NCBI GenBank assembly: GCA_015064885.1
Contig: SVRJ01000002.1
Span: 1 to 64,000, forward strand
DNA length: 64,000 nt
Source: Oscillospiraceae bacterium
GTDB taxonomy: Bacteria > Bacillota > Clostridia > Oscillospirales > CAG-272
Direction: 5' to 3'
The notes below the pieces were generated by a model. That model was given only the letters and a program-made list of their open reading frames with translations. It was not told where the DNA came from and ran no database searches. A program made the position numbers and the translations under genes. Positions within the stretch are counted from its first letter, which is position 1; the number at the start of each line of letters is the position of its first letter. Below are positions 1-64,000 of this stretch, one piece after another.

Positions 1-1
1 T

Positions 2-658
2 GATATTACAGACGGCGCGGCGATAGTAGGAAACTATGCGTTTGCCTCATGCTCCTCGCTTGAAAAGGTCTCCATATCCGCAAGGGAAACCATATTTTAT
101 TCTTCTGTGTTTGAAAACTGTATTTTCCTTAAAGAAGTACATATCGCCGATCACGTAAAGTACCTCGGTGAATCTATGTTCAGAAATTGCATTTCTCTCA
201 CTAAGATCACACTTCCCAAGGAGCTCGAAACCCTTGCACCCCTTATATTCAGATCCTGCGCATCCCTCCAAAAGGTCGTCTTTCAGTCTCCCGTAAAGGA
301 GATAGGAGACTACGCATTTTACGGATGCACGTCGCTTACGCAGGTAACGATTGCGGAGGGAAGCTTGAAAGTCGGAATGTACTCATTTGCGGGCTGTTCC
401 TCACTTACCGCTCTCAATTTCCCGTCAAGCGTAAAAGAGATAGGCGACTTCGCTCTCTATTCCTGCTCATCTCTTAAAAGTATTATAGCTCCCTCCGAGC
501 TTGAAAAGATAGGCAACTATGCATTTAAGGATTGTACGTCACTCGAACGCATATCCTACGGAAAGACTATGCTCAAATGGGGCGGAATATTAAAGGGTAC
601 AGAGTGGAACACAAATACCGGTAAGCTTACGGTAGTCTGCAGTGACGGAAACGTATAA
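2..658 (+). CDS. BspA-type leucine-rich repeat protein, 3' part
   Basis: The reading frame is open to the left edge of the window, so the start lies outside; the GTG at 107 is internal. The visible 218 residues contain about eight repeats of roughly 23 residues with the pattern IGxYAFxxCxSLxxVxIP, which is the BspA/Treponema-type leucine-rich repeat (LRR_5). Such repeats form a curved solenoid, usually on surface or secreted proteins that bind host or matrix proteins. The last repeat (IGNYAFKDCTSLERI) is followed by about 38 non-repeat residues with a Trp-rich stretch and the stop TAA. No cell-wall anchor is visible at the C-terminus; secretion signals would be in the missing N-terminus. Confidence 0.9.
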   Translation, partial: DITDGAAIVGNYAFASCSSLEKVSISARETIFYSSVFENCIFLKEVHIADHVKYLGESMFRNCISLTKITLPKELETLAPLIFRSCASLQKVVFQSPVKEIGDYAFYGCTSLTQVTIAEGSLKVGMYSFAGCSSLTALNFPSSVKEIGDFALYSCSSLKSIIAPSELEKIGNYAFKDCTSLERISYGKTMLKWGGILKGTEWNTNTGKLTVVCSDGNV

Positions 659-713
659 AGTAATGTTCACATCTCTTTAACATACTCAACAACAAAACAT
701 CTTAATTGTGTGA

Positions 714-719
714 TATAAT
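714..719 (+). promoter_or_regulatory. Extended -10 promoter element
   Basis: TATAAT is preceded by TGA, giving an extended -10 (TGnTATAAT). No good -35 lies 17 bases upstream. It sits about 40 bases before the TTG start of the membrane protein gene. Confidence 0.45.
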
Positions 720-759
720 AACCTAAAATTAATTTTGAAAGGAAACTTCGTAGGATCAC

Positions 760-1641
760 TTGAAAGGGAAAAATAAAGATAATAAAAAAATCCGTCGCTC
801 ACGCATCATAGAGCTGATACGTGAGAATAAAAAAGCTACGGTGGTGTACCTGATACTCAGAACGATAACTATAGGCGTTATGGTGAGAGCAGTATTCCTC
901 GGTCAGTGGGAAAGCGTGTTCACCTGCGTGCTTGCACTCGTGCTGTTTACTGTTCCTCATTTTCTCGAACGTAAGCTGCGTATATCTCTTCCGTCAGCAC
1001 TTGAAATAGTGGCATTCTGCTTTGTCTTTTGTGCGGAGATACTCGGTGAGATAGGTTGTTATTACGTCAAGTACAGCTTTTGGGACAGCATGCTCCATAC
1101 GGTAAGCGGATTTATTTTTGCGGCGTTCGGCTTCTGCATAGTCGATATGCTCAACAGAGAAAAAAGGATCCGCTTTGAGCTCTCTCCCGCGTCTCTCGCA
1201 ATAGTTGCATTCTGCTTTTCTATGACAACGGGCGTTATATGGGAGTTCTTCGAATTTGCGGCAGATCTTTTTCTGCACACGGATATGCAAAAGGATTTCT
1301 TTGTCGAACGCTTCAGCTCTGTTACGCTTGATGCTATGGCGAGCAATACTCCTGTAGAGGTGGAATCTATTGTCGGAACGTCTGTATTGCTTGCTGACGG
1401 AAGGATAGTAACACTTGACGGCGGATATCTTGATATAGGGCTTTTCGATACGATGAAGGATCTGTTCGTCAATTTTATAGGAGCTGTTATATTCAGTGTG
1501 ATAGGCTATTTCTACGTAAAGCACAGAGGAAAGGGAATAATAGCCCCGAATTTCATTCCGGTCGTCGACCCCCTCGATGAAGAAAATAAGGAAACAGAAG
1601 AAATTACTCAAAACGAAGATCAAACGGAAAATAATCAATAA
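760..1641 (+). CDS. Polytopic membrane protein, YjdF/DUF2238-like
   Basis: This is a 293-residue integral membrane protein with about six hydrophobic segments (roughly residues 29-48, 52-70, 80-100, 109-131, 143-165 and 235-257) and acidic, charged ends. The motif FWDSMLHTVSGF followed later by VIWEFFEFAADLF resembles the conserved His-containing and WE(F/I)xE segments of the YjdF/DUF2238 inner-membrane family, whose function is unknown. The chosen start is TTG with AGGA four bases upstream; an internal ATG about 37 codons later would delete the first membrane segment. The soluble loop between the last two membrane segments is about 65 residues long. It lies 39 bases upstream of the SPFH gene and may be co-transcribed with it. 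Confidence 0.7.
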   Translation: MKGKNKDNKKIRRSRIIELIRENKKATVVYLILRTITIGVMVRAVFLGQWESVFTCVLALVLFTVPHFLERKLRISLPSALEIVAFCFVFCAEILGEIGCYYVKYSFWDSMLHTVSGFIFAAFGFCIVDMLNREKRIRFELSPASLAIVAFCFSMTTGVIWEFFEFAADLFLHTDMQKDFFVERFSSVTLDAMASNTPVEVESIVGTSVLLADGRIVTLDGGYLDIGLFDTMKDLFVNFIGAVIFSVIGYFYVKHRGKGIIAPNFIPVVDPLDEENKETEEITQNEDQTENNQ

Positions 1642-1680
1642 AATCAATAATTTAAATGCTATAGGCAAAAGGAGAACAAC

Positions 1681-2994
1681 ATGGGACTTATAAAAGCTTT
1701 GTTTGGTGCGACCGGCGGAACTCTCGCCGATCAGTGGAAGGAATTCTTTTATTGCGATGCGCTTGACGCGGACGTTCTCGTGACCCGCGGTCAGAAGCAG
1801 GTCGGAAAAAGAAGCTCTAACAAAAAGGGAAATGATAACGTTATATCTAACGGAAGCGGAATCGCAGTTGCCGACGGTCAGTGTATGATCATCGTAGATC
1901 AGGGCAAGGTAGTAGAGCTCTGTGCCGAACCCGGCGAGTATACTTACGATTCCTCCAGCGAACCGAGTATATTTACCGGAAGCCTCGGAAAGGGTATTCT
2001 CGATACCTTCAAAACTATCGGTAAGAGATTTACTTACGGAGGAGATACGGGCAAGGATCAGAGAGTGTACTATTTCAATACAAAGGAGATCCTCAACAAT
2101 AAGTTCGGAACCCCGACGCCTATTCTTTTCCGTGTTGTTGATAATAATATCGGACTTGATATCGACGTTTCTGTAAGATGCAGCGGTGTGTATTCCTATA
2201 AGATAACAAACCCGCTTCTCTTCTATACGAACGTTTGCGGAAACGTCTCCTACGAATACAGACGCGAGGAGATAGACTCTCAGCTCAAAACAGAGTTTAT
2301 AAGCGCGCTTCAGCCTGCGTTCGGCAGACTTTCCTCCCTCGGACTTCGCCCGACGGCGATACCCTCACACGTGGGTGAGCTCTGTGAATATATGAACGAG
2401 ACTCTCACGGATAAATGGGAGGAAACGAGAGGTATAAAGGTAGAGGCTATAGCTATGAACCCCGTCAGCCTCCCCGAAGAGGATGCCGAGATCATAAAGA
2501 ACGCACAGAAGAATGCTATCCTCCGCGATCCCACAATGGCAGCCGCTACCCTCGCAGGCGCTCAGGCTGACGCTATGAGAACCGCAGCAGGCAACTCTGC
2601 GGGTGCTATGACAGGCTTTATGGGCCTCGGAATGGCAAACGGTGCCGGCGGAGCTAATATGGCAGGCCTCTATGAGATGGGACGAAATAACTCCGCACCC
2701 GAAAAGAAGCCCGAGCCCGTAAGATCTGCAGATACGTGGAAATGCTCTTGCGGATGCGAGACGGACGGCAAGTTCTGTCCGGAGTGCGGCCAGAAGAAGC
2801 CCGAAGCCGGCTGGACATGTGCTTGCGGAAGCGTAAATAAGGGTAAATTCTGCCCCGAGTGCGGAAGCAGAAAGCCTGCGGACGCGCCCCTCTACAGATG
2901 CGATAAGTGCGGATGGGAGCCCGAGGATCCGAAGAATCCTCCTAAGTTCTGCCCCGAGTGCGGAGATCGTTTTACCGACGATGATATCAGATAA
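1681..2994 (+). CDS. SPFH-domain protein with three C-terminal zinc ribbons
   Basis: The 437-residue protein begins directly with an SPFH/YdjI-like (virion-core-protein-like) domain covering about residues 1-285, then a Gly/Ala/Met-rich linker (about 285-335), then three zinc ribbons: CSCGCETDGKFCPECG, CACGSVNKGKFCPECG and a longer CDKCG...CPECG. SPFH proteins scaffold membrane microdomains; soluble YdjI-type members in Firmicutes are linked to membrane-stress responses. No transmembrane segment or signal peptide is present, so membrane contact would be peripheral. AAAGGAGAA lies upstream of the ATG. The zinc ribbons are an inference from Cys spacing only; partner and trigger are unknown. Confidence 0.8.
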   Translation: MGLIKALFGATGGTLADQWKEFFYCDALDADVLVTRGQKQVGKRSSNKKGNDNVISNGSGIAVADGQCMIIVDQGKVVELCAEPGEYTYDSSSEPSIFTGSLGKGILDTFKTIGKRFTYGGDTGKDQRVYYFNTKEILNNKFGTPTPILFRVVDNNIGLDIDVSVRCSGVYSYKITNPLLFYTNVCGNVSYEYRREEIDSQLKTEFISALQPAFGRLSSLGLRPTAIPSHVGELCEYMNETLTDKWEETRGIKVEAIAMNPVSLPEEDAEIIKNAQKNAILRDPTMAAATLAGAQADAMRTAAGNSAGAMTGFMGLGMANGAGGANMAGLYEMGRNNSAPEKKPEPVRSADTWKCSCGCETDGKFCPECGQKKPEAGWTCACGSVNKGKFCPECGSRKPADAPLYRCDKCGWEPEDPKNPPKFCPECGDRFTDDDIR

Positions 2995-3140
2995 ATAATA
3001 TTTGTGTATGATTTCTCTTCAGTAGATATGATTTTGTAAGAGGCTCTAACATAAAATATATACAAAGAAAAATAAATTCAAATAAAAACTTTATTTTTTC
3101 ACATGATCCAACCAAAGCTCCCATAAACACATCGTTACAT

Positions 3141-3254
3141 ATGGAGTATTCTTATCTGTTAAACCATTATACAAATAAAGGGCACACCGTATTGTTGGAG
3201 TCCTTTATGGATGGAAACAGGAAATATTGGAGATTAGTAACAAGAGGTGAGTAG
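3141..3254 (+). pseudogene. 37-codon ORF, possible remnant of a larger gene
   Basis: The frame is open from 3012 but has its first ATG only at 3141 and no ribosome-binding site. It ends at a TAG five bases before the next gene, inside that gene's AGAGGTGAG ribosome-binding region. The predicted tail is basic and ordinary for a protein C-terminus, so this may be the last piece of a decayed gene. I do not recognise it. The rest of 2995-3259 is AT-rich and I see no other feature there. Confidence 0.2.
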
Positions 3255-3259
3255 ATGAT

Positions 3260-4045
3260 ATGGAAAATAAAATAATATTTACCGTAACAAAGCAACAAGA
3301 TATATTTCACTATCATATTACCGATCCCAAACAAAGCGTGTTGGCACAAAGCATAATTTCAAAAATAAAGAATCAGCTGAATATTAATGTTTTTGCTTTG
3401 TATGCAGAGGGATTCTCGAAACCGATATGGGATTACAAATATCCGAAGTTTATCCCGAAAAAAATCAACAAATATCATTATCAAAAAAATTTGCATATAA
3501 CTATCTATTATATAGGAACTTTACCGGACAAAGAACCTATTCTGAAAGAGAGAATATATGATATTTTTCAAAGTGAGTTATTGGCACAAGGTGTTGAGAT
3601 CCCATATCCAAAAAGCTATTCCAATTTAGCTGAACTGAAATATTTCACTCAAAGAGATTCGGATGAAGAGAAATATTCCCCTGAATACAGAGATGGTGAT
3701 CGCTTGGTATTCTTACACTCGTTTGAAAATGAGGCAAGAGATTATATTCTGCTTGAGTGCATTCCCAAATACGAAGCATTTATCAAGAATGAATTCAATG
3801 CTACGGCTCGCATAATACCTTCATATGATAAAAATTCCGGAAGATCACAGCACAAAATCTGCTTTCTTTTAGAATCGGATAAAAATCTTTTTGAGGCTTA
3901 CGACAGGAAAGAGTTGCATGCCCGCTTGACAGAGTTCGTTAAGCGGTATGACTGTTGGAACGTAGTATCCGATTATAACCCGATCTTTACTCTTTGGAAT
4001 ACTCTGAAAGACGACGAAAAGTTTATTTATTCTAAAGGCTTCTGA
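3260..4045 (+). CDS. Protein of unknown function, 261 residues
   Basis: I do not recognise this protein. It is soluble in appearance, rich in Lys, Tyr, Phe and Ile, without signal peptide or membrane segment. Its base composition is visibly more AT-rich than the core genes on either side, which suggests acquisition by transfer. AGAGGTGAG precedes the ATG at good spacing. The gene is followed within a few bases by a strong terminator, so it forms a monocistronic unit or the end of one. Confidence 0.75.
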   Translation: MENKIIFTVTKQQDIFHYHITDPKQSVLAQSIISKIKNQLNINVFALYAEGFSKPIWDYKYPKFIPKKINKYHYQKNLHITIYYIGTLPDKEPILKERIYDIFQSELLAQGVEIPYPKSYSNLAELKYFTQRDSDEEKYSPEYRDGDRLVFLHSFENEARDYILLECIPKYEAFIKNEFNATARIIPSYDKNSGRSQHKICFLLESDKNLFEAYDRKELHARLTEFVKRYDCWNVVSDYNPIFTLWNTLKDDEKFIYSKGF

Positions 4046-4051
4046 GACTAA

Positions 4052-4087
4052 GCAGCTGTCTCGCTTATTTGGCGAGGCAGCTGTTTT
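4052..4087 (+). terminator. Intrinsic terminator
   Basis: GCAGCTGTCTCGC pairs with GCGAGGCAGCTG around a TTATTT loop, followed by TTTTCT. It ends the 261-residue orphan gene. Confidence 0.85.
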
Positions 4088-4175
4088 CTATATAAAGCCT
4101 CCGTCACCTTGCACAAAGAAAAAGGAATATTTTTGTGCACTCATACAAATGTGAGGAAAATCTACAAATTTACAC

Positions 4176-4204
4176 TTGACATTTTTTTACGCATATGATA
4201 TAAT
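4176..4204 (+). promoter_or_regulatory. Consensus sigma-A promoter
   Basis: TTGACA (4176-4181) and TATAAT (4199-4204) are separated by exactly 17 bases. It drives the lipoprotein gene that starts at 4295, giving a leader of about 85 bases that contains a GC-rich block at 4218-4270. Confidence 0.85.
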
Positions 4205-4294
4205 TAAAGTGAAAAAACGGCAGATGCGCCTCGAGATACCCCTCACGGAATGACGAGGGACGACCGCCGCAAAAACAAAAAGGAGGCTGTGTAT

Positions 4295-5197
4295 ATGAAA
4301 CACAATGTTTTTATTATCGTTTTGACTTTGCTTCTGATGTTGTCACTTTGCTCTTGCCATAGCGATCAACCTGCAGGATGCGTAACGACGGATGGAAACG
4401 GCACAACCGTAATACCGTCGGAAACTACAAAAGCCTCGGATGATTCCGGTGACAGTGTCCCTGAAAATGCACTTAAGGTGCGTTCGGTATATTCAAGTAA
4501 AAATTATCTTATCCCCGGCGAATTTGATCGTGCATATTATAACAGTCTTCTGTACGTTGACAGTGAGTATTATGGTTTATATACTTACACCTCTGTTATA
4601 AACAATAATTTATGTATAACAAATTATCCCTATTCTGCGTCAAGCAAAATCGAGAGAATATTTGTAAAGTGGGGTATATTTGTAGGAACGGCCAGCCACT
4701 ACGACGGGAAAGTGCTTTATTTTGAATCTGTAAACGATCCTTCCTCCGAAAAGCTTATTGCTGATGAGTGCCTTTCTTCGTTTATAAAGGTTAGCAATGA
4801 AAACGTTTATATTATTACCGGTTCTCCAAGTGATCCGGGAAAGTCTAAGGATGAAGGATTTAATATTTATCACGCATTTATTGATGCCGGCACTCAAAAA
4901 TGGACTTGGAGCAAAGAGGCGCACCTTCCCGAGCTTCCGCAACAGGCAACGCTTTCAAACGACGGAAAGATCATATATATAGCATGTATGAAAAATATAT
5001 ATGCTTATGATATTCTCACCGGAACCCTTTTGGCACTTTCCATGCCGGATTATTGGGCAGAAACGATAAAGATCTCGATCACCGAGCACAACGGCAAGCT
5101 TTACGTCGGATCGCGCGGCGGAATTTCAGAGCTTGATCTTAATACCAAGCAGTGCCTATGGTATCCCGTGTATTACGATGAGCTTTCAGAAAAATAA
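4295..5197 (+). CDS. Lipoprotein with beta-propeller-like (PQQ-like) repeats
   Basis: The ATG at 4295 is chosen because AGGAGG lies nine bases upstream; an upstream in-frame ATG at 4250 has no ribosome-binding site. The N-terminus is a lipoprotein signal (MKHNVFIIVLTLLLMLSLCSC), followed by a Ser/Thr linker. The rest, about residues 60-300, has repeating beta-strand segments such as IYAYDILTGTLLAL and ISELDLNTKQCLW, which resemble PQQ-like or WD-type propeller blades. The protein is probably anchored outside the membrane. Ligand and partner cannot be deduced. The stop overlaps the start region of the next, truncated-looking frame. Confidence 0.75.
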   Translation: MKHNVFIIVLTLLLMLSLCSCHSDQPAGCVTTDGNGTTVIPSETTKASDDSGDSVPENALKVRSVYSSKNYLIPGEFDRAYYNSLLYVDSEYYGLYTYTSVINNNLCITNYPYSASSKIERIFVKWGIFVGTASHYDGKVLYFESVNDPSSEKLIADECLSSFIKVSNENVYIITGSPSDPGKSKDEGFNIYHAFIDAGTQKWTWSKEAHLPELPQQATLSNDGKIIYIACMKNIYAYDILTGTLLALSMPDYWAETIKISITEHNGKLYVGSRGGISELDLNTKQCLWYPVYYDELSEK

Positions 5198-5573
5198 TGA
5201 GCGAACCGGTGTTTGGATAAATCAAGAATTATACAAAGCCCAATCAATACCCGTATATGCGAGAAGGCGTTCCTTATCAACTGAATTTGCTTCTCAATCT
5301 GCAATAGACGGTATGATTAATAAAGTTAAAACTTATATAACAGAGAATGATTCTTGGAGTATAACCAATAATTGCTCCTCATTTGCTTCGGGAATATGGA
5401 ATTTTGTAACAAATGATAATTTATCTGCGGGAACTATAAATACCCCCAGAGAATTGAAAAAATCTATCGAAAGCCGTTCTTCCTACCAAGTGAACGCATT
5501 GATGGGTACATATATATACACGGCTTATTTTAATAGTGCAAATAATAATTTTAATGTAGTTAGCTACGACTAA
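5178..5573 (+). pseudogene. Probable truncated gene, C-terminal half of a cysteine-peptidase-like protein
   Basis: This frame overlaps the end of the lipoprotein gene and its ATG at 5178 has no ribosome-binding site, so the 5' part seems to have been lost. The remaining 131 codons contain SITNNCSSFASGIWN, a Cys motif seen in secreted permuted papain-like/NlpC-type proteins, but no upstream His-containing half. The best reading is a C-terminal remnant left by a deletion that joined it to the lipoprotein gene. The family resemblance rests on one short motif and is uncertain. Confidence 0.45.
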
Positions 5574-5595
5574 AACTAATTGCGAGGTGTAATTC

Positions 5596-6192
5596 ATGTA
5601 TGTTTTTTTAGAATCAGTTATTAATTTTGGAATTTTTATTTTAGTTCTGACGGCAATAGCACTTTTGATTATGTACGGAATACATATGATCATGCGTAAA
5701 AAAGTCAAACAAAAAATTATATCAAAAAAATTTTTTAAAAGCACCGCGATCATGGCCATAATTCTATTATTAGCTGTTTTTATATTTTATTTGATCTATT
5801 TCTTCGGATGGAGGATGTTCGGCTATGATGCATGTAAACTGTCTAGTAGCATAACTGTTGCTAATGTGGTTGAAAAAAATGAGACTCTTGTTTTTCGTCT
5901 GACTACATTCTATAAGACTCGGTATCTTACAGGGGACTATATTTACGAAATCAATGGTGAAGAATTGATCATTGGTTTTCATACACAATCTCGGTTTATA
6001 TTCCCATGTTTCAGAAAACTTCCGCCGGACAATGTCGAACAAGCACCGATAGCATCAATAAATGTGCCCGTGAACGATTTGGATAATATCAAGAAAATAC
6101 GCATCGAATGTGGGCAGGAAAAACCGATTGTTTTTACTAAAGAAAAAGATGGCTGGCATCTTCACAATTTATTAACTCAAGAGGATCAGTAA
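5596..6192 (+). CDS. Two-pass membrane protein of unknown function
   Basis: The 198-residue protein has two hydrophobic segments near its N-terminus (about residues 10-30 and 50-72) joined by a Lys-rich loop. A soluble domain of about 125 residues follows, predicted outside the membrane if the loop is cytoplasmic. I do not recognise the family. The ribosome-binding site is weak (GCGAGGTG). It is AT-rich like its neighbours. Its stop TAA is one base from the ATG of the broken small gene that follows, so the two were probably translated together. Confidence 0.6.
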   Translation: MYVFLESVINFGIFILVLTAIALLIMYGIHMIMRKKVKQKIISKKFFKSTAIMAIILLLAVFIFYLIYFFGWRMFGYDACKLSSSITVANVVEKNETLVFRLTTFYKTRYLTGDYIYEINGEELIIGFHTQSRFIFPCFRKLPPDNVEQAPIASINVPVNDLDNIKKIRIECGQEKPIVFTKEKDGWHLHNLLTQEDQ

Positions 6193-6193
6193 T

Positions 6194-6352
6194 ATGAAAA
6201 AGACATGGTTCTATCCAATATTAGGGTCATTGCTTCTATGCGGGTGATTTGTAGCGAGTCATTTTATACAATTTCCCGGTAATGGCTATGTCGGACTTGG
6301 ATATATGCTTTTCGTTGATGAGGCTATACCGCTTTTTAAAACAGAGGTATAA
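6194..6352 (+). pseudogene. Small membrane or lipoprotein gene with in-frame TGA
   Basis: The frame begins MKKTWFYPILGSLLLCG, then meets TGA at 6245-6247, then continues open for 34 codons (FVASHFIQFPGNGYVGLGYM...) to TAA at 6350. A single TGG-to-TGA change would explain it, since a Trp fits the hydrophobic segment. Its last 46 bases are part of a 97-bp repeat also present at 7069-7165. The organism uses TGA as a true stop elsewhere, so this is read as a nonsense mutation. Confidence 0.5.
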
Positions 6353-6403
6353 CCAAAAAGAAAACGGATAAATTTCTTCGCCCCACCTCCGCCGAGGTGG
6401 GGC
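6307..6403 (+). repeat. 97-bp direct repeat, copy 1
   Basis: This segment is identical to 7069-7165 except for one C/T difference in the middle. It contains the last 15 codons of a gene (ending FKTEV-stop) and a GCCCCACCTC/GAGGTGGGGC hairpin. In this copy the hairpin is not followed by a T-run but runs into unrelated sequence, so its terminator function is probably lost. Confidence 0.9.
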
Positions 6404-6420
6404 GGGCAAAGTTGCTCGGT

Positions 6421-6519
6421 ATGATCTCTCGCTCTGAGCATGAAGAAAACCCCGGCATTGATCCGTATGTTCTTAGAACCGAATGGTATCTTTGCGCAGT
6501 TAAATTATCTAAACAATAA
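6421..6519 (+). pseudogene. Short C-terminal gene fragment
   Basis: A 32-codon frame ending in YLCAVKLSKQ follows the truncated repeat copy. It lacks a ribosome-binding site and looks like the 3' tail of a lost gene fused to the repeat. I do not recognise the parent protein. Confidence 0.3.
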
Positions 6520-6550
6520 ACACTCCGTGATTACTAAATGAGGTACTGAC

Positions 6551-6979
6551 ATGATAAAAATAAATACCGGTGAAATAAGTTTATGTGAGTCTGGTTTTTC
6601 TCTTAATCCATCATTAACTCCTTTGGATTTAGAGAGAAATATTCCGGATCATATTGTGTTCCACTATAAAACAAACACAAATTATATGCACTATTGTGTA
6701 TGGCTTGATATAGATCCTTCCGAGTATGTGTATGCAACTGTTTGTTTTTGTGAAAATTCATTAATAAGTATCAAATTATTTCCACAAGCTATTGCGCAAG
6801 AATTACCAAACCAAAGACCGTCTACAATGAATTTGGGGGAAGCTCAAAAGCTTGCGTATAACTGGTATCAAAATCATATTTCAAACAAAGAAACAGTATT
6901 CAAATGGGGTAAAATACAATATTTTTCGGGGGCTGATCCTATATACAGTGCACCTAACATCTCTATTCAATACATTTAA
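6551..6979 (+). CDS. Small soluble protein of unknown function
   Basis: The 142-residue protein has no signal or membrane segment. Its size, aromatic content and a terminal WGKIQYFSG...NISIQY segment recall the loose class of immunity-type proteins found in arrays of small orphan genes, but I cannot name a family. GAGGTA lies eight bases before the ATG, so it may still be expressed. It sits among decayed genes and between the two repeat copies, which suggests an accessory cassette. Confidence 0.55.
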   Translation: MIKINTGEISLCESGFSLNPSLTPLDLERNIPDHIVFHYKTNTNYMHYCVWLDIDPSEYVYATVCFCENSLISIKLFPQAIAQELPNQRPSTMNLGEAQKLAYNWYQNHISNKETVFKWGKIQYFSGADPIYSAPNISIQYI

Positions 6980-7068
6980 TTGTACACGTTGAAAGCTAAA
7001 TTACATATGAAACTTTGTAAATAAATCGCACAGATATATCGAAACGAAATAGAACACGGAAACGAGCC

Positions 7069-7165
7069 GCTTTTCGTTGATGAGGCTATACCGCTTTTTA
7101 AAACAGAGGTATAACCAAAAAGAAAACGGATAAATTTCTTTGCCCCACCTCCGCCGAGGTGGGGC
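7069..7165 (+). repeat. 97-bp direct repeat, copy 2
   Basis: This is the second copy of the element at 6307-6403. It again holds a gene 3' end (in frame: EPLFVDEAIPLFKTEV-stop) plus the GC hairpin, but the upstream sequence differs from copy 1 and no intact gene precedes it. The segment 6980-7068 holds nothing else that I can identify. Confidence 0.9.
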
Positions 7166-7169
7166 TTTT
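7142..7169 (+). terminator. Intrinsic terminator inside repeat copy 2
   Basis: GCCCCACCTC and GAGGTGGGGC form a 10-bp stem with a CGCC loop, followed by TTTT. Unlike copy 1 this copy keeps the T-run. Confidence 0.75.
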
Positions 7170-7218
7170 ACTTAAATGACGGTCGAATTAAAAAAACGCG
7201 AAACTTTCAAAAAACCTA

Positions 7219-7247
7219 TTGACAAAACGGCAAAAACAGTGTATAAT
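7219..7247 (+). promoter_or_regulatory. Consensus promoter of the TetR-ABC operon
   Basis: TTGACA (7219-7224) and TATAAT (7242-7247) are 17 bases apart. Transcription would begin just before the palindrome at 7260. Confidence 0.9.
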
Positions 7248-7259
7248 AATAGGTGTAAT

Positions 7260-7273
7260 ATAACATATGTTAT
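7260..7273 (+). promoter_or_regulatory. Palindromic operator, probable TetR autoregulation site
   Basis: ATAACATATGTTAT is a perfect 14-bp palindrome between the -10 box and the ribosome-binding site of the TetR-family gene. Its position over the initially transcribed region suits repression by the operon's own regulator. This is inferred from position and symmetry. Confidence 0.6.
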
Positions 7274-7287
7274 TTTAAGGAGGAGTT

Positions 7288-7851
7288 ATGCCGCCAAAAG
7301 CTAAATACACAAAAGAGGAGATAGCCGAGACAGCGTACGAGGCTGTGAGAAAGTACGGTGAGGATTTTCTCAGCGCGAGAAATCTTGCCGCAGCACTCGG
7401 CACGTCTACTGCACCTATATTTACTGCCTTTTCGAATATAGATGAGTTGAGGACAGAGGTTGCCAAAAGGGCAAAACAGCTATACTCACAGTACTTGTCG
7501 GAAGGACTTTCGGGAGATATACCGTTCAAGGGTGCCGGGCTCAAATATATTCAATTTGCCAAGGACGAGCCGAATCTGTTCAGAATGCTCTTTATGAGGC
7601 ATGAGACGGGGGATCCGTTTTCGCACTATTTTCCCGCAGAGGATGAGAACGAGCCGAGGGTACGAAAAAGTCTGGAAGAGAGCTATCATATAGGAGAGAG
7701 CAGAGCCAAAAAGATATATAATCATTTGTCGGTATACGCTCACGGTATAGCCGTACTTTATGCACAGGGCAGATGTGTATTTACCGATGAGGACGTGAGC
7801 GCAATGCTGAGCGAGGTGTTTGCCGCTCTCACGAAAGGAGAACAGATATGA
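7288..7851 (+). CDS. TetR/AcrR-family transcriptional regulator
   Basis: The 187-residue protein has an N-terminal TetR-type helix-turn-helix (about residues 8-55, YTKEEIAETAYEAVRKYG...LSARNLAAALG) and an all-helical ligand domain. It is the first gene of an operon with an ABC ATPase and an ABC-2 permease, so it most likely represses its own exporter until a substrate binds. AAGGAGG sits four bases before the ATG. The stop overlaps the ATPase start (ATGA). The inducer is not predictable. Confidence 0.9.
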   Translation: MPPKAKYTKEEIAETAYEAVRKYGEDFLSARNLAAALGTSTAPIFTAFSNIDELRTEVAKRAKQLYSQYLSEGLSGDIPFKGAGLKYIQFAKDEPNLFRMLFMRHETGDPFSHYFPAEDENEPRVRKSLEESYHIGESRAKKIYNHLSVYAHGIAVLYAQGRCVFTDEDVSAMLSEVFAALTKGEQI

Positions 7852-8771
7852 ACGATATTATCAGGATAGACGGACTTAACAAGGCGTTTGGGGAGATCCG
7901 CGCGGTTGACGGTCTTTCCTTTTGCGTAAAGGAAGGAGAGCTTTTTGCCTTTCTCGGAGTGAACGGAGCGGGCAAATCGACCACAATAAACATCATGTGC
8001 GGTCAGCTCCCGAAGGACAGCGGAGAGATATATATTGACGGGTATGATCTTGACAGAAGTATCTCAGAGGTGAAGTCAAGGCTGGGTGTCGTATTTCAGA
8101 GTTCTGTCCTTGACAGTGCGCTTTCGGTAAAAGATAATCTCAAAAGCCGTGCCGCTCTTTACGGAATATACGGAGATGAATTCAGAAAGCGACTGTGTGA
8201 GCTTTCGTCACTTCTCGATTTTTCGGATATTCTCGGGCGCGCTGTAGGTAAGCTTTCGGGAGGGCAGAGAAGGAGGATAGATATAGCGAGGGCACTTATT
8301 CACAGGCCTAAGATACTTATACTCGACGAGCCCACTACGGGTCTTGACCCACAGACGAGAAGGCTCCTATGGAGTGTTATAAGCGATCTCCGCAAAAAAG
8401 AAAATATGACTGTGTTCCTTACGACGCACTATATGGAGGAGGCGGCTGACGCCGATTACGTGGTTATTCTTGACAGCGGAAGGATATCCGCAGAGGGTAC
8501 ACCTCTCGAGCTGAAAAACAAGTACACAGGTGACTTTATTACTCTTTACACGGATGACGAGGAGTCGGTAAGAATGCTCGGTGCCGAATATGAGAGGCTG
8601 CGAGATGCGTATCGTATATTCGTTCCGAATACGTTGGCGGCGACAGAGCTTATTGTTAAGCATCCGGATGTATTCACAGATTATGAAATAACCAAGGGAA
8701 AGATGGACGACGTCTTTCTTGCGGTCACGGGAAAGCGACTTACAGAGGAAGCGGGAGGTGACGAAAAATGA
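7848..8771 (+). CDS. ABC exporter ATP-binding protein, DrrA-like
   Basis: The 307-residue protein has Walker A (GVNGAGKST, about residues 38-46), a Q-loop region (VVFQSSVL), the ABC signature (LSGGQRRR, about residue 137), Walker B (ILILDEPTTGLDP) and the switch His (LTTHYMEEA). A C-terminal extension after residue 220 is typical of DrrA/CcmA-type exporter ATPases. It overlaps both neighbours by four bases (ATGA), indicating translational coupling. It should energise the permease encoded next to it, exporting a drug-like or lipid substrate. Confidence 0.95.
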   Translation: MNDIIRIDGLNKAFGEIRAVDGLSFCVKEGELFAFLGVNGAGKSTTINIMCGQLPKDSGEIYIDGYDLDRSISEVKSRLGVVFQSSVLDSALSVKDNLKSRAALYGIYGDEFRKRLCELSSLLDFSDILGRAVGKLSGGQRRRIDIARALIHRPKILILDEPTTGLDPQTRRLLWSVISDLRKKENMTVFLTTHYMEEAADADYVVILDSGRISAEGTPLELKNKYTGDFITLYTDDEESVRMLGAEYERLRDAYRIFVPNTLAATELIVKHPDVFTDYEITKGKMDDVFLAVTGKRLTEEAGGDEK

Positions 8772-9664
8772 AAACCGTATTTTTTCTTACACAGAGAAAC
8801 ATAAAGCTGTTCTTTAAGGACAAAGGGATGTTCTTTACCTCCCTTATAACTCCTATGATACTTCTTGTTCTTTACGCTACCTTCCTCGGAAACGTATATA
8901 AGGATACTCTTTTATCGACACTTCCCGCGGGCTTTAACATCGATGAAAAGACGGTAAACGGTTTTGTCGGCGGTCAGCTCGTGTCATCCATTCTTGCTGT
9001 TTCCTGCGTTACCGTTGCATTTTGTTCAAATATGCTTATGGTCCAGGACAAGGCAAACGGAAGCATAAAGGATATTACGATATCTCCCGTAAAGGGGCAC
9101 ACTCTTGCGATAAGCTATTATTTTGCGACGCTTGTATCAACACTCCTTATTTGCTTTGTTGCAACCGCGATATGTCTTGTATACGTATATGCTATAGGTT
9201 GGAGCATGAGTACCCTTGACGTATTGCTTATACTCCTTGACGTTTTTCTTCTCGTCATGTTCGGCACGGCTCTGTCGAGCATCATAAACTTTTTCTTATC
9301 CACGCAGGGGCAGATATCTGCAGTGGGAACTGTTATAAGCTCGTGCTACGGATTTATATGCGGAGCGTATATGCCTATCTCACAGTTCTCGGAGGGTCTT
9401 CAGCGAGTGATATCGTTTTTACCCGGAACGTACGGCACCTCTCTCGTCCGCAACCACTCGATGCGCGGAGTTTTTGAGGAGATGAAGGATGCGGGACTGC
9501 CGGAGGAGTTTATTGAACTTACCAAGGACGCAATAGACTGCAACCTCTATTTCTTCGGTGAGAAGGTAGATATATCAGTTATGTATATCATTCTTGTGTG
9601 TACGGTAGCTATTCTTCTCGGTATATATATCTGCATGAATATTATCAGGCTGCGCAAGAAATAA
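8768..9664 (+). CDS. ABC-2 type exporter permease
   Basis: The 298-residue membrane protein has the ABC-2 layout: one N-terminal membrane segment (about residues 23-43), an external loop, then five further segments ending at about residue 293. It starts four bases inside the ATPase gene, and the two would assemble as a 2+2 exporter. It is the last gene of the TetR-controlled operon and is followed by a strong terminator. Substrate is unknown. Confidence 0.92.
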   Translation: MKTVFFLTQRNIKLFFKDKGMFFTSLITPMILLVLYATFLGNVYKDTLLSTLPAGFNIDEKTVNGFVGGQLVSSILAVSCVTVAFCSNMLMVQDKANGSIKDITISPVKGHTLAISYYFATLVSTLLICFVATAICLVYVYAIGWSMSTLDVLLILLDVFLLVMFGTALSSIINFFLSTQGQISAVGTVISSCYGFICGAYMPISQFSEGLQRVISFLPGTYGTSLVRNHSMRGVFEEMKDAGLPEEFIELTKDAIDCNLYFFGEKVDISVMYIILVCTVAILLGIYICMNIIRLRKK

Positions 9665-9699
9665 AGCTTTTTTGCGTCAACGGATGAAAATTTATAAAA

Positions 9700-9740
9700 G
9701 CATCCGCTCCGTTGTTTCATTTTCGGGGCGGATGCCTTTC
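9700..9740 (+). terminator. Intrinsic terminator of the ABC operon
   Basis: GCATCCGCTCCG pairs with CGGGGCGGATGC across a 12-base loop, followed by CTTTC. The T-run is short. Confidence 0.7.
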
Positions 9741-9842
9741 TGTAGCGGTGATTCTTACGTAACAGTGAAAATGCACGTTCAACTTATAAAACAAATTTCA
9801 AAGCCATTAAATGTAAAGAAAGTATGAAATCGAGTGCAGCTG

Positions 9843-9871
9843 TTGACATACGTACATTTTTATGATATAAT
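9843..9871 (+). promoter_or_regulatory. Consensus promoter of a tiny transcription unit
   Basis: TTGACA (9843-9848) and TATAAT (9866-9871) are 17 bases apart. The surrounding bases, from about 40 bases upstream to the ribosome-binding site, resemble the promoter region at 10630-10735, suggesting duplication. Confidence 0.85.
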
Positions 9872-9900
9872 AAATTCAAGACACGTGCGGAGGTTTAAGG

Positions 9901-9945
9901 ATGAAGAGATCTATAAAAATAAAGATCCGAGCCTTAAACGCATAA
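9901..9945 (+). CDS. 14-codon ORF between consensus promoter and terminator
   Basis: ATG at 9901 follows GCGGAGG and encodes a very basic 14-residue peptide (MKRSIKIKIRALNA). The coding sequence overlaps the first arm of a terminator hairpin. It may be a leader peptide, a small peptide gene, or the stub of a deleted gene: its first residues and upstream region resemble those of the secreted-protein gene at 10732. Translation is unproven. Confidence 0.35.
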   Translation: MKRSIKIKIRALNA

Positions 9946-9963
9946 ATAGGTTCGGATCTTTTT
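9921..9963 (+). terminator. Intrinsic terminator of the tiny unit
   Basis: AAGATCCGA (9921-9929) pairs with TCGGATCTT (9952-9960), followed by TTT. The predicted transcript is only about 85 bases long. Confidence 0.75.
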
Positions 9964-10026
9964 GATCATGGTCGGGTATCTGACGCTACTGTGACTGCAT
10001 ACACGGTACGCGGCTATGCGATAAAC

Positions 10027-10069
10027 AAAAAAGCAGTGCAGATACCCGAAGATCGGATACCTTCACTGC
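10027..10069 (-). terminator. Terminator of tRNA-Leu
   Basis: On the minus strand GCAGTG...AGGTATCCG pairs with CGGGTATCT...CACTGC and is followed by TTTTTT. It lies directly downstream of the tRNA. Confidence 0.85.
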
Positions 10070-10071
10070 CG

Positions 10072-10155
10072 TGGTGCGGGTGACAGGACTTGAACCTGCA
10101 CGTCGGGGATACCAGATCCTAAGTCTGGCGCGTCTGCCAGTTCCGCCACACCCGC
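10072..10155 (-). tRNA. tRNA-Leu (anticodon TAG)
   Basis: Read on the minus strand, the gene starts GCGGGTG and ends CACCCGC-A-CCA, giving a 7-bp acceptor stem with encoded CCA. The anticodon stem CCAGA/TCTGG encloses CTTAGGA, so the anticodon is TAG. A long variable arm and the GGTTCAAGTCC T-arm fit a class II leucine tRNA. It is followed by a strong terminator. Confidence 0.95.
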
Positions 10156-10196
10156 AAGGCGCTTTGCAGGAACAAAAATCAAATGACGTACCGTGC

Positions 10197-10225
10197 AAAA
10201 ACAGAGCGGAGTATCACTCCGCTCT
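10197..10225 (-). terminator. Terminator between the HPr-like gene and tRNA-Leu
   Basis: A perfect 10-bp stem AGAGCGGAGT/ACTCCGCTCT with a three-base loop is followed on the minus strand by GTTTTTG. It separates the HPr-like gene from the tRNA. Confidence 0.85.
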
Positions 10226-10274
10226 AATATTATATCATTTTTCGGGATGCTTGTCAAGGCTTTTTTAAATAATT

Positions 10275-10535
10275 TTATCCGACGTACAAGGATAGGCAAT
10301 GAAGGATGGCACTCGCGGCTTCCTTTTCATCCTCACCGTTTACCTTTAACGTTAGCGTTTCACCGTACGGTATTTTAAGTCCTATTACAGAGCTCAGGCT
10401 TTTACAGTCTGCTTTTGAGTTTTTGTAGCTTATCACACATTCGGAGTCGTATCTTTTTGCGGTGCTGCACAGCATACCGCACGGACGCGCGCAGAGTCCT
10501 TTTTCATTGCCGACGGTATAAGAAAATTCGCGCAT
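10275..10535 (-). CDS. HPr-family protein with Cys15 in place of the phospho-His
   Basis: The 86-residue protein aligns over its whole length with HPr, the phosphocarrier of the sugar phosphotransferase system. The active-site motif GLHARP is here GLCARP, putting Cys at position 15 exactly where His15 is phosphorylated. Arg17 and Pro18 are kept, and Ser46 of the KS motif, the target of HPr kinase, is also kept (KSLSSVIGLKI). The pattern recalls Crh of bacilli, which has Gln at position 15 and acts only in regulation. It should therefore be unable to carry phosphate in the usual way. Six Cys residues in 86 is high. GGGAG lies nine bases upstream of the ATG. It stands alone between terminators. 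Confidence 0.85.
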   Translation of the reverse strand: MREFSYTVGNEKGLCARPCGMLCSTAKRYDSECVISYKNSKADCKSLSSVIGLKIPYGETLTLKVNGEDEKEAASAILHCLSLYVG

Positions 10536-10671
10536 AGCTTTTTACTCCCGTGAAAGAATTTTTTGTTCTATTAGGATTCCACGCGCACCGATGAAATATA
10601 CAAAAATAATATTGTAAAACAAAGCTCAAAAGGAATTAAGTAGAAAGTAAGTGTAAAATTAATAGTAGCTA

Positions 10672-10700
10672 TTGACATGGAACTGTTTTTATGTTATAAT
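10672..10700 (+). promoter_or_regulatory. Consensus sigma-A promoter
   Basis: TTGACA (10672-10677) and TATAAT (10695-10700) are 17 bases apart, upstream of the secreted two-repeat protein gene. Confidence 0.9.
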
Positions 10701-10731
10701 AAAGTCAAGAGCTGAAAGGAGGAATGAAAAG

Positions 10732-12285
10732 GTGAAGAGGCTTGTGTCTTTTTTGATAATATTTACGTTTATTTCGGCGATGCTTTCTCCTATTGTATCC
10801 GCTTCTGAAATTCTCACTAAAAGCGAGGCAATAAAGCTGTTTGAGATAGGTTACGGACGTAGCGATCTTCTCCTTCACGGAGAGATAAACGATCTTCCGT
10901 GGCTTTCCGACTCATACAGAAAAAAATATTTTATTTACGATCGGATGACGACGTATTCATATGATGAATATTACGGCACGTTCGACTTTAATGAATCATC
11001 CGACGGCAAGCCGTATCCGTACACGGTCAATTATTATCCGCACTATGCGGCTGTGATAGAAGATAATGGCGAATATGAAAAGTTCTCGTTCAGTACTGTG
11101 GACATGGATTTTATAGAAGGCTATATACTTGCATACTATACCGAGGATATGAAGGATATGCTCTTCACCGTAGAATATCGCCATTATGATTGGGATACTG
11201 AGGAGAAGGTGTACTGGGACGTTGAGGCTTTTCGGACGGATCCAAATACCGGTATGCTGTTAGTTAACAGTAACGTTGCGTATGAGCGGCAGTTTGACAG
11301 ATTTAGTTTAGGAGAAAAGCTTACTGTTTTAGGATTTACGTCAAATTCTTCAAATGCGACTATGACTTTACTCTGTAATTCCAACATAGGGATCGAAGGA
11401 CATACAAAAACGGTGGAAACGGTGACGTTTGAGAACACCAAGGACGGATGGCGTATATCCGGCGGAAGTCTTTTTGACGTGGCATATTATTATGAAGAGC
11501 CAAGCTACGGGTATGAACCCGGTGAACTTGAGCGGCTTACATATGATGCTGTTGGTAATTACACTATTTTAAAGCATGGATATCCGATTACATGGCTGAG
11601 TGACTTTGTTACCGAGAGCGGGAAAAAGGGAGTTTGGTTTCTTGGAAATATGATGGATTTTTCGGATATGTTTGCGCAAGATCAAGACGTTACAATAACG
11701 TTTACCCACTCGAGCAAGGGAAAAAAATATGATGAGCCGAAGATATATTACCGTGCTACTGTAGGGGAAGATCTGTTCTCAGAGGCTTTTGTCAAATCAC
11801 AGGATTATATAGACTACGTGCGCTCTGTATTTGTTTCCGAGCTCTGCGATCCGTGGTTTTACAGTGAAGACGGAGAACTTGAATATTTCAGGGACGAAAC
11901 GAGCAGCGGCGGAATTCTTGTGAGCGGTGAGTTTTACCAAAAGATCAGAGCCAAATTCCCCGCATATGAATTTTCTTTCTATAACGGTGTCCGTATGCTT
12001 TCTTCAAATAAGGCGCGTATGGAGGTCGTACTGTACAGCTATAGCTCTGAGGCGCGAAAACACGTACATTATACAACTACCATTGATGCCCGAAGGACGT
12101 CAGATGGCTGGCGTATTGTCGGAGGTGAATTCTTCGACGTTATGGAGGGAAAGAAGGCTCCAAAAGCTTACGAGCCTGTAAAGACGGGGGACGGCAGCGG
12201 AATTGAGGCAGCATATTTCTCCATGCTGGTACTGTTGTCTCTTTACGGTGCATTTCATTTCGGAAAAAGCAGAAGACAGGCTTAA
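10732..12285 (+). CDS. Secreted, membrane-anchored protein with two related domains
   Basis: The GTG at 10732 is chosen because AAGGAGG lies nine bases upstream and it gives an immediate signal peptide (MKRLVSFLIIFTFISAMLSPIVSA). The earlier in-frame start at 10672 lies inside the promoter. The 517-residue protein ends with one hydrophobic segment and a basic tail (about residues 492-517), so it is probably anchored by its C-terminus. Two segments match each other, ending DGWRISGGSLFDV (about residue 245) and DGWRIVGGEFFDV (about residue 472), showing an internally duplicated domain of unknown function. I do not recognise the family. Confidence 0.8.
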   Translation: MKRLVSFLIIFTFISAMLSPIVSASEILTKSEAIKLFEIGYGRSDLLLHGEINDLPWLSDSYRKKYFIYDRMTTYSYDEYYGTFDFNESSDGKPYPYTVNYYPHYAAVIEDNGEYEKFSFSTVDMDFIEGYILAYYTEDMKDMLFTVEYRHYDWDTEEKVYWDVEAFRTDPNTGMLLVNSNVAYERQFDRFSLGEKLTVLGFTSNSSNATMTLLCNSNIGIEGHTKTVETVTFENTKDGWRISGGSLFDVAYYYEEPSYGYEPGELERLTYDAVGNYTILKHGYPITWLSDFVTESGKKGVWFLGNMMDFSDMFAQDQDVTITFTHSSKGKKYDEPKIYYRATVGEDLFSEAFVKSQDYIDYVRSVFVSELCDPWFYSEDGELEYFRDETSSGGILVSGEFYQKIRAKFPAYEFSFYNGVRMLSSNKARMEVVLYSYSSEARKHVHYTTTIDARRTSDGWRIVGGEFFDVMEGKKAPKAYEPVKTGDGSGIEAAYFSMLVLLSLYGAFHFGKSRRQA

Positions 12286-12292
12286 ACCTAAG

Positions 12293-12330
12293 CAAAGGCT
12301 TTCCGCCAACGGTGGAAAGCCTTTGTGTTC
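12293..12330 (+). terminator. Intrinsic terminator
   Basis: CAAAGGCTTTCC pairs with GGAAAGCCTTTG, followed by TGTTC. The T-run is imperfect. Confidence 0.65.
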
Positions 12331-12383
12331 TTATTCATGCGAGGCTCCTTTTACGGGGCTTTTTATTTTGCCACGGAGGTGTT

Positions 12384-12522
12384 ATCAGACTGTGATGCAT
12401 TCCTGCCCGCCCCGCCGCCCCGAGTGCTCCGCACTCGGGAAAAACGGGCGCAGAGCGCCCGTTTGCGAAAGAAGAGGGCTTCTTTCGCCGGCGGGGCGGG
12501 CGAGAATGCATCACAGTCTGAT
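12384..12522. repeat. 139-bp cloverleaf palindrome
   Basis: Outer arms 12384-12417 and 12489-12522 are inverted repeats of 34 bases with one mismatch and one G-T pair. The interior consists almost entirely of three back-to-back hairpins: CCCGAGTGC/GCACTCGGG (12419-12439), AAACGGGCGC/GCGCCCGTTT (12442-12464) and GCGAAAGAAG/CTTCTTTCGC (12465-12488), with loops of 3-4 bases and only three unpaired linker bases. The result is a four-way junction on either strand. It lies between two convergent transcription units. It carries no credible gene. It may be a non-autonomous mobile palindrome or a structured RNA. Confidence 0.85.
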
Positions 12523-12535
12523 ATTGCCGCTGTAG

Positions 12536-12578
12536 TAAAAAAACATCCGCCCAAGGAAAGAAACGCACGGGCGGATGT
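12536..12578 (-). terminator. Terminator of the galU-to-dnaI operon
   Basis: ACATCCGCCC and GGGCGGATGT form a 10-bp stem, followed on the minus strand by TTTTTTT. It closes the ten-gene minus-strand operon. Confidence 0.9.
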
Positions 12579-12586
12579 TGAAGTAT

Positions 12587-13528
12587 TTATCTTTGCGCAA
12601 GCTTCTGACGGCGCACGTCCTCGCCCTTAAAAAGAAGAGGAGAGAAGTGACCGAGGATCCTGCTGGTTATTCTGCTGTCGTATTTTGCCTGAAGCTCGTT
12701 TGGAACGAGATTGGTGTTCATTATGGTAGGCTTGCCCTCGTTGAGACGTGTGTTGAGAAGATTGTAGAGGGCGGATACGGTGAACTGATTGGAAAGCTCG
12801 CTGCCGAGATCGTCGATTATGAGAAGATCGCAGTCAAAATATCTGTCGGTCAGATTCTCGTTTTCTGCACCGTGTGAGGAAAAACGCTTTCTCTCAAAAT
12901 CGTCAAGCATGTTTATAACAGTCGTGTATACCACGTCGTAGCCGCGTCCTATCACGGAAACCGCCACTGCGGTGGAAAGATGCGTCTTTCCGAGCCCGGT
13001 TCCGCCGATCAGAATAAAGTTTCTGTCGGATGAGTCAGAGAAGTTTTCTGCAAAGCCGCGCAGAACACCGAGATTCCTTTCTATAGCGTCTCTGTCGGTA
13101 CCTGCGTAGTATTCAAGCGAGAAGTTATCAAAGCGCTGTGTCTCGGCAAGCTTTCCGAGACCGCTCTCCTTGAGTGACTCGAGACGGATCTTTGCTTTTA
13201 TGCAGTTGCACATCCGGGTGCCCTTGTATCCGGTGTCGTTACACTCGGAACAGGAATATTTAGGACTCGTGTAATCTTCGGGATATCCGTTAGAGGTGAG
13301 AGCAAGAGCCCTCGCCTTTGTAAGCTCCTCTATTCGGTTGAGCTTTTCATATGCCTTGTCTCCCGCGCCTACAAGCGTCCTCGCCAGATAGAGCATTTCG
13401 CTGTCATATTTTTTGAGCTCGGGAATTTTCTCATATACCTCATAGCGCCGTTCGTCAGCCTCGCGCTGAGCCTTTCGGCGCCTTTCGGCATATTCTTCTT
13501 TTACTGCCTGATATATCTTAGGATCCAT
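12587..13528 (-). CDS. DnaC/DnaI-type helicase loader ATPase
   Basis: The 313-residue AAA+ protein has Walker A (GGTGLGKTHL, about residue 170), Walker B (LLIIDDLG) and a sensor region, as in the DnaI/DnaC/IstB group. Before the ATPase domain lies a Cys cluster (CSECNDTG...CNC, about residues 92-110), matching the zinc-binding N-terminal region of Gram-positive DnaI-like loaders. It should load the replicative helicase. It follows the DnaD-like gene by 12 bases, the usual helicase-loading pair in Firmicutes. It is the last gene of its operon. Confidence 0.9.
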   Translation of the reverse strand: MDPKIYQAVKEEYAERRRKAQREADERRYEVYEKIPELKKYDSEMLYLARTLVGAGDKAYEKLNRIEELTKARALALTSNGYPEDYTSPKYSCSECNDTGYKGTRMCNCIKAKIRLESLKESGLGKLAETQRFDNFSLEYYAGTDRDAIERNLGVLRGFAENFSDSSDRNFILIGGTGLGKTHLSTAVAVSVIGRGYDVVYTTVINMLDDFERKRFSSHGAENENLTDRYFDCDLLIIDDLGSELSNQFTVSALYNLLNTRLNEGKPTIMNTNLVPNELQAKYDSRITSRILGHFSPLLFKGEDVRRQKLAQR

Positions 13529-13540
13529 AGCGAATACCTC

Positions 13541-14524
13541 TTACTTTTGTTTTTTGTCGTCGGAGTATGATCTCTCCACCGCTGCGTTGAAGAAATCGTT
13601 CAGCGAGTAGGTGGACTCTATTTTGCTGCTTACCTTTGGCTTGTCGGTCTTTAACTTGTTCTTGACGTCGTCAGCGGTGAGAAGACCCTCCTCACGCCAG
13701 CCGATGAGTATCTTGTCACAGTAGGCAATGCTCGCCTTCTCCTTTGCCGCGGCACGGTCAAATGCAAGCTGTATAAGCTCCCGAGGAAACTTGTATTCCT
13801 TGTGCCAACGCTCAACCTTTGGCTTTTCGGCCGTCGTGAGAGCTCGCGAAAGCCCGAATATCTGCTTTACCACTGTTACGTAAGAACTGTGCTCGGAAAG
13901 AAAGGCAAGCTCGGCATTTACACTGTCGAGCGTGTTGAGCCCATTGTCAACCATGCGATTGAATATTCTTTTGGTGTATGCGATACCAAAGCCGTTTTCT
14001 CTGCTGTATCCGAGAATGGCAAGAATGCATTCGTCTCTGAGGCGGTACTCCTGCGAATACGTAATTACAGTCATAAGCTCGGTCTTGTTGAATACGTTCC
14101 CGTAAATGTCCTCGCACGCCTTGACAAATTCACGCCTGCTTTTGTTGCTCTCCATCCATTCCTTGATCGAATCCGACGTGATGGAATCAGCCTCGTCTCC
14201 GGTCTCGGGAAGCTCTTTCTTCTTGCGTGCAGTGGCCTTCACCTGCGGATCGACGGGCTTCTTCTTCACGGTGCGTTCACCGTCGTCCGAAAGGATCCCC
14301 GCCCCCTGAAGGTAAGCGGAAGCCAGAGCCGTTTCTGCCTCTGTCATAAGACCAAGTGAAATTATTTCTGCAGTTACCTCGTCTATAGGACGGTATGATG
14401 CCCCGTGCATAAGTATCAGACACAGGTATTTTATGTTTGTGCTTTCGGTGTCGGCGCATATGCGTGAGAGAACGTCTACCGGAACCGCCACAGCACCCGC
14501 GTTAAAATTGATTTTCAGTGACAT
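13541..14524 (-). CDS. DnaD-domain replication protein
   Basis: The 327-residue protein has an N-terminal winged-helix-like part (about residues 1-90), a charged linker and two C-terminal DnaD/DnaB2-type helical domains (about 125-300), ending with the segment YSLNDFFNAAVE. DnaD/DnaB proteins of Firmicutes remodel origin DNA and recruit the helicase loader. The adjacent DnaI-like gene supports this role. The start ATG is three bases from the rex stop, so translation is coupled. Confidence 0.85.
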   Translation of the reverse strand: MSLKINFNAGAVAVPVDVLSRICADTESTNIKYLCLILMHGASYRPIDEVTAEIISLGLMTEAETALASAYLQGAGILSDDGERTVKKKPVDPQVKATARKKKELPETGDEADSITSDSIKEWMESNKSRREFVKACEDIYGNVFNKTELMTVITYSQEYRLRDECILAILGYSRENGFGIAYTKRIFNRMVDNGLNTLDSVNAELAFLSEHSSYVTVVKQIFGLSRALTTAEKPKVERWHKEYKFPRELIQLAFDRAAAKEKASIAYCDKILIGWREEGLLTADDVKNKLKTDKPKVSSKIESTYSLNDFFNAAVERSYSDDKKQK

Positions 14525-14527
14525 ATA

Positions 14528-15217
14528 TCAGCTTTCTTTTTCTTTCTTTGTTTTCAGGTGGAATCCGAGTCTGTAGGTAAGTGTCATAAGCGAATCACCC
14601 ATGTGAACGCTTTCAAGTATCGTCTCGTTGGGGGAAAGATTCAGCTTTGCGTTGGTGAAATTCCAGAACGCGATTATTCCGCATTCTCTCAGAAGAGAGA
14701 CCATCGAAGGAGCGCTCTCGCGTGAAAGCGTGAGGATAGCGATGTCCACCTTGTTTGCCGCACAGAAATCCTTTATGTATGATATGTGATAGATGGGCAC
14801 ACCACCCGTCCTCTCTCCTATGAGATCCTCCTTGATGTCGAACATAGCTATAGGAGTGACACCCGCCTTCGGAAACATAGGCGAACGCACAAGCGCTCTG
14901 CCGAGGTTTCCTGCACCGATGATTATAGCCTTGTATCCCTTGTTAAGCCCGAGGATCTCTACCATCTTGGAATACAGATAGTCTACGTTGTAGCCGTAGC
15001 CCTGCTGCCCGAATCCTCCGAAACAGTTGAAATCCTGACGTATCTGAGACGCGGTAACGTTCATGAGAGATGAGAGAGAAGCAGAACTTATTCTTGTAAC
15101 TCCGTTGTTCTTAAGCTCGCGTATGTATCTCAGATAACGCGGCATCCTCTTTATGACCGCAGGGGAAATTCCGTCGGGATTGAATATTCTTTCTTTTACT
15201 TTCTTTTTATTTTCCAT
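14528..15217 (-). CDS. rex: Redox-sensing transcriptional repressor Rex
   Basis: The 229-residue protein has an N-terminal winged helix (about residues 12-75, with SSASLSSLMNVTASQIRQDF) and a Rossmann domain with the NAD(H)-binding signature IIGAGNLGRAL (about residue 99). The linker GGFGQQGYGYNV is typical of Rex. Rex represses fermentation and NADH-oxidation genes when the NADH/NAD ratio is low. No Rex-type operator was recognised in this window, so its targets are elsewhere. It lies 15 bases downstream of tsaD. Confidence 0.95.
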   Translation of the reverse strand: MENKKKVKERIFNPDGISPAVIKRMPRYLRYIRELKNNGVTRISSASLSSLMNVTASQIRQDFNCFGGFGQQGYGYNVDYLYSKMVEILGLNKGYKAIIIGAGNLGRALVRSPMFPKAGVTPIAMFDIKEDLIGERTGGVPIYHISYIKDFCAANKVDIAILTLSRESAPSMVSLLRECGIIAFWNFTNAKLNLSPNETILESVHMGDSLMTLTYRLGFHLKTKKEKES

Positions 15218-15232
15218 TATATTTTCCGCCGA

Positions 15233-16252
15233 TTATTGTATAAATTGAGTTGCGCTTGCATTCAGTGAAAGAGGTGCCCTCTTTCCTGCGAGGAACTCGT
15301 AGTACCCTTGCATGGCTACCATTGCACCGTTGTCACCGCAAAGACTTACGGGAGCCATGTAAAGAGTCGCACCGTTAGACTTGCAAACGTCTGTCAGTGC
15401 CGCACGAAGATGCGAGTTTGCGGCAACACCGCCGCAGAGAACAAAGCTTTTGAGCCCTGTCTTCTTGAGAGCCAGATCTGCTTTCTTTGCGATTCCTTCA
15501 ACCACCGCTGCAGTATAGGATGCCGCAATATTCGGATAGTGCGCTGAAATGTCGTCGCTTTTCTGCTTTAAGCTGTTTATGTGATTCAGAGCAGCCGTTT
15601 TCAGACCGCTGAATGAAAGATCGAGCGTATCACCGACTATCGCGGGGGAAGGAAACTTTATAGCGTTTTTGTCCCCCGTGTGTGCCAGCTTGTCCATAGC
15701 GGCACCGCTCGGATAGGGAAGCCCTATCACACGTCCTATCTTGTCGAATGCCTCGCCTGCCGCATCGTCTCTGGTTCCACCGATATATTCGTACGTTACG
15801 TAGTCCTTAACGTGATAGAAGGACGTGTTTCCGCCGGATACCGCGAGAGAAAGAAGGGGGGGCTCAAGAGACTCATACGCGGTGTAGACCGCCGCAGTAT
15901 GGGCGTGAATGTGATTTACCGCAACGAGCGGTATCGAATTTGCATATGCGAGACTTTTTGCAAAATTGACAGCCACAAGAAGTGCACCGATAAGTCCGGG
16001 GCATGCGGTTACCGCGATGCAATCTATGTCCTTGACAGTCAGTCCCGCCTCGTCGAGAGCCTGCTTTGTAATATTGCTTATGACCTCTATGTGAGCTCTT
16101 GACGCTATCTCGGGAACAACACCGCCGTAAAGCTTGTGCGTCTCCACCTGAGACGCTATTACGTCCGAAAGGATACGCCTTTGGTTGCCATCAGCAAAAA
16201 CGACGGCAGCGCTCGTTTCGTCACATGAGCTTTCAAAACCCAGTATGTACAT
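15233..16252 (-). CDS. tsaD: tRNA N6-threonylcarbamoyladenosine transferase TsaD
   Basis: The 339-residue protein has the ASKHA fold of the TsaD/Kae1 family: N-terminal ILGFESSCDETSAA, the metal-binding HIHAH motif (about residue 112), SGGNTSF and the C-terminal GGVAANSHLR and CGDNGAM nucleotide motifs. With TsaB and TsaE it transfers threonylcarbamoyl to A37 of ANN-decoding tRNAs. The TsaC-type partner enzyme is encoded at 42171-43208; tsaB and tsaE are not in the window. AAGGA precedes the ATG. Confidence 0.97.
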   Translation of the reverse strand: MYILGFESSCDETSAAVVFADGNQRRILSDVIASQVETHKLYGGVVPEIASRAHIEVISNITKQALDEAGLTVKDIDCIAVTACPGLIGALLVAVNFAKSLAYANSIPLVAVNHIHAHTAAVYTAYESLEPPLLSLAVSGGNTSFYHVKDYVTYEYIGGTRDDAAGEAFDKIGRVIGLPYPSGAAMDKLAHTGDKNAIKFPSPAIVGDTLDLSFSGLKTAALNHINSLKQKSDDISAHYPNIAASYTAAVVEGIAKKADLALKKTGLKSFVLCGGVAANSHLRAALTDVCKSNGATLYMAPVSLCGDNGAMVAMQGYYEFLAGKRAPLSLNASATQFIQ

Positions 16253-16305
16253 GGAATATGTCTTCCTTTTTGAAATGTATTGTATAATGTCTCTTAGTGA
16301 TGTTT

Positions 16306-17190
16306 CTATATTATGAGAGAGTCGATCGTGTTCTGATAAAATGAGTTTTCATGTATTTTAACGAGATAAGAGTGAGGCCCGCCGTTTTCTTTTTTGAAAT
16401 GGTTTGCTCCGTCCTCCTCGTCAACGCTTGCGCGTCCGAATATCTCGCGGTATCCCGCCTTCTCCATATCGTGTGTGATAGCCGCCAGAACGAGCATAGG
16501 GTCCCACGACGAGCGACCGTTTTTCGATCCGTGATCGGACAATATGTTACGCAAAAGATCGCCGTCCTTCAAAGTGCTCCCCGTGATAACGTCAACGCCG
16601 ACCTCAAATCCGAGAAAGGTTACGCGTACCGGACACAGCTCGCAAAAAAATTTTGCGGCTCTGCGTGTAACCTCGTTAAGACAGAAGTTGTGCTCACGCC
16701 CGCCGTCGGTATCCCACTTTCCCGCCATTACCCAAAATCGTTCCACCTTTTCTCTCACGAGTTCAATACCCGAAAGAGGTGAAATATCATCGGGAGTGCT
16801 CAGAAGAAGAGCGGATACTGCCTGCAGAAATCCTATCTCGGCTATCTCCACCTTCGTGTCAGAGCTTGCGAGAAGCCTTCTGTAAAGTCTGACAGGGTCC
16901 TCAGCGTCTTGGTTCGTCATATCCGAAAGTCCGATTTTTGCAAGAGCGTGCTGATATGATATCCTTCCGTAAAATCCGACGGCAGATGCGTCGAGGCCTA
17001 TAGGAAGGTTGCTTATTCCTTCGCTTTTAAGAAATGAGTCGAGTGAGCATACGGACAGGTCCATGCAAGCGTTTATAACTATTCCGAGAAGCTCTATCCT
17101 TTTTTCTTTTGCAGCTCTTGACAGTATCCTTACAGCTACTGCGTCGTCGCAGTCAGACCACCAGTCGGTGCCTAAAATGAATTTTCTCAT
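16306..17190 (-). CDS. Nucleoside hydrolase-like protein
   Basis: The 294-residue protein begins ILGTDWWSDCDDAVAVRIL, a variant of the DTDPGxDDAxA calcium-binding signature of inosine-uridine nucleoside hydrolases. The DD pair is kept while the middle of the motif is changed. Other family features include an FWVMAGKWD segment and a C-terminal D-P-M-L-V region (WDPMLVLAAIT). It may cleave N-ribosyl bonds, but the changed motif makes substrate and activity uncertain. It lies 12 bases downstream of rimI and 53 bases before tsaD. Confidence 0.75.
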   Translation of the reverse strand: MRKFILGTDWWSDCDDAVAVRILSRAAKEKRIELLGIVINACMDLSVCSLDSFLKSEGISNLPIGLDASAVGFYGRISYQHALAKIGLSDMTNQDAEDPVRLYRRLLASSDTKVEIAEIGFLQAVSALLLSTPDDISPLSGIELVREKVERFWVMAGKWDTDGGREHNFCLNEVTRRAAKFFCELCPVRVTFLGFEVGVDVITGSTLKDGDLLRNILSDHGSKNGRSSWDPMLVLAAITHDMEKAGYREIFGRASVDEEDGANHFKKENGGPHSYLVKIHENSFYQNTIDSLII

Positions 17191-17202
17191 AATGCCCTCG
17201 CG

Positions 17203-17649
17203 TTATATTAAGTCCTTTTTGTAGAGGAAAGCATCCTCTCGAGGAGCCTTGTAAAACCCTTTTCGTATTCCTATCCTGGTGTACCCCATAGATTCGTAGA
17301 GACCTATCGCGTTAAGGTTCGACTCGCGTACCTCAAGAAAAATAGATCCGCACCCAAGTGCTCTTGCTCTTTTGTGGAGGATGGAAAGAATTTCTTTGCC
17401 TATGCCGCATCCTCTGTGATCTTCGTTTACGGCTATGCGTAGCAGCTCGCCTTCGCCCGGTGCTACCGAAAGGTATCCGAATCCGCAAAGAGTGTCTCCG
17501 TCATACGCTGCGACCGCTATAGCACCCATAGCGAGAAGGGAAGAGAGAGCTTTTTCGGAGCAGGCATCCGAAAAGTGTTTTGCTTCACAGGAAGCGATGT
17601 TTTCTATATCGCTTGTATCAAGATCTGAGAATTTATACGTCAGTTTCAT
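17203..17649 (-). CDS. rimI: Ribosomal protein S18 alanine N-acetyltransferase RimI
   Basis: The 148-residue GNAT enzyme has the acetyl-CoA loop DHRGCGIGKEIL (about residue 80) and the RimI-type block LEVRESNLNAIGLYESMGY followed by RKGFY and the EDAFLY end. RimI acetylates the N-terminal Ala of S18 and is commonly clustered with tsaD and tsaB in bacteria, as here. The start overlaps the end of the phosphatase gene by 17 bases. Confidence 0.9.
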   Translation of the reverse strand: MKLTYKFSDLDTSDIENIASCEAKHFSDACSEKALSSLLAMGAIAVAAYDGDTLCGFGYLSVAPGEGELLRIAVNEDHRGCGIGKEILSILHKRARALGCGSIFLEVRESNLNAIGLYESMGYTRIGIRKGFYKAPREDAFLYKKDLI

Positions 17650-18115
17650 TTTCGGTCAACTCTTTCAGAAGCTTGTCGGTCTCACGTATTATGTCACAAA
17701 GACATTCACGGTAGAGATATATATCACCGCCGTAAGGATCCCCGACACTGTTTTTGAATGCGGTTATTCTGCCCTTGTATTCGGGAAAGAAGAGAGAAAG
17801 CCGTTGCGCCATATTTCCGTTCATGCATACAACAAGATCCGAATTTTCAATATCATATTCGGTTATCTGCCTCGGAACGTGAGAAAGATATGCGTGAGGA
17901 GGACGGGAGGGAATACCGTATTCAAGGAGCGCGGAGGCTGAATTCGGATTTATACAGTCCTCTGTAACAAAAAGCCCTGCGCTTTTGGCACTTACGGATA
18001 CTCCGCTTGCACTTTTATATCTGAAATTTACGTACGCCTCCGCCATAGGGCTCCTGCAAGTGTTTCCCGAGCATACGAAAAGTATTTTTAAGCTTTTTAC
18101 CATACCTTTTTGCAA
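17633..18115 (-). CDS. Low-molecular-weight protein-tyrosine phosphatase
   Basis: The 160-residue protein has the catalytic loop CSGNTCRS near the N-terminus (C-x5-R-S) and the DPYGG segment carrying the general-acid Asp near residue 125. These define the low-molecular-weight phosphatase family, which includes YwlE-type arginine phosphatases; the Thr in the loop is compatible with that subgroup, but this is not decisive. The TTG start at 18115 overlaps nothing; an ATG at 18103 is an alternative, though AAGG lies too close to it. Confidence 0.88.
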   Translation of the reverse strand: MQKGMVKSLKILFVCSGNTCRSPMAEAYVNFRYKSASGVSVSAKSAGLFVTEDCINPNSASALLEYGIPSRPPHAYLSHVPRQITEYDIENSDLVVCMNGNMAQRLSLFFPEYKGRITAFKNSVGDPYGGDIYLYRECLCDIIRETDKLLKELTENETDV

Positions 18116-18118
18116 TGA

Positions 18119-18793
18119 TCACTCGGTGGTAGCTGCATCTGTAGTCGTTTCCGTGTTTGCCGTATTAAGAAGATCGTGTATCTCGCTTCCCACCTCAAAG
18201 TAGAGCATAAGATCTCTGTCGTATATGCGATAGGTTCCGTTTGAATACTCGTAGTAGGATACCGAATAAACGATATGAGGATATTCTTCGGATATAAAAG
18301 AAAGCTTGTTTGTACGAACGGGAATAAGTCCGTTGTCCTCAACCGCGGCATCCTCTTTCTTACCGATAAGATCGGCAAGAGCCTTTACTGTCTCTTTATC
18401 TTCAAGTGTCGCTATGGAAAGCTCCTTGTTGCCGTTTGTTGATATAAGGATAGACGTAGGATCCATCATCTCGAGTGTGGGTACCGCAACCGAGGATATT
18501 CTGTAAAGAGTATCGTCTGTGGGGCAGTATATCCATCCTCCGTTCGTTCCCTCAACCTCGTAAAGATGTATCTTTCCGTATATGGGATGATCGAGAGTAG
18601 CGAATTTTTCATCCGGAATATAGGTTCTCGGCTTGTATGAGATGGGAGCGGGAGTGTATTTTGTGTTTCCGCTTACAATACTTCCGCTTTCAAATGTGAG
18701 CTTCATTCTCGCCCCGCAGGAAGAGAGGCAGAGAACAGAGAGAAGTATGCAGAGCGTGCATACAAAGAGCTTTTTCGTTTTGTTTTTGAACAT
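18119..18793 (-). CDS. Lipoprotein of unknown function
   Basis: The ATG at 18793 is chosen because it gives a clean lipoprotein signal (KKLFVCTLCILLSVLCLSSC) and follows the deaminase stop by 19 bases with AGGTAGGT upstream. An in-frame start at 18847 would lie inside the deaminase gene. The 224-residue protein has a mixed alpha/beta body and a Thr/Ala-rich acidic tail. I do not recognise it. Its place inside an operon of housekeeping genes suggests a conserved lineage-specific envelope protein. Confidence 0.7.
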   Translation of the reverse strand: MFKNKTKKLFVCTLCILLSVLCLSSCGARMKLTFESGSIVSGNTKYTPAPISYKPRTYIPDEKFATLDHPIYGKIHLYEVEGTNGGWIYCPTDDTLYRISSVAVPTLEMMDPTSILISTNGNKELSIATLEDKETVKALADLIGKKEDAAVEDNGLIPVRTNKLSFISEEYPHIVYSVSYYEYSNGTYRIYDRDLMLYFEVGSEIHDLLNTANTETTTDAATTE

Positions 18794-18812
18794 ATCTGAC
18801 CTACCTGTGTTA

Positions 18813-19307
18813 TCAATATCCGAATTTTCCCGACAGAGAATCGTCATCCTCTATCCAATCCGAAACGTTTATTATTCTGTATTCTGTGGGGGTGTCTCTT
18901 ATTATTACGGTTTCTATCCCGGCGTTTATTATAAGCCTCTTGCACATCATGCAGTTGTTTGTTCCGGCATAGAGAGAGCCGTCAGCCGGAGAAACGCACG
19001 CCATGTAAAGCGTTGCGCCGAGCATTCTGTCTCTGGGAGCGGCGATGATAGCGTTCGCTTCGGAATGTACAGAGCGGCAGAGCTCGTATCTTTCTCCCCT
19101 CGGAATGCCGAGCTTGTCGCGGAGGCAGAAACCGAGATCAGAGCAGTTTTTGCGTCCTCTGGGAGCGCCGTTGTATCCTGTGGAAACTATGACGTCGTCC
19201 TTTACTATGATCGATCCGAATTTTCTTCTGATGCACGTGCACCTCTCGGCAACAGTCTGGGCGATATCAAGATAGTAGTTGTGTTTTGAAACTCTTTCGT
19301 TATTCAT
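18813..19307 (-). CDS. dCMP deaminase-family zinc enzyme (ComEB-like)
   Basis: The 164-residue protein has the cytidine/deoxycytidylate deaminase fold: SGYNGAPRG-type substrate motif (STGYNGAPRG), HSEANAI with the zinc His and catalytic Glu, and CMMC, the second zinc-ligand pair. The usual PCxxC is NCMMC here, so the Pro is lost but both Cys are kept. It probably converts dCMP to dUMP for thymidylate synthesis. It lies 18 bases downstream of galU in the same operon. Confidence 0.88.
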   Translation of the reverse strand: MNNERVSKHNYYLDIAQTVAERCTCIRRKFGSIIVKDDVIVSTGYNGAPRGRKNCSDLGFCLRDKLGIPRGERYELCRSVHSEANAIIAAPRDRMLGATLYMACVSPADGSLYAGTNNCMMCKRLIINAGIETVIIRDTPTEYRIINVSDWIEDDDSLSGKFGY

Positions 19308-19325
19308 TTTCTTTGGTGCAAAGGA

Positions 19326-20204
19326 TCAAAGCGTCTTTGCAAGCTCCTTTATGTATTTTTTGAATTCTTCGCCGATCTCAGCGTGCTCAAGTGCCTTTAC
19401 TACGTTTGCCTTCATAAAACCGAGCTTGGATCCGAGATCGTATCTTTCTCCCTCAAAGTCTACGGCGGTCATTCCCTTAACATTTGAGAGAACCTTCATT
19501 GCGTCTGTAAGCTGTATCTCTCCGCCCGCTCCCGGAGGGGTGTTTTCTATAATGTCAAATATCTCGGGAGGAAGCACTACCCGTCCGAGGATAGAATAGT
19601 TTGAGTATACGGGATCGTTTTCTCCCGGCTTTTCTATCATGTCTGATACAAGGAATTCATTTTTTGTGCCGGCTATCTTTTCTGTTTTCAGCGTACAGTA
19701 CTTTCTCACCAGCTCGGAGGGAACCTCTTTTACACCGGCGCAGCCCTTGCCGTATTTTTCATAGACCTCGATGAGCTGAAGAGTAACGGGCTTCTCGGAA
19801 AAGATTATGTCGTCTCCGTAAAGCACGGCAAAAGGCTCATCTCCCACAAACGCCTTGGCACAGCCTACCGCATGCCCAAGCCCCTTTGTCTGCTTCTGAC
19901 GAAGAAAATATATATTCATATCCGCAAAGGCGCTGTCGCGCAGAAGAGTAATATCTCCTCCCTTGGCGGATATCTTTTGCTCATATTCGGGAGAAAAATC
20001 AAAATAATCCTCTATACAATCCTTGTTTCTTCCCGTGATGATAAGAACGTCTGTAATTCCGCTGCGCTTTGCCTCCTCCACGAGATAGGATATCGCGGGC
20101 CTGTCAACTATCGGAAGAGCTTCTTTGGGAACAGCTCTTGCTATCGGAAGCATCCTCGTTCCTAGCCCCGCCGCGGGTATTACTGCTTTAGTTACTTTCT
20201 TCAT
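19326..20204 (-). CDS. galU: UTP-glucose-1-phosphate uridylyltransferase
   Basis: The 292-residue enzyme starts KKVTKAVIPAAGLGTRMLP, the nucleotidyltransferase motif, and has FAVLYGDDI, VEKP-like IEKPGENDP and GxY-type sugar motifs typical of GalU. It makes UDP-glucose for surface polysaccharides and lipids. The ATG at 20204 is chosen over an earlier in-frame start at 20240 because AAAGG lies at good spacing and the motif starts where GalU proteins normally start. It is the first gene of the ten-gene operon. Confidence 0.95.
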   Translation of the reverse strand: MKKVTKAVIPAAGLGTRMLPIARAVPKEALPIVDRPAISYLVEEAKRSGITDVLIITGRNKDCIEDYFDFSPEYEQKISAKGGDITLLRDSAFADMNIYFLRQKQTKGLGHAVGCAKAFVGDEPFAVLYGDDIIFSEKPVTLQLIEVYEKYGKGCAGVKEVPSELVRKYCTLKTEKIAGTKNEFLVSDMIEKPGENDPVYSNYSILGRVVLPPEIFDIIENTPPGAGGEIQLTDAMKVLSNVKGMTAVDFEGERYDLGSKLGFMKANVVKALEHAEIGEEFKKYIKELAKTL

Positions 20205-20248
20205 TTTTTTCAGCCTTTCGGATGATATAATAATATACATACATAAAT

Positions 20249-20277
20249 ATTATACTACATTCAGAGCAAAAAATCAA
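20249..20277 (-). promoter_or_regulatory. Promoter of the galU operon
   Basis: On the minus strand TTGATT and TATAAT are 17 bases apart. The -35 overlaps the T-run of the queT terminator just upstream. Confidence 0.75.
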
Positions 20278-20305
20278 GCACTCGTAAAAAATATTACAAG
20301 TGCTT
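20266..20305 (-). terminator. Terminator of queT
   Basis: On the minus strand AAGCACT-TGTAA pairs with TTAC-GAGTGCTT and is followed by GATTTTTTG. Confidence 0.75.
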
Positions 20306-20331
20306 TAGGATAAGTTTAAAATTAGAGAGGC

Positions 20332-20847
20332 TCAGAAGCGGAAGGACGCCCTTTTCAGCGAAAGTCCGAGCAGCGTCCCGAAGATCACCGCAGAGATGAG
20401 TTCGCCGGCCCCTACTGTGAGAAATACGAAAAATATGCCCTGATCGCTGCCGTATGCATAGCTTATTACCGGCGGCATTATAAGAGCATTTGCAATGAAT
20501 GTCGGCAGAGTGGAGACGAATACCGAAAGAGATGAGAGAGCTCGTCTCTTTATGATCGCCCTTCCGAGATATGCTCCGATAAACGTTGCAAGCGTTCCCG
20601 CAATAATATCTATCACAGCGCATCCCATAAGAAGATTTGCAAGGAAGCAGCCGAGCGTCATTCCGGGTACAGCGTAGGGCGTGAACGCGCAAAGCACGCA
20701 CAACGCCTCAGGCAGACGTATCTGCACAGCCCCGCGGAAAAGACCGAGAGCCTCACAGAGGTAGGAGAGAACGACGTATAGGGCGGCTATCATTGCGGAG
20801 ACGGTAAGACCTTTTACCGAGGTTTTTGTGATTTTTCGTTTTTGCAT
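20332..20847 (-). CDS. queT: QueT-family ECF transporter substrate-binding subunit
   Basis: The membrane protein (171 residues from the chosen start) has five to six hydrophobic segments and the QueT pattern VQIRLPEALCVLCAFTPYAVPGMTLGCFLANLL then DIIAGTLATFIGAYLGR. QueT is the S component that imports queuosine precursors such as preQ1 through an energy-coupling factor module. The ATG at 20847 is preferred because GGAG lies seven bases upstream; an ATG at 20865 lies upstream of that GGAG in the leader hairpin. The gene is alone between promoter and terminator and has a structured leader. Confidence 0.85.
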   Translation of the reverse strand: MQKRKITKTSVKGLTVSAMIAALYVVLSYLCEALGLFRGAVQIRLPEALCVLCAFTPYAVPGMTLGCFLANLLMGCAVIDIIAGTLATFIGAYLGRAIIKRRALSSLSVFVSTLPTFIANALIMPPVISYAYGSDQGIFFVFLTVGAGELISAVIFGTLLGLSLKRASFRF

Positions 20848-20961
20848 AAAAAAACTCCGTTTCATAGATAGTGCGCCGCACGAAATCAGAACGGAGAGGA
20901 TTTTATTGTCCCGTAGTTTTGATTATCGGCGATGCCGAAGCGAGGATGGTTACGAACTCGC
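20848..20961 (-). promoter_or_regulatory. Structured queT leader, candidate preQ1-type riboswitch
   Basis: The leader of about 114 bases can form an outer stem AGTGCG/CGCACT, an internal CGGCatcGCCG hairpin and, near its end, CTCCGTT pairing with AACGGAG. The last arm contains the GGAG ribosome-binding site of queT and is followed by TTTTTTT, so the hairpin could both hide the site and stop transcription. queT genes are known to be controlled by preQ1 riboswitches (classes I, II and III). I cannot match the conserved core of any class by eye, so the class is left open. Confidence 0.6.
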
Positions 20962-20967
20962 ACTAAT

Positions 20968-20996
20968 ATTATATCTCTTTTTTTGCGATTTGTCAA
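20968..20996 (-). promoter_or_regulatory. Consensus promoter of queT
   Basis: On the minus strand TTGACA and TATAAT are 17 bases apart, about 120 bases upstream of the queT start. Confidence 0.9.
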
Positions 20997-21016
20997 GAGT
21001 ATTTTTTATATATCTA

Positions 21017-21045
21017 TTGACTTTTCTCTTGAGTTGTGATAAAAT
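21017..21045 (+). promoter_or_regulatory. Promoter of the SGNH hydrolase gene
   Basis: TTGACT and TAAAAT are 17 bases apart, divergent from the queT promoter and about 20 bases from it. Confidence 0.65.
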
Positions 21046-21081
21046 AACAGTACAATTATAAAACTACCGAGAGGTGCAGCT

Positions 21082-22161
21082 ATGAGTGAAAAATTGACCG
21101 AGATACAAAAGATAGATAAGAATATGATCTTCGAGACCAGCATCAAGGATGAGGGCGTAGCCTTTTACGACGTCAGAAAGCCTCCGTTCGATCTTTACGG
21201 ACTCTGTGAGACCGAAAGCGGCCGCTTTCACAGAATTCCCGAGAGCGTAGCAAAGGAAACGAATTCAGGCGTTGTAAATCTCAATTATCACACCGCGGGC
21301 GGAAGAGTACGCTTCAAGACCGATTCACCGTACGTAGGCATAAAGGTCGGCATGAAGTCATTTCATATGATGCCTCACATGGCCCCCACCGGAAGCTCGG
21401 GCTTTGACCTCTACGTAGACAATGATTTCCGCGGAGTTTATAAGCCACCTCTCGACACGAAGACGGGCTTTGAGGGTATGGTCAGATTCGGAAGCAAGAA
21501 GATGCGCTCGATAACGATAAATTTCCCTCTTTACAATGACGTTACCGACCTTTATATCGCGCTTGACGGAGAAAGCAGAGTGGAGAGCGGAGACAAGTAC
21601 AGATTCGATAAGCCTGTCATATTCTACGGCAGCTCTATCACTCAGGGCGGTTGTGCCTCGAGACCGGGCAACGCATATCAGAGCATAATAAGCAGAGAGC
21701 TTAACGTTGACCATGTAAATCTCGGATTCTCGGGAAGCGGCAGAGCGGAAAAGGCTATCTGCGAATATATGGCTGACCTTCCCATGTGCATGTTCGTTTC
21801 GGACTACGACCACAATGCTCCGAATCCCGAGCATCTTGCAAACACTCATTTCGCTCTTTACGAAACAATAAGAGCAAAGAACCCCGATATTCCCTATATA
21901 ATGATATCCAGACCCGACGTCAAGATAAACAGACTTGCAGCGGCTAAGGCGCGCTTCGTTATTGAGGAAAGCTACAGGCGTGCGCTTGCTCTCGGAGATA
22001 AGAGAGTTTATTATATCGACGGAGAGGGCTTCTTCCGCGGACCGTTCGAGGACGCATGTACGGTCGACGGATGTCACCCCAACGATCTCGGCTTTGCGCT
22101 TATGGCAGACGGAATAGGAAGGGTTATGACAAGAGCCTTCCACGATTGTCTGTTTGTCTGA
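21082..22161 (+). CDS. Two-domain SGNH/GDSL hydrolase
   Basis: The 359-residue protein has an N-terminal beta-sandwich-like domain (about 1-175) and a C-terminal SGNH esterase domain. The catalytic blocks are YGSSITQGG (Ser nucleophile, about residue 190), LGFSGSG (Gly), DYDHNAPNPEHL (Asn) and DGCHPNDLGF (Asp and His). This two-domain layout occurs in carbohydrate esterases that remove acetyl groups from plant polysaccharides or oligosaccharides. There is no signal peptide, so it acts in the cytoplasm, on imported oligosaccharides. GAGAGG precedes the ATG. A terminator follows. Confidence 0.85.
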   Translation: MSEKLTEIQKIDKNMIFETSIKDEGVAFYDVRKPPFDLYGLCETESGRFHRIPESVAKETNSGVVNLNYHTAGGRVRFKTDSPYVGIKVGMKSFHMMPHMAPTGSSGFDLYVDNDFRGVYKPPLDTKTGFEGMVRFGSKKMRSITINFPLYNDVTDLYIALDGESRVESGDKYRFDKPVIFYGSSITQGGCASRPGNAYQSIISRELNVDHVNLGFSGSGRAEKAICEYMADLPMCMFVSDYDHNAPNPEHLANTHFALYETIRAKNPDIPYIMISRPDVKINRLAAAKARFVIEESYRRALALGDKRVYYIDGEGFFRGPFEDACTVDGCHPNDLGFALMADGIGRVMTRAFHDCLFV

Positions 22162-22228
22162 GAAATTGCGGAAGGGTAATGATCAAAGCTTAATGCCGAT
22201 AAAAACAACTGATATGATACCAGACTTT

Positions 22229-22265
22229 AAACCGCAAGGTCGCATATGATCTTGCGGTTGTTTTG
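22229..22265 (+). terminator. Intrinsic terminator
   Basis: AACCGCAAG pairs with CTTGCGGTT, followed by GTTTTG. It separates the two sugar-related genes and also lies just before the ribosome-binding site of the second. Confidence 0.7.
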
Positions 22266-22282
22266 AAAAAAGGAGAACACAT

Positions 22283-23467
22283 ATGATATACGGAGACGGT
22301 ATACACGACGATACGCTCGGAATACAGGAGCTTATAGACTCGGGAGTGTGCGAGGTCTCGCTTCCCGCACCGAAGAAATTTTATCTCATTTCAAAGCCGC
22401 TCGAGCTTCCTTCAAACTTCAGACTCGTTCTGCCGCGATTTGCGGAAATAAGACTGGCAAAGGGCTCAAACTGTCTTATGCTGAAGAATAAAACCACCAA
22501 GAGAGAGGATCACGTTCCGAGAGTAGGACTCTGGGAGCAGCTTCGCTCTTACTCTCCCGATCATCCGTGCGAGAATATAGAGGTAAGAGGCGGTATATGG
22601 AACTTCAACAATCTTGAGCAGCTGCCTAACCCTATCCAGACAAAAAATTTTGGTGACGGTGATTATTGCGGCTTCGGATTTTTGTTCTATAACGTAAAGG
22701 GTCTCGTTATATCCTCGCTGACACTGAAGGATCCCGTCAACTTTGCGGTAACTCTCGATACGGTATCCTATTTTACGGTTGAGGATATTATATTTGATTT
22801 TAATTACGGAAACCCTCTGGCGTGCAATATGGACGGCATACATATAGATGGGAACTGCCACTTTGGACATATACGCAATCTCAAGGGAGCGTGCTACGAC
22901 GACCTTGTCGCGCTGAATGCCGACGAGGGTACGAACGGACCTATCTCGCATATAGATATAAACGGAATATACGCGGAGGATTGCCACAGCGCACTCAGAA
23001 TGCTTACAGTCCAAAACAAGGTGTCGCACGTGCACGTGTCAAACGTTCACGGAACCTATTTTCAGTACTGTATAGGACTTACTAAGTATTTCAAGGGCGA
23101 GACGAAGGGAGAATATGACTCAATAACGCTTGACAATATTTACGCTTCGAAAGCAAAAAGGCTTCCCGTTTATAATAAGAAGCCTACCTCTTACGTTTAT
23201 CCCCTGATATATATAGAAGAGGATACGAGGATAAAAAATATTAAAATATCCGATCTTCACAGAAGGGAAGAGCTCATACCGATACCTACCGTATTTATAG
23301 GAGAGGAGTCGAGGATAGATAGCCTTATTCTCGAAAACATCACGACCGAGAATCTCACAGAGGATCCGCAGATGCCTGTCCTTGATAACAGAGGAAAGGT
23401 CGGAAGGCTCTATGCAAGCAATATAAGAGCAGACGGGAAAGAGGTTATTCTTTCCGCAGAAGAATGA
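22283..23467 (+). CDS. Right-handed beta-helix glycosidase, GH28-like
   Basis: The 394-residue protein starts with a DGIHDDTLGIQELID block typical of pectate-lyase-superfamily glycosidases, followed by repeated beta-helix coils. The segment CNMDGIHIDGNCHFGHIRNL then CYDDLVALNADEG matches the place of the GH28 NTD and DD acid motifs, with MDG in place of NTDG. A polygalacturonase-like activity on imported oligosaccharides is plausible but not certain. No signal peptide is present. AAAGGAG precedes the ATG. It may read through from the SGNH gene when the intervening terminator leaks. Confidence 0.75.
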   Translation: MIYGDGIHDDTLGIQELIDSGVCEVSLPAPKKFYLISKPLELPSNFRLVLPRFAEIRLAKGSNCLMLKNKTTKREDHVPRVGLWEQLRSYSPDHPCENIEVRGGIWNFNNLEQLPNPIQTKNFGDGDYCGFGFLFYNVKGLVISSLTLKDPVNFAVTLDTVSYFTVEDIIFDFNYGNPLACNMDGIHIDGNCHFGHIRNLKGACYDDLVALNADEGTNGPISHIDINGIYAEDCHSALRMLTVQNKVSHVHVSNVHGTYFQYCIGLTKYFKGETKGEYDSITLDNIYASKAKRLPVYNKKPTSYVYPLIYIEEDTRIKNIKISDLHRREELIPIPTVFIGEESRIDSLILENITTENLTEDPQMPVLDNRGKVGRLYASNIRADGKEVILSAEE

Positions 23468-23475
23468 ATTTATTA

Positions 23476-23514
23476 AAAACAGCCGTCTCAGGGTGATCAT
23501 GAGACGGCTGTTTT
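23476..23514. terminator. Bidirectional terminator
   Basis: AAAACAGCCGTCTC pairs with GAGACGGCTGTTTT between convergent genes; both strands end in a run of T. Confidence 0.9.
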
Positions 23515-23527
23515 AATTAGATGTTTA

Positions 23528-24178
23528 TCAGTCCGCAAGAAGCTTTGCAAATCTCTTCTCAAACATGGGAAGAACGAGCTTCATTCCTTCTGCGTTGAGA
23601 TGGCTTATATCGTTTGCGTGCTGGCAGTATTTTTCGCGGAATGCCGGATCTGTCATATATACTCCCACAGAGTCTGCGTCGAGAGCGTTGATACATTCAA
23701 CTCCCATGTCCTCGCAAACCGAAAGGAGCGCGCGGCCGTAGTCACTGCACATATTTCCCGCAGCGTTTTCCTTGCCGCCTACCTCCCAACAGGTCATGGC
23801 GATGAGCTTTGCGTTGGGATATTTCTTTTTGAGCTCTGTCAGAAGATATCTTGCCGCGCCCTTCATCGTTTTCGTGTCCATTGTGCCGTCCTCGCCGAGG
23901 GGAACCGATTTGTTGTAATCGTTTCTGCCTCCCTCAAGCATAACTATGTCGGGATCGTTGTCAGGCATATCACGCCATCTTTCGACCATCGGCTTGTTGG
24001 TGTCTACGTAGTTTGACATAGTAGAGCCGTTCTTTCCGAAGTTGGTAAATTCGATGCCGTATTTTTCAGCGATAAGCCTCGGCCACGTGTACTGTCTTTC
24101 GAGCTTGTCACCCTCAAGATAGCTGTCACCGAGAGCATTTATTTTTATACCCTTGAGTATTTCAATGTATTCACTCAT
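23528..24178 (-). CDS. Cytoplasmic SGNH/GDSL hydrolase, paralog of the lipoprotein upstream
   Basis: The 216-residue enzyme has the GDSYL nucleophile motif (about residue 17), the GKNGSTMSNY block, GGRNDYN with the Asn, and DISHLN with Asp and His at the C-terminus. It lacks a signal peptide. Over almost its full length it matches the C-terminal domain of the lipoprotein encoded immediately upstream (24240-26093), sharing long identical blocks such as TMKGAARYL, so the two arose by duplication. AGAGGAG lies upstream of the ATG. The substrate is probably an acylated sugar. Confidence 0.85.
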   Translation of the reverse strand: MSEYIEILKGIKINALGDSYLEGDKLERQYTWPRLIAEKYGIEFTNFGKNGSTMSNYVDTNKPMVERWRDMPDNDPDIVMLEGGRNDYNKSVPLGEDGTMDTKTMKGAARYLLTELKKKYPNAKLIAMTCWEVGGKENAAGNMCSDYGRALLSVCEDMGVECINALDADSVGVYMTDPAFREKYCQHANDISHLNAEGMKLVLPMFEKRFAKLLAD

Positions 24179-24202
24179 TTTGTTTTCTCCTCTATTTATT
24201 TT

Positions 24203-24230
24203 AAAGAGGTTGCCGTCCGACAGCCTCTTT
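24203..24230 (+). other. Hairpin between the two SGNH paralogs
   Basis: AAAGAGGTTG and CAGCCTCTTT form a stem followed by a T-run on the plus strand, where no gene precedes it. On the minus strand, the direction of transcription here, the pairing is slightly weaker and no T-run follows. Its role is unclear. Confidence 0.35.
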
Positions 24231-24239
24231 TTTATTTTG

Positions 24240-26093
24240 TCAGGATGCGGAAGAAGTCTTTGCAGCGTAGAAGTCTGCGATAGCCTTTTCGAATACGGGG
24301 AATACGAGCTTCATTCCGTCAGCGTTGAGATGGCTTATATCGTTGGGATTCATGCAATACTTTGATCTGAAGCTTGCATCGGTCATCTTTACGCCCGTAG
24401 CCGTCTGGTCCATTGCGTTGATGCAGGGAACCTTCATATCGTTGCATACCTCGATAAGAGCCTTACCGTAATCGCTGCAGTAGTTGCCTGCACTGTTCTT
24501 GTTTCCGCCTACTTCCCATACTGTGAGGCAGATGATAAGAGCGTTAGGATACTTTTCCTTTACCTTGGTAATAAGGTATCTTGCCGCACCCTTCATTGTC
24601 TTTGTGTCGACGCTTCCGTTCTCGCCTATCGGAACGTTCTTGTTGTAGTCGTTGCGTCCGCCCTCAATGATAACGATATCGGGGTTGTTGTTTACCATAT
24701 TGGTGTATCTTACTACCATAGGATTGTTGGTGGTAACGTAGTTTGACATGGTAGAGCCGTTCATACCGTAGTTATTATAAACCATATCGTACTTCTTTGC
24801 AAGAAGTGCGGGCCATACGAGAGTTTTGTCGAGACCGTTTCCTGCAAGATAGCTGTCACCGATAACGGTAAAGGTCTTTCCCTTGAGAGAATCATAGAAC
24901 GCTCTGTTCTTGTCGGATTCTATCCACTTATTGAGAGCGTCTGCGGCATTCACCTGCTCCTGGAGAGTACCGGGCTCGTTTGTTTCGGAGGAGTAGATCG
25001 TGGGCTTGTTGCTTGTTCCGTTAGAGCGGAAGCAGAAGCGAACGCATTCGTTGTCCTCGCTTGAAATATATGTGTATACGACACCTGCGGAACCGGAGGA
25101 AATTACGTACTGTCCACCGCCGGGAATGTTGTACTTGGAGAGGTCGATGACCCAGTTGTTGCCATCCTTCTTCCAGAAGGAGAGAACGTATGCGTTAGCG
25201 GATGTGGAACCGCCGTTTTTGTCTGTGAATGTGAGCTTTGTGCCCTTCTTTGCTATCTCGATAACGTCTGTATATGCATAGTTTACTTCTGTGGAGTTGA
25301 TTCCGTTAGCATAACCGTATCCGTTTGTGGAAGAGCCTACGTAACCGATATTCCAGTTGACGTTGAGAGCTGTTCCTGTAGGAGCGGAGGGAACGGTTGT
25401 GGTAACGATATCTTCCGCTTCAAATACGATTACAGGAGCCTTGGTTGAGGTTACCGTGACCTTCGGGAAAGCCGCGGGAGTAAAGGACGTGGACTGACCC
25501 GAGCGGAAGCAGAGTCTTATGCACTCATTTTCCTTTGTAGTGGTGTAAGTGTACGTTCTTGCACCGTCTGCAGTAACCTGATTTGCATCGGTACCGTTTG
25601 CGTTGTATCCGCTAAGATCAAGCTTCCATGCTCCGCCTTCTTCCTTCCAAGAGGAAAAAACGTAAGCGGCAGCAGACGCATAGTTTGTGTCACCGTTAGA
25701 GTTTGTGTTATCGTCCGTAAATGTGATCGTGGTGCCTACGGGACCGAGGTTGATGATATCACTGTAGGAATACATGCCACCCGTCTTGTTGAGCTTGTTT
25801 GCCCAGCTTGAGTTTGTGTCAGAGCCTACGTATCCGAGATACCATGAGAGACTCTCGATCACATGATCCTTCTGTGCCGCAGGCTCCTCGGTTGTTGTGG
25901 CAGCCTCAGTTGTTGTAGCGGCTTCTGTTGTCGTAGCAGCCCCTGTAGTTGTGTCCGCAGGAGTTGTGGAAGGATCTGCAGTGGTTGTGCCTGCTGTGCT
26001 TCCGTCTCCCGATTTACATGCAACGAGAAGAGTAAAGCTCATTGCAAAAATAAGAGCAAAAGCGATTAATTTTTTTGTACTGTTATGTTTCAT
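24240..26093 (-). CDS. Lipoprotein SGNH esterase with two tandem N-terminal modules
   Basis: The 617-residue protein has a lipoprotein signal (FAMSFTLLVAC, Cys at about 26), a Thr/Ala/Glu linker, two homologous modules of about 140 residues (each beginning near WxxGYVGS and ending ENECxRxCFRS), then an SGNH domain from about residue 400 with GDSYL, GGRNDYN and DISHLN. The modules look like beta-sandwich carbohydrate-binding domains; this is inferred from layout. It would sit on the outer face of the membrane and deacylate polysaccharide. AAAGGAG precedes the ATG, and its own promoter lies at 26123-26151. Confidence 0.85.
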   Translation of the reverse strand: MKHNSTKKLIAFALIFAMSFTLLVACKSGDGSTAGTTTADPSTTPADTTTGAATTTEAATTTEAATTTEEPAAQKDHVIESLSWYLGYVGSDTNSSWANKLNKTGGMYSYSDIINLGPVGTTITFTDDNTNSNGDTNYASAAAYVFSSWKEEGGAWKLDLSGYNANGTDANQVTADGARTYTYTTTKENECIRLCFRSGQSTSFTPAAFPKVTVTSTKAPVIVFEAEDIVTTTVPSAPTGTALNVNWNIGYVGSSTNGYGYANGINSTEVNYAYTDVIEIAKKGTKLTFTDKNGGSTSANAYVLSFWKKDGNNWVIDLSKYNIPGGGQYVISSGSAGVVYTYISSEDNECVRFCFRSNGTSNKPTIYSSETNEPGTLQEQVNAADALNKWIESDKNRAFYDSLKGKTFTVIGDSYLAGNGLDKTLVWPALLAKKYDMVYNNYGMNGSTMSNYVTTNNPMVVRYTNMVNNNPDIVIIEGGRNDYNKNVPIGENGSVDTKTMKGAARYLITKVKEKYPNALIICLTVWEVGGNKNSAGNYCSDYGKALIEVCNDMKVPCINAMDQTATGVKMTDASFRSKYCMNPNDISHLNADGMKLVFPVFEKAIADFYAAKTSSAS

Positions 26094-26122
26094 AACGATC
26101 TCCTTTCGGTATATATGAATAT

Positions 26123-26151
26123 ATTATATCACCGTATCTTAAAAAAGTCAA
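26123..26151 (-). promoter_or_regulatory. Promoter of the SGNH lipoprotein gene
   Basis: On the minus strand TTGACT and TATAAT are 17 bases apart, about 25 bases upstream of the ribosome-binding site. The stretch 26152-26328 between this and the divergent promoter holds no gene I can see. Confidence 0.8.
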
Positions 26152-26328
26152 TAGTGAACGCGTAAAAAAAGCGATTTAATTTCTTTTGCCGGCGCGCAGA
26201 TCATCATTACGTAAATACTTCTATGCTCTTTGCACTTAAAATATATGCTTTGAATAAATAAGTTGGTGAAAAGCAATAAGCAAAAGCAAACGAGTCGGAA
26301 AAAACATATCGCATAATCGTAAAAGCCA

Positions 26329-26357
26329 TTGATTTTAACTTGCTTATGGTGTATAAT
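26329..26357 (+). promoter_or_regulatory. Promoter of the first solute-binding protein
   Basis: TTGATT and TATAAT are 17 bases apart. Transcription would start near 26364, leaving an unusually long leader of about 180 bases. Confidence 0.8.
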
Positions 26358-26363
26358 ATATGA

Positions 26364-26546
26364 TTGAAAGGGTATCTGTTTAACATATCGGAGCCCGAGA
26401 AACAAGTCTGACACTCGGAACGGCAGCTCGAAACACTCGTTTATCATTGATGTACGGCAACGGAGAACGAAAAATGTTTGCGGGCGGCTTTTCTTCGTGC
26501 AGACAAAATGTGAAAGCCGAAAGGCAAAATAAATTTGGAGGCAATT
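26364..26546 (+). promoter_or_regulatory. Long 5' leader of the first solute-binding protein
   Basis: About 183 bases separate the predicted transcription start from the ATG and contain no convincing ORF. Possible stems include CCGAG/CTCGG (26394-26418) and CGGCTTTTC/GAAAGCCG (26487-26521). No intrinsic terminator is visible. It may stabilise the mRNA of a highly expressed gene or act as a regulatory leader. I do not recognise a known riboswitch class. Confidence 0.4.
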
Positions 26547-28076
26547 ATGAAAATTACCAAAGTACTTTCATGCGTACTCGTGTTCGTAATGCTCTTTACA
26601 GCTCTCGTAGCATGTAACGGCAATAAGGAGCCCGAGGTTACTACTCCCTCCGGTGACGTAGTAACAACACCTGCTGAAAACACTACAACAGGCGTTATCA
26701 CAGACGCTGACGGTTATGAAGTAGACGATCTCCCCAAGGACAAGAAGTGGGATGACGAGATCTATCTCTTCTCTTGGAGCAACCAGCTTTACTGGGAGTT
26801 CTCTGCAACAGAAGAAACAGGCGATACGGTTAAGGACGAAGTTTACAGACGTAAGGTAAGACTTGAGGATACATACGGTATCACTCTCAAGATCGACTCC
26901 GAGTCGGGTGACTGGGATCACAGAGCAAGCTTCATCAAGACCGTTGAAGCTAACCAGTCCGAAGAGGGCGAGCTTGCATACGATATCGTAGGCTGCTACT
27001 TCTGTATCAGCGGCGACATGACAGTTAAGGGATTCTTTGATGACCTTTCTGACAAGGAGCTCTTCCCCTATATCAATCTCTCTAAGCCCTGGTGGCCTGC
27101 TGACCTTCTCGGTAGTGCGAGAATCAACAACGCAGTTTACGCTGCAACAGGTGATATCACACCTACGTTTATCAGAAACATGTCCATGTGCCACGTTAAC
27201 CTCGACCTCGTTGAAAAGTACAACGCAGGCACCGACATCTACAAGATAGTTGAAGATAAGGAATGGACATACGAAAAGCTCGAGGAGCTCGCTCTCGGTA
27301 ACAGCGAAGCTACAGGTGCTGACCGCGAATACGGTCTCACAATGGCTAACAACGTTACATATGACAACATGCTCTACGGTGCAGGCTTCCTCCTTGTTGA
27401 CAACCTTGAGGACGGTTCTATCAAGCTTGCAAATCTCGATTCTGACGAGAGATTTCTTGATTTCTATGACTACGCTTACAGACTTCTCAACGAGAATGCT
27501 GACGTAACTCTCCTTGCTATCACCGCTCAGGCTGATGCATCCAAGGGTACAGGCGCAGGCTTCCAGGCAGGCAACGTAATGTTCAACTTCGGTTCTGCTG
27601 CTGACGTTCAGAACTCTCTCACAAACGTTGACTTCAACGTTGGTATTCTTCCTATGCCTATGTACAAGACAGACGTTCACAAGACTCAGAACGACTACTA
27701 CACAGTACAGGGCTTCTGGACAACACTCTACAGCGTTCCTCAGAACAGCGATGACAAGGATTTCGCATCCTTCGTTCTCGAAGCTCTTGCAAGTGACGCT
27801 TACAGAAACCTCACACCTACATGGTATGATACGATGTTCAAGGGCCGTTTCCTTGAAACACCCGAAAACGCTGAAATGTTCGATATAATCCACGACGGTA
27901 TCGTATTCGATACAGGCCGTATATTCGGTACACAGATCAACAACAACGGCGGTAGCCAGCTCTTCGGTTGCTTCAGAAAAGCTTCTTCTACTTCCAACTG
28001 GGTATCCTACTACACAGCGAATGCTCCTGCTTGGGAAGCTCAGATCAATAACATCAACCAGAGCCTCGGCAACTGA
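26547..28076 (+). CDS. Extracellular solute-binding lipoprotein, paralog 1
   Basis: The ATG at 26547 has GGAGG seven bases upstream. The 509-residue protein has a lipoprotein signal (LSCVLVFVMLFTALVAC), a Thr-rich linker and a two-lobed family 1 type binding body starting at the WDDEIYLFSWS segment. It is closely related over its full length to the next two genes. Codon use is strikingly biased toward ATC, AAC, GAC, ACA and GCT compared with paralogs 2 and 3, a sign of very high expression. It should capture sugars or oligosaccharides for an ABC importer, but no permease or ATPase is encoded nearby. Confidence 0.88.
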   Translation: MKITKVLSCVLVFVMLFTALVACNGNKEPEVTTPSGDVVTTPAENTTTGVITDADGYEVDDLPKDKKWDDEIYLFSWSNQLYWEFSATEETGDTVKDEVYRRKVRLEDTYGITLKIDSESGDWDHRASFIKTVEANQSEEGELAYDIVGCYFCISGDMTVKGFFDDLSDKELFPYINLSKPWWPADLLGSARINNAVYAATGDITPTFIRNMSMCHVNLDLVEKYNAGTDIYKIVEDKEWTYEKLEELALGNSEATGADREYGLTMANNVTYDNMLYGAGFLLVDNLEDGSIKLANLDSDERFLDFYDYAYRLLNENADVTLLAITAQADASKGTGAGFQAGNVMFNFGSAADVQNSLTNVDFNVGILPMPMYKTDVHKTQNDYYTVQGFWTTLYSVPQNSDDKDFASFVLEALASDAYRNLTPTWYDTMFKGRFLETPENAEMFDIIHDGIVFDTGRIFGTQINNNGGSQLFGCFRKASSTSNWVSYYTANAPAWEAQINNINQSLGN

Positions 28077-28149
28077 TCAGAGTAAAATAATTTTTGCGGG
28101 TCTGTGAGCTTATATAGCTTGACCGTATATATTGATCCGTCAAAAGCGG

Positions 28150-28188
28150 ACGGGCGCACGTAATTCGTGCGCCCGTTTCTTTTTTCTT
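28150..28188 (+). terminator. Intrinsic terminator
   Basis: ACGGGCGCACG pairs with CGTGCGCCCGT, followed by TTCTTTTTTC. It isolates the first solute-binding gene. Confidence 0.92.
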
Positions 28189-28202
28189 TTCTTAGTATTA
28201 CC

Positions 28203-28231
28203 TTGACAAAAGCCAAAAAATAATGTATAAT
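28203..28231 (+). promoter_or_regulatory. Consensus promoter of solute-binding genes 2 and 3
   Basis: TTGACA and TATAAT are 17 bases apart. Confidence 0.9.
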
Positions 28232-28280
28232 ATAATTTAACAGAAAGAATGTCTTTAAAGTTGAAAGGAAGGCTGTAAAT

Positions 28281-29795
28281 ATGAAGAAAAACGTTAAGGT
28301 ACTATCTTTTACTCTCGTTCTTATGATGCTTCTCACGTCGATGATAGCATGTGCGGGAAACAAAGAGCCCGAGATCACTACTCCCGCAGATGACGGCGGA
28401 GTATCTGATGCGACTACCACCCCCGAGGTAGTTCCTACCGGACCCGGCGACGCTTACGAAAAGGACGATCTTCCCAAGGATAAGAAGTGGGATGACGAGA
28501 TATATCTTTTCACGTGGAGCGATCAGCTCTATTGGGAGTTCGAGGCTGCCACAGAGACGGGTGACACCGTCAGAGACGAGGTCTACAGACGTAAGCTGAG
28601 ACTCGAGGATACGTACGGAATCACACTTAAAATAGAATCAAAATCGGGCAACTGGGATGCAAAGGACAGCTTTATCAAAACGGTAGAGGCAAACCAGAGT
28701 GAAGAGGGGGATAACGCATACGATATCGTCGGTTGCTATTTCGCTATAAGCGGAGATATGACGGTAAAGGGCTTCTTTGACGACCTGTCAAACGACGATC
28801 TCTTCCCATACATAAACTTTAAAAAGCCTTGGTGGCCGGACGACCTTCTCGGAAGCGCAAAGGTAAATAACGCGGTATATGCGGTTACGGGAGATATCAC
28901 CCCTACCTTTATCCGAAACATGTCGATGTGTCACGTGAATCTCGACCTCGTTGAAAAGTACAACGCGGGCGTTGACGTGTATAAGCTCGTTGAGAATAAG
29001 GAATGGACGTACGAAAAGCTCGAGGAGCTTGCTCTCGGAAAGAGCTCGGCTACAGGCGCTGAGAGAGAATACGGTCTTACCATGCCCAATAACGTTACCT
29101 ACGACAATATCTTCTACAGCGCGGGCTTTACTTTTATAGATAACCTTGACGACGGTTCTATAAAGCTTGCAGAGCTTGCGACGGACGAAAGATTCCTTGA
29201 CTTTTACGAGTATGCTTACTCTCTTCTCAATGATAATCCCGACGTGGCTATACTTGCGATAAACGCAACTGCAGACGCCGCAAAGGGAACCGGAGCGGGC
29301 TTCCGGGCAGGCAACGTTATGTTTAATTTCGGAAGCGGTGACGACGTACAGACTTCTCTTACAAACGTTGATTTTAATCTCGGTATACTCCCCATGCCTA
29401 TGTATAACACCTCAAAGTATAATACACAGACAGATTACTATACGGTTCAGACCTTCTGGACAACGCTCTACAGTGTTCCTCAGAACAGCGATGATAAGGC
29501 GTTTGCATCCTTTACTCTCGAGGCACTTGCGAGCGACGCTTACAGAAACCTCACACCCACGTGGTATGACACAATGTTTAAGGGTCGCTTCCTTGAAACG
29601 GTTGAAAACGCAGTGATGTTTGATCTTATCCACGACAGTATAGTTTTTGATACCGGCCGTGTATTCGGTGCGTATATTGACGTATTCAGTGCGTTCAGAA
29701 AGGCCGCGTCCTCTAAGAACTGGGTATCATACTATAACGCAAGTAAGGGCAAGTGGAATACCGCAATAAGCAAGATAAACCAGAGCCTCGGTTGA
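28281..29795 (+). CDS. Extracellular solute-binding lipoprotein, paralog 2
   Basis: The 504-residue protein has a lipoprotein signal with Cys at about residue 24 (MLLTSMIAC), a Thr/Pro linker and a body very similar to paralog 1, including WDDEIYLFTWS, DIVGCYF and PTFIRNMSMCHVNLDLVEKY. Codon use is ordinary for the window, unlike paralog 1. GAAAGGAAGG precedes the ATG. Loss of a few residues near the C-terminus (no NNNGGSQ insertion) is the main length difference. The ligand may differ from that of paralog 1. Confidence 0.88.
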   Translation: MKKNVKVLSFTLVLMMLLTSMIACAGNKEPEITTPADDGGVSDATTTPEVVPTGPGDAYEKDDLPKDKKWDDEIYLFTWSDQLYWEFEAATETGDTVRDEVYRRKLRLEDTYGITLKIESKSGNWDAKDSFIKTVEANQSEEGDNAYDIVGCYFAISGDMTVKGFFDDLSNDDLFPYINFKKPWWPDDLLGSAKVNNAVYAVTGDITPTFIRNMSMCHVNLDLVEKYNAGVDVYKLVENKEWTYEKLEELALGKSSATGAEREYGLTMPNNVTYDNIFYSAGFTFIDNLDDGSIKLAELATDERFLDFYEYAYSLLNDNPDVAILAINATADAAKGTGAGFRAGNVMFNFGSGDDVQTSLTNVDFNLGILPMPMYNTSKYNTQTDYYTVQTFWTTLYSVPQNSDDKAFASFTLEALASDAYRNLTPTWYDTMFKGRFLETVENAVMFDLIHDSIVFDTGRVFGAYIDVFSAFRKAASSKNWVSYYNASKGKWNTAISKINQSLG

Positions 29796-29822
29796 TGCTT
29801 GAACTGTCATAGGTGTCCTATA

Positions 29823-31301
29823 ATGAAAAATATTAAGTTTATATCATTTGTGCTGATATTTTCTTTTCTCGTAGTGTTTCCTGCGTCATGTTCAAAAAAA
29901 CAGGAGCATTCGGAAGAGATTACTACTGACATTCAGTCGCAGGAGACGGGAGAAAGCACACATGAAACGACTCCGGAAGAGACAGAGCCTCCCCTCGGAA
30001 CGATAAAATGGAATGAAACAGTTTCTGTCTTTACGTGGAAAGAGGTAGTGGATTCCGAGTTCTTGTTTGAAGGCGGATCGGGAGACGTTTTTAAGGAAGC
30101 GCTATATAAGCGTATCGTTGATATAGGTTGGCATAACGAAATAGATTTCAACGTTACGTCAAAAAACGGGAACTGGGATAACAAGGCAGGTTTTATAAAG
30201 GCTGTTGAAGCAAACCAGGCAGAATCGGGAGATAAAGCGTACGATATCGTCGGATGCTACGCTCCTATCTGCGGTGAAATGGCTGTGAAGGGCTTTTTTG
30301 CGAACCTCGCCGATGACGATACTTATAAGTATTTAAAGCTTGGAACGGGTTTTTGGCCGGAGGCTTATGAGAATGCCGCGAGAGTAAATAACGCTATATA
30401 CTCGCTCACCGGACTTATAACGCCTACCTATATACAGAACATGTCTGTCGTTCACGTAAATCTCGATATGCTTGAAAAATACTATCCGGGTATTGATATT
30501 TACAAGCTTGTAAACGAAAAGAAATGGACGTACGAAAAGCTTGAGGAGCTTGCGCTCGGTAACAGTACTGCGACGGGAGATAAGACCGAATACGGATTTA
30601 CAATGTCGGGTAAGGTTGCGTTTGACGATATTTTTTACAGCGCAGGTTATAGCTTTGCCGAAAATCTCGAGGACGGTTCACTCAAGCTTACAGAGCTTGA
30701 GAGCGACGAGGAGTTTATAAGATTCACAAAATACGCATATTCGCTTCTCAACGATAACAGCGACGTTGCATTTATTCCGATAGACGCCAAGGCAAATGCG
30801 GCCGCGGGAACGGGAGCGGGATTCGCACACGGAAACGTTATGTTTAATTTAGGCAATCTTTCAAACGTAAAGACCGGTCTTACAGACGTTAGCTTCAAGG
30901 TCGGTATAATTCCCATTCCGATATATGAAACGAGCACGAACGACGATTACAGGACGCTTCACAGCTTCTGGGTGACTCATTACAGTATTCCTCGGAATAC
31001 GGATGATAAGGAGCTCGCCTCGTTTGCACTTAACCGCCTTCAGTATTACGGGCTTGACGTTGCAAACGTATATGTCGATACCTTAGGAGCCGACATACTT
31101 ACCAAAGAGAATACCGAGATGATAGATCTTATATGCGAAAAGCTCGTCTTTGACAGCGCGCGTATATTCGGAACACAGATAGGTGTGTTCAGCGCATTCA
31201 GAGAGGTATCCTCAAGTAACAATTGGATAGAATACTACGTTGCTCACGCTACCGAATGGAGCGAGTCCACAAAGGAGATCAACCGAAAGCTCGGAGATTG
31301 A
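29823..31301 (+). CDS. Extracellular solute-binding lipoprotein, paralog 3
   Basis: The ATG at 29823 lies 27 bases after the stop of paralog 2, so the two share a transcript. It is preferred over an upstream TTG at 29799 because it begins the signal peptide (KFISFVLIFSFLVVFPASC). The 492-residue protein has an acidic Glu/Thr linker and a body that is clearly related to, but more diverged from, paralogs 1 and 2. Blocks such as DIVGCYAPICGEMAVKGFF and WTYEKLEELALGNS are shared. No transport partner genes follow. Confidence 0.87.
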   Translation: MKNIKFISFVLIFSFLVVFPASCSKKQEHSEEITTDIQSQETGESTHETTPEETEPPLGTIKWNETVSVFTWKEVVDSEFLFEGGSGDVFKEALYKRIVDIGWHNEIDFNVTSKNGNWDNKAGFIKAVEANQAESGDKAYDIVGCYAPICGEMAVKGFFANLADDDTYKYLKLGTGFWPEAYENAARVNNAIYSLTGLITPTYIQNMSVVHVNLDMLEKYYPGIDIYKLVNEKKWTYEKLEELALGNSTATGDKTEYGFTMSGKVAFDDIFYSAGYSFAENLEDGSLKLTELESDEEFIRFTKYAYSLLNDNSDVAFIPIDAKANAAAGTGAGFAHGNVMFNLGNLSNVKTGLTDVSFKVGIIPIPIYETSTNDDYRTLHSFWVTHYSIPRNTDDKELASFALNRLQYYGLDVANVYVDTLGADILTKENTEMIDLICEKLVFDSARIFGTQIGVFSAFREVSSSNNWIEYYVAHATEWSESTKEINRKLGD

Positions 31302-31305
31302 TCTA

Positions 31306-31343
31306 GAGAGGGCGGCTGAAATGATCAGCCGCTCTCTTTTGTT
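31306..31343 (+). terminator. Intrinsic terminator
   Basis: GAGAGGGCGGCTGA pairs with TCAGCCGCTCTC, followed by TTTTG. Confidence 0.9.
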
Positions 31344-31362
31344 TTCGATACAAAATTTCAGG

Positions 31363-31391
31363 TTGACAAAAGAGCGAAAATGTTGTATAAT
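31363..31391 (+). promoter_or_regulatory. Consensus promoter of the ygiQ-like gene
   Basis: TTGACA and TATAAT are 17 bases apart, upstream of the radical SAM gene. Confidence 0.9.
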
Positions 31392-31423
31392 ATATATGTA
31401 TGTGATCTTATCGGAGGTTTTGT

Positions 31424-33388
31424 ATGCCGTATTTACCTATAAATAAAGAAGAAGCGGAAAAGCAGGGAATAGGAAGACCGGATTTCGTTTACGTGTGCGG
31501 AGACGCCTACGTCGACCATCCCTCCTTTGGCGCGGCAATAATTTCGCGGGTGCTCGTTGATGCGGGCTTTTCTGTGGTTATACTTGCCCAACCCGATTAT
31601 AAGAGCGCCGATGCCTTTAAGGAATACGGAAAGCCGAGACTCGGATTCCTCGTATCTGCGGGAAATATCGACTCTATGGTAGCTCACTATACCGCATCTA
31701 AAAAGAAACGTTCATACGATTATTATTCACCGGGCGGGAAAATGGGACTCCGACCCGACAGAGCAACTATAGTTTACTGTAACAGAATAAGAGAAGCATA
31801 CGGAGACGTCCCTATAATAATAGGAGGGCTCGAAGCCTCCCTGCGAAGATTTGCCCACTACGATTATTGGGATAACAAGGTCAGACGCTCGATCCTTGTC
31901 GATTCGGGGGCGGATATTCTCACGTACGGGATGGGAGAGAACATTCTTCTGAGACTTGCCCGCCTTCTCGATAAGGGCGTTCCCGTTAAAAAAATAAGGG
32001 ACGTGAGAGGCACGTGCTATATCTGTAAGGATGGTGAAAAGGTCAATTTTCCTGTTGCGGATGAGTTCGACTACAACGTGCTGAAAACAGATAAAGCCGA
32101 GTATGCAAGAGCATACGGTGTTCAGTATAAAAATCAGGATTCTATAAACGGCAAGGCGATAATCGAGCATTACGACGCAAAGATGCTCGTTCAGAATCCT
32201 CCCATGCCTCCGCTCGAAAGAGAAGAGCTTGATAAGGTGTACTCTCTTCCGTTTATGAGAAGCTACCATCCGATATACGAAAAGGACGGCGGCGTTCCCG
32301 CAATAGAGGAGGTAAGGTTCTCTGTAACTCATAATCGCGGCTGCTTTGGCGGATGTAATTTTTGCGCTCTTGCCTTCCACCAGGGACGCACCGTGCGTTC
32401 ACGAAGTATAGAAAGTGTAGTCTCCGAGGCAAAGCTTATAACAGAGATGCCCGATTTCAAGGGATATATACACGATATAGGCGGACCGACGGCAAATTTC
32501 AGATATCCGTCCTGCGACAAGCAACTTAAGGACGGAGTGTGCGCAAACAGAAAGTGCCTCGCTCCTACTCCGTGTAAAAATCTTAAGGTCGACCACAGCG
32601 AATATATTAAGCTTATAGAAGCGGTAGAGGCACTTCCAAAAGTCAAAAAGGTATTTATCAGATCGGGCATCAGATTCGACTATCTTATGTACGATAAGGA
32701 CGACAGCTTCTTTCGAAAGCTCGTCCGTGATAATATTTCCGGGCAGCTCAAGGTAGCACCCGAGCACTGCTCGGACGAGGTCCTGCTCTGCATGGGCAAG
32801 CCTAACTATTCGGTCTATTCCGCATTCAGAAAGAAATTCTTTGAGCTTACAAAGGAGATAGGTAAGGAGCAGTACCTTATACCCTACCTTATGTCCAGCC
32901 ACCCGGGCTCCACTCTTTCATGCGCGCTCGATCTTGCGTGCCAGCTTAAAAAAGAAGGATACTCTCCCGAGCAGGTGCAGGATTATTACCCGACTCCCGG
33001 AACCGTATCTACAGTAATGTTCTATACACATATAAACCCTCTTACCGGTAAGAAGGTTTACGTCGCCGATGATTATAATGAAAAGCAGATGCAGAGAGCA
33101 CTTCTTCAGTACTCCAGACCGCAGAATGCAGACCTTGTAAGAAAGGCAATAAGAAAATGCGGAAGGGAAGACCTTATAGGCTACGGAGAAGGGTGCCTCG
33201 TGCGTCCGGAGGGTGGAAAAAGACCCGATCCCCGCGGTAAAGGAGCATCCCGACCGCAAAAGTCCGGAAATGATCGTCCCGATAAAAGGACAAAGCAAGT
33301 TGGCGGCTTTGACGCACGCAGGGAAGGAAAAAATGCCCGACAGCCCTACAAAACGAAAAATGCGGATAAGAGGGCTAAAAAGAAATAA
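31424..33388 (+). CDS. YgiQ-family radical SAM protein
   Basis: The 654-residue protein has the UPF0313/YgiQ layout: an N-terminal cobalamin-binding-like region (about 1-200), a radical SAM domain with the 4Fe-4S motif [11 protein letters not shown] (about residue 307), and a C-terminal domain with [14 protein letters not shown]. The last 70 residues are a basic Lys/Arg/Pro/Gly tail. The reaction carried out by YgiQ proteins is not established. CGGAGG precedes the ATG. The PHP phosphatase gene follows by 20 bases. Confidence 0.92.
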
Positions 33389-33408
33389 TATCACCGAGAG
33401 GAATAATT

Positions 33409-34221
33409 ATGACCTTCAAGTGCAAAACGGTAAAAACGAATTTTCATATGCACACCACGTTTGCCGACGGAAAGAATACCGTCGAAGAGATGATACTTGC
33501 GGCAATAGATAACGGAGGAGAGGCTGTGGGCTTTTCCGAGCACGGATATACGCCTATAGACCATTCGTGGTGTATGCTACCCGAAGCAACCGACCGGTAT
33601 ATCGAAAACGTAAATCTGTATAAAGAAAAATACAAGGACAAAATAAAGGTCTATTGCGGTATCGAGGCCGACTACTATACGGTGTACGACAAAACGAAAT
33701 TCGATTATGCCATAGGCTCTGTCCATTACGTCGAAAAAGACGGCTTCTATATTCCTGTTGATAAAAGTGCAAGAGATACCGATGAATGTACGCAAAGGCT
33801 TTACGGAGGAGATTACCTCGCTCTGGCAAAGGATTATTTCCTTCTTGTCGGCGACGTGCTTGAAAAAACGGGTGCGGATATAGTGGGACATCTCGACGTT
33901 CTCTATAAATTCAACGAAAAGAATCCTCGCTTTGACGAGGAGGGAAAGGATTTTATCAAGGCGGCTACGGACGCTATAGATAACCTTATTCCTTATGGCA
34001 AGCCCTTTGAAATAAATACGGGGGCGATCTCTCGTTCGTATAAGACAAAGCCGTATCCTTCTGCAGGTCTTATCGATTATATAGGTGCAATGGGAGGTAA
34101 GGTGATAATGTCATCCGATAGCCACAATGCAGACACCGTCTATTTCGGACTCGACGACGCGTATGAGATGCTCGTCGAAAGAAAATTCCCGAAAGAAAAT
34201 ATCCTCTTTTATCCCTTCTGA
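33409..34221 (+). CDS. PHP-family phosphatase, histidinol-phosphatase-like
   Basis: The 270-residue protein has the PHP metal-binding motifs: NFHMHTTFADG (HxH, about residue 11), GFSEHGYTPI, IEADYY, AIGSVHY, GHLDVLYKF and SSDSHNAD. This set fits the HisK/HisJ type of histidinol phosphatase, which removes phosphate from histidinol phosphate. No other histidine-biosynthesis gene is nearby, so another phosphoester substrate is possible. GAGAGGAA precedes the ATG. Confidence 0.85.
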   Translation: MTFKCKTVKTNFHMHTTFADGKNTVEEMILAAIDNGGEAVGFSEHGYTPIDHSWCMLPEATDRYIENVNLYKEKYKDKIKVYCGIEADYYTVYDKTKFDYAIGSVHYVEKDGFYIPVDKSARDTDECTQRLYGGDYLALAKDYFLLVGDVLEKTGADIVGHLDVLYKFNEKNPRFDEEGKDFIKAATDAIDNLIPYGKPFEINTGAISRSYKTKPYPSAGLIDYIGAMGGKVIMSSDSHNADTVYFGLDDAYEMLVERKFPKENILFYPF

Positions 34222-34251
34222 TAAACTTGTGTGAACAATTGCGGCTCACAC

Positions 34252-34280
34252 TTGACAAAAGCAGAGTTTTATGATATACT
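34252..34280 (+). promoter_or_regulatory. Promoter of the small lipoprotein gene
   Basis: TTGACA and TATACT are 17 bases apart. The bases after the -10 (TTCAAGA) match those after two other promoters in the window. Confidence 0.85.
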
Positions 34281-34305
34281 ATATTCAAGAAAAACGGAGG
34301 TAGCT

Positions 34306-34635
34306 ATGAAGGAAAACAGAATAAAGCTCATGGCAGTGATAGTGCTTGCGTTCCTTTTTATGCTTGCCTTTACGTGCTGTGTTAATAAAGATATAGTAAT
34401 TTCGGATAACGGTGAAAAGGGACAGATCACTCTGTTTACTCCGCCCGATACAACGGTGGGCACTTCTACCGTTACGTCAGATCCGTACGTTACCACAGAA
34501 CCGATAATTACAATGCCCCCTCCGCCGAGCAGTGAGACCACAACGACGAGGGGCGATGACGTTACGACCTCAATTCCCGTCGATACTACGGACAGTGAGG
34601 ACACGGTATATAACGATTTTTCCGGACTGTACTGA
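34306..34635 (+). CDS. Small Thr/Pro-rich lipoprotein
   Basis: The ATG at 34306 follows CGGAGG by six bases. The 109-residue product has a lipoprotein signal (VIVLAFLFMLAFTCC) and then only a low-complexity Thr/Pro/Val/Asp segment ending YNDFSGLY. It resembles the signal and linker part of the large lipoproteins in this window without a following domain. It may be a cell-surface spacer protein or the stub of a larger lost gene. An in-frame start at 34231 precedes the promoter. Confidence 0.65.
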   Translation: MKENRIKLMAVIVLAFLFMLAFTCCVNKDIVISDNGEKGQITLFTPPDTTVGTSTVTSDPYVTTEPIITMPPPPSSETTTTRGDDVTTSIPVDTTDSEDTVYNDFSGLY

Positions 34636-34648
34636 TAAATAAACCGCA

Positions 34649-34690
34649 TAAAAGATCCCGAAGGACGAAAAGTTTTTCGGGATCTTTTGT
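34649..34690 (+). terminator. Intrinsic terminator
   Basis: AAAGATCCCGAA pairs with TTCGGGATCTTT, followed by TGTTTTT. Confidence 0.85.
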
Positions 34691-34787
34691 TTTTAACAAA
34701 ACACAAACGTTTCGTAATCAGAACGCAAAAAATCAAGGTGTATAATAAATGCACAAAGTAAAAGGTCAAATTTAAGGAGATAAAGCA

Positions 34788-35090
34788 ATGATAAATTTTT
34801 TTAAGAAAGCATTCAAGGATATGAAGGATAGCGCAAAGGCGCAACACGAAGTTGACAAGGCAGAATTTCGGGCGGCAAAGGCAGAAGCTAAGGCAAACTT
34901 CGAGGAAAACAGAGGTCACAACACCTATGCGAAGGCAAAAGCTGATGCAAAGAAGTCTTGGGATGACGCTCATATGAGACCCTCCGAGAGAACGGCAAAG
35001 ATGCGTGAGGAAAACGCGGCAAGAGTCGAGGCGGCAAACGCAAGAGCCGAAGCAGCCGGCGCTCGTTACGATGCTGCAAAGAAGAAATAA
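34788..35090 (+). CDS. Short Lys/Ala-rich helical protein
   Basis: The 100-residue product starts with an amphipathic segment (MINFFKKAFKDMKDSAKA) and continues with Ala/Lys/Glu/Arg-rich sequence that would be almost entirely helical or coiled-coil. It is strongly basic. I do not recognise it. AAGGAGAT precedes the ATG, and a TATAAT at 34741-34746 may be its -10 box. Such composition suits a nucleic-acid-associated or membrane-surface helix, but that is a guess. Confidence 0.6.
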   Translation: MINFFKKAFKDMKDSAKAQHEVDKAEFRAAKAEAKANFEENRGHNTYAKAKADAKKSWDDAHMRPSERTAKMREENAARVEAANARAEAAGARYDAAKKK

Positions 35091-35165
35091 TAAAAATTAA
35101 CAACGTAAGCGAGACGCAAAAACACGGCTCGCTCGTGCTTCGAAAAGACGAGCGTTGTATAAAAA

Positions 35166-35200
35166 ATCCCGTTGAGAGTTTTTCTCAACGGGATCTTTTT
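35166..35200. terminator. Bidirectional terminator
   Basis: ATCCCGTTGAGA pairs perfectly with TCTCAACGGGAT around a six-base loop, with T-runs on both strands. It lies between convergent genes and touches the stop of the OadG-like gene. Confidence 0.9.
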
Positions 35201-35387
35201 ATTTATTCTTTTTTTCCTTCTTAGGTCTCTTCTTGGTAAGTGAATTGAGAAGTACTATAGAAAGAATGATTATTCCGATAACTATGAATATGCCGAGCAT
35301 GCCTGCGCCTACAGTAGCGAAATTGGTAATAAAGTTCATAGGCTCAAACTGTTCGAATATACCGAATATTTTAAGTGCAGTGATCAT
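35199..35387 (-). CDS. OadG-like small membrane subunit
   Basis: The 62-residue protein has one hydrophobic segment (GAGMLGIFIVIGIIILSIVL) followed by a Lys-rich cytoplasmic tail. The GMxGIF pattern and basic tail match gamma subunits of sodium-pumping decarboxylases, which help assemble the complex. It is 18 bases downstream of the OadB gene and has AAGGAGG seven bases upstream. No biotin carrier or carboxyltransferase gene follows. Confidence 0.7.
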   Translation of the reverse strand: MITALKIFGIFEQFEPMNFITNFATVGAGMLGIFIVIGIIILSIVLLNSLTKKRPKKEKKNK

Positions 35388-35405
35388 AACTAAACCTCCT
35401 TAAGC

Positions 35406-36560
35406 TTATGAGAAGAGAGCGAGGATAATACCGCCCGCTATAACAGATGCGATCTGTCCGGACACGTTTACACCGATAGAATGCATGAGAAGGAAGTTCT
35501 GGTTGTCCGCCTCAAGGCCCATCTTGTGTACGACACGTCCCGACATCGGGAATGCGGAGATACCGGCAGCGCCTATCATCGGATTTATCTTCTTCTTGAG
35601 GAAGAGGTTGAGGAACTTTGCAAAGAGAACACCGCCGACGGTATCGAATATAAATGCTACAAGTCCGAGTCCGAGAATGAGAAGAGTGTTGAACTGAAGG
35701 AACTTATCCGCCTGCATCTGACATGCGATAGTGATTCCGAGGAATATAGTAATAAGATTTGCGAGAACCTTCTGTGCAGTTTCGGAGAGAGAGTTGAGAA
35801 CTCCGCATTCACGGATGAGGTTACCGAACATGAGGAATCCGACAAGGGATACAGATTCGGGAACGAAGAGGCCCGCAACGAGAGTTATGATTATCGGGAA
35901 GAGTATTCTCGTAGTTTTTGAGACCTCCTTGCCCTCGTATACCATACGGATGAGGCGTTCCTTCTTTGTGGTGCACATCTTTATGAAGGGAGGCTGAATA
36001 ATGGGAACGAGAGCCATATACGAATATGCCGCGACCATGATGGCACTTGTTATTTCGCTGTCCGCTCCGAGAAGCTTGTTTGCGATAACGATAGCCGTAG
36101 GTCCGTCAGCCGCACCGATTATACCGATAGAGGCTGCCTGCTCGGGAGTAAAGAATATTGATGCAAGTGCATAAGTGAAAAATATACCGAACTGAGCCGC
36201 AGCTCCGAATATCATGAGCTTGGGATTTGTGAGTACCGGGCCGAAGTCTATCATAGCTCCGATACCGATAAAGAGAATGAGAGGGAAGAGCTCGTTTGCG
36301 ATACCTGCGTTAAAGAGGGTTGAAAGAGGACCTTCAACTATCATTTCGCCGGCCTCGTTGAACTGGTTTATTGCACCCGAGTTCGGAAGGTTTACGAGTA
36401 TTGCTCCGAAGCCCATGGGAAGAAGAAGTGTAGGCTCCATTTCTTTGGCTATCGCGAGATATATAAGCAGGCCGCCTATAGCCCACATTACGACAAGCTT
36501 CCAGTCTTCAAGAATGTTGAAAGACAGGATATTTTCAAAAATAGCACCGATTGCATTCAT
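35406..36560 (-). CDS. Sodium-pumping decarboxylase beta subunit (OadB/GcdB family)
   Basis: The ATG at 36560 gives a 384-residue protein of normal family length; an earlier in-frame start at 36632 lies in the promoter region. About nine to eleven hydrophobic segments are present, together with the family blocks GAADGPTAIVIANKLLG and SIGVNVSGQIASVIAGG. The beta subunit couples decarboxylation of a carboxybiotin carrier to sodium export. Only an OadG-like gene accompanies it here; the alpha and biotin subunits must be elsewhere. An extended -10 (TGATATAAT on the minus strand, about 36617-36625) may be its promoter. Confidence 0.92.
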   Translation of the reverse strand: MNAIGAIFENILSFNILEDWKLVVMWAIGGLLIYLAIAKEMEPTLLLPMGFGAILVNLPNSGAINQFNEAGEMIVEGPLSTLFNAGIANELFPLILFIGIGAMIDFGPVLTNPKLMIFGAAAQFGIFFTYALASIFFTPEQAASIGIIGAADGPTAIVIANKLLGADSEITSAIMVAAYSYMALVPIIQPPFIKMCTTKKERLIRMVYEGKEVSKTTRILFPIIITLVAGLFVPESVSLVGFLMFGNLIRECGVLNSLSETAQKVLANLITIFLGITIACQMQADKFLQFNTLLILGLGLVAFIFDTVGGVLFAKFLNLFLKKKINPMIGAAGISAFPMSGRVVHKMGLEADNQNFLLMHSIGVNVSGQIASVIAGGIILALFS

Positions 36561-36682
36561 GATTTTTAGTCCTTTCGAAGATCTTATGAGAGGGAAAATT
36601 ACCCCAATCAAAGTTATTATATCACAAATCACAAAAAATATAAAGGTTAATAAAATATATATTTGATGAACTTATTTTTAAC

Positions 36683-36721
36683 GCAAAAAAGCGTGCACAT
36701 CCGCGTTTGGCGGACGTGCAC
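36683..36721 (-). terminator. Terminator of the nine-gene operon
   Basis: GTGCACGTCCGC pairs with GCGGATGTGCAC on the minus strand and is followed by GCTTTTTTG, just after the SpoIID-like gene. Confidence 0.88.
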
Positions 36722-36733
36722 AGCTACGTAATA

Positions 36734-38731
36734 TTAAGAAAAATATTCGTCGATCGTAATTATTTTTGTATTCGGATAGTAGGCCTTTATGATCTGGTCG
36801 TATTCGGCTCCTACCTGAGCGAGGTCGTTTGCACCGTATTGGCTCAGACCTATACCGTGTCCCCATCCCTTGCCTGCTATAACGAAGTTGCCTTCCTTTG
36901 ACGCTTCGTATTTCATATTCTCACGCTTTAAGAAGGTGGTTATAACTGTATCCTCATATACGTTTATCGCCTTGTAGTATCCGTTTTCATCGGGAGTGGA
37001 AAGCTCAAATTCGTATTGGGGAAGCTGCTTTAATCCTTCTGCCGTGAGTGCGAAGTTTGCACCGTTTGAAAGCCCGAACACGCCGTTTGCGGTATTGACC
37101 TTTGCGCTTGCGGAGTTTATGGAGAATATTCCGTTTCCGGTTATTACGTCGAATAAAGACATAAGCGGATTACTGTTTTCAGCCGTAGTCCTCTCTATAT
37201 TTACCGAAAGAACGTGATCAAGGTAATAGTCCACAGAGTTTTGCGCTATATTGAAGTTTGCGCACTTAAGACCGAGAGCCGAGTAGTTCTTACTCGTTCT
37301 CGTAATAGTTACCGAGTTTCCCGCTGTATCCGTATACGTTGTCTTATATACGTAATTTGTATTTCCGGCCCTTTCGTTTACCGTTACAGAAGCGATGGGC
37401 TTCTTTATAGCGGTATAGCCCTTTGATCTCAGCTGGTCAGCGAGCTCCTGCGGAGTGAATTCGGCAAACCACACGCCGCGGTTCTTCGTATACGTGGTAT
37501 ACTTTTCCCACGGGGTCTTCTGAGACGGGAGATATCCTCTTGCGCTTCCGCCCCATGCGTGGTTGTTCGAGATGCTTTCGCCACCGTGCACGGCTGCGTA
37601 ATAGGTAGTTACAAGAGAGCCGTTATAGGTCATTATTCTGTCCTTGGTGGAATTTGCGGCCTCTATTACAAGCTCGTTTATATTTGCTCTGCCCTTGTAG
37701 GCCTGACAACAGGCGGTAGCGCACATATCAACGTGATAGTTTGAGTAGTGCTTCCCGCACAGCACCGAAAGCGTGTACGAGCGCACGATTATGGCGAACG
37801 CCTTCTGAACCTCTATCGGCCACGTGGAATATATCTCCGAAGGAAGAACTCCCTGAATGTAGGTGTCAAGAGCGACGAGATTGGTGGTGTTTATCATATT
37901 TCCGTCGCGGAGAAAGAGGATCGCATCGAAATAGGTCATTCCGCTTGCAAGAGTGGTTCCCGTCTGAGAGCCGTCGGAATTTGATATCGGATAGATAGCG
38001 GGAGCATAGGTGAAATCTCCGCCGTTGTCATATTCGAAGAGGACCTTTCCGTTTGTCTTGTTTATAAAGCAAACTCCGGTACCCGTGGGAATAGATATAT
38101 TGACGTCGATCCCGGAGTATTTTTCGGCTATAAGTGCACCAACCTCACCTGCGTAAACGCTCGCGCTTGTGGCATCTGTAAATGATCCGTATCTGAGTGC
38201 TTTTTTACCGAGAGAAACCGCCTTTGCGCAGAACATATTTTCATCAACACCGAGTGTCTTGTTTATGTCCTCCTGCATTGCCCAGATATCCTTTGAGCTT
38301 GAGCTTATCTCAACACGGTATGGAAGAATGGTCGCCTCGGATTCCGCACACGGAATGTAAAGACCCTCGGAAAGCTTCAGGTGGCTTATCTGTGCGACGA
38401 GTATTTCCTTCGCTTCGTCTGCGACAATATAAGGGTAGAACTCACGTTTTTGAGTGTCGACGTACGCCTCGCCTATGATAAAGCCGTTGGCGGATCTCGG
38501 CGTGGGACAAACCTCCGGGTCGTCACCGAAATGCAGTCCGCAGGCTACGTAGATGTTCTTTTTTGTGTCTCCGCTTATTTTATAGTCGTCAAGCTTTATA
38601 TCGTTTGCCGATACCGAGACGAGAATAGAAGCGACCACGTAATAGGCTACGCCGGCGATCATAAGAAAGGCAAGAATAAAAGCAACTATTCTTACGATAA
38701 GCGTAGAGCTTGGAGTTTTTTTATTACTCAT
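36734..38731 (-). CDS. SpoIID/LytB-domain protein
   Basis: The ATG at 38731 begins MSNKKTPSSTLIV with one membrane segment (about residues 10-35). The 665-residue protein has a SPOR-like middle part and a SpoIID domain with TYIQGVLPSEIYSTWPIEVQKAFAI-type sequence, YAAVHGGES and the C-terminal GWGHGIGLSQYGA motif. SpoIID proteins cleave peptidoglycan glycan strands lacking stem peptides, classically during engulfment. The large size and the housekeeping operon suggest a vegetative relative. It is the last gene of its operon, 16 bases after the coiled-coil gene. Confidence 0.85.
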   Translation of the reverse strand: MSNKKTPSSTLIVRIVAFILAFLMIAGVAYYVVASILVSVSANDIKLDDYKISGDTKKNIYVACGLHFGDDPEVCPTPRSANGFIIGEAYVDTQKREFYPYIVADEAKEILVAQISHLKLSEGLYIPCAESEATILPYRVEISSSSKDIWAMQEDINKTLGVDENMFCAKAVSLGKKALRYGSFTDATSASVYAGEVGALIAEKYSGIDVNISIPTGTGVCFINKTNGKVLFEYDNGGDFTYAPAIYPISNSDGSQTGTTLASGMTYFDAILFLRDGNMINTTNLVALDTYIQGVLPSEIYSTWPIEVQKAFAIIVRSYTLSVLCGKHYSNYHVDMCATACCQAYKGRANINELVIEAANSTKDRIMTYNGSLVTTYYAAVHGGESISNNHAWGGSARGYLPSQKTPWEKYTTYTKNRGVWFAEFTPQELADQLRSKGYTAIKKPIASVTVNERAGNTNYVYKTTYTDTAGNSVTITRTSKNYSALGLKCANFNIAQNSVDYYLDHVLSVNIERTTAENSNPLMSLFDVITGNGIFSINSASAKVNTANGVFGLSNGANFALTAEGLKQLPQYEFELSTPDENGYYKAINVYEDTVITTFLKRENMKYEASKEGNFVIAGKGWGHGIGLSQYGANDLAQVGAEYDQIIKAYYPNTKIITIDEYFS

Positions 38732-38747
38732 GCTATGTACCCCATGC

Positions 38748-39878
38748 TTATGCTCCCGCGGGAACGGGTGCGCTTTCCTGCGCATCTCCCGCAGAAGGAG
38801 TTTCGGGTGTTTCCGTGCCGCCTTGCGTGCCTTCGGTCACCGTGTCTCCGGGTGTGGTGTCCTCGGGGATCTGAGTGCCGGCCTTGATTATTTCAAAGTC
38901 ACCGCCAACAAAAATGTATATTCCGTATTCTCCCGTGCAGAGTATACCCGTTCTTCCGTTGCCGGGAATGAATACGTTGTGATTGAGGGGGAGAACGTCT
39001 CCGTCCTTGAGAATGAGTCCGGAGGTAAGATCTGTATACTCCATATTCGTTCCGTACTGGCTCTTCGGAGAGGTTATTACCGCATCACCGTACTGGAGCA
39101 TGACCGAGACCGAGCCCTTTGCTATAATACTGTCGCCCTTTTCAAGACGAACGAGCTCAAAGGACATATTTTTGTTTATAAATTCGGTAAGTGTGAATCC
39201 CATTTCGGAAACCTTGCTTGAAAGATTGAGGAGGTCTGTGAGCACCGAGGAGTCTGTTACGGAAAGCTCCTTGAGTGTCTGATTCAGCCTGTATACCTCC
39301 TTTTGAAGCTCTACGTATGATTTGGATATGTTTGTAAAGCTTGCCTGAATAGAGCTTGTGGAGCTCTTGAGAGAGGTTATCTCGGAGAGAAGGCTGTTGT
39401 ATTTTTCTTCGAGAGCTTTTAGGTCCTCAAGACCCGAGTCGGATATAATATCGGCTATCTGCTGTCTTATATCGGCGATCTCCTTTTTGAGCTTCTGATT
39501 TTCATTTACCGACGCCTGGTATTTTTGCTCGAGTTCACCGTTCTTTATCGTGAGATCGTTCATGCTCTTTTCGAGAGCGTCGAGGTCGTTGATTATTGCG
39601 AGAAGAGTGTTGAGAGTGTTTTCGTTGGTGTCGTTGATCTCTCCTCCCTGCGTTGCAAGGAGCTCCTCTATAGCCATAAGCTTTTTCTCGAGAGTGGAAA
39701 ACTTAGTCTCATACGGAGTCATAACGTTATCGTTGATATATTTTATGAGGTATGACTGGGATATGAGCGGATCTGCCGAGCTGTCATAGTCGGCTACAGC
39801 AAATACGGCTACCGTGCATATAGCGGACACCAGTACCGCACAAATAAATATCATAATATGTTTTTTTGCGTTTTTCAT
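38748..39878 (-). CDS. Secreted coiled-coil protein of unknown function
   Basis: The 376-residue protein has a signal or membrane anchor (about residues 8-29), a long coiled-coil region (about 55-215) rich in Leu, Glu, Lys and Ser, and a globular C-terminal domain (about 225-335) with LVRLEKGDSIIAKGSVSVML. The tail is Thr/Pro/Glu-rich. I do not recognise a named family. Its position just before a SpoIID-like gene suggests an envelope role, perhaps as a scaffold. The start is 39 bases after the topoisomerase stop. Confidence 0.75.
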   Translation of the reverse strand: MKNAKKHIMIFICAVLVSAICTVAVFAVADYDSSADPLISQSYLIKYINDNVMTPYETKFSTLEKKLMAIEELLATQGGEINDTNENTLNTLLAIINDLDALEKSMNDLTIKNGELEQKYQASVNENQKLKKEIADIRQQIADIISDSGLEDLKALEEKYNSLLSEITSLKSSTSSIQASFTNISKSYVELQKEVYRLNQTLKELSVTDSSVLTDLLNLSSKVSEMGFTLTEFINKNMSFELVRLEKGDSIIAKGSVSVMLQYGDAVITSPKSQYGTNMEYTDLTSGLILKDGDVLPLNHNVFIPGNGRTGILCTGEYGIYIFVGGDFEIIKAGTQIPEDTTPGDTVTEGTQGGTETPETPSAGDAQESAPVPAGA

Positions 39879-39917
39879 TGTTTACCTCTTGTTTGGTTAG
39901 TGCTTACACAGTAAAGC

Positions 39918-42143
39918 TCAATCGTCAAAGGAAAGCTGATTTTTAAGAAGAGTACCGGTTGCGGGGAACTTGTACTTTTTGAAGCCCTTAGAGGAGCCGA
40001 TGTAAGGCTCTATCTCTGTTGTTGCAAGCTTAAGGCTTGCACCCTTCTTCAGAGTGAAGAGCTGAGTTCCTCTGCTCTTCTTTGTAGTCTTGATTTCTAC
40101 CGCCGAGCTTGAAAGTACGATAGCTCTGTCGTCGGTCGAGAGAAGAAGAATATCGAAGTCGTTATTCTTCTTTTGCCTGAATACGCCTACCGCGCGGCTG
40201 TCAGCATAGAATGCGCCGGTGAGCTTCTTTCTTGCACCCTTGGTAGCGTAGAGCGATAGGGGTATCCTTACGCCCTTGCCGTTTTCGAAGATATAGATTA
40301 TACTGTCCTCCTCGGGATACTCGCGGATATCCATCATAGCTATCGGTTTTTCGTTCTCCTCCATCTTGAGAATATTGGGGAGATAATCACCTATAGCACT
40401 TGCTTTTTGGGTCTTCAACTCGCTTGCACGCACACGGTATATCTGTCCGAGCGTGGTAAAGAAGACAAGCTCCGCATTGTTGTCGGAATCAAAGGAGGAT
40501 ACTATGCAGTCACCGTCCTTGAGATACTGCTCGTCGTTTCCTCTCATAGACTGAGAGGTTATCTTCTTGAAGTATCCGTCTCTTGTAAGGACGAAGTGAG
40601 CGTTGTACTGCTCGACGAAGTCCTTTTCGTTGAATACGGTTATCTCGCTTTGTCCGACTATCTCGGTCTTTCTCGGCTGACCGTATTTCTTTTTTATTTC
40701 GGTAAGCTCGGAGATTATGAGCTGCTTCTGTTTATACTCGTCTGCGAGTATCTCCTCACTCTCCGCGATCTTTTTGCGAAGGTCCTCTATCTCGGATATC
40801 TTGTTGAGGATATATTCTCTGTTGAGATTTCTGAGCTTTATCTCCGCGATATATTCCGCTTGTATGCGGTCGATCGTGAAGCCCTTCATAAGGTTGGGAA
40901 CAACGTCCGCTTCCTTTTCGGTATTTCTTATTATGCGGATCGCCTTGTCGATGTCGAGGAGTATCTTTCCGAGAGCCATCAGGAGGTGGAGCTTGTCTTT
41001 CATTTTCTGAAGGTCAAAGGCAACCATTCTTCTTACACACGAAAGCCTGAACTTTATCCACTCGTCGATTATTCCGCGCACACCGAGCTGCATGGGAACG
41101 AGGTCGATAAGCACGTTGAAGTTACAGCTGAACGAATCCTCAAGAGGAGTCAGCTTATAAAGTCTTGTCATTATTTCGTCGGGATCCGATCCCTTCTTGA
41201 TATCGATGGCGAACTTGAAGCCCGAGAGATCTATCTCGTCTCTGTAGTCGATAAGCTCCTTGATCTTGCCCTTTTCCATGAGAGTGTCGAGAGATTTGCA
41301 TATAGCTTCAATAGACGTGGAATAAGGTATCTCGGTTACTATTATCGTGTTGTTCTTTTTATCGAAGGTATATTTTGATCTTACGTTGAACGAACCCTTG
41401 CCGGTCTCGAAGATCTTTTTCATCGTATCCTCGTTATAAATGAGGATACCTCCACCCGGAAAGTCGGGAGCCTTGATAAGCGACATAAGCTTTTCGGTGG
41501 TACACTTCGGATTCTTCAGAACGGCTATTGTTCCGTCGCATACCTCAGCAAGGTTGAAAGAGCAAATAGTGCTTGCCATACCTACCGCTATTCCGAGATT
41601 TGCGTTTACGAGGATATTCGGGAAGGTAGTGGGGAGAAGGCATGGCTCTTTCATGGTTCCGTCGTAGTTGTCGGTAAAGTTTACGGCATCCTTATCTATT
41701 CCTTCAAATATCTGCGTGCTGAATTTATCGAGACGCACCTCGGTGTAACGGGGGGCGGCAAATTTCATGTTTGACGAATATTGCTTTCCGAATGCACCCT
41801 TTGAGTCTATAAAAGGATGGAGAAGAGATTCGTTCGAGCGTGTCAGACGTACCATTGTCTCGTAAATCGACATATCTCCGTGAGGGTTGAGCTGCATGGT
41901 AGCTCCGACGACGTTCGCACTCTTTGTTCTCGGACCCGAAAGGAGTCCCATCTTGAACATCGTATAAAGCAGTTTTCTGTGTGATGGCTTGAATCCGTCT
42001 ATCTCGGGGATGGCACGGCTTCTTATTGCCATCATCGCATAAGGCATATAGTTTTTTTCTACCGAATCGGTTATAAGCTGCTCTGTTACGGGAGCGGGAA
42101 TTATCTCTCTCGGTGCGGCTTCTGTTTTTTTCTTTCTTGCCAT
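39918..42143 (-). CDS. Type IIA topoisomerase A subunit (ParC/GyrA family)
   Basis: The 741-residue protein has the breakage-reunion domain with the catalytic Tyr at about residue 133 (AAPRYTEV) and the winged-helix region RAIPEIDGFKPSHRKLLY. The C-terminal beta-pinwheel is short and lacks a GyrA-box (QRRGGKG), so a topoisomerase IV-like role is more likely than gyrase. In the quinolone-resistance region the usual Ser83 is Met91 and Asp87 is Glu95. The B subunit gene is not adjacent, which is unusual for parC. It is 27 bases downstream of tsaC. Confidence 0.88.
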   Translation of the reverse strand: MARKKKTEAAPREIIPAPVTEQLITDSVEKNYMPYAMMAIRSRAIPEIDGFKPSHRKLLYTMFKMGLLSGPRTKSANVVGATMQLNPHGDMSIYETMVRLTRSNESLLHPFIDSKGAFGKQYSSNMKFAAPRYTEVRLDKFSTQIFEGIDKDAVNFTDNYDGTMKEPCLLPTTFPNILVNANLGIAVGMASTICSFNLAEVCDGTIAVLKNPKCTTEKLMSLIKAPDFPGGGILIYNEDTMKKIFETGKGSFNVRSKYTFDKKNNTIIVTEIPYSTSIEAICKSLDTLMEKGKIKELIDYRDEIDLSGFKFAIDIKKGSDPDEIMTRLYKLTPLEDSFSCNFNVLIDLVPMQLGVRGIIDEWIKFRLSCVRRMVAFDLQKMKDKLHLLMALGKILLDIDKAIRIIRNTEKEADVVPNLMKGFTIDRIQAEYIAEIKLRNLNREYILNKISEIEDLRKKIAESEEILADEYKQKQLIISELTEIKKKYGQPRKTEIVGQSEITVFNEKDFVEQYNAHFVLTRDGYFKKITSQSMRGNDEQYLKDGDCIVSSFDSDNNAELVFFTTLGQIYRVRASELKTQKASAIGDYLPNILKMEENEKPIAMMDIREYPEEDSIIYIFENGKGVRIPLSLYATKGARKKLTGAFYADSRAVGVFRQKKNNDFDILLLSTDDRAIVLSSSAVEIKTTKKSRGTQLFTLKKGASLKLATTEIEPYIGSSKGFKKYKFPATGTLLKNQLSFDD

Positions 42144-42170
42144 ATAGGGTAGTTTTTCCTTTCGGTTGAT

Positions 42171-43208
42171 TTAAAGTTTGATTATGCGGTGCGCCGACGC
42201 GCGTATGAGTCGGTTGAATAGAGCGAGCTCTACACCTTCGGTTCCGGGGAGTCTTGAGATTATCATATCGGCACCCTCCTCGTCAGCTTCGCGGAGAGCG
42301 GAGAATATCCTTGCCGCCTGTGAGAGAGGGTCCTTTCTCGAGCCTATGTTTATGAGCTTTATTTTTTCGCAGAGCTTTCCTTCATCCTCGTCGAGTGAGA
42401 GGAATACCGTTCTGCCACCGAGTGCGTTTACGTAAGAATATACGTCCTCATCCCTTCCGTCCAGAAGAATGAAATCGGTGGACGGTGCGTAGTGTCTGTA
42501 CATCATTCCGGGAGAGAGGGGCTGAGTGTCTGCGGAAAGCTCCTCGAGAACACCCTTTGCGATCTGAACGCTCGCACCGGTAGCTTCGCTTATCTCGTCT
42601 ACCGTTATTGCTCCGGGACGAAGAAGAGTAATGCTTCCGTCGTCGTTCGGCTTTACTATTGTTGACTCAAGACCGATCTCACAGTCACCGCCGTCTACGA
42701 TAACGTCAACTCTTCCGTAGAGATCGTCTATACAGTATCTCGCACACGTGGGAGACGGCTTGCCCGAAAGGTTTGCGCTCGGAGCAGCTATAGGAAGTCC
42801 GCATTCCGAGATTATTGCTCTTGCTATCGGGTGGGATGGGCACCTTACCGCAACCGTGTCAAGTCCGCCCGTAACAGAGAAGGGAATTACGTCCTTCTTT
42901 TTCAGTATTACCGTAAGAGGACCCGGCATAAAAGCATCGGCAAGCTTTTTGTATATTTCATTTGTAAAGCAGTACTTTTCGGCATCCGAGGGGTCTGAGA
43001 CGTGTATTATCAGCGGATTGTTCGAGGGTCTGCCCTTTGCACTGTATACGGCAAGAGCCGCCTTTTCACTTGTTCCGTCGGCTCCGAGACCGTATACCGT
43101 TTCTGTCGGGAAGACAACGAGCCCGCCCGAGATTATCGTTTCCTTTATCAAAGACAGCTCTTTTTTTGTAAGCTCTCTTTCCTTTGCGTCTATAATTTCA
43201 GTCGTCAT
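42171..43208 (-). CDS. tsaC: L-threonylcarbamoyladenylate synthase (TsaC/Sua5 type)
   Basis: The ATG at 43208 follows AAGGA and is preferred over a TTG at 43223. The 345-residue protein has the YrdC/TsaC domain (about 1-205) with VFPTETVYGLGADG, KGRPSNNPLIIH and SANLSGKPSPT, then a Sua5 C-terminal domain (about 235-340). It makes threonylcarbamoyl-AMP from threonine, bicarbonate and ATP for the tRNA t6A modification completed by TsaD. It follows prfA by 11 bases. Confidence 0.95.
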   Translation of the reverse strand: MTTEIIDAKERELTKKELSLIKETIISGGLVVFPTETVYGLGADGTSEKAALAVYSAKGRPSNNPLIIHVSDPSDAEKYCFTNEIYKKLADAFMPGPLTVILKKKDVIPFSVTGGLDTVAVRCPSHPIARAIISECGLPIAAPSANLSGKPSPTCARYCIDDLYGRVDVIVDGGDCEIGLESTIVKPNDDGSITLLRPGAITVDEISEATGASVQIAKGVLEELSADTQPLSPGMMYRHYAPSTDFILLDGRDEDVYSYVNALGGRTVFLSLDEDEGKLCEKIKLINIGSRKDPLSQAARIFSALREADEEGADMIISRLPGTEGVELALFNRLIRASAHRIIKL

Positions 43209-43219
43209 AATTTTCCTTG

Positions 43220-44281
43220 TCAAGATTTCAGCTTTTCCGCTGTGTCCGCAGTTATCAGAGCGTCTATCATATCGTTTATGTCTCCGTTGAGAAACGCCTC
43301 TATTGAATAAAGAGTGAGTCCTATTCTGTGGTCGGTGACTCTCCCCTGCGGATAATTGTAGGTCCTTATACGTTCGCTGCGGTCGCCCGTACCGACCTGG
43401 CTCTTTCTGTCCGAGGCTATTTTATCCGCCTGTTCTCTTTGCTTTATATCGAGTAATTTTGATTTGAGAAGCTTCATTGCCTTGTCGCGGTTCTTGTATT
43501 GGCTTCTCTCCTCCTGACATTCTATAACTATTCCCGACGGCTTGTGCGTAAGCCTTACCGCCGATTCCGTCTTGTTTACGTGCTGACCTCCCGCGCCCGA
43601 GCTTTTGCAGGATTCTATTTTGATGTCAGCGGGATTTATTTCTATTTCCACGTCCTCCGCTTCGGGAAGGACCGCTACGGTAACCGTGGAGGTGTGTATG
43701 CGCCCCTGCGATTCTGTTTCCGGAACGCGCTGTACTCTGTGAACTCCGCTTTCGAACTTCATTCTCGAATAGGCACCCTCGCCCTCAAGCATAAAGACGA
43801 CCTCCTTAAAGCCTCCGAGTCCGGTCTCGTTTACGTTCATGAGAGAGGCTTTAAAGCCGTTTGCCTCGGCAAACATATTGTACATCCTATAGAGAACGTA
43901 GACAAAGAGTGCCGCTTCTTCGCCGCCCGCACCCGCACGTATTTCGACGATAACGTTTTTGTCATCGTTCGGATCCTTGGGGAGAAGAAGTATCTTAAGC
44001 TCCTGCTCGCATCTTTCGAGGGCTTCCGCTCCTTCGCGTATTTCCTCTTCGCAAAGCGCACAAAGCTCTTTATCGCTTTCAAGCTCAAGCATTGCTTTGG
44101 CGTCTTCTATTGTCTGCTTTACCGAATTGTACTCGCGCAGCTTCATAACTATTGGAGAGAGGTTTTTATACTCCTTCATAAGTGCGGTGTACTTTTCTAT
44201 ATCCGAGATAACGTCCGGATCCGAGAGAGAGCTCTCGATCGATATGAATTTTTCCTCTGCCGCCTTAAGCCTGTCAAACAT
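43220..44281 (-). CDS. prfA: Peptide chain release factor 1
   Basis: The ATG at 44281 (MFDRLKAAEEKF) matches the usual RF1 start and follows AGGAG; an upstream in-frame start at 44323 would add a non-family extension. The 353-residue protein has the GGQ motif (SSGAGGQHVNKTESAVR, about residue 225) and the PETES-type segment upstream (VPETESQGRIHTS). RF1 releases peptides at UAA and UAG. Grouping with tsaC is common in Firmicutes, although prmC is not present here. Confidence 0.97.
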   Translation of the reverse strand: MFDRLKAAEEKFISIESSLSDPDVISDIEKYTALMKEYKNLSPIVMKLREYNSVKQTIEDAKAMLELESDKELCALCEEEIREGAEALERCEQELKILLLPKDPNDDKNVIVEIRAGAGGEEAALFVYVLYRMYNMFAEANGFKASLMNVNETGLGGFKEVVFMLEGEGAYSRMKFESGVHRVQRVPETESQGRIHTSTVTVAVLPEAEDVEIEINPADIKIESCKSSGAGGQHVNKTESAVRLTHKPSGIVIECQEERSQYKNRDKAMKLLKSKLLDIKQREQADKIASDRKSQVGTGDRSERIRTYNYPQGRVTDHRIGLTLYSIEAFLNGDINDMIDALITADTAEKLKS

Positions 44282-44313
44282 TTTGCCTGTGCTCCTGGAT
44301 TTAAGTTTTATTT

Positions 44314-44353
44314 CTCCGCTCAATACCGTATGTCAAAGCGGCATTGAGCGGAG
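44314..44353. repeat. Inverted repeat between the M18 peptidase gene and prfA
   Basis: CTCCGCTCAATACCG and CGGCATTGAGCGGAG are 15-base arms with one mismatch around a ten-base loop. On the minus strand it is followed by AAATAAAA rather than T, so it is not a terminator; it may be an mRNA-stabilising or processing hairpin. Confidence 0.7.
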
Positions 44354-44371
44354 CTTATACAAAAGACCCGA

Positions 44372-45757
44372 TCAGTCGAATTTGTTGAATGCGCTGAATG
44401 CGCGGTAAGCCTCGTAAAGGTCTACCTTTGCAATGACCTCATAGGGTGCGTGCATTGCGATAACGGGAACTCCGAGATCTACTGTTTCTATATTGCAGTT
44501 AGCGATGAATTTTGCAACGGTTCCGCCGCCTCCACCGTCAACTTTTCCGAGCTCTGCACTCTGCCACGTGATACCCTCGCTGTCCATCATTCCTCTGAGC
44601 CATCCGATATATTCTGCCGACGCATCGTTTGTTGAGGATTTTCCGCCTGAGCCGGTGAACTTGGTAAGAACTACGCCGCAGGAGAGGAGGGCGGAGTTTC
44701 TTCTTTCAAATGCGTGAGCGAAATTAGGGTCGTATGCAGCGGAAACGTCTGCGCTGAGGCACTTGGAGTTTGCTCTTACAACTCTCTCGTTTCCTCCGAG
44801 ATTGAGTGCGAGCTCACAGATGAGGTCAGAGAATATAACAGACTTCATACCTGTGTTTCCTTCGCTTCCCGTCTCCTCCTTGTCTGCAAGGATGCACATA
44901 AGCGTGTGCTTGGGCGATTCTGCTTCGAATATAGCTCTGAGTGCGGGATATGCGCATACTCTGTCGTCGTGACCGTATCCGCATATGAGAGAACGGTCAA
45001 ATCCGACGTCTCTCGATCTTCCTGCGGGAACTACGCAAAGCTCGGAGCTGAGGAAATCCTTTTCGCTGATACCGTATTTTTCGCTGAGGAAATTCAGTAC
45101 GTTGAGCTTTATAGCATCCTTTTCTTCACCCTCGAGAGGCGCGCTTCCGCAGAGGACGTTGAGCTTTTCACCGTCGAATGCTTCGCCGAGAGGCTTTCTG
45201 TAGTCGTCTCTTGCAAGGTGGGGAAGCAGATCGTTTATATAGAATACGGGATCCGAGTCATCCTCGCCTACGCAAATATTTACTACTTCACCGTCAGTCT
45301 TTACTACTACGCCGTGAAGAGCGAGAGGAGTTGCAAGCCAGTGATACTTCCTTATTCCTCCGTAGTAGTGCGTTTTGAAGAAGGACATACCCTCGTCCTC
45401 ATAAAGAGGATTCTGCTTCAAGTCGATTCTGGGGGAATCTATGTGTGCTGCCGATATACGGACACCGTTGTTTATGCTTTCGCTTCCGGGCACGAAAACG
45501 ATAAAGCTCTTCCCTCTGTTGTTGAGGTAGTATTTTCCGCCCTTTTCTATTTTGTCGCCCATCTTGTACTCTACAAAGCCCTTTTCCTTTGCAAGCTCGA
45601 TGGCGCTTGATACCGCTTCTCTTTCCGTTTTTGAGGAGTCAAGATACTTTACGTACTCTACAGAAAATGCATGAGCGTCCTTTACCTTTTCCGCGCTCTG
45701 CTCTGTGTAGAAATTCTTCTTGACGTAGGTTATTTCCTTTTTGGTTTCTTCGTTCAT
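44372..45757 (-). CDS. M18-family aminopeptidase
   Basis: The 461-residue metallopeptidase has the M18 blocks: AAHIDSPRIDLK (metal His and Asp), THYYGGIRKYHW, DKEETGSEGNTG (catalytic Glu and metal Glu), DVSAAYDPNFA and a C-terminal Gly-rich DGGGGGTVAKF with a later metal His (MHAPYE). It removes N-terminal residues, usually acidic or neutral, from peptides in the cytoplasm. It is followed by a 90-base gap with a hairpin before prfA. Confidence 0.93.
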   Translation of the reverse strand: MNEETKKEITYVKKNFYTEQSAEKVKDAHAFSVEYVKYLDSSKTEREAVSSAIELAKEKGFVEYKMGDKIEKGGKYYLNNRGKSFIVFVPGSESINNGVRISAAHIDSPRIDLKQNPLYEDEGMSFFKTHYYGGIRKYHWLATPLALHGVVVKTDGEVVNICVGEDDSDPVFYINDLLPHLARDDYRKPLGEAFDGEKLNVLCGSAPLEGEEKDAIKLNVLNFLSEKYGISEKDFLSSELCVVPAGRSRDVGFDRSLICGYGHDDRVCAYPALRAIFEAESPKHTLMCILADKEETGSEGNTGMKSVIFSDLICELALNLGGNERVVRANSKCLSADVSAAYDPNFAHAFERRNSALLSCGVVLTKFTGSGGKSSTNDASAEYIGWLRGMMDSEGITWQSAELGKVDGGGGGTVAKFIANCNIETVDLGVPVIAMHAPYEVIAKVDLYEAYRAFSAFNKFD

Positions 45758-45787
45758 GATAGATCCTTCCTTTTACAGTTTGATATA

Positions 45788-46366
45788 TTATTTATTACCG
45801 AAGTAAAGCTTGACGTATTTTTCTTCTGTTTTTATATATTCGTAGAATTCTTTTCCGACGCTTTCGGGTACCGAAACGAGGCTTCCCGTGATGTCTGTGT
45901 AGTCCGAGCTTTTGAGCCAGTCCTCCGCGTTCTCAATTCCGTGAAGAAGCGCGGCATATACGGCGTTCTTGTCTCCGAGGCTTGAATACAGCTTTGATAT
46001 TATCTGCACACCGAAGAGAAGGTTGTAGGATGGATTTCTCAGCATATCCTCGGTTATTTTAACGTCGTACGAGTCTTTTATTATTTCCACGTCCTTTATG
46101 CTGAGCCCCATATATCCGTATCTTCCGTCATTCTCATAGAAGCGTGTACAGTTGCTTCTCATCTTCATCACCGTGTAGATCATCTCCTCGGGAATGCCGT
46201 ACTGCTTTGAATATTTTTCTACAGTTTCATAGACGCTTGCTTCCTCACCGAGAGAATATTCCTCACGCTCTTTTTTGTCGAGCACAAGGTCGATCGCCAG
46301 TGCCGTGACTACGGAAAGCACGAGAACCGTTACCGTTATAAAAAATCTTTTAAGCGAGTCCTTCAT
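45788..46366 (-). CDS. Lytic-transglycosylase-like (SLT) protein lacking the catalytic Glu
   Basis: The 192-residue protein has one N-terminal membrane segment (about residues 8-28) and an SLT-type lysozyme-like domain (about 42-175). In active enzymes the motif is ESxF...SxxGAxGLMQ; here the matching stretch reads MRSNCTRFYENDGRYGYMGLS, with Arg70 in the place of the catalytic Glu. It is therefore probably inactive and may bind glycan or regulate another enzyme. It starts inside coaE (17-base overlap). Confidence 0.75.
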   Translation of the reverse strand: MKDSLKRFFITVTVLVLSVVTALAIDLVLDKKEREEYSLGEEASVYETVEKYSKQYGIPEEMIYTVMKMRSNCTRFYENDGRYGYMGLSIKDVEIIKDSYDVKITEDMLRNPSYNLLFGVQIISKLYSSLGDKNAVYAALLHGIENAEDWLKSSDYTDITGSLVSVPESVGKEFYEYIKTEEKYVKLYFGNK

Positions 46367-46988
46367 TGTTCATATCCGCCTTTATGCCGAGAGACAGAGC
46401 TATCTCCCGTGCCTGTTTTTCAAGATCGCCCATGTCACCGTTGTTGTATACGGTGATATCTGATGCGGAAGAGTAGAATGAATCGTCCTTCTGCTTCCTT
46501 AGCCGCATGAGCGCTTGCTCCTTGGTTATTTTATCTCTTTCCATTATTCTCTCCAGGCGTTTTTCCCTGTCGGAGAGAACGCATATAACTATGTCACACG
46601 AAAGATGCATATTTGCTTCTATCAAGAGGGGCGCGTCTACTATGGCAAAGCGTATTCCGTTCCGCTCTGCATTTTCGATGCGTCTTTCGGTCTCCTCAAT
46701 AACGTATCTGTGTGTTATAGAGTTGAGTAAAAGCAGCTTGTCGCCGGCACCGTCGGCAAAAACCACGCTTGCGAGAGCCTTTCTGTCGACCCTGCCGTTT
46801 GATATTATCTCTTTCCCGAAGTTATCCGAAAGCTCGTCTCTGCAGCCGCTGTCAGACTCGAGAATGAAGTGATATATCTTATCCGCATCAAACACCGGGA
46901 TCCCGTAAAGAGATGAAAGTATCGACGAGAGAGCACCCTTACCCGCACCCGAAGGACCGGTTATTCCTATTCTGAAAAGCTTACTCAT
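46350..46988 (-). CDS. coaE: Dephospho-CoA kinase
   Basis: The 212-residue kinase has the P-loop GITGPSGAGKG near the N-terminus, the DADKIYH substrate motif, and the lid region RMERDKITKEQALMRL-type sequence (LERIMERDKITKEQALMR). It phosphorylates dephospho-CoA in the last step of coenzyme A synthesis. Its start overlaps the stop of the oxidoreductase gene by four bases and its end overlaps the SLT-like gene. Confidence 0.95.
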   Translation of the reverse strand: MSKLFRIGITGPSGAGKGALSSILSSLYGIPVFDADKIYHFILESDSGCRDELSDNFGKEIISNGRVDRKALASVVFADGAGDKLLLLNSITHRYVIEETERRIENAERNGIRFAIVDAPLLIEANMHLSCDIVICVLSDREKRLERIMERDKITKEQALMRLRKQKDDSFYSSASDITVYNNGDMGDLEKQAREIALSLGIKADMNNEGLA

Positions 46989-48121
46989 CTTAATATCTCC
47001 TCAATGCGTACCCATCTGCCCTCACGGTCGGAAACGTCGGCCGCGTCACAAAGAGCGGCTATATACGCTCCGTCAGAAAACGAAGGGATCATATTCTTTC
47101 CCTCACTTACCGAACGCAGAAATTCATACATGCTCATAACGTGACCTCTGAGCCATCCCTGAGTTGCTTTTGGAGAGGGAAAGCTTCCGAACGGATAAGG
47201 ATATCGCCCGTTACACTCTATGTGTGTATATCCGCAGTTTTTTCCGTATACACCGCCTCCGCTTGCGCTTTCGTAAAGCTTCAGAGTATCTATTTCCGCG
47301 AGAGAGAATTTGAGCGAGCCTTTCTCTCCGTAAACGCTTATCGAAAGATCGTCATTCGCTCCGCATATGAGCTTGCTTGCGTGGACGGTTCCGTGTGCAC
47401 CGCATTCGAGCACCGCATTTATGTATACCGCCTCGTCGGCATCAGTATCCCAATCGCTTCCGTCTACGCCCTTCCTCTGTGTGAAGGCTATCTGCTTTTT
47501 TGCGCTGATAAATGAGAAGCGTCCGCATAAATAATATACCAGATCGAGAGCATGGGATCCGAGGTCTCTGAGAACTCCGGCACCGTATGCACCGCTCTGC
47601 TTCCAGCCTGCGGTCTTCTTCGGATCAAGGCAGCTGTTGTGAAGGTAGGATGCTTCAAACGACAGTATCCTTCCTATCCTACCCTCGTCGATGATCTCCT
47701 TTGCACGCTTTATTGCGGATAGGTGTCTGTTGTTGAAAACTATTCCGTTTATCACACCGCTTGCCGCTATCTCCGCTTCCTTTGCCTCGGCGTACGTGGG
47801 ACAGAGAGGCTTTTCGCAGAGAATGTGCTTGCCTGCCGCTGCGGCAGCCTTTATCTGAGAAAGATGAAGATTGTTCGGTGTACATACGTCAACGACGTCA
47901 ACGTCGGGGTGTGCTATCAGCTCGTCTGCGTTTTTAAAAGCGACGGGAAATCCAAAGCGCTTGCATATATCCTCGCTCTTTTTTTGACTTGTTGTGCATA
48001 CACCGATTATTTTTGCCTCGAAACCGAGCTCGCTTGCAAAGAATTTAAGGTTTTCCACAGAGTATGAGTGTGCCATACCCATGTTACCGAATCCTATTAT
48101 TCCTATTCCGATCTTCCTCAT
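46985..48121 (-). CDS. Gfo/Idh/MocA-family oxidoreductase
   Basis: The 378-residue protein has an N-terminal Rossmann fold with GIGIIGFGNMGMAHSY, the EKPLC motif carrying the conserved Lys (about residue 99), and a C-terminal alpha/beta domain. Family members oxidise or reduce sugars and inositols with NAD(P). The substrate cannot be named. CGGAGG precedes the ATG. It heads the nine-gene minus-strand operon; an AT-rich region with several TATAAT-like boxes lies upstream. Confidence 0.9.
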   Translation of the reverse strand: MRKIGIGIIGFGNMGMAHSYSVENLKFFASELGFEAKIIGVCTTSQKKSEDICKRFGFPVAFKNADELIAHPDVDVVDVCTPNNLHLSQIKAAAAAGKHILCEKPLCPTYAEAKEAEIAASGVINGIVFNNRHLSAIKRAKEIIDEGRIGRILSFEASYLHNSCLDPKKTAGWKQSGAYGAGVLRDLGSHALDLVYYLCGRFSFISAKKQIAFTQRKGVDGSDWDTDADEAVYINAVLECGAHGTVHASKLICGANDDLSISVYGEKGSLKFSLAEIDTLKLYESASGGGVYGKNCGYTHIECNGRYPYPFGSFPSPKATQGWLRGHVMSMYEFLRSVSEGKNMIPSFSDGAYIAALCDAADVSDREGRWVRIEEILR

Positions 48122-48229
48122 AGCAGCCTCCGAAAAGCATTTATATTATATTTTACTATATATTTAATAACATAATCAATATATAAGTTTTATCTTTTTG
48201 TAAAATTTAATATTAACGCCTAAAGCCTA

Positions 48230-48258
48230 TTGCAATTTTTACGAAAAAGGAGTATAAT
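48230..48258 (+). promoter_or_regulatory. Promoter of the HAD-MurB gene
   Basis: TTGCAA and TATAAT are 17 bases apart, about 50 bases upstream of the start, which is preceded by AGGAGG. Confidence 0.75.
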
Positions 48259-48309
48259 ATTATACGGAGAATTGTAGCTTTATAAGATATATTATCAGGA
48301 GGACTTAAT

Positions 48310-49923
48310 ATGCCCTATTACAAGACAGTGCTTTTCGATGCCGACGGAACTCTTCTTGATTTTCACGCAGCGGAAAGAAATGCTATAACGTATACGCTTA
48401 AAGAACATAATATAGAGCCTACGGATAAGGTTATAGAGGATTACAGCGTGATAAATCTCTCGTTGTGGAAGGAGCTTGAGCTCGGAAAAATAAAAAAATC
48501 AGAGCTTAAGGTGTGCCGTTTCTCTCGCCTTGCCGAGCTTTACGGCTTTGACATAGATCCTGCGGAATTTGCATATATGTACGAGGATACCCTCTCAAAA
48601 CAGGGAATACTTCTTGACGGAGCATTTGAGATCGTTTCGAGGCTTTACGCTGTTTCTGATATGTATATAATAACAAACGGAATAAAGAAGGTCCAAGAGG
48701 GAAGAATGTCGCGCGTTGCGATAACTCCGATGATAAAGAGCTCATTCATCTCTGACGAGGTGGGAGTTGAAAAGCCCAAGAAGGAATTTTTCGATTACGT
48801 TGAGTCTCATATAGAGGGCTTTGACAGAGAGCATACTCTTGTTGTGGGTGATTCTCTTTCCTCGGATATAAAGGGCGCGATAAATGCCGGTATAGATTGC
48901 GTGTGGTTCAACCCGGAGAAAAAGAATGCTCCTGAGGGTATGGATATTACGTACACCGTATCCTCTCTTGCGGAAATAGAAAATATCGTTCTCTATGGAA
49001 AAGAAAACACGGATGAGGCGTGTGCTTCTCTTTGTGAAATACTGAGAAGAGAGAAAGTGAGCTTTGAATGTGATTATCCCGCCTCCTCTCTTACAAGCTT
49101 CAGACTCGGAGGAGCGGTAAAATGCGCGATATTCCCCGACAGTGAAGAAGCTCTTGCATCGGCTCTCAACGCACTTCGTGAGTCAAATATGAAATACACC
49201 CTTCTCGGAAACGGATCTGACTGTGTTTTCCCGCAATCGGGATACAACGGTGCGGTTCTTGTCTGCTCAAGACTCAAGGGCCTCTCTGTAAACGGGAACA
49301 CTGTCAGCGCAGAGTGCGGAGTGGCTATGACGGCGCTTGCAGCATTCGCGAGAGACAACTCTCTTTCCGGACTTGAATTTTCTTACGGCATACCCGGAAG
49401 CGTCGGCGGTGGCGTGTATATGAATGCGGGCGCTTACGGCGGATGTATGTCAGATTGCGTAAAGAGTGCAAGAGTATACGATATGAAAAGAGAGTGCTTT
49501 GTTACCCTTACAAAGGAGGAGCTCGATCTTTCATACAGACATTCTGTTTTCGAGGATAATAAGCATCTTGTTCTCGTTTCCGCGGAATTTGAACTTAAGA
49601 ACGGAGACAAAGAGGCTATGTCCGAATATATGCATACGATAATGGAAAAGAGAAGAAAGAGTCAGCCTCTTGAATACCCCTCTGCCGGAAGCGTCTTCAA
49701 AAAGCCTGCGGAGGATATACACGTAAGCAGAATGATAGATGAAATGGGACTGAAGGGCCTCCGCGTCGGAGGAGTATGCGTATCACCGAAGCATGCGGGT
49801 TTTATCGTTAACGATCAGAACGGAAGCACTGACGATCTTAAGAGCCTTATAGCAAAGGTGAGAGAAAGATTTTATACCGAGCACAAAATAATGCTTGAGT
49901 GCGAGATCATATTCGTATCCTGA
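48310..49923 (+). CDS. murB: HAD hydrolase (YjjG-like) fused to MurB
   Basis: One continuous 537-residue frame holds two enzymes. Residues 1-232 are a YjjG-type HAD phosphatase with FDADGTLLDF, ITNG, KPKKEFF and VVGDSLSSDI. Residues about 240-537 are UDP-N-acetylenolpyruvoylglucosamine reductase with SYGIPGSVGGGVYMNAGAYGG, YRHSVF, the catalytic Ser461 in SAGSVFKKP and the final catalytic Glu in CEIIFVS. MurB makes UDP-MurNAc for peptidoglycan. No stop or internal ribosome-binding site separates the parts. The HAD part may act on a nucleotide, as YjjG does. whiA follows by 18 bases. Confidence 0.92.
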   Translation: MPYYKTVLFDADGTLLDFHAAERNAITYTLKEHNIEPTDKVIEDYSVINLSLWKELELGKIKKSELKVCRFSRLAELYGFDIDPAEFAYMYEDTLSKQGILLDGAFEIVSRLYAVSDMYIITNGIKKVQEGRMSRVAITPMIKSSFISDEVGVEKPKKEFFDYVESHIEGFDREHTLVVGDSLSSDIKGAINAGIDCVWFNPEKKNAPEGMDITYTVSSLAEIENIVLYGKENTDEACASLCEILRREKVSFECDYPASSLTSFRLGGAVKCAIFPDSEEALASALNALRESNMKYTLLGNGSDCVFPQSGYNGAVLVCSRLKGLSVNGNTVSAECGVAMTALAAFARDNSLSGLEFSYGIPGSVGGGVYMNAGAYGGCMSDCVKSARVYDMKRECFVTLTKEELDLSYRHSVFEDNKHLVLVSAEFELKNGDKEAMSEYMHTIMEKRRKSQPLEYPSAGSVFKKPAEDIHVSRMIDEMGLKGLRVGGVCVSPKHAGFIVNDQNGSTDDLKSLIAKVRERFYTEHKIMLECEIIFVS

Positions 49924-49941
49924 AAGCGAGAGTAAGATAAA

Positions 49942-50835
49942 ATGTCTCACACACAGAAGATAAGACAGGATATAGCGGATAATATCCCAAAGCAGGAGAG
50001 CTTGCGCAGGGCTATGCTTACAGGGATGCTTCTCGATTCGCATCCGGAAGGAGAAGCGTTAAGCGTGATCTTTTCATCGGAGGCGGCATGCGCGACCGTA
50101 CAAAAGCTTGCAAGGATACTTTTCGGAGCTTCGGCTGAGGCGTCCGAGAGGGTTATCGCGGGAAGAAAAAGCTATACGCTCTCTTTTCACTCGCATAAGC
50201 TTGCGGATACAATAGAGAAAAGGAAACGCGGACTCGGAGAATGCGAAATATCACTTGAAGAAGTACAGTATATTCTGCGAGGTGCGTTCCTGGCTATAGG
50301 AAGAATAAACGACCCTATGGCAGAGGCTCATATGGAATTTGCGTTTTCGGATGAAGACGTGGCAAGGGCATTTTGCGATTTCTTCGATCAGAATTCGCTT
50401 CCGTCTCCCGGATGCTCTGCAAGACGGAATAAATACGTTGTGTATTTTAAATCGAACGACAAAATATGTGACGTGCTTTCTGCAATGAAGGTGGAGAGCA
50501 TACTCTTTGAGTATATAAACACGGGAATATTCAAAGGGATAGGCAACAGTGAGCACCGAGCTACCAACTGTATATCGGGTAATATAAACAGAGCCGTCGT
50601 TGCGGGAAGCAGACATAGAGCGGCATGCGAGTATCTTCTCGGTATCGATGACGGTGCTATGCTTGATAGCGGAATGAGAACTACTGCGCTTTTGAGACTC
50701 AATAACCCGACGATGTCTCTGACAGAGCTTGCCGAGCTTCACGTTCCTCCGCTTACAAAGTCGGGGATAAATCACAGACTTAAAAAAATAATCGAGCTTG
50801 CCGAGAAGCTCGGCTTTAAGGAAACGGTCAACTGA
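49942..50835 (+). CDS. whiA: DNA-binding protein WhiA
   Basis: The 297-residue protein has the WhiA layout: an N-terminal LAGLIDADG-like homing-endonuclease fold (about 20-195) and a C-terminal helix-turn-helix with LRLNNPTMSLTELAELH and PLTKSGINHRLKKI. WhiA binds DNA and influences cell division and chromosome segregation in Firmicutes. Its usual neighbours rapZ and yvcK are missing between murB and whiA here. dnaE follows by 14 bases. Confidence 0.95.
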   Translation: MSHTQKIRQDIADNIPKQESLRRAMLTGMLLDSHPEGEALSVIFSSEAACATVQKLARILFGASAEASERVIAGRKSYTLSFHSHKLADTIEKRKRGLGECEISLEEVQYILRGAFLAIGRINDPMAEAHMEFAFSDEDVARAFCDFFDQNSLPSPGCSARRNKYVVYFKSNDKICDVLSAMKVESILFEYINTGIFKGIGNSEHRATNCISGNINRAVVAGSRHRAACEYLLGIDDGAMLDSGMRTTALLRLNNPTMSLTELAELHVPPLTKSGINHRLKKIIELAEKLGFKETVN

Positions 50836-50849
50836 AGAAAGGAAACGCT

Positions 50850-53800
50850 ATGGGATTTGTGCATTTGCATCTGCACTCGGAATACAGTCTGCTTGACGGA
50901 GCGTGCAGAATAAATGAAATAGCCAAAAAGGCAAAGAGCTGCGGTCAGAACGCTGTTGCGATAACAGACCATGGCGTTATGTACGGCACGTTTCCCTTTT
51001 ATGAAGCGTGCGTAAAGGAAGGAGTAAAGCCGATAATAGGATGCGAGTGCTACGTTACGGATGCGTCGATGAGTGATAGAAACCCATCCGAACGCAGGAG
51101 GCACCTCGTTCTCCTCTGTAAAAACGAAGTGGGATACCGCAATCTTTCGTATATGGTATCAAAGAGCTTTACAGACGGATTTTATTCAAAGCCGAGAATA
51201 GATCTTGAGCTTCTTTCATCGCACAGCGAAGGACTTATTGCTCTCAGCGGATGTATCTCCGGAAGAATACCTTCCGAGTTGCTTTCGGGAAACGTATACG
51301 CTGCCGAAAAGCACGCAATGAAGCTTAAGAGCATATTCGGAGACGACTTTTATATAGAAATACAAAATCACGGTCTTGAGGACGAGGCGGAGGTGTTCGG
51401 TCAGCTTATCTCACTTGCGAAAAAGCTTGATATAAAGCTCGTTGCAACAAACGACGTTCACTATCTTGAGAAGAAGGACGCAAAGGCACAGGAGGTGCTT
51501 ATGTGCGTTCAGACAAACACCGTATATAAGAGCAAGGAAGCGATGAGCTTCGGCTCGGAGGAATTCTATTTTAAGACAGAGAGCGAGATGCTCCGCGCGT
51601 TTGAGGGCGTTGAGGAGGCAGTACACGTTACTTGTGAGATAGCGGATAAGTGTAATTTTGCCTTCACGACGGATAAGATAATACCGCCAAAGCTCCCGAG
51701 AGAGATGTGCTCGGATACCGCTGCAGAGCTTCGCAGAAGGGTATATATCGGGCTTTCCGAGGCTGAAAAGAGCGGAAGAATAGAATACGGAAGATTTACG
51801 AGAACCGACTATGAGAACAGAATAGAGCGTGAGCTTGACTGTATTAACAGCATGGGCTATAACGACTACTTTCTTATTGTCGGAGATTACGTCGGGTATG
51901 CAAAATCAAAAGGCATATCAGTAGGTCCCGGGCGTGGCTCGGGTGCGGGAAGTCTTTGCGTTTATCTGCTCGGTATTACGGATGCGGATCCGCTCAGATA
52001 CGATCTTCTTTTCGAGAGATTTCTTAACCCCGAAAGAGTCAGTATGCCCGATATCGACGTTGACTTTTGCTATATACGGCGAGACGAGGTTATAAATTAC
52101 GTTATCGAAAAGTACGGAAGGGAAAACGTAGCACAGATAATAACCTTCGGTACACTTGCGGCAAAGGCTGCGGTCAGAGACGTCGGACGTGCTCTGAATA
52201 TACCTTACGCGGACGTTGACAGGCTTGCGAAGATGATCCCCTCGTTCCCCGGAGTTTCTCTTTCCGAGGCTGTTGAGAGAGCGGATATAAAGAGACTTTG
52301 TGCCGAGGATGACAGATACGGAGAGCTTATTGAGCTCGCCCTTGCAATCGAGGGAATGCCGAGAAACGTTTCGGTACATGCGGCGGGAGTTCTTATTTCC
52401 GACAGACCCGTGTACGAATATCTGCCTCTTGCAAAAAGCGGAGACGTTCTGGTCACACAGTTTGATATGGATTCCGTATCAAAGCTCGGACTTCTTAAAT
52501 ACGATTTTCTCGCTTTGAGATATCTGACTGTTATAAGTGACGCGGAGCGTGAGATACGCAGGAGAGATCCGTCGTTTGATATAGAGAAGGTCGGATTTGA
52601 CGACAGGGCGTCGTACGAGCTTATATCCCGCGGCGAGACTCTCGGAGTATTCCAGCTTGAATCTCCCGGAATGAGAAGAATGCTCGGAAATCTGAAGCCG
52701 ACATCAATAGAGGATATAACAGCGGCGATCGCGTTGTACCGCCCGGGACCGATGGAGTCGATACCGCAGTATATTGCCGCGAGAAACGATCCCGAAAGCG
52801 TCGAATATCTGACACCAAAGCTTATTCCGATACTTGAGTCGACACACGGCTGTATCGTGTATCAGGAGCAGGTAATGAGCATCTTCCGAGAGCTGGGAGG
52901 CTATACTCTCGGGCGCGCTGATATAGTAAGAAGAGCTATGTCAAAGAAGAAGCTCGACGTGATCCTTTCCGAAAAGGAGACCTTCATAAACGGAGCAAAG
53001 GCACGCGGAATATCCGAGGATATAGCAGCGACAGTCTTTGACCGTATAGAGGCGTTTGCTAACTATGCTTTCAATAAGAGCCATTCGGTTCCGTATGCAA
53101 TGATATCATACAGAACGGCTTACCTCAAGGCTAATTATCCCGCAGAGTTTTGTTCGGCTCTGCTTACGAGCGTGCTTTCAAACCCGGCAAAAGTAGCAGA
53201 ATATATAGACGATTTTTCACGCTATAAGGTCAGGCTGCTTCCTCCGGATATAAACGAGAGTATGAGCGATTTCTCTGTTTCGGGAAAGGATATACGCTTC
53301 GGGCTCATGGCTATAAAGTCTGTGGGCAGGCTTCCCGCGGTTGCCATAACCGAGGAGAGAAAGAGGGGAAGATACACCTCGTTCTCAGACTTTCTCGAAA
53401 GGATGCCGAAAAACGTTCTCAACAAGAGAACGGTGGAGGCTCTCATTCGCTCGGGCGCTTTCGATTCTCTCGGAGTATACAGGAGCAGGCTTATTGCGGT
53501 ATACGAGGAGCTTATGGAACAGATAAGCCGTGAAAGAGCCGGGGGAATAGAGGGACAGATGGATCTGTTTTCAGCCTCATCCGCAGGCAGTATAGGCTCT
53601 TTTGATATAAAGTATCCGAATCTGCCCGAATACGATTCAAGGACAAAGCTTTCTTTTGAAAAGGAATACCTCGGTCTTTACGTTTCGGGACACCTTACAG
53701 ATGATTATTCGAAGAATATAGAGGCTATATCCCCCACACCGATATATACTCTTGTAGGTGATGACGATGAAGATGACAGCTCCTCTCAGGTATCAGTTCC

Positions 53801-54392
53801 CGACGGTGAATACGTAAATATCTGTGGAGTTATTTCGGGAGTAAGCCTTAAGAAGACAAAGGCCGGAGCTGACATGGCATTCATGCGCGTTGAGGACAGG
53901 ACGGGAGAAATAGAGTGTATTGCATTTGACTCGGTCTACAAGAAATACTGTGACAAGATAGTAGGCGACAGAGTAGTATTCGTACGCGGAAGGTTTTCCG
54001 CAAAGGATGACGGAGATGCAAAGATCATAGTTTCCGCTATCGGAGATCTTACTCTTAACTCCGCATACGTTCAAAAGAAAAGCGAAAAGGATCGGTCGGA
54101 CAGCTCTGCGACCGACACGGGTAATGCCGCAGAGAGGGTGGAGAGAACCCACGCATCCGGCTCTGAAGAAAAGGAAATAAGTAAAATATATATCCGCCTG
54201 GATTCGCTTGAGTGCGATAAGGCGGATAGGGTAATGGCTATTGCGGACGTGTGCCCCGGAAACAAGGAGCTTATACTTTACGGAAAGAGGGAGCAGAGAT
54301 ACGTATCCTATTCAAGGGGTCTTACCGCAAACAAATTCATTCTTTCTCTGCTTATGACCTTTATATCGGAAGATGATATAGTTCTTAAATAG
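50850..54392 (+). CDS. dnaE: DNA polymerase III alpha subunit
   Basis: The 1180-residue protein has a PHP domain at the N-terminus (FVHLHLHSEYSLLDGACR), the palm with GPGRGSGAGSL (about residue 355) and the catalytic PDIDVDF (about 400), the fingers YRPGPM block, a helix-hairpin-helix region and a C-terminal OB domain (about 985-1085). The final part after residue 1100 is short. In Firmicutes with PolC, DnaE extends primers on the lagging strand. AAAGGAAA precedes the ATG. Confidence 0.97.
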   Translation: MGFVHLHLHSEYSLLDGACRINEIAKKAKSCGQNAVAITDHGVMYGTFPFYEACVKEGVKPIIGCECYVTDASMSDRNPSERRRHLVLLCKNEVGYRNLSYMVSKSFTDGFYSKPRIDLELLSSHSEGLIALSGCISGRIPSELLSGNVYAAEKHAMKLKSIFGDDFYIEIQNHGLEDEAEVFGQLISLAKKLDIKLVATNDVHYLEKKDAKAQEVLMCVQTNTVYKSKEAMSFGSEEFYFKTESEMLRAFEGVEEAVHVTCEIADKCNFAFTTDKIIPPKLPREMCSDTAAELRRRVYIGLSEAEKSGRIEYGRFTRTDYENRIERELDCINSMGYNDYFLIVGDYVGYAKSKGISVGPGRGSGAGSLCVYLLGITDADPLRYDLLFERFLNPERVSMPDIDVDFCYIRRDEVINYVIEKYGRENVAQIITFGTLAAKAAVRDVGRALNIPYADVDRLAKMIPSFPGVSLSEAVERADIKRLCAEDDRYGELIELALAIEGMPRNVSVHAAGVLISDRPVYEYLPLAKSGDVLVTQFDMDSVSKLGLLKYDFLALRYLTVISDAEREIRRRDPSFDIEKVGFDDRASYELISRGETLGVFQLESPGMRRMLGNLKPTSIEDITAAIALYRPGPMESIPQYIAARNDPESVEYLTPKLIPILESTHGCIVYQEQVMSIFRELGGYTLGRADIVRRAMSKKKLDVILSEKETFINGAKARGISEDIAATVFDRIEAFANYAFNKSHSVPYAMISYRTAYLKANYPAEFCSALLTSVLSNPAKVAEYIDDFSRYKVRLLPPDINESMSDFSVSGKDIRFGLMAIKSVGRLPAVAITEERKRGRYTSFSDFLERMPKNVLNKRTVEALIRSGAFDSLGVYRSRLIAVYEELMEQISRERAGGIEGQMDLFSASSAGSIGSFDIKYPNLPEYDSRTKLSFEKEYLGLYVSGHLTDDYSKNIEAISPTPIYTLVGDDDEDDSSSQVSVPDGEYVNICGVISGVSLKKTKAGADMAFMRVEDRTGEIECIAFDSVYKKYCDKIVGDRVVFVRGRFSAKDDGDAKIIVSAIGDLTLNSAYVQKKSEKDRSDSSATDTGNAAERVERTHASGSEEKEISKIYIRLDSLECDKADRVMAIADVCPGNKELILYGKREQRYVSYSRGLTANKFILSLLMTFISEDDIVLK

Positions 54393-54818
54393 TTATCCCG
54401 AAAAACCGTCTATATACGAGTCAAGCTCGGAATCGCTCTTTACCATAATTCCGATCTCGAGCTTGGCTCTGTCAGACATAGGCAGGGTATATGCGAGTAT
54501 ATCGAGTTGTCTGTAAAGCTTTCCGTCAGACAGATATACCGAGATATATCCGTCTTCGTCCTCTTTTATGACGTAGTATTCTGCGTCTCCCATGAGAGCG
54601 GTCTGAAGGCTTTCTGCATCGGTCGTGGTTTCTTCTTTGCTTGAATCGGTCACTTGCGCGGCGATATCAGCGCGGTTTCTTCCTTCTATGAAAAGGGCAC
54701 AAAGCATCATCAGAAGCCCGCAGAAAAATACAAGAAACGCAGGTATCACCGTAAGACAGATATTTTTTACTTGTCCGCGCCTTCCTTCGGGCGGATATAT
54801 ATATTCGTTTGTATTCAT
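54393..54818 (-). CDS. Single-pass membrane protein of unknown function
   Basis: The 141-residue protein has a short N-terminal tail with YIYPPEGRRG, one membrane segment (about residues 20-47) and a C-terminal region with charged and Thr-rich linker followed by a small mixed domain. I do not recognise it. It converges on dnaE with no gap: its stop lies next to the dnaE stop and no terminator is visible between them. GAGGTG precedes the ATG. Confidence 0.65.
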   Translation of the reverse strand: MNTNEYIYPPEGRRGQVKNICLTVIPAFLVFFCGLLMMLCALFIEGRNRADIAAQVTDSSKEETTTDAESLQTALMGDAEYYVIKEDEDGYISVYLSDGKLYRQLDILAYTLPMSDRAKLEIGIMVKSDSELDSYIDGFSG

Positions 54819-54967
54819 TATTACACCTCTTTTATACGTTGCTATAAAGTAAGTTTTCTTTATACAACAATATTATTACCTCAAATTCACAGTGTATTCA
54901 AAAAGAAATGGTATAATATAATTAGCAAAATTTACGAAAGGCGTCCCTTTGGGACGGAAAATTCCCT

Positions 54968-57541
54968 ATGGAAGAAAAACAAAGTGAAAAGATCAGATGG
55001 GGAAAAGAAATACTTAAGGTTCTTCGTATTATCGGCGGAGCACTGCTTAAGGTCTTTATCGTCCTCATTAACATTATTATCACTCTACTTCTTATATTGG
55101 CTATAATGGGCATCATATGCGGATGTGCTTTTGCAGTATATATTGATCAGAACGTCGATACGGAAATAGATGCAAATCTCTTCAGATTTACCGAATCATT
55201 GACGGGTAGTTCATCAGAGCTTTATTACTATGAGTTTACCGACAGAACTAACCGTGTGGGTGAGGCGATCCCGCTTGATGACGATCAGATATACGGAAGC
55301 GGAAAAAGCGTTCAGGTAAGCTATGAGGATATACCCGAGGATCTTATAAACGCTTTTATCGCGATCGAAGACAAGCGTTTCCGTACTCATGACGGCGTGG
55401 ACTGGATAAGAACGACGGGTGCATTCCTTCAGTTCTTCTCATCCTCAAGCTCAGGATACGGCGGTTCGACCATAACCCAGCAGCTCATCAAGAACGTAAC
55501 GGGTGACGACAGCTATAGGATACAAAGAAAGATACAAGAGATATTCTGGGCACTCGATCTTGAAAAGCAGATGGACAAGACCGAGATAATAACCGCTTAT
55601 ATGAATATAGTCGGTCTTGCAAACGGATATACGGGGGTAGGTGCTGCGGCTTACGGATACTTTTCAAAGGATGTAAGTGAGCTTACTCTTATAGAGTGCG
55701 CCGCTATTGCCGCCATAACTCAGAACCCTTCAAAATACAATCCTATAACAAACGAGAAAAACAATTTCAATCGCCGCGAGAACATTCTTTGGGAGATGCT
55801 CGATCAAGGCCTTATTACAAAGGCAGAATACGACGAAGCAAGCAACAAAAAGCTTGAACTTAACATCCCTGAGGAGGAGAAGAGCGAATACGGTATCAAC
55901 TCCTGGTATACCGATATGGTTATAGAGGACGTAATAGATGATCTCACGGAGCTCGGATATTCCTATGCTGCGGCTGAGCTCATGGTCTTCTCGGGCGGAC
56001 TTAAAATATACACGCTTGTTGATCCCGAGGTTCAAAGCACGCTTGAGGAAATATATCTCGACGACTCGAACTTCCCGACGATAAAGAGCGGTATAGCTCC
56101 TCAGTCGTCTGCTATCGTTCTCGATCCGTACACGGGTGACGTTCTCGGTGTTGCGGGAGCAAGAGGTGAAAAGAAGGGAAACCGTGTACAGAGCTTTGCT
56201 ACCGATGCGGTGCGCCCTGTCGGATCCTCTATAAAGCCTATTGCGGTATACGCTCCCTCATTTGAATACGGCGTTATACAGTGGAATACGGTATACGATG
56301 ACGTACCCGTAGATTTCGGACCGAATAATAACAAGGCGTGGCCGGTAAACACACCGAACACGTATGACGGTCTTATCAGCATAGACGAGGCACTTATTCA
56401 CTCCAAAAACACTATAGCTATCAGAACGCTTATGGATCTTGGCGTTGACAGATCCTTCGACTTCCTTGACAATCAGCTTAATTTCCATAGTCTTATCGAC
56501 AATCTTACGCTTGAGAGCGGTGTGACTCTCACCGACCGAGGTATTGCGGCACTTGCTCTCGGACAGTTCAACTACGGTATTACGATACGCGAGCTTGTCG
56601 GAGGATACACCATGTTCCCCAACAAGGGAATATCAAGTGAGCCTATATCATATCTTAAGGTGACCGACTCGCAGGGTAATATAATCCTGAACAACGAAAA
56701 CAAGGAAGGCCGTCAGAAGGTAGTCATCAGCGAAGAGAATGCATTCATTATGAATAAGCTTCTTCATAACGTTGCAGAAGGCGTTAAGCGCAGATACCCG
56801 ACGTTTGTAAGCTACGGAATAGACTACGCAGGTAAGACGGGTACAACTCAGAACCTTTACGACTACACCTTCGTTGGATATACTCCCTACTATATTTGCG
56901 GCGTCTGGTACGGACACGAGTATCCGAAGGCCCTGCCGGGAGCCGACTCGGGCGCGAGTGCTATTGCATGGGGTACTATCATGGCACGCCTCCACAAGGA
57001 TATCTATGAGGAGTCCAAGAATGGCGGAGAACCTCTCCGCAAGTTTGAGGAAGCTACAAACGATATAATTTCTATGGAATACTGCTATGACTCGGGTAAG
57101 CTTTGCACCTCTGCGTGTCTCGCTGACCCACGCGGAAGCAGGTCTACGCTCGGTTATTTTGTAAAAGGAACCGAACCGACAGAATACTGTGACAGACATA
57201 TTCTCGTTAAGTACGACAGTGTAAACGGAGGAGTTGCCGGATTTGACTGTCCTCCGCAGAATATCACTTACGTCAGCCTTGTAAAATACGAGAGATGGTT
57301 CCCGATAAAATCGGTACGAGTCGTTGACGCTCAGTATTTGTGGTATGAGCTTCCTCTCCAGTATGCACCGTATACCGCAAAGGCGTATCCGTATTACTAC
57401 AGTATGGGTAAGACGGGACACTGGCCGGGACTTACAAACAACGGAACCCATTTTAACAGATATGCTTCGGCATACTTTGATCTTGATGCATGGAGAGAAT
57501 GGGCTTCACAGCAGAGCACTAACGTTTCTCCCGGACAATAA
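54968..57541 (+). CDS. Class A penicillin-binding protein (PBP1A-like)
   Basis: The 857-residue bifunctional peptidoglycan synthase has a membrane segment (about 25-58), a GT51 transglycosylase domain with catalytic EDKRF (about 132) and GGSTITQQL (about 164), and a transpeptidase domain with SIKPI (catalytic Ser, about 421), SKN (about 480) and KTGT (about 621). A C-terminal region contains five Cys between about 703 and 760, a feature of some clostridial PBPs. The ribosome-binding site is weak, GGGACGG. A TATAAT lies at 54912-54917. Confidence 0.95.
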   Translation: MEEKQSEKIRWGKEILKVLRIIGGALLKVFIVLINIIITLLLILAIMGIICGCAFAVYIDQNVDTEIDANLFRFTESLTGSSSELYYYEFTDRTNRVGEAIPLDDDQIYGSGKSVQVSYEDIPEDLINAFIAIEDKRFRTHDGVDWIRTTGAFLQFFSSSSSGYGGSTITQQLIKNVTGDDSYRIQRKIQEIFWALDLEKQMDKTEIITAYMNIVGLANGYTGVGAAAYGYFSKDVSELTLIECAAIAAITQNPSKYNPITNEKNNFNRRENILWEMLDQGLITKAEYDEASNKKLELNIPEEEKSEYGINSWYTDMVIEDVIDDLTELGYSYAAAELMVFSGGLKIYTLVDPEVQSTLEEIYLDDSNFPTIKSGIAPQSSAIVLDPYTGDVLGVAGARGEKKGNRVQSFATDAVRPVGSSIKPIAVYAPSFEYGVIQWNTVYDDVPVDFGPNNNKAWPVNTPNTYDGLISIDEALIHSKNTIAIRTLMDLGVDRSFDFLDNQLNFHSLIDNLTLESGVTLTDRGIAALALGQFNYGITIRELVGGYTMFPNKGISSEPISYLKVTDSQGNIILNNENKEGRQKVVISEENAFIMNKLLHNVAEGVKRRYPTFVSYGIDYAGKTGTTQNLYDYTFVGYTPYYICGVWYGHEYPKALPGADSGASAIAWGTIMARLHKDIYEESKNGGEPLRKFEEATNDIISMEYCYDSGKLCTSACLADPRGSRSTLGYFVKGTEPTEYCDRHILVKYDSVNGGVAGFDCPPQNITYVSLVKYERWFPIKSVRVVDAQYLWYELPLQYAPYTAKAYPYYYSMGKTGHWPGLTNNGTHFNRYASAYFDLDAWREWASQQSTNVSPGQ

Positions 57542-57567
57542 TGCTGATGCAGAATATAAATACAAAG

Positions 57568-57603
57568 GAACGCATATACATTAGTGTATGCGTTCTTTTT
57601 TTG
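57568..57603 (+). terminator. Terminator of the PBP gene
   Basis: GAACGCATATAC pairs with GTGTATGCGTTC, followed by TTTTTTT. Confidence 0.92.
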
Positions 57604-57623
57604 AAAAAACGGAGGTGATCATA

Positions 57624-58115
57624 ATAAAAAAGAGACTGTGTTTTTCGGATTCGACAAAACGAACGGTAATATTTGCGCTATCCTTTCCAATCATTTCTTT
57701 AATACTTATTTGTGCTCCCGACCGATTGTTTTTGAATTACACTCTTATAGGAATAAACGCGAGGTTCCTTTCTCCGTTTTTGTTTCTTTTATTCGATCTT
57801 CTTGTGTGCTATTTTGCGGGGATAGGTTTTTTCGTATCTGACACCTGCCAAAGGAGGACATCTTCCGAATTGATGCACAAGGTGAAGATGCTTATGCTTT
57901 TGTCATTGTTTTTTATGCATTACTGGATATTTCTATTTATATTTTCAATGGAGATATTTGTGAGCTTCTTTTGCATACTTGCTTCTCTTTTTCTTTCGAT
58001 GTATGCGTTGCTCCTATCGTCAAGGTGTGTTAATTTGTGCTTTTTTTCTTTGATCGTTGTCTGCATGTGGGAGGTTTCTCTGCTGCTTTTGAGCTTGAGG
58101 TTTTTATTTATCTGA
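57624..58115 (+). CDS. Polytopic membrane protein with probable non-canonical start
   Basis: The frame has four to five hydrophobic segments and about 163 residues. The only in-frame ATG (57588) lies in the terminator stem of the PBP gene and has no ribosome-binding site. GGAGGTGAT, a near-perfect match to the 16S rRNA tail, lies at 57611-57619, and the in-frame codons at usable spacing are ATA at 57621 and 57624; a GTG at 57615 overlaps the site. Initiation at a rare ATA is thus suggested but unproven. The layout with HYWIFLFIFSM and a later MWEVSLLLL loosely recalls TspO/MBR proteins; I am not confident of that. Confidence 0.5.
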   Translation: MKKRLCFSDSTKRTVIFALSFPIISLILICAPDRLFLNYTLIGINARFLSPFLFLLFDLLVCYFAGIGFFVSDTCQRRTSSELMHKVKMLMLLSLFFMHYWIFLFIFSMEIFVSFFCILASLFLSMYALLLSSRCVNLCFFSLIVVCMWEVSLLLLSLRFLFI

Positions 58116-58197
58116 AAAGTTACCTCACTTATACAGAATGTTAATAAAAATATGGTAAAATAATCTCAGCTCACGACGTGTTTTTTAGGAGACTGAT

Positions 58198-59007
58198 ATG
58201 GAACTTAAATTTTATGATTCGGGGATCGCGTGCTATGAATCGCAAAAGCTTGGATGTAAAAATGCATTTTTTACACGTCTGGGCGGAGTATCGCATGGAA
58301 GCACCGCTTCACTTAATCTCGCCTTTGGCCGCGGAGATGACAGGGATACCGTTCTTCGCAATCTTGCTCTGTGCGCAGAGGCAAAGGGCTTCTCGGCAGA
58401 GGATATAATTTCATGTCCGCAGATCCATTCCACGGAGATTCTTTCCGTTAATGAAAGCCACAGAGGACTCGGATACTTCAGGGAATCGGACATTTCCTGC
58501 GACGGGTATATTACAGATAAAAATCGAATAGTGCTCGGTGTAAAGACGGCGGACTGCGTGCCGATACTTATGAGTGCAAAGAAGGATGGCAAAGTGGTTG
58601 CGGTAGCGGCAGTACACGCAGGCTGGCGGGGAAGCGTAAACGGAATTGCTCCAAAGGCGGCAGAAAAGCTTATGGCACTCGCCGGGGTGTCGCCAAATGC
58701 CGTTTTTATTGCCATCGGGCCTTCTGCTTCAAGCTGCTGTTATGAGGTTGGAGAAGAAGTTTACGCTGAAGCATCTGAAAATTTTGGTGCCGTAAGAGCG
58801 GATAAATATTTTTATGCAAAGTCAAACGGTAAGTATATGGTCGATCTTAAGGGCTTTAATGCTTCGCTTCTTTACTCGCTGGGCATACCGTATGAAAATA
58901 TGGACATAAGCGAGATGTGTACCATATGTGAGGAGAGATATTTCTATTCACACAGGCGCGACGGCGACGACAGAGGTACTCATCTGAATATAATTACTAT
59001 TGATTAA
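58198..59007 (+). CDS. pgeF: Peptidoglycan editing factor PgeF (laccase-domain, YfiH family)
   Basis: The 269-residue protein has the YfiH/DUF152 signature: FFTRLGGVSHG near the N-terminus, CPQIHSTEI, KTADCVPIL and VHAGWRGSVNGI, which hold the His and Cys zinc ligands, and the C-terminal FYSHRRDG. PgeF removes wrong residues from cytoplasmic peptidoglycan precursors; older annotations call it polyphenol oxidase. It fits the cell-wall theme of the region. AGGAG precedes the ATG. Confidence 0.93.
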   Translation: MELKFYDSGIACYESQKLGCKNAFFTRLGGVSHGSTASLNLAFGRGDDRDTVLRNLALCAEAKGFSAEDIISCPQIHSTEILSVNESHRGLGYFRESDISCDGYITDKNRIVLGVKTADCVPILMSAKKDGKVVAVAAVHAGWRGSVNGIAPKAAEKLMALAGVSPNAVFIAIGPSASSCCYEVGEEVYAEASENFGAVRADKYFYAKSNGKYMVDLKGFNASLLYSLGIPYENMDISEMCTICEERYFYSHRRDGDDRGTHLNIITID

Positions 59008-59012
59008 ATGAT

Positions 59013-59044
59013 GCTCCCTTTGTATATAAGAAGGGAGCTTATTT
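59013..59044 (+). terminator. Terminator of pgeF
   Basis: GCTCCCTT pairs with AAGGGAGC, followed by TTATTTTTATTT. Confidence 0.85.
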
Positions 59045-59117
59045 TTATTTATAAGTTAGTTCGCGTATGAGTCCGGGTGAGGAACTGTCCGCGAGAGACC
59101 GTGCCGCTGTGGAATAA

Positions 59118-59169
59118 GAAAAAAATCGAGCTTTTCACCTTCCCGAGGGAGAGAGCAAAAGCCCGATTT
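59118..59169 (-). terminator. Terminator of solute-binding gene 4
   Basis: On the minus strand AAATCGGGCTTTT pairs with AAAAGCTCGATTT and a run of seven T follows. The stretch 59046-59117 between the two terminators holds no feature I recognise. Confidence 0.8.
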
Positions 59170-59182
59170 GAGTTTGTAAACT

Positions 59183-60646
59183 TTAAGAATAATATTTTTT
59201 AAGCTCTGTTGTTATAGCCTTCAGATTTTTACTTGTCAGTATTTGAGAAAGGTCTGTGGAAGGATCAATGGCATATAAGCGCATGCTGTCAAATAAGACC
59301 GATTTGAAAGAGCCTGAGAGAGATACTGCACCGGCAGCAAAATTAAATCTTATGTTGTCTGTAAGCGATTTTATTACCTCGATCGCGCTCAGATCCGGGA
59401 GAAAGTAAGCGGCATAGTGGAAAGTAGCACAGTCTAAAAGCCACTTGTATGACGCCGCATTGAGCGCGCTTATCGCAATCGACGTCATTTCCGCCTTTGT
59501 GGTGTTTGAAGGAACCATCAAGCACGCCGCAGAGTTGTTTATCGGAGTAACATAGCTGTCTGCCTCAAGATATTTGGGCATGGGAGCGATACCCCACATT
59601 ACCTTGTCGTCATAAATCTCTTCAATGTCCGAAAGAATACCAAACCTGAATGCAGCATCACCGCGTTCAAAAACAGAAAAATCATTATCCGTGTTTACAT
59701 CGGAAAGCCCTCCGTAAAGAAGTGAGGATAAGTAAGACGAGGCCTGTGTGATCGTCGAACGTGCTACCGTTTCATTTATAGAGATCGTAGTTCCGTAGCC
59801 TGTTGCAAAGAACGAGCATCCCGACATCTCGAGTGCAATGAGATCGGCATCCAGTGAAGGCGAGATCATAGAGTTAAGCTCACATGTGCGTATTATCTCG
59901 TTGTAGCGCTCTATGGTAAATTCACCGCAAAGGATCTCGTTGTAAAGATCTATTCCGGCGTCGGCGAGAAGAGTCTTGTTGAAATAAGTAACAGCGATGT
60001 CTTCCGGAGTAACAGAGGAGTAACCGACAGAGAAGTAGATGTCGTTTCCTGCGGAATTTACGGATGAAAAATATGGCGCAGCGTGTGCAGGCTTTGTGTC
60101 GAAAAAGGCAAGTGTTCTCATATTTTTTATGAGACCGCTTGTAATATACCTTCCCGTATCTCGAATCGGAACCGAAAGAAGATCCGAATACGTATTCCCA
60201 CTTGCAAGAGTGCTCTTGTATTCCTCAAAAAGCGTAGAGTTATCTACAGAAATTACGGTTATGTTGAAGCCGTATCTGCTTTTAATTTTTTCATACCTTT
60301 CGTAAAGAGCCTCGCTGTAAACGTTGTTTTCAACAAGCTGATGAGAAAATGCCTTCGTGGCGTCCGCAATAAATAACGTGCTTCCGGTGAAATCAAGGTG
60401 AATTACATTCTCAAGCATAGCGTCTGCTTCGCTCTCGCGTATTACCCATTCCTGAGGATCGGGAAAGGTGGGCGGGATCTGAGGCTCAAGCTCTGTAGAA
60501 GGGTCTGTCTCGTCAAATCCGGCTGTCGTGCCCGCATGTGTGCTTTCAGGCGTTGTCACAGTGTCCGAATTGATCTTTATAAGCCCGCATGAGGAAAGTG
60601 ATAATATAAGTATGCATAATATCACGGTAAAGCTTATTGTTTTCAT
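59183..60646 (-). CDS. Extracellular solute-binding lipoprotein, distant paralog 4
   Basis: The 487-residue protein has a lipoprotein signal (FTVILCILILSLSSC, Cys at about 20), a Thr/Pro/Glu linker and a family 1 type binding body. It shares the layout of the three tandem paralogs but its sequence is much more diverged, with blocks such as YGFNITVISVDN and MWGIAPMPKYLEAD at matching positions. No permease or ATPase gene is near. It lies downstream of the VanY-like gene, which ends in its own terminator, so it is probably transcribed separately. Confidence 0.82.
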   Translation of the reverse strand: MKTISFTVILCILILSLSSCGLIKINSDTVTTPESTHAGTTAGFDETDPSTELEPQIPPTFPDPQEWVIRESEADAMLENVIHLDFTGSTLFIADATKAFSHQLVENNVYSEALYERYEKIKSRYGFNITVISVDNSTLFEEYKSTLASGNTYSDLLSVPIRDTGRYITSGLIKNMRTLAFFDTKPAHAAPYFSSVNSAGNDIYFSVGYSSVTPEDIAVTYFNKTLLADAGIDLYNEILCGEFTIERYNEIIRTCELNSMISPSLDADLIALEMSGCSFFATGYGTTISINETVARSTITQASSYLSSLLYGGLSDVNTDNDFSVFERGDAAFRFGILSDIEEIYDDKVMWGIAPMPKYLEADSYVTPINNSAACLMVPSNTTKAEMTSIAISALNAASYKWLLDCATFHYAAYFLPDLSAIEVIKSLTDNIRFNFAAGAVSLSGSFKSVLFDSMRLYAIDPSTDLSQILTSKNLKAITTELKKYYS

Positions 60647-60693
60647 AAATATGGGCTCCGTTCTGTGTGGTGCAATGAGTTGCAGTGATCAAA

Positions 60694-60729
60694 TAAAAAG
60701 GAACGCCTTGCATATCGGTAAGGCGTTCC
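60694..60729 (-). terminator. Terminator of the VanY-like gene
   Basis: GGAACGCCTT and AAGGCGTTCC form a 10-bp stem, followed on the minus strand by TTTTTATTT. Confidence 0.88.
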
Positions 60730-60738
60730 AAGCTGATG

Positions 60739-61875
60739 TCAGTCAAGCGTTACCGTTACGATATATCCTCCGATGTTGTCTCCCGATACCTCATATGGAA
60801 GAGCCTCGGGAACGGGAACGGAAGTTATATCCCCTGCACTTGCAACATAATATATTTCGTATTTGTGTCCGTCGTCGGCAGTTACCTGATAGTGCTCACC
60901 GTCAAACGTGTACTTTGATATAGCGTTGAGATATTCCTCAAGACAGAGATTGTTCTGTACCATGTTGTATGCGTGAACGTATCCTACGTATCTGTACATT
61001 CCGATAGCCTCGGGGCTTCCCGTAATAGCTACCTTTGATGCGGGAAATCTCTTTATAAAGCCGTATTTGTAGGAATTGTTCTCAAACCATTCTGCAAGAA
61101 CAGGTCCGCTTGCATACTTATCGTGATCAAATTCGTATATCTTGTTGTCGTCTGTCCATCCAATGAGATATACAGCCATACCGGTGTTGAAATCAGAGCA
61201 TCCTCCCGGGAAATTTGACTGGTTGCTCGTGTAGAGAGCCTGCTGCTCGTCAAAGGTCCTGTAAGCACCTGTAGCACTGACACAGAGGTCGTTTATCTTT
61301 GTAGCTGCAAAATTTGCATCTGTCATTTCGTAGAGCTTTATGGATACGGAAGGAAGAAGCTGAACGTTTGAAGCTCTGAAATAGAGTGACTTTGATTCCT
61401 TAGGCTTGTAGTTGGCTATTCTGTCAAGCTTTGCTGTCATGTCCGTAGGAGCGATGAAAGGGTGCTCACTGTTGACAAGAATAAGAGAACCCGAATACAT
61501 CTGAGCCTTTGTATAATTCTTGTAGACTGTCTTGAAGGCAGGCTCGGTAACTACGGGTGTCGTGACCGGCGGTTCTGTCTGACCGGGTGTGGTAACGTCG
61601 GGAGTTGTAACCGAAGGTGACGTCGTAACTGAAGGAGTAGTTATGTCTGAAGGGTCTGTTGTTATACTCGGATCATCTGAAGGGATGTTGCTTCCGAGGT
61701 TTTCACTTATATCAAGAATAACGAGCCAGAGTATTGCAGTGAGTATGGCAATAAGCAGAAGAAAAACAGTAAGCACAGCGCATTTCTGAATATTTCTTTT
61801 CTTCACTCTCTCGTTTCGCAGCTCTATATTTCTTTTATTGAATTCGTTAAGTCCGTTGTTTTTGTTATCGTTCAT
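60739..61875 (-). CDS. VanY-like (M15) membrane protein without metal ligands
   Basis: The ATG at 61875 follows AAGGAG by eight bases. The 378-residue protein has a basic N-terminus, one membrane segment (about 33-57), a Thr/Pro linker (about 66-112) and a D-Ala-D-Ala carboxypeptidase VanY-like domain (about 135-325). In active enzymes zinc is held by SxHxxGxAxD and WHxR motifs. Here the first reads SDFNTGMAVY (His to Phe229, Asp to Tyr236) and the second IGMYRYVG (His to Met293). The fold landmarks AYRTFDEQQALY and YKYGFIKRFP are kept. It is probably a non-catalytic cell-wall-binding protein. Confidence 0.8.
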   Translation of the reverse strand: MNDNKNNGLNEFNKRNIELRNERVKKRNIQKCAVLTVFLLLIAILTAILWLVILDISENLGSNIPSDDPSITTDPSDITTPSVTTSPSVTTPDVTTPGQTEPPVTTPVVTEPAFKTVYKNYTKAQMYSGSLILVNSEHPFIAPTDMTAKLDRIANYKPKESKSLYFRASNVQLLPSVSIKLYEMTDANFAATKINDLCVSATGAYRTFDEQQALYTSNQSNFPGGCSDFNTGMAVYLIGWTDDNKIYEFDHDKYASGPVLAEWFENNSYKYGFIKRFPASKVAITGSPEAIGMYRYVGYVHAYNMVQNNLCLEEYLNAISKYTFDGEHYQVTADDGHKYEIYYVASAGDITSVPVPEALPYEVSGDNIGGYIVTVTLD

Positions 61876-61952
61876 CAACTTCACTCCTTCGTAATAGATT
61901 CTTTGAATGGGGAGGGAGCATGTCCGTCCCCATTTTCAAAACGTTTCGGATA

Positions 61953-64000
61953 TTACTCGGCGTCCTTGATTGAGAAGTCCATGCGGCCCTTCTTGTCAAG
62001 TCCGATGTATTTTACTTTTACTACGTCTCCGAGATTAAGAACGTCCTCTACCTTTTCGATTCTTTCCTTAGCGATCTTGGAGATGTGAACGAGACCTTCC
62101 TTGCCGGGAGCGTATTCAACGAAGGCACCGAATTCCTTGATTCCGGTTACCTTACCTGTGTATACGGTACCTTCAACAGGCTCGAATACTATGGCCTCGA
62201 TAGTAGCCTTAGCCGCATCGGCGGAAGCACGGTTAACAGCAGCGATGAATATTGTTCCGTCATCGTTGATGTCTACCTTAGCACCCGTGTCTGCAACGAT
62301 CTTCTGAATTACTTTTCCGCCTGAGCCGATAACCTCTCTTATCTTGTCAGGGTGGATTTTCATAGTGATCATCTTGGGAGCGCATTCGTTTACGTCAGCT
62401 CTGGGAGCGGGAATAGCCTTGAGAATTACCTCGTCAATGATGTAATCTCTGCCCTTGTGCGTAACTGCAAACGCTTCTTTAATTATCTCGGGTGTAAGAC
62501 CGTTGATCTTAAGGTCCATCTGAATGGATGTGATACCCTTGTGAGTACCTGCAACCTTGAAGTCCATATCGCCGTAGAAGTCTTCAAGTCCCTGAATGTC
62601 TATCATGGTCATCCATCTGTCACCCTCTGTGATAAGACCGCAGGAGATACCTGCAACGGGAGCCTTTATCGGAACGCCCGCATCCATAAGAGCGAGAGTG
62701 GATCCGCAGACAGAAGCCTGAGATGTGGAACCGTTGGAAGAAACGACCTCGCTTACAAGGCGGATAGCGTAGGGGAATTCCTCCTCAGAGGGAAGAACGG
62801 GAACGAGAGAGCGCTCAGCCAATGCGCCGTGACCGATCTCACGTCTTCCGGGGCTTCTGGAGGGCTTAGCCTCGCCTGTGGAGAAGCCGGGCATGTTGTA
62901 GTGGTGAATGTATCTCTTGCTTGTCTCATTGTCGATACCGTCGAGCATCTGAGCCTCGCCGAGAGTACCGAGAGTGGCCATAGTAAGAACCTGTGTCTGA
63001 CCTCTTGTGAAGAGGCCGCTTCCGTGTACATTCTTGAAGAGACCTGCCTCAGCGGCGAGAGGTCTGATCTGGTCGAGTCTTCTTCCGTCAACTCTCTTCT
63101 TGTCTTCAAGAAGCCAACGGCGGACGATCTTCTTCTGCATCTTGTAGAGAAGCTCTTCCATTATTGTGGGAAGCTCGGGATATTCTTCGCTGAACTTTTC
63201 GATTATAGCGTCATAAATGGGAGCAACTCTTGCGTCTCTGACCGTCTTGTCATCTGTGTCAAGAGCGAACATAAGATCCTTTTCGCAGAAAGCAAAGATC
63301 TTGTCAAACATTTCGTGGTCGAGCTCGCATGAGGGGTACTCAAACTTGGGCTTGCCGATCTCGTCAACGATGCCGTTGATGAAAACGATAAGATCCTTGA
63401 TCTCGTCGTGCGCCTTCATAATAGCCTCGAACATAGTGTCGTCGTCTACTTCCTTAGCCCCTGCTTCGATCATAACGACCTTCTTTTCACTTGCGGCAAC
63501 AGTAAGCTCAAGATCGCTTACCTTTCTCTCTGCCTCTGTGGGGTTGATAACGATCTTGCCGTCAACAAGACCTACAAAAACGCCGCCTATAGGACCGTTC
63601 CACGGAATATCGGAGATGGAAAGAGCTACCGAAGCACCGATCATGGCTGTGATCTCGGGAGAACAGTCGTTGTCTACCGAGAGAACTGTAAGGCTTATAG
63701 CAACGTCATTGCGGAGATCCTTGGGGAAAAGGGGACGGATAGGTCTGTCGATAACACGGGAAGTGAGAATAGCCTTCTCAGAGGGCTTTCCTTCTCTCTT
63801 GAGGTAGCCGCCGGGGATCTTTCCTGCAGCGTACATTCTCTCCTCAAAATCAACAGAAAGGGGAAGAAAATCGATTCCGTCACGGGGACGAACGGATGCG
63901 GTAGCGCAAGCGAGGATAGCTGTTTCACCGTATCTTACGAGAACAGAACCGTTTGCGAGACCTGCGAGCTTGCCACTCTCGATAACGAGAGGTCTGCCGG
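61953..64000 (-). CDS. pnp: Polyribonucleotide nucleotidyltransferase, 5' end beyond window
   Basis: The frame is open to the right edge; the ATG at 63836 is internal, since the residues before it (ILACATASVRPRDGIDFLPL) are conserved PNPase sequence. About 682 residues are visible: two RNase PH-like domains with the helical linker between them, a KH domain (HPDKIREVIGSGGKVIQKI) and a C-terminal S1 domain (GKVTGIKEFGAFVEYAPGKEGLVH, read in two parts). PNPase degrades RNA from the 3' end using phosphate. Only about ten N-terminal residues are missing. The adjacent VanY-like gene follows after 77 bases. Confidence 0.97.
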   Translation of the reverse strand, partial: GRPLVIESGKLAGLANGSVLVRYGETAILACATASVRPRDGIDFLPLSVDFEERMYAAGKIPGGYLKREGKPSEKAILTSRVIDRPIRPLFPKDLRNDVAISLTVLSVDNDCSPEITAMIGASVALSISDIPWNGPIGGVFVGLVDGKIVINPTEAERKVSDLELTVAASEKKVVMIEAGAKEVDDDTMFEAIMKAHDEIKDLIVFINGIVDEIGKPKFEYPSCELDHEMFDKIFAFCEKDLMFALDTDDKTVRDARVAPIYDAIIEKFSEEYPELPTIMEELLYKMQKKIVRRWLLEDKKRVDGRRLDQIRPLAAEAGLFKNVHGSGLFTRGQTQVLTMATLGTLGEAQMLDGIDNETSKRYIHHYNMPGFSTGEAKPSRSPGRREIGHGALAERSLVPVLPSEEEFPYAIRLVSEVVSSNGSTSQASVCGSTLALMDAGVPIKAPVAGISCGLITEGDRWMTMIDIQGLEDFYGDMDFKVAGTHKGITSIQMDLKINGLTPEIIKEAFAVTHKGRDYIIDEVILKAIPAPRADVNECAPKMITMKIHPDKIREVIGSGGKVIQKIVADTGAKVDINDDGTIFIAAVNRASADAAKATIEAIVFEPVEGTVYTGKVTGIKEFGAFVEYAPGKEGLVHISKIAKERIEKVEDVLNLGDVVKVKYIGLDKKGRMDFSIKDAE

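Follow-up and report, generated by a model that had tools for sequence, protein, structure and literature searches.

Small dispersed palindromes are common, and in most of them the interior either keeps its sequence or is a single hairpin. Mitochondrial double-hairpin elements and GC clusters are likewise small mobile GC-rich hairpin units, but they are organellar and are not known to have a closing stem round three hairpins or bipartite inverted ends. The closest known system to the element described here is that of the REPINs, in which the inverted ends are highly conserved, the spacer is conserved in length and pairing ability with compensatory changes being common, and an alternative "clover" fold has been suggested (PMC3116915). 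Descriptions of prokaryotic MITEs give them a typically AT-rich composition and direct target repeats, duplications of the target site that may disappear as the elements age (PMC10969869). Our element works most like a REPIN, being a dispersed, non-autonomous palindrome whose inverted ends are conserved and whose spacer retains its length and pairing, yet it does not qualify as one. Its ends are different from those of REPINs, every copy has a four-way cloverleaf core of ~90 bp with three hairpins, no REP-associated tyrosine transposase (RAYT) was found, and copies were not found in the relatives sampled. We consider it probable that the feature belongs to a lineage-restricted, MITE/REPIN-like family of mobile DNA elements that are small and non-autonomous and have a cloverleaf core. 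The mobility of the family is inferred from its dispersal and its terminal inverted repeats.

The window, which is the whole stretch of 64,000 nucleotides that was analyzed, has its strongest inverted repeat at 12384–12522. The sequence-only reading had described this segment as a nearly fully paired cloverleaf of 139 bp, and folding confirmed it: the RNA minimum free energy was −116.9 kcal/mol, whereas shuffled sequences averaged −52.9 (z −16.8, 0/200 shuffles). Single-stranded DNA folding of 12372–12535 gave z values of −15.6 and −15.8, one for each strand. The outer stem, which had been read as 34 bp, is composed of 33 pairs and one mismatch: a helix of 19 bp, in which the 5ʹ arm at 12384–12402 pairs with the 3ʹ arm at 12504–12522, a C/A mismatch at 12403/12503, and a further 14 bp, the first pair of which is T-G. 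The latter segment is the GC-rich cloverleaf stem P, whose 5ʹ arm GCCCGCCCCGCCG (12404–12417), largely common in sequence to the copies, pairs with the 3ʹ arm at 12489–12502. It closes three hairpins of 9, 10, and 10 bp, exactly as had been claimed: hairpin 1 at 12419–12439 with the loop TCC, which covaries in other copies; hairpin 2 at 12442–12464 with the loop AGA, which also covaries; and hairpin 3 at 12465–12488 with the loop AGGG, which covaries in every pair (arms and hairpins given on the + strand). The count of three unpaired linker bases was also exact, these being C12418 and AA at 12440–12441.

The ends at 12384 and 12522 had been drawn too short. Searching with the conserved end pattern found ends on both sides, so that the whole element, which has no assigned strand, spans 12372–12534 and is 163 bp from tip to tip. 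The left terminal repeat comprises an outer box of the type YACAGNG, here CACGGAG (12372–12378, + strand), and an inner box ATCAGACTGTG (12384–12394, + strand), which is at the same time the outermost part of the stem; both were placed by an alignment of 19 ends. On the right, where the end pattern and the same alignment agree, the inner box ATCAGACTGTG lies at 12512–12522 and the outer box TACAGCG at 12528–12534, both on the − strand. A structure-only scan found no other cloverleaf in the window, and the earlier statement that no second copy lies there was correct; at least ten are found elsewhere in the genome.

The genome assembly to which the window belongs comprises 2.29 Mb in 77 contigs and is 91.5% complete. 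BLAST of the element against it gave short matches, all with the ends TCAGACTGTG...CACAGTCTGA. Pattern searches, a covariance model (R1) derived from five copies, and a structure-only scanner agree on at least 11 copies on 10 contigs, located at C3:12372 (the window copy), C3:75036, C6:14067, C18:3634, C21:3738, C33:6019, C35:6698, C47:22213, C50:25595, C61:16885, and C32:34726. When three mismatches were allowed, the end pattern matched 11 times in this genome, while the reversed control matched 0 times. A chance palindrome is ruled out by the z of −16.8 and by the 11 copies. Aligning the 19 ends gave a bipartite terminal inverted repeat with the consensus YACAGNG, 5–6 variable bases, and RTCAGACTGTG. 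Among the copies with both tips clear, three are 163–165 bp from tip to tip (the window copy and those on C47 and C32), with matching arms between the ends; five are 197–205 bp and carry an asymmetric linker of ~40 bp on one side only; and the C61 copy is intermediate, at 175 bp. The right ends of the C21 and C50 copies are degenerate and undelimited. In 11 of 11 copies, exactly three hairpins are closed by a GC-rich stem with the sequence GCCCGCCCCGCCG or one like it; this core has a G+C content of 67–79%, and the z values for the junction cores are −5 to −11.

The copies on C6 (L075, 4068–4272) and C35 (L079, 4199–4402) match at 191 of 205 positions in unrelated flanks and differ in the outer 14 bp of one tip, which reads CGTCCCCT in one and TAATGCCG in the other before CTGTG, as if a tip had been exchanged or belonged to the target. 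A pattern aimed at the outer box YACAGNG as a pre-existing palindromic target (ACAGNG...CNCTGT) found 73 short inverted pairs in this genome versus 14 in the reversed control, about fivefold, but proved too loose, and many of the pairs may be coding.

In size and dispersal, with 11 short, non-coding, intergenic copies of 163–205 bp in one genome, in the terminal inverted repeats common to the copies (19 ends), and in the very stable fold, the family resembles prokaryotic MITEs such as QMITE2, NEMIS/Correia, ERIC, RUP, and SPRITE. Unlike MITEs, it has a core of high G+C content, no target repeats, and no known parent IS, and its core is conserved by structure rather than by sequence.

This conservation by structure was evident when the hairpins were compared. 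Their sequences are almost wholly different between copies, and pairing is retained: 400 of 408 arm positions are Watson–Crick within the copy. Across the 11 copies, the arms were 96%–100% Watson–Crick within a copy, compared to 36%–40% when arms were swapped between copies. As MAFFT alone misaligns the hairpins, the 11-copy alignment was made by helix; such placement leans towards pairing, but each copy folds alike on its own, and the cross-copy control uses the same placement. In a gapless alignment of five copies, 97.4% of cells were paired, compared to 76.4% after shuffling and 45%–49% after sliding, and both sides had changed in 24 of 40 pairs; no shuffle reached the observed values. The sequence-only reading had named several dispersed copies with compensatory changes as support for a mobile or functional structure, and 11 copies with massive covariation were found.

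The type of pairing bears on what is conserved. In RNA helices under selection, G-U pairs are tolerated, and intermediates with such pairs are normally numerous. Here, G-T occurred once among the 408 arm cells and was no commoner than A-C (two), and folding without G-U gave 418 pairs with three interior mismatches, namely one G-T, one A-C, and one other. Owing to this near absence of G-T pairs, the constraint appears to be one of DNA complementarity, not of RNA structure. The ends are conserved in sequence and the middle only as a four-way cloverleaf, which points to the folded DNA itself as the important property.

The same observations weigh on the possibility that the element is a structured RNA, such as a 3ʹ-UTR stabilizer, an RNase III target, or an attenuator, which would be transcribed from the genes in front, spread as a repeat, and kept for its RNA structure. 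The multi-hairpin fold is indeed very stable, and each of the 11 copies follows the 3ʹ end of one or more genes at a distance of ~25–140 bp. In addition to the scarcity of G-U pairs, however, both strands fold equally, and most copies are recovered by the covariance model on both of them. The model could orient five of the tandem copies; of these, about two are sense and three antisense to the upstream gene, showing no clear strand bias. No Rfam family matches the element; at gathering score, only a tRNA was found in the window, and the best sub-threshold match reached 24 bits versus 97. The window copy lies behind the terminator-like hairpins of the upstream gene, and therefore may hardly be transcribed. 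Because G-T pairs are few, the strands fold equally, and the orientation to genes is mixed, we regard a structured RNA as unlikely. It was one of two readings put forward from the sequence; the other, a mobile non-autonomous palindrome, is favored by the dispersed copies, the terminal inverted repeats, and the covariation.

The main rival explanation for the covariation is maintenance of the palindrome by repair. Quasi-palindrome mutation by template-switch repair makes perfect Watson–Crick arms, and the arms of a decaying repeat could have stayed complementary in this way during replication, with no selection for structure. Such repair would give perfect arms in fast-changing sequence, as observed here, and could keep them perfect without function, which counts against the mobile reading. 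However, the mismatched N5 tips and the linkers left unpaired in the long copies should then have been fixed as well. At the two tips, the N5 parts are not kept paired and differ between the ends in most copies, and the linkers are not kept paired either, indicating that complementarity is no general property of the locus. Moreover, repair alone would not explain why stem P hardly varies and why the junction has three arms in 11 of 11 copies. We therefore give this explanation a low probability, similar to that of the structured RNA.

The window copy sits between convergent genes, encoding a 537-aa protein that is predicted to be secreted and has no Pfam match (10672–12285, + strand) and a DnaC/IstB-type ATPase (12587–13528, − strand). 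Five copies have such a convergent setting and six a tandem one, and divergent promoters were seen at none; neighbors were taken from simple ORF calls, and the left neighbor of the C6 copy is uncertain. The convergent setting in 5 of 11 copies would fit a bidirectional transcription terminator or an insulator between genes. Against this, the stem is not followed by a T-run, and both convergent genes of the window have terminators of their own outside the element: an intrinsic-terminator-like hairpin at 12292–12326 (+ strand) for the upstream gene and, as read directly in the sequence, one at about 12546–12575 for the gene on the − strand. A terminator or insulator is thus very unlikely.

Beyond its own genome, the family was not found. 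BLAST of 39 mixed relatives gave no copies, and the end pattern, run on 295 genomes of the family with our own included, was positive in our genome alone. The covariance model gave the same result in 198 family and 396 order genomes, again including our own, with strict prefilters by which weak matches are lost. No copies were found in the phages, plasmids, and viral contigs searched, nor did the end pattern find any in contigs of 84,980 species. Thirteen pattern matches were obtained in genome_contigs and viral_contigs; the seven examined were attributed to chance because their flanks were unrelated and they had no cloverleaf, and the others were in Nostoc, Yoonia, Microbacterium, and Catenulispora. 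Stem P also matched in viral contigs, its motif being plain GC-rich sequence. The de novo structure scanner, which recovers 11 of 11 own copies, found no comparable cloverleaf in 1.78 Mb sampled from relatives, where about 8.6 would be expected at the density of our genome, and gave only irregular, mostly coding-type matches. Because some collections may lack our genome and its near neighbors, and our genome was the only one of its genus among those searched, other members of the genus may also carry the family.

Two other repeats were noted in relatives of the same taxonomic family. One is a cluster of alternating CATGAATTG/CAATTCATG palindromic units (L176, 75–205) that belongs to an unrelated repeat family. 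The other is a 137-bp inverted repeat, AGTAGTTTGC...GCAAACTACT, around a terminator-like hairpin (L172, 19141–19277), possibly another small palindromic element.

As to how the elements may have moved, the assembly, at 91.5% completeness, contained no element with the family ends around a transposase gene and no other end pairs. The RAYT/IS200-type Y1 transposase (Y1_Tnp, PF01797) had 0 matches in the assembly, whereas 5 of 14 control genomes were positive. A REPIN proper, moved by a RAYT, would follow the same logic, its inverted ends being conserved and its spacer retained only in length and pairing ability (PMC3116915). This identity is already contradicted, unless the 8% of the genome that is missing contains a RAYT: there is no Y1_Tnp match, the REPIN foot GTAG or CGTC beside the palindrome is absent from the 19 aligned ends, and there are 11 copies only. 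We consider it extremely improbable. Recognition of a folded single strand, as in IS200/IS605 elements, would be a possible mechanism; those elements differ in having subterminal hairpins rather than inverted tips, and their Y1 transposase was not found. The mobile reading also has to contend with the small number of copies and with the fact that neither a transposase, nor an empty site, nor a target-site duplication was found, the mean longest flank match for the latter being 2.67 compared to 2.61 expected (p 0.53).

For a mobile family, we infer a working model for the mobilizing enzyme and the role of the cloverleaf. A recombinase supplied in trans would bind and cut at the bipartite ends, and the core would be retained because the DNA of the element is folded at some stage, either as a single strand on the lagging-strand template or as an extruded cruciform. 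In that state, the cloverleaf might compact the interior and join the two ends (synapsis) for excision and reinsertion, and insertions would persist behind genes, where harm is least. It is possible, though we put it forward only tentatively, that the family represents a new class of bacterial mobile DNA, in which a four-way cloverleaf is selected at the DNA level (Watson–Crick pairs only, with the sequence free) as substrate or scaffold for a putative recombinase acting on the bipartite YACAGNG-N5-RTCAGACTGTG ends. A small search of open-access full texts returned no bacterial element with a cloverleaf core, which is not proof of novelty.

In the eleven diverged copies, compensatory changes preserve the four-way junction, and G-T intermediates are almost absent. 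The family is therefore a natural test of whether selection on such repeats acts on DNA folding and not on RNA folding. If DNA folding is selected, it would offer a tractable case for studying how folded DNA is recognized during the movement of elements that carry no genes.
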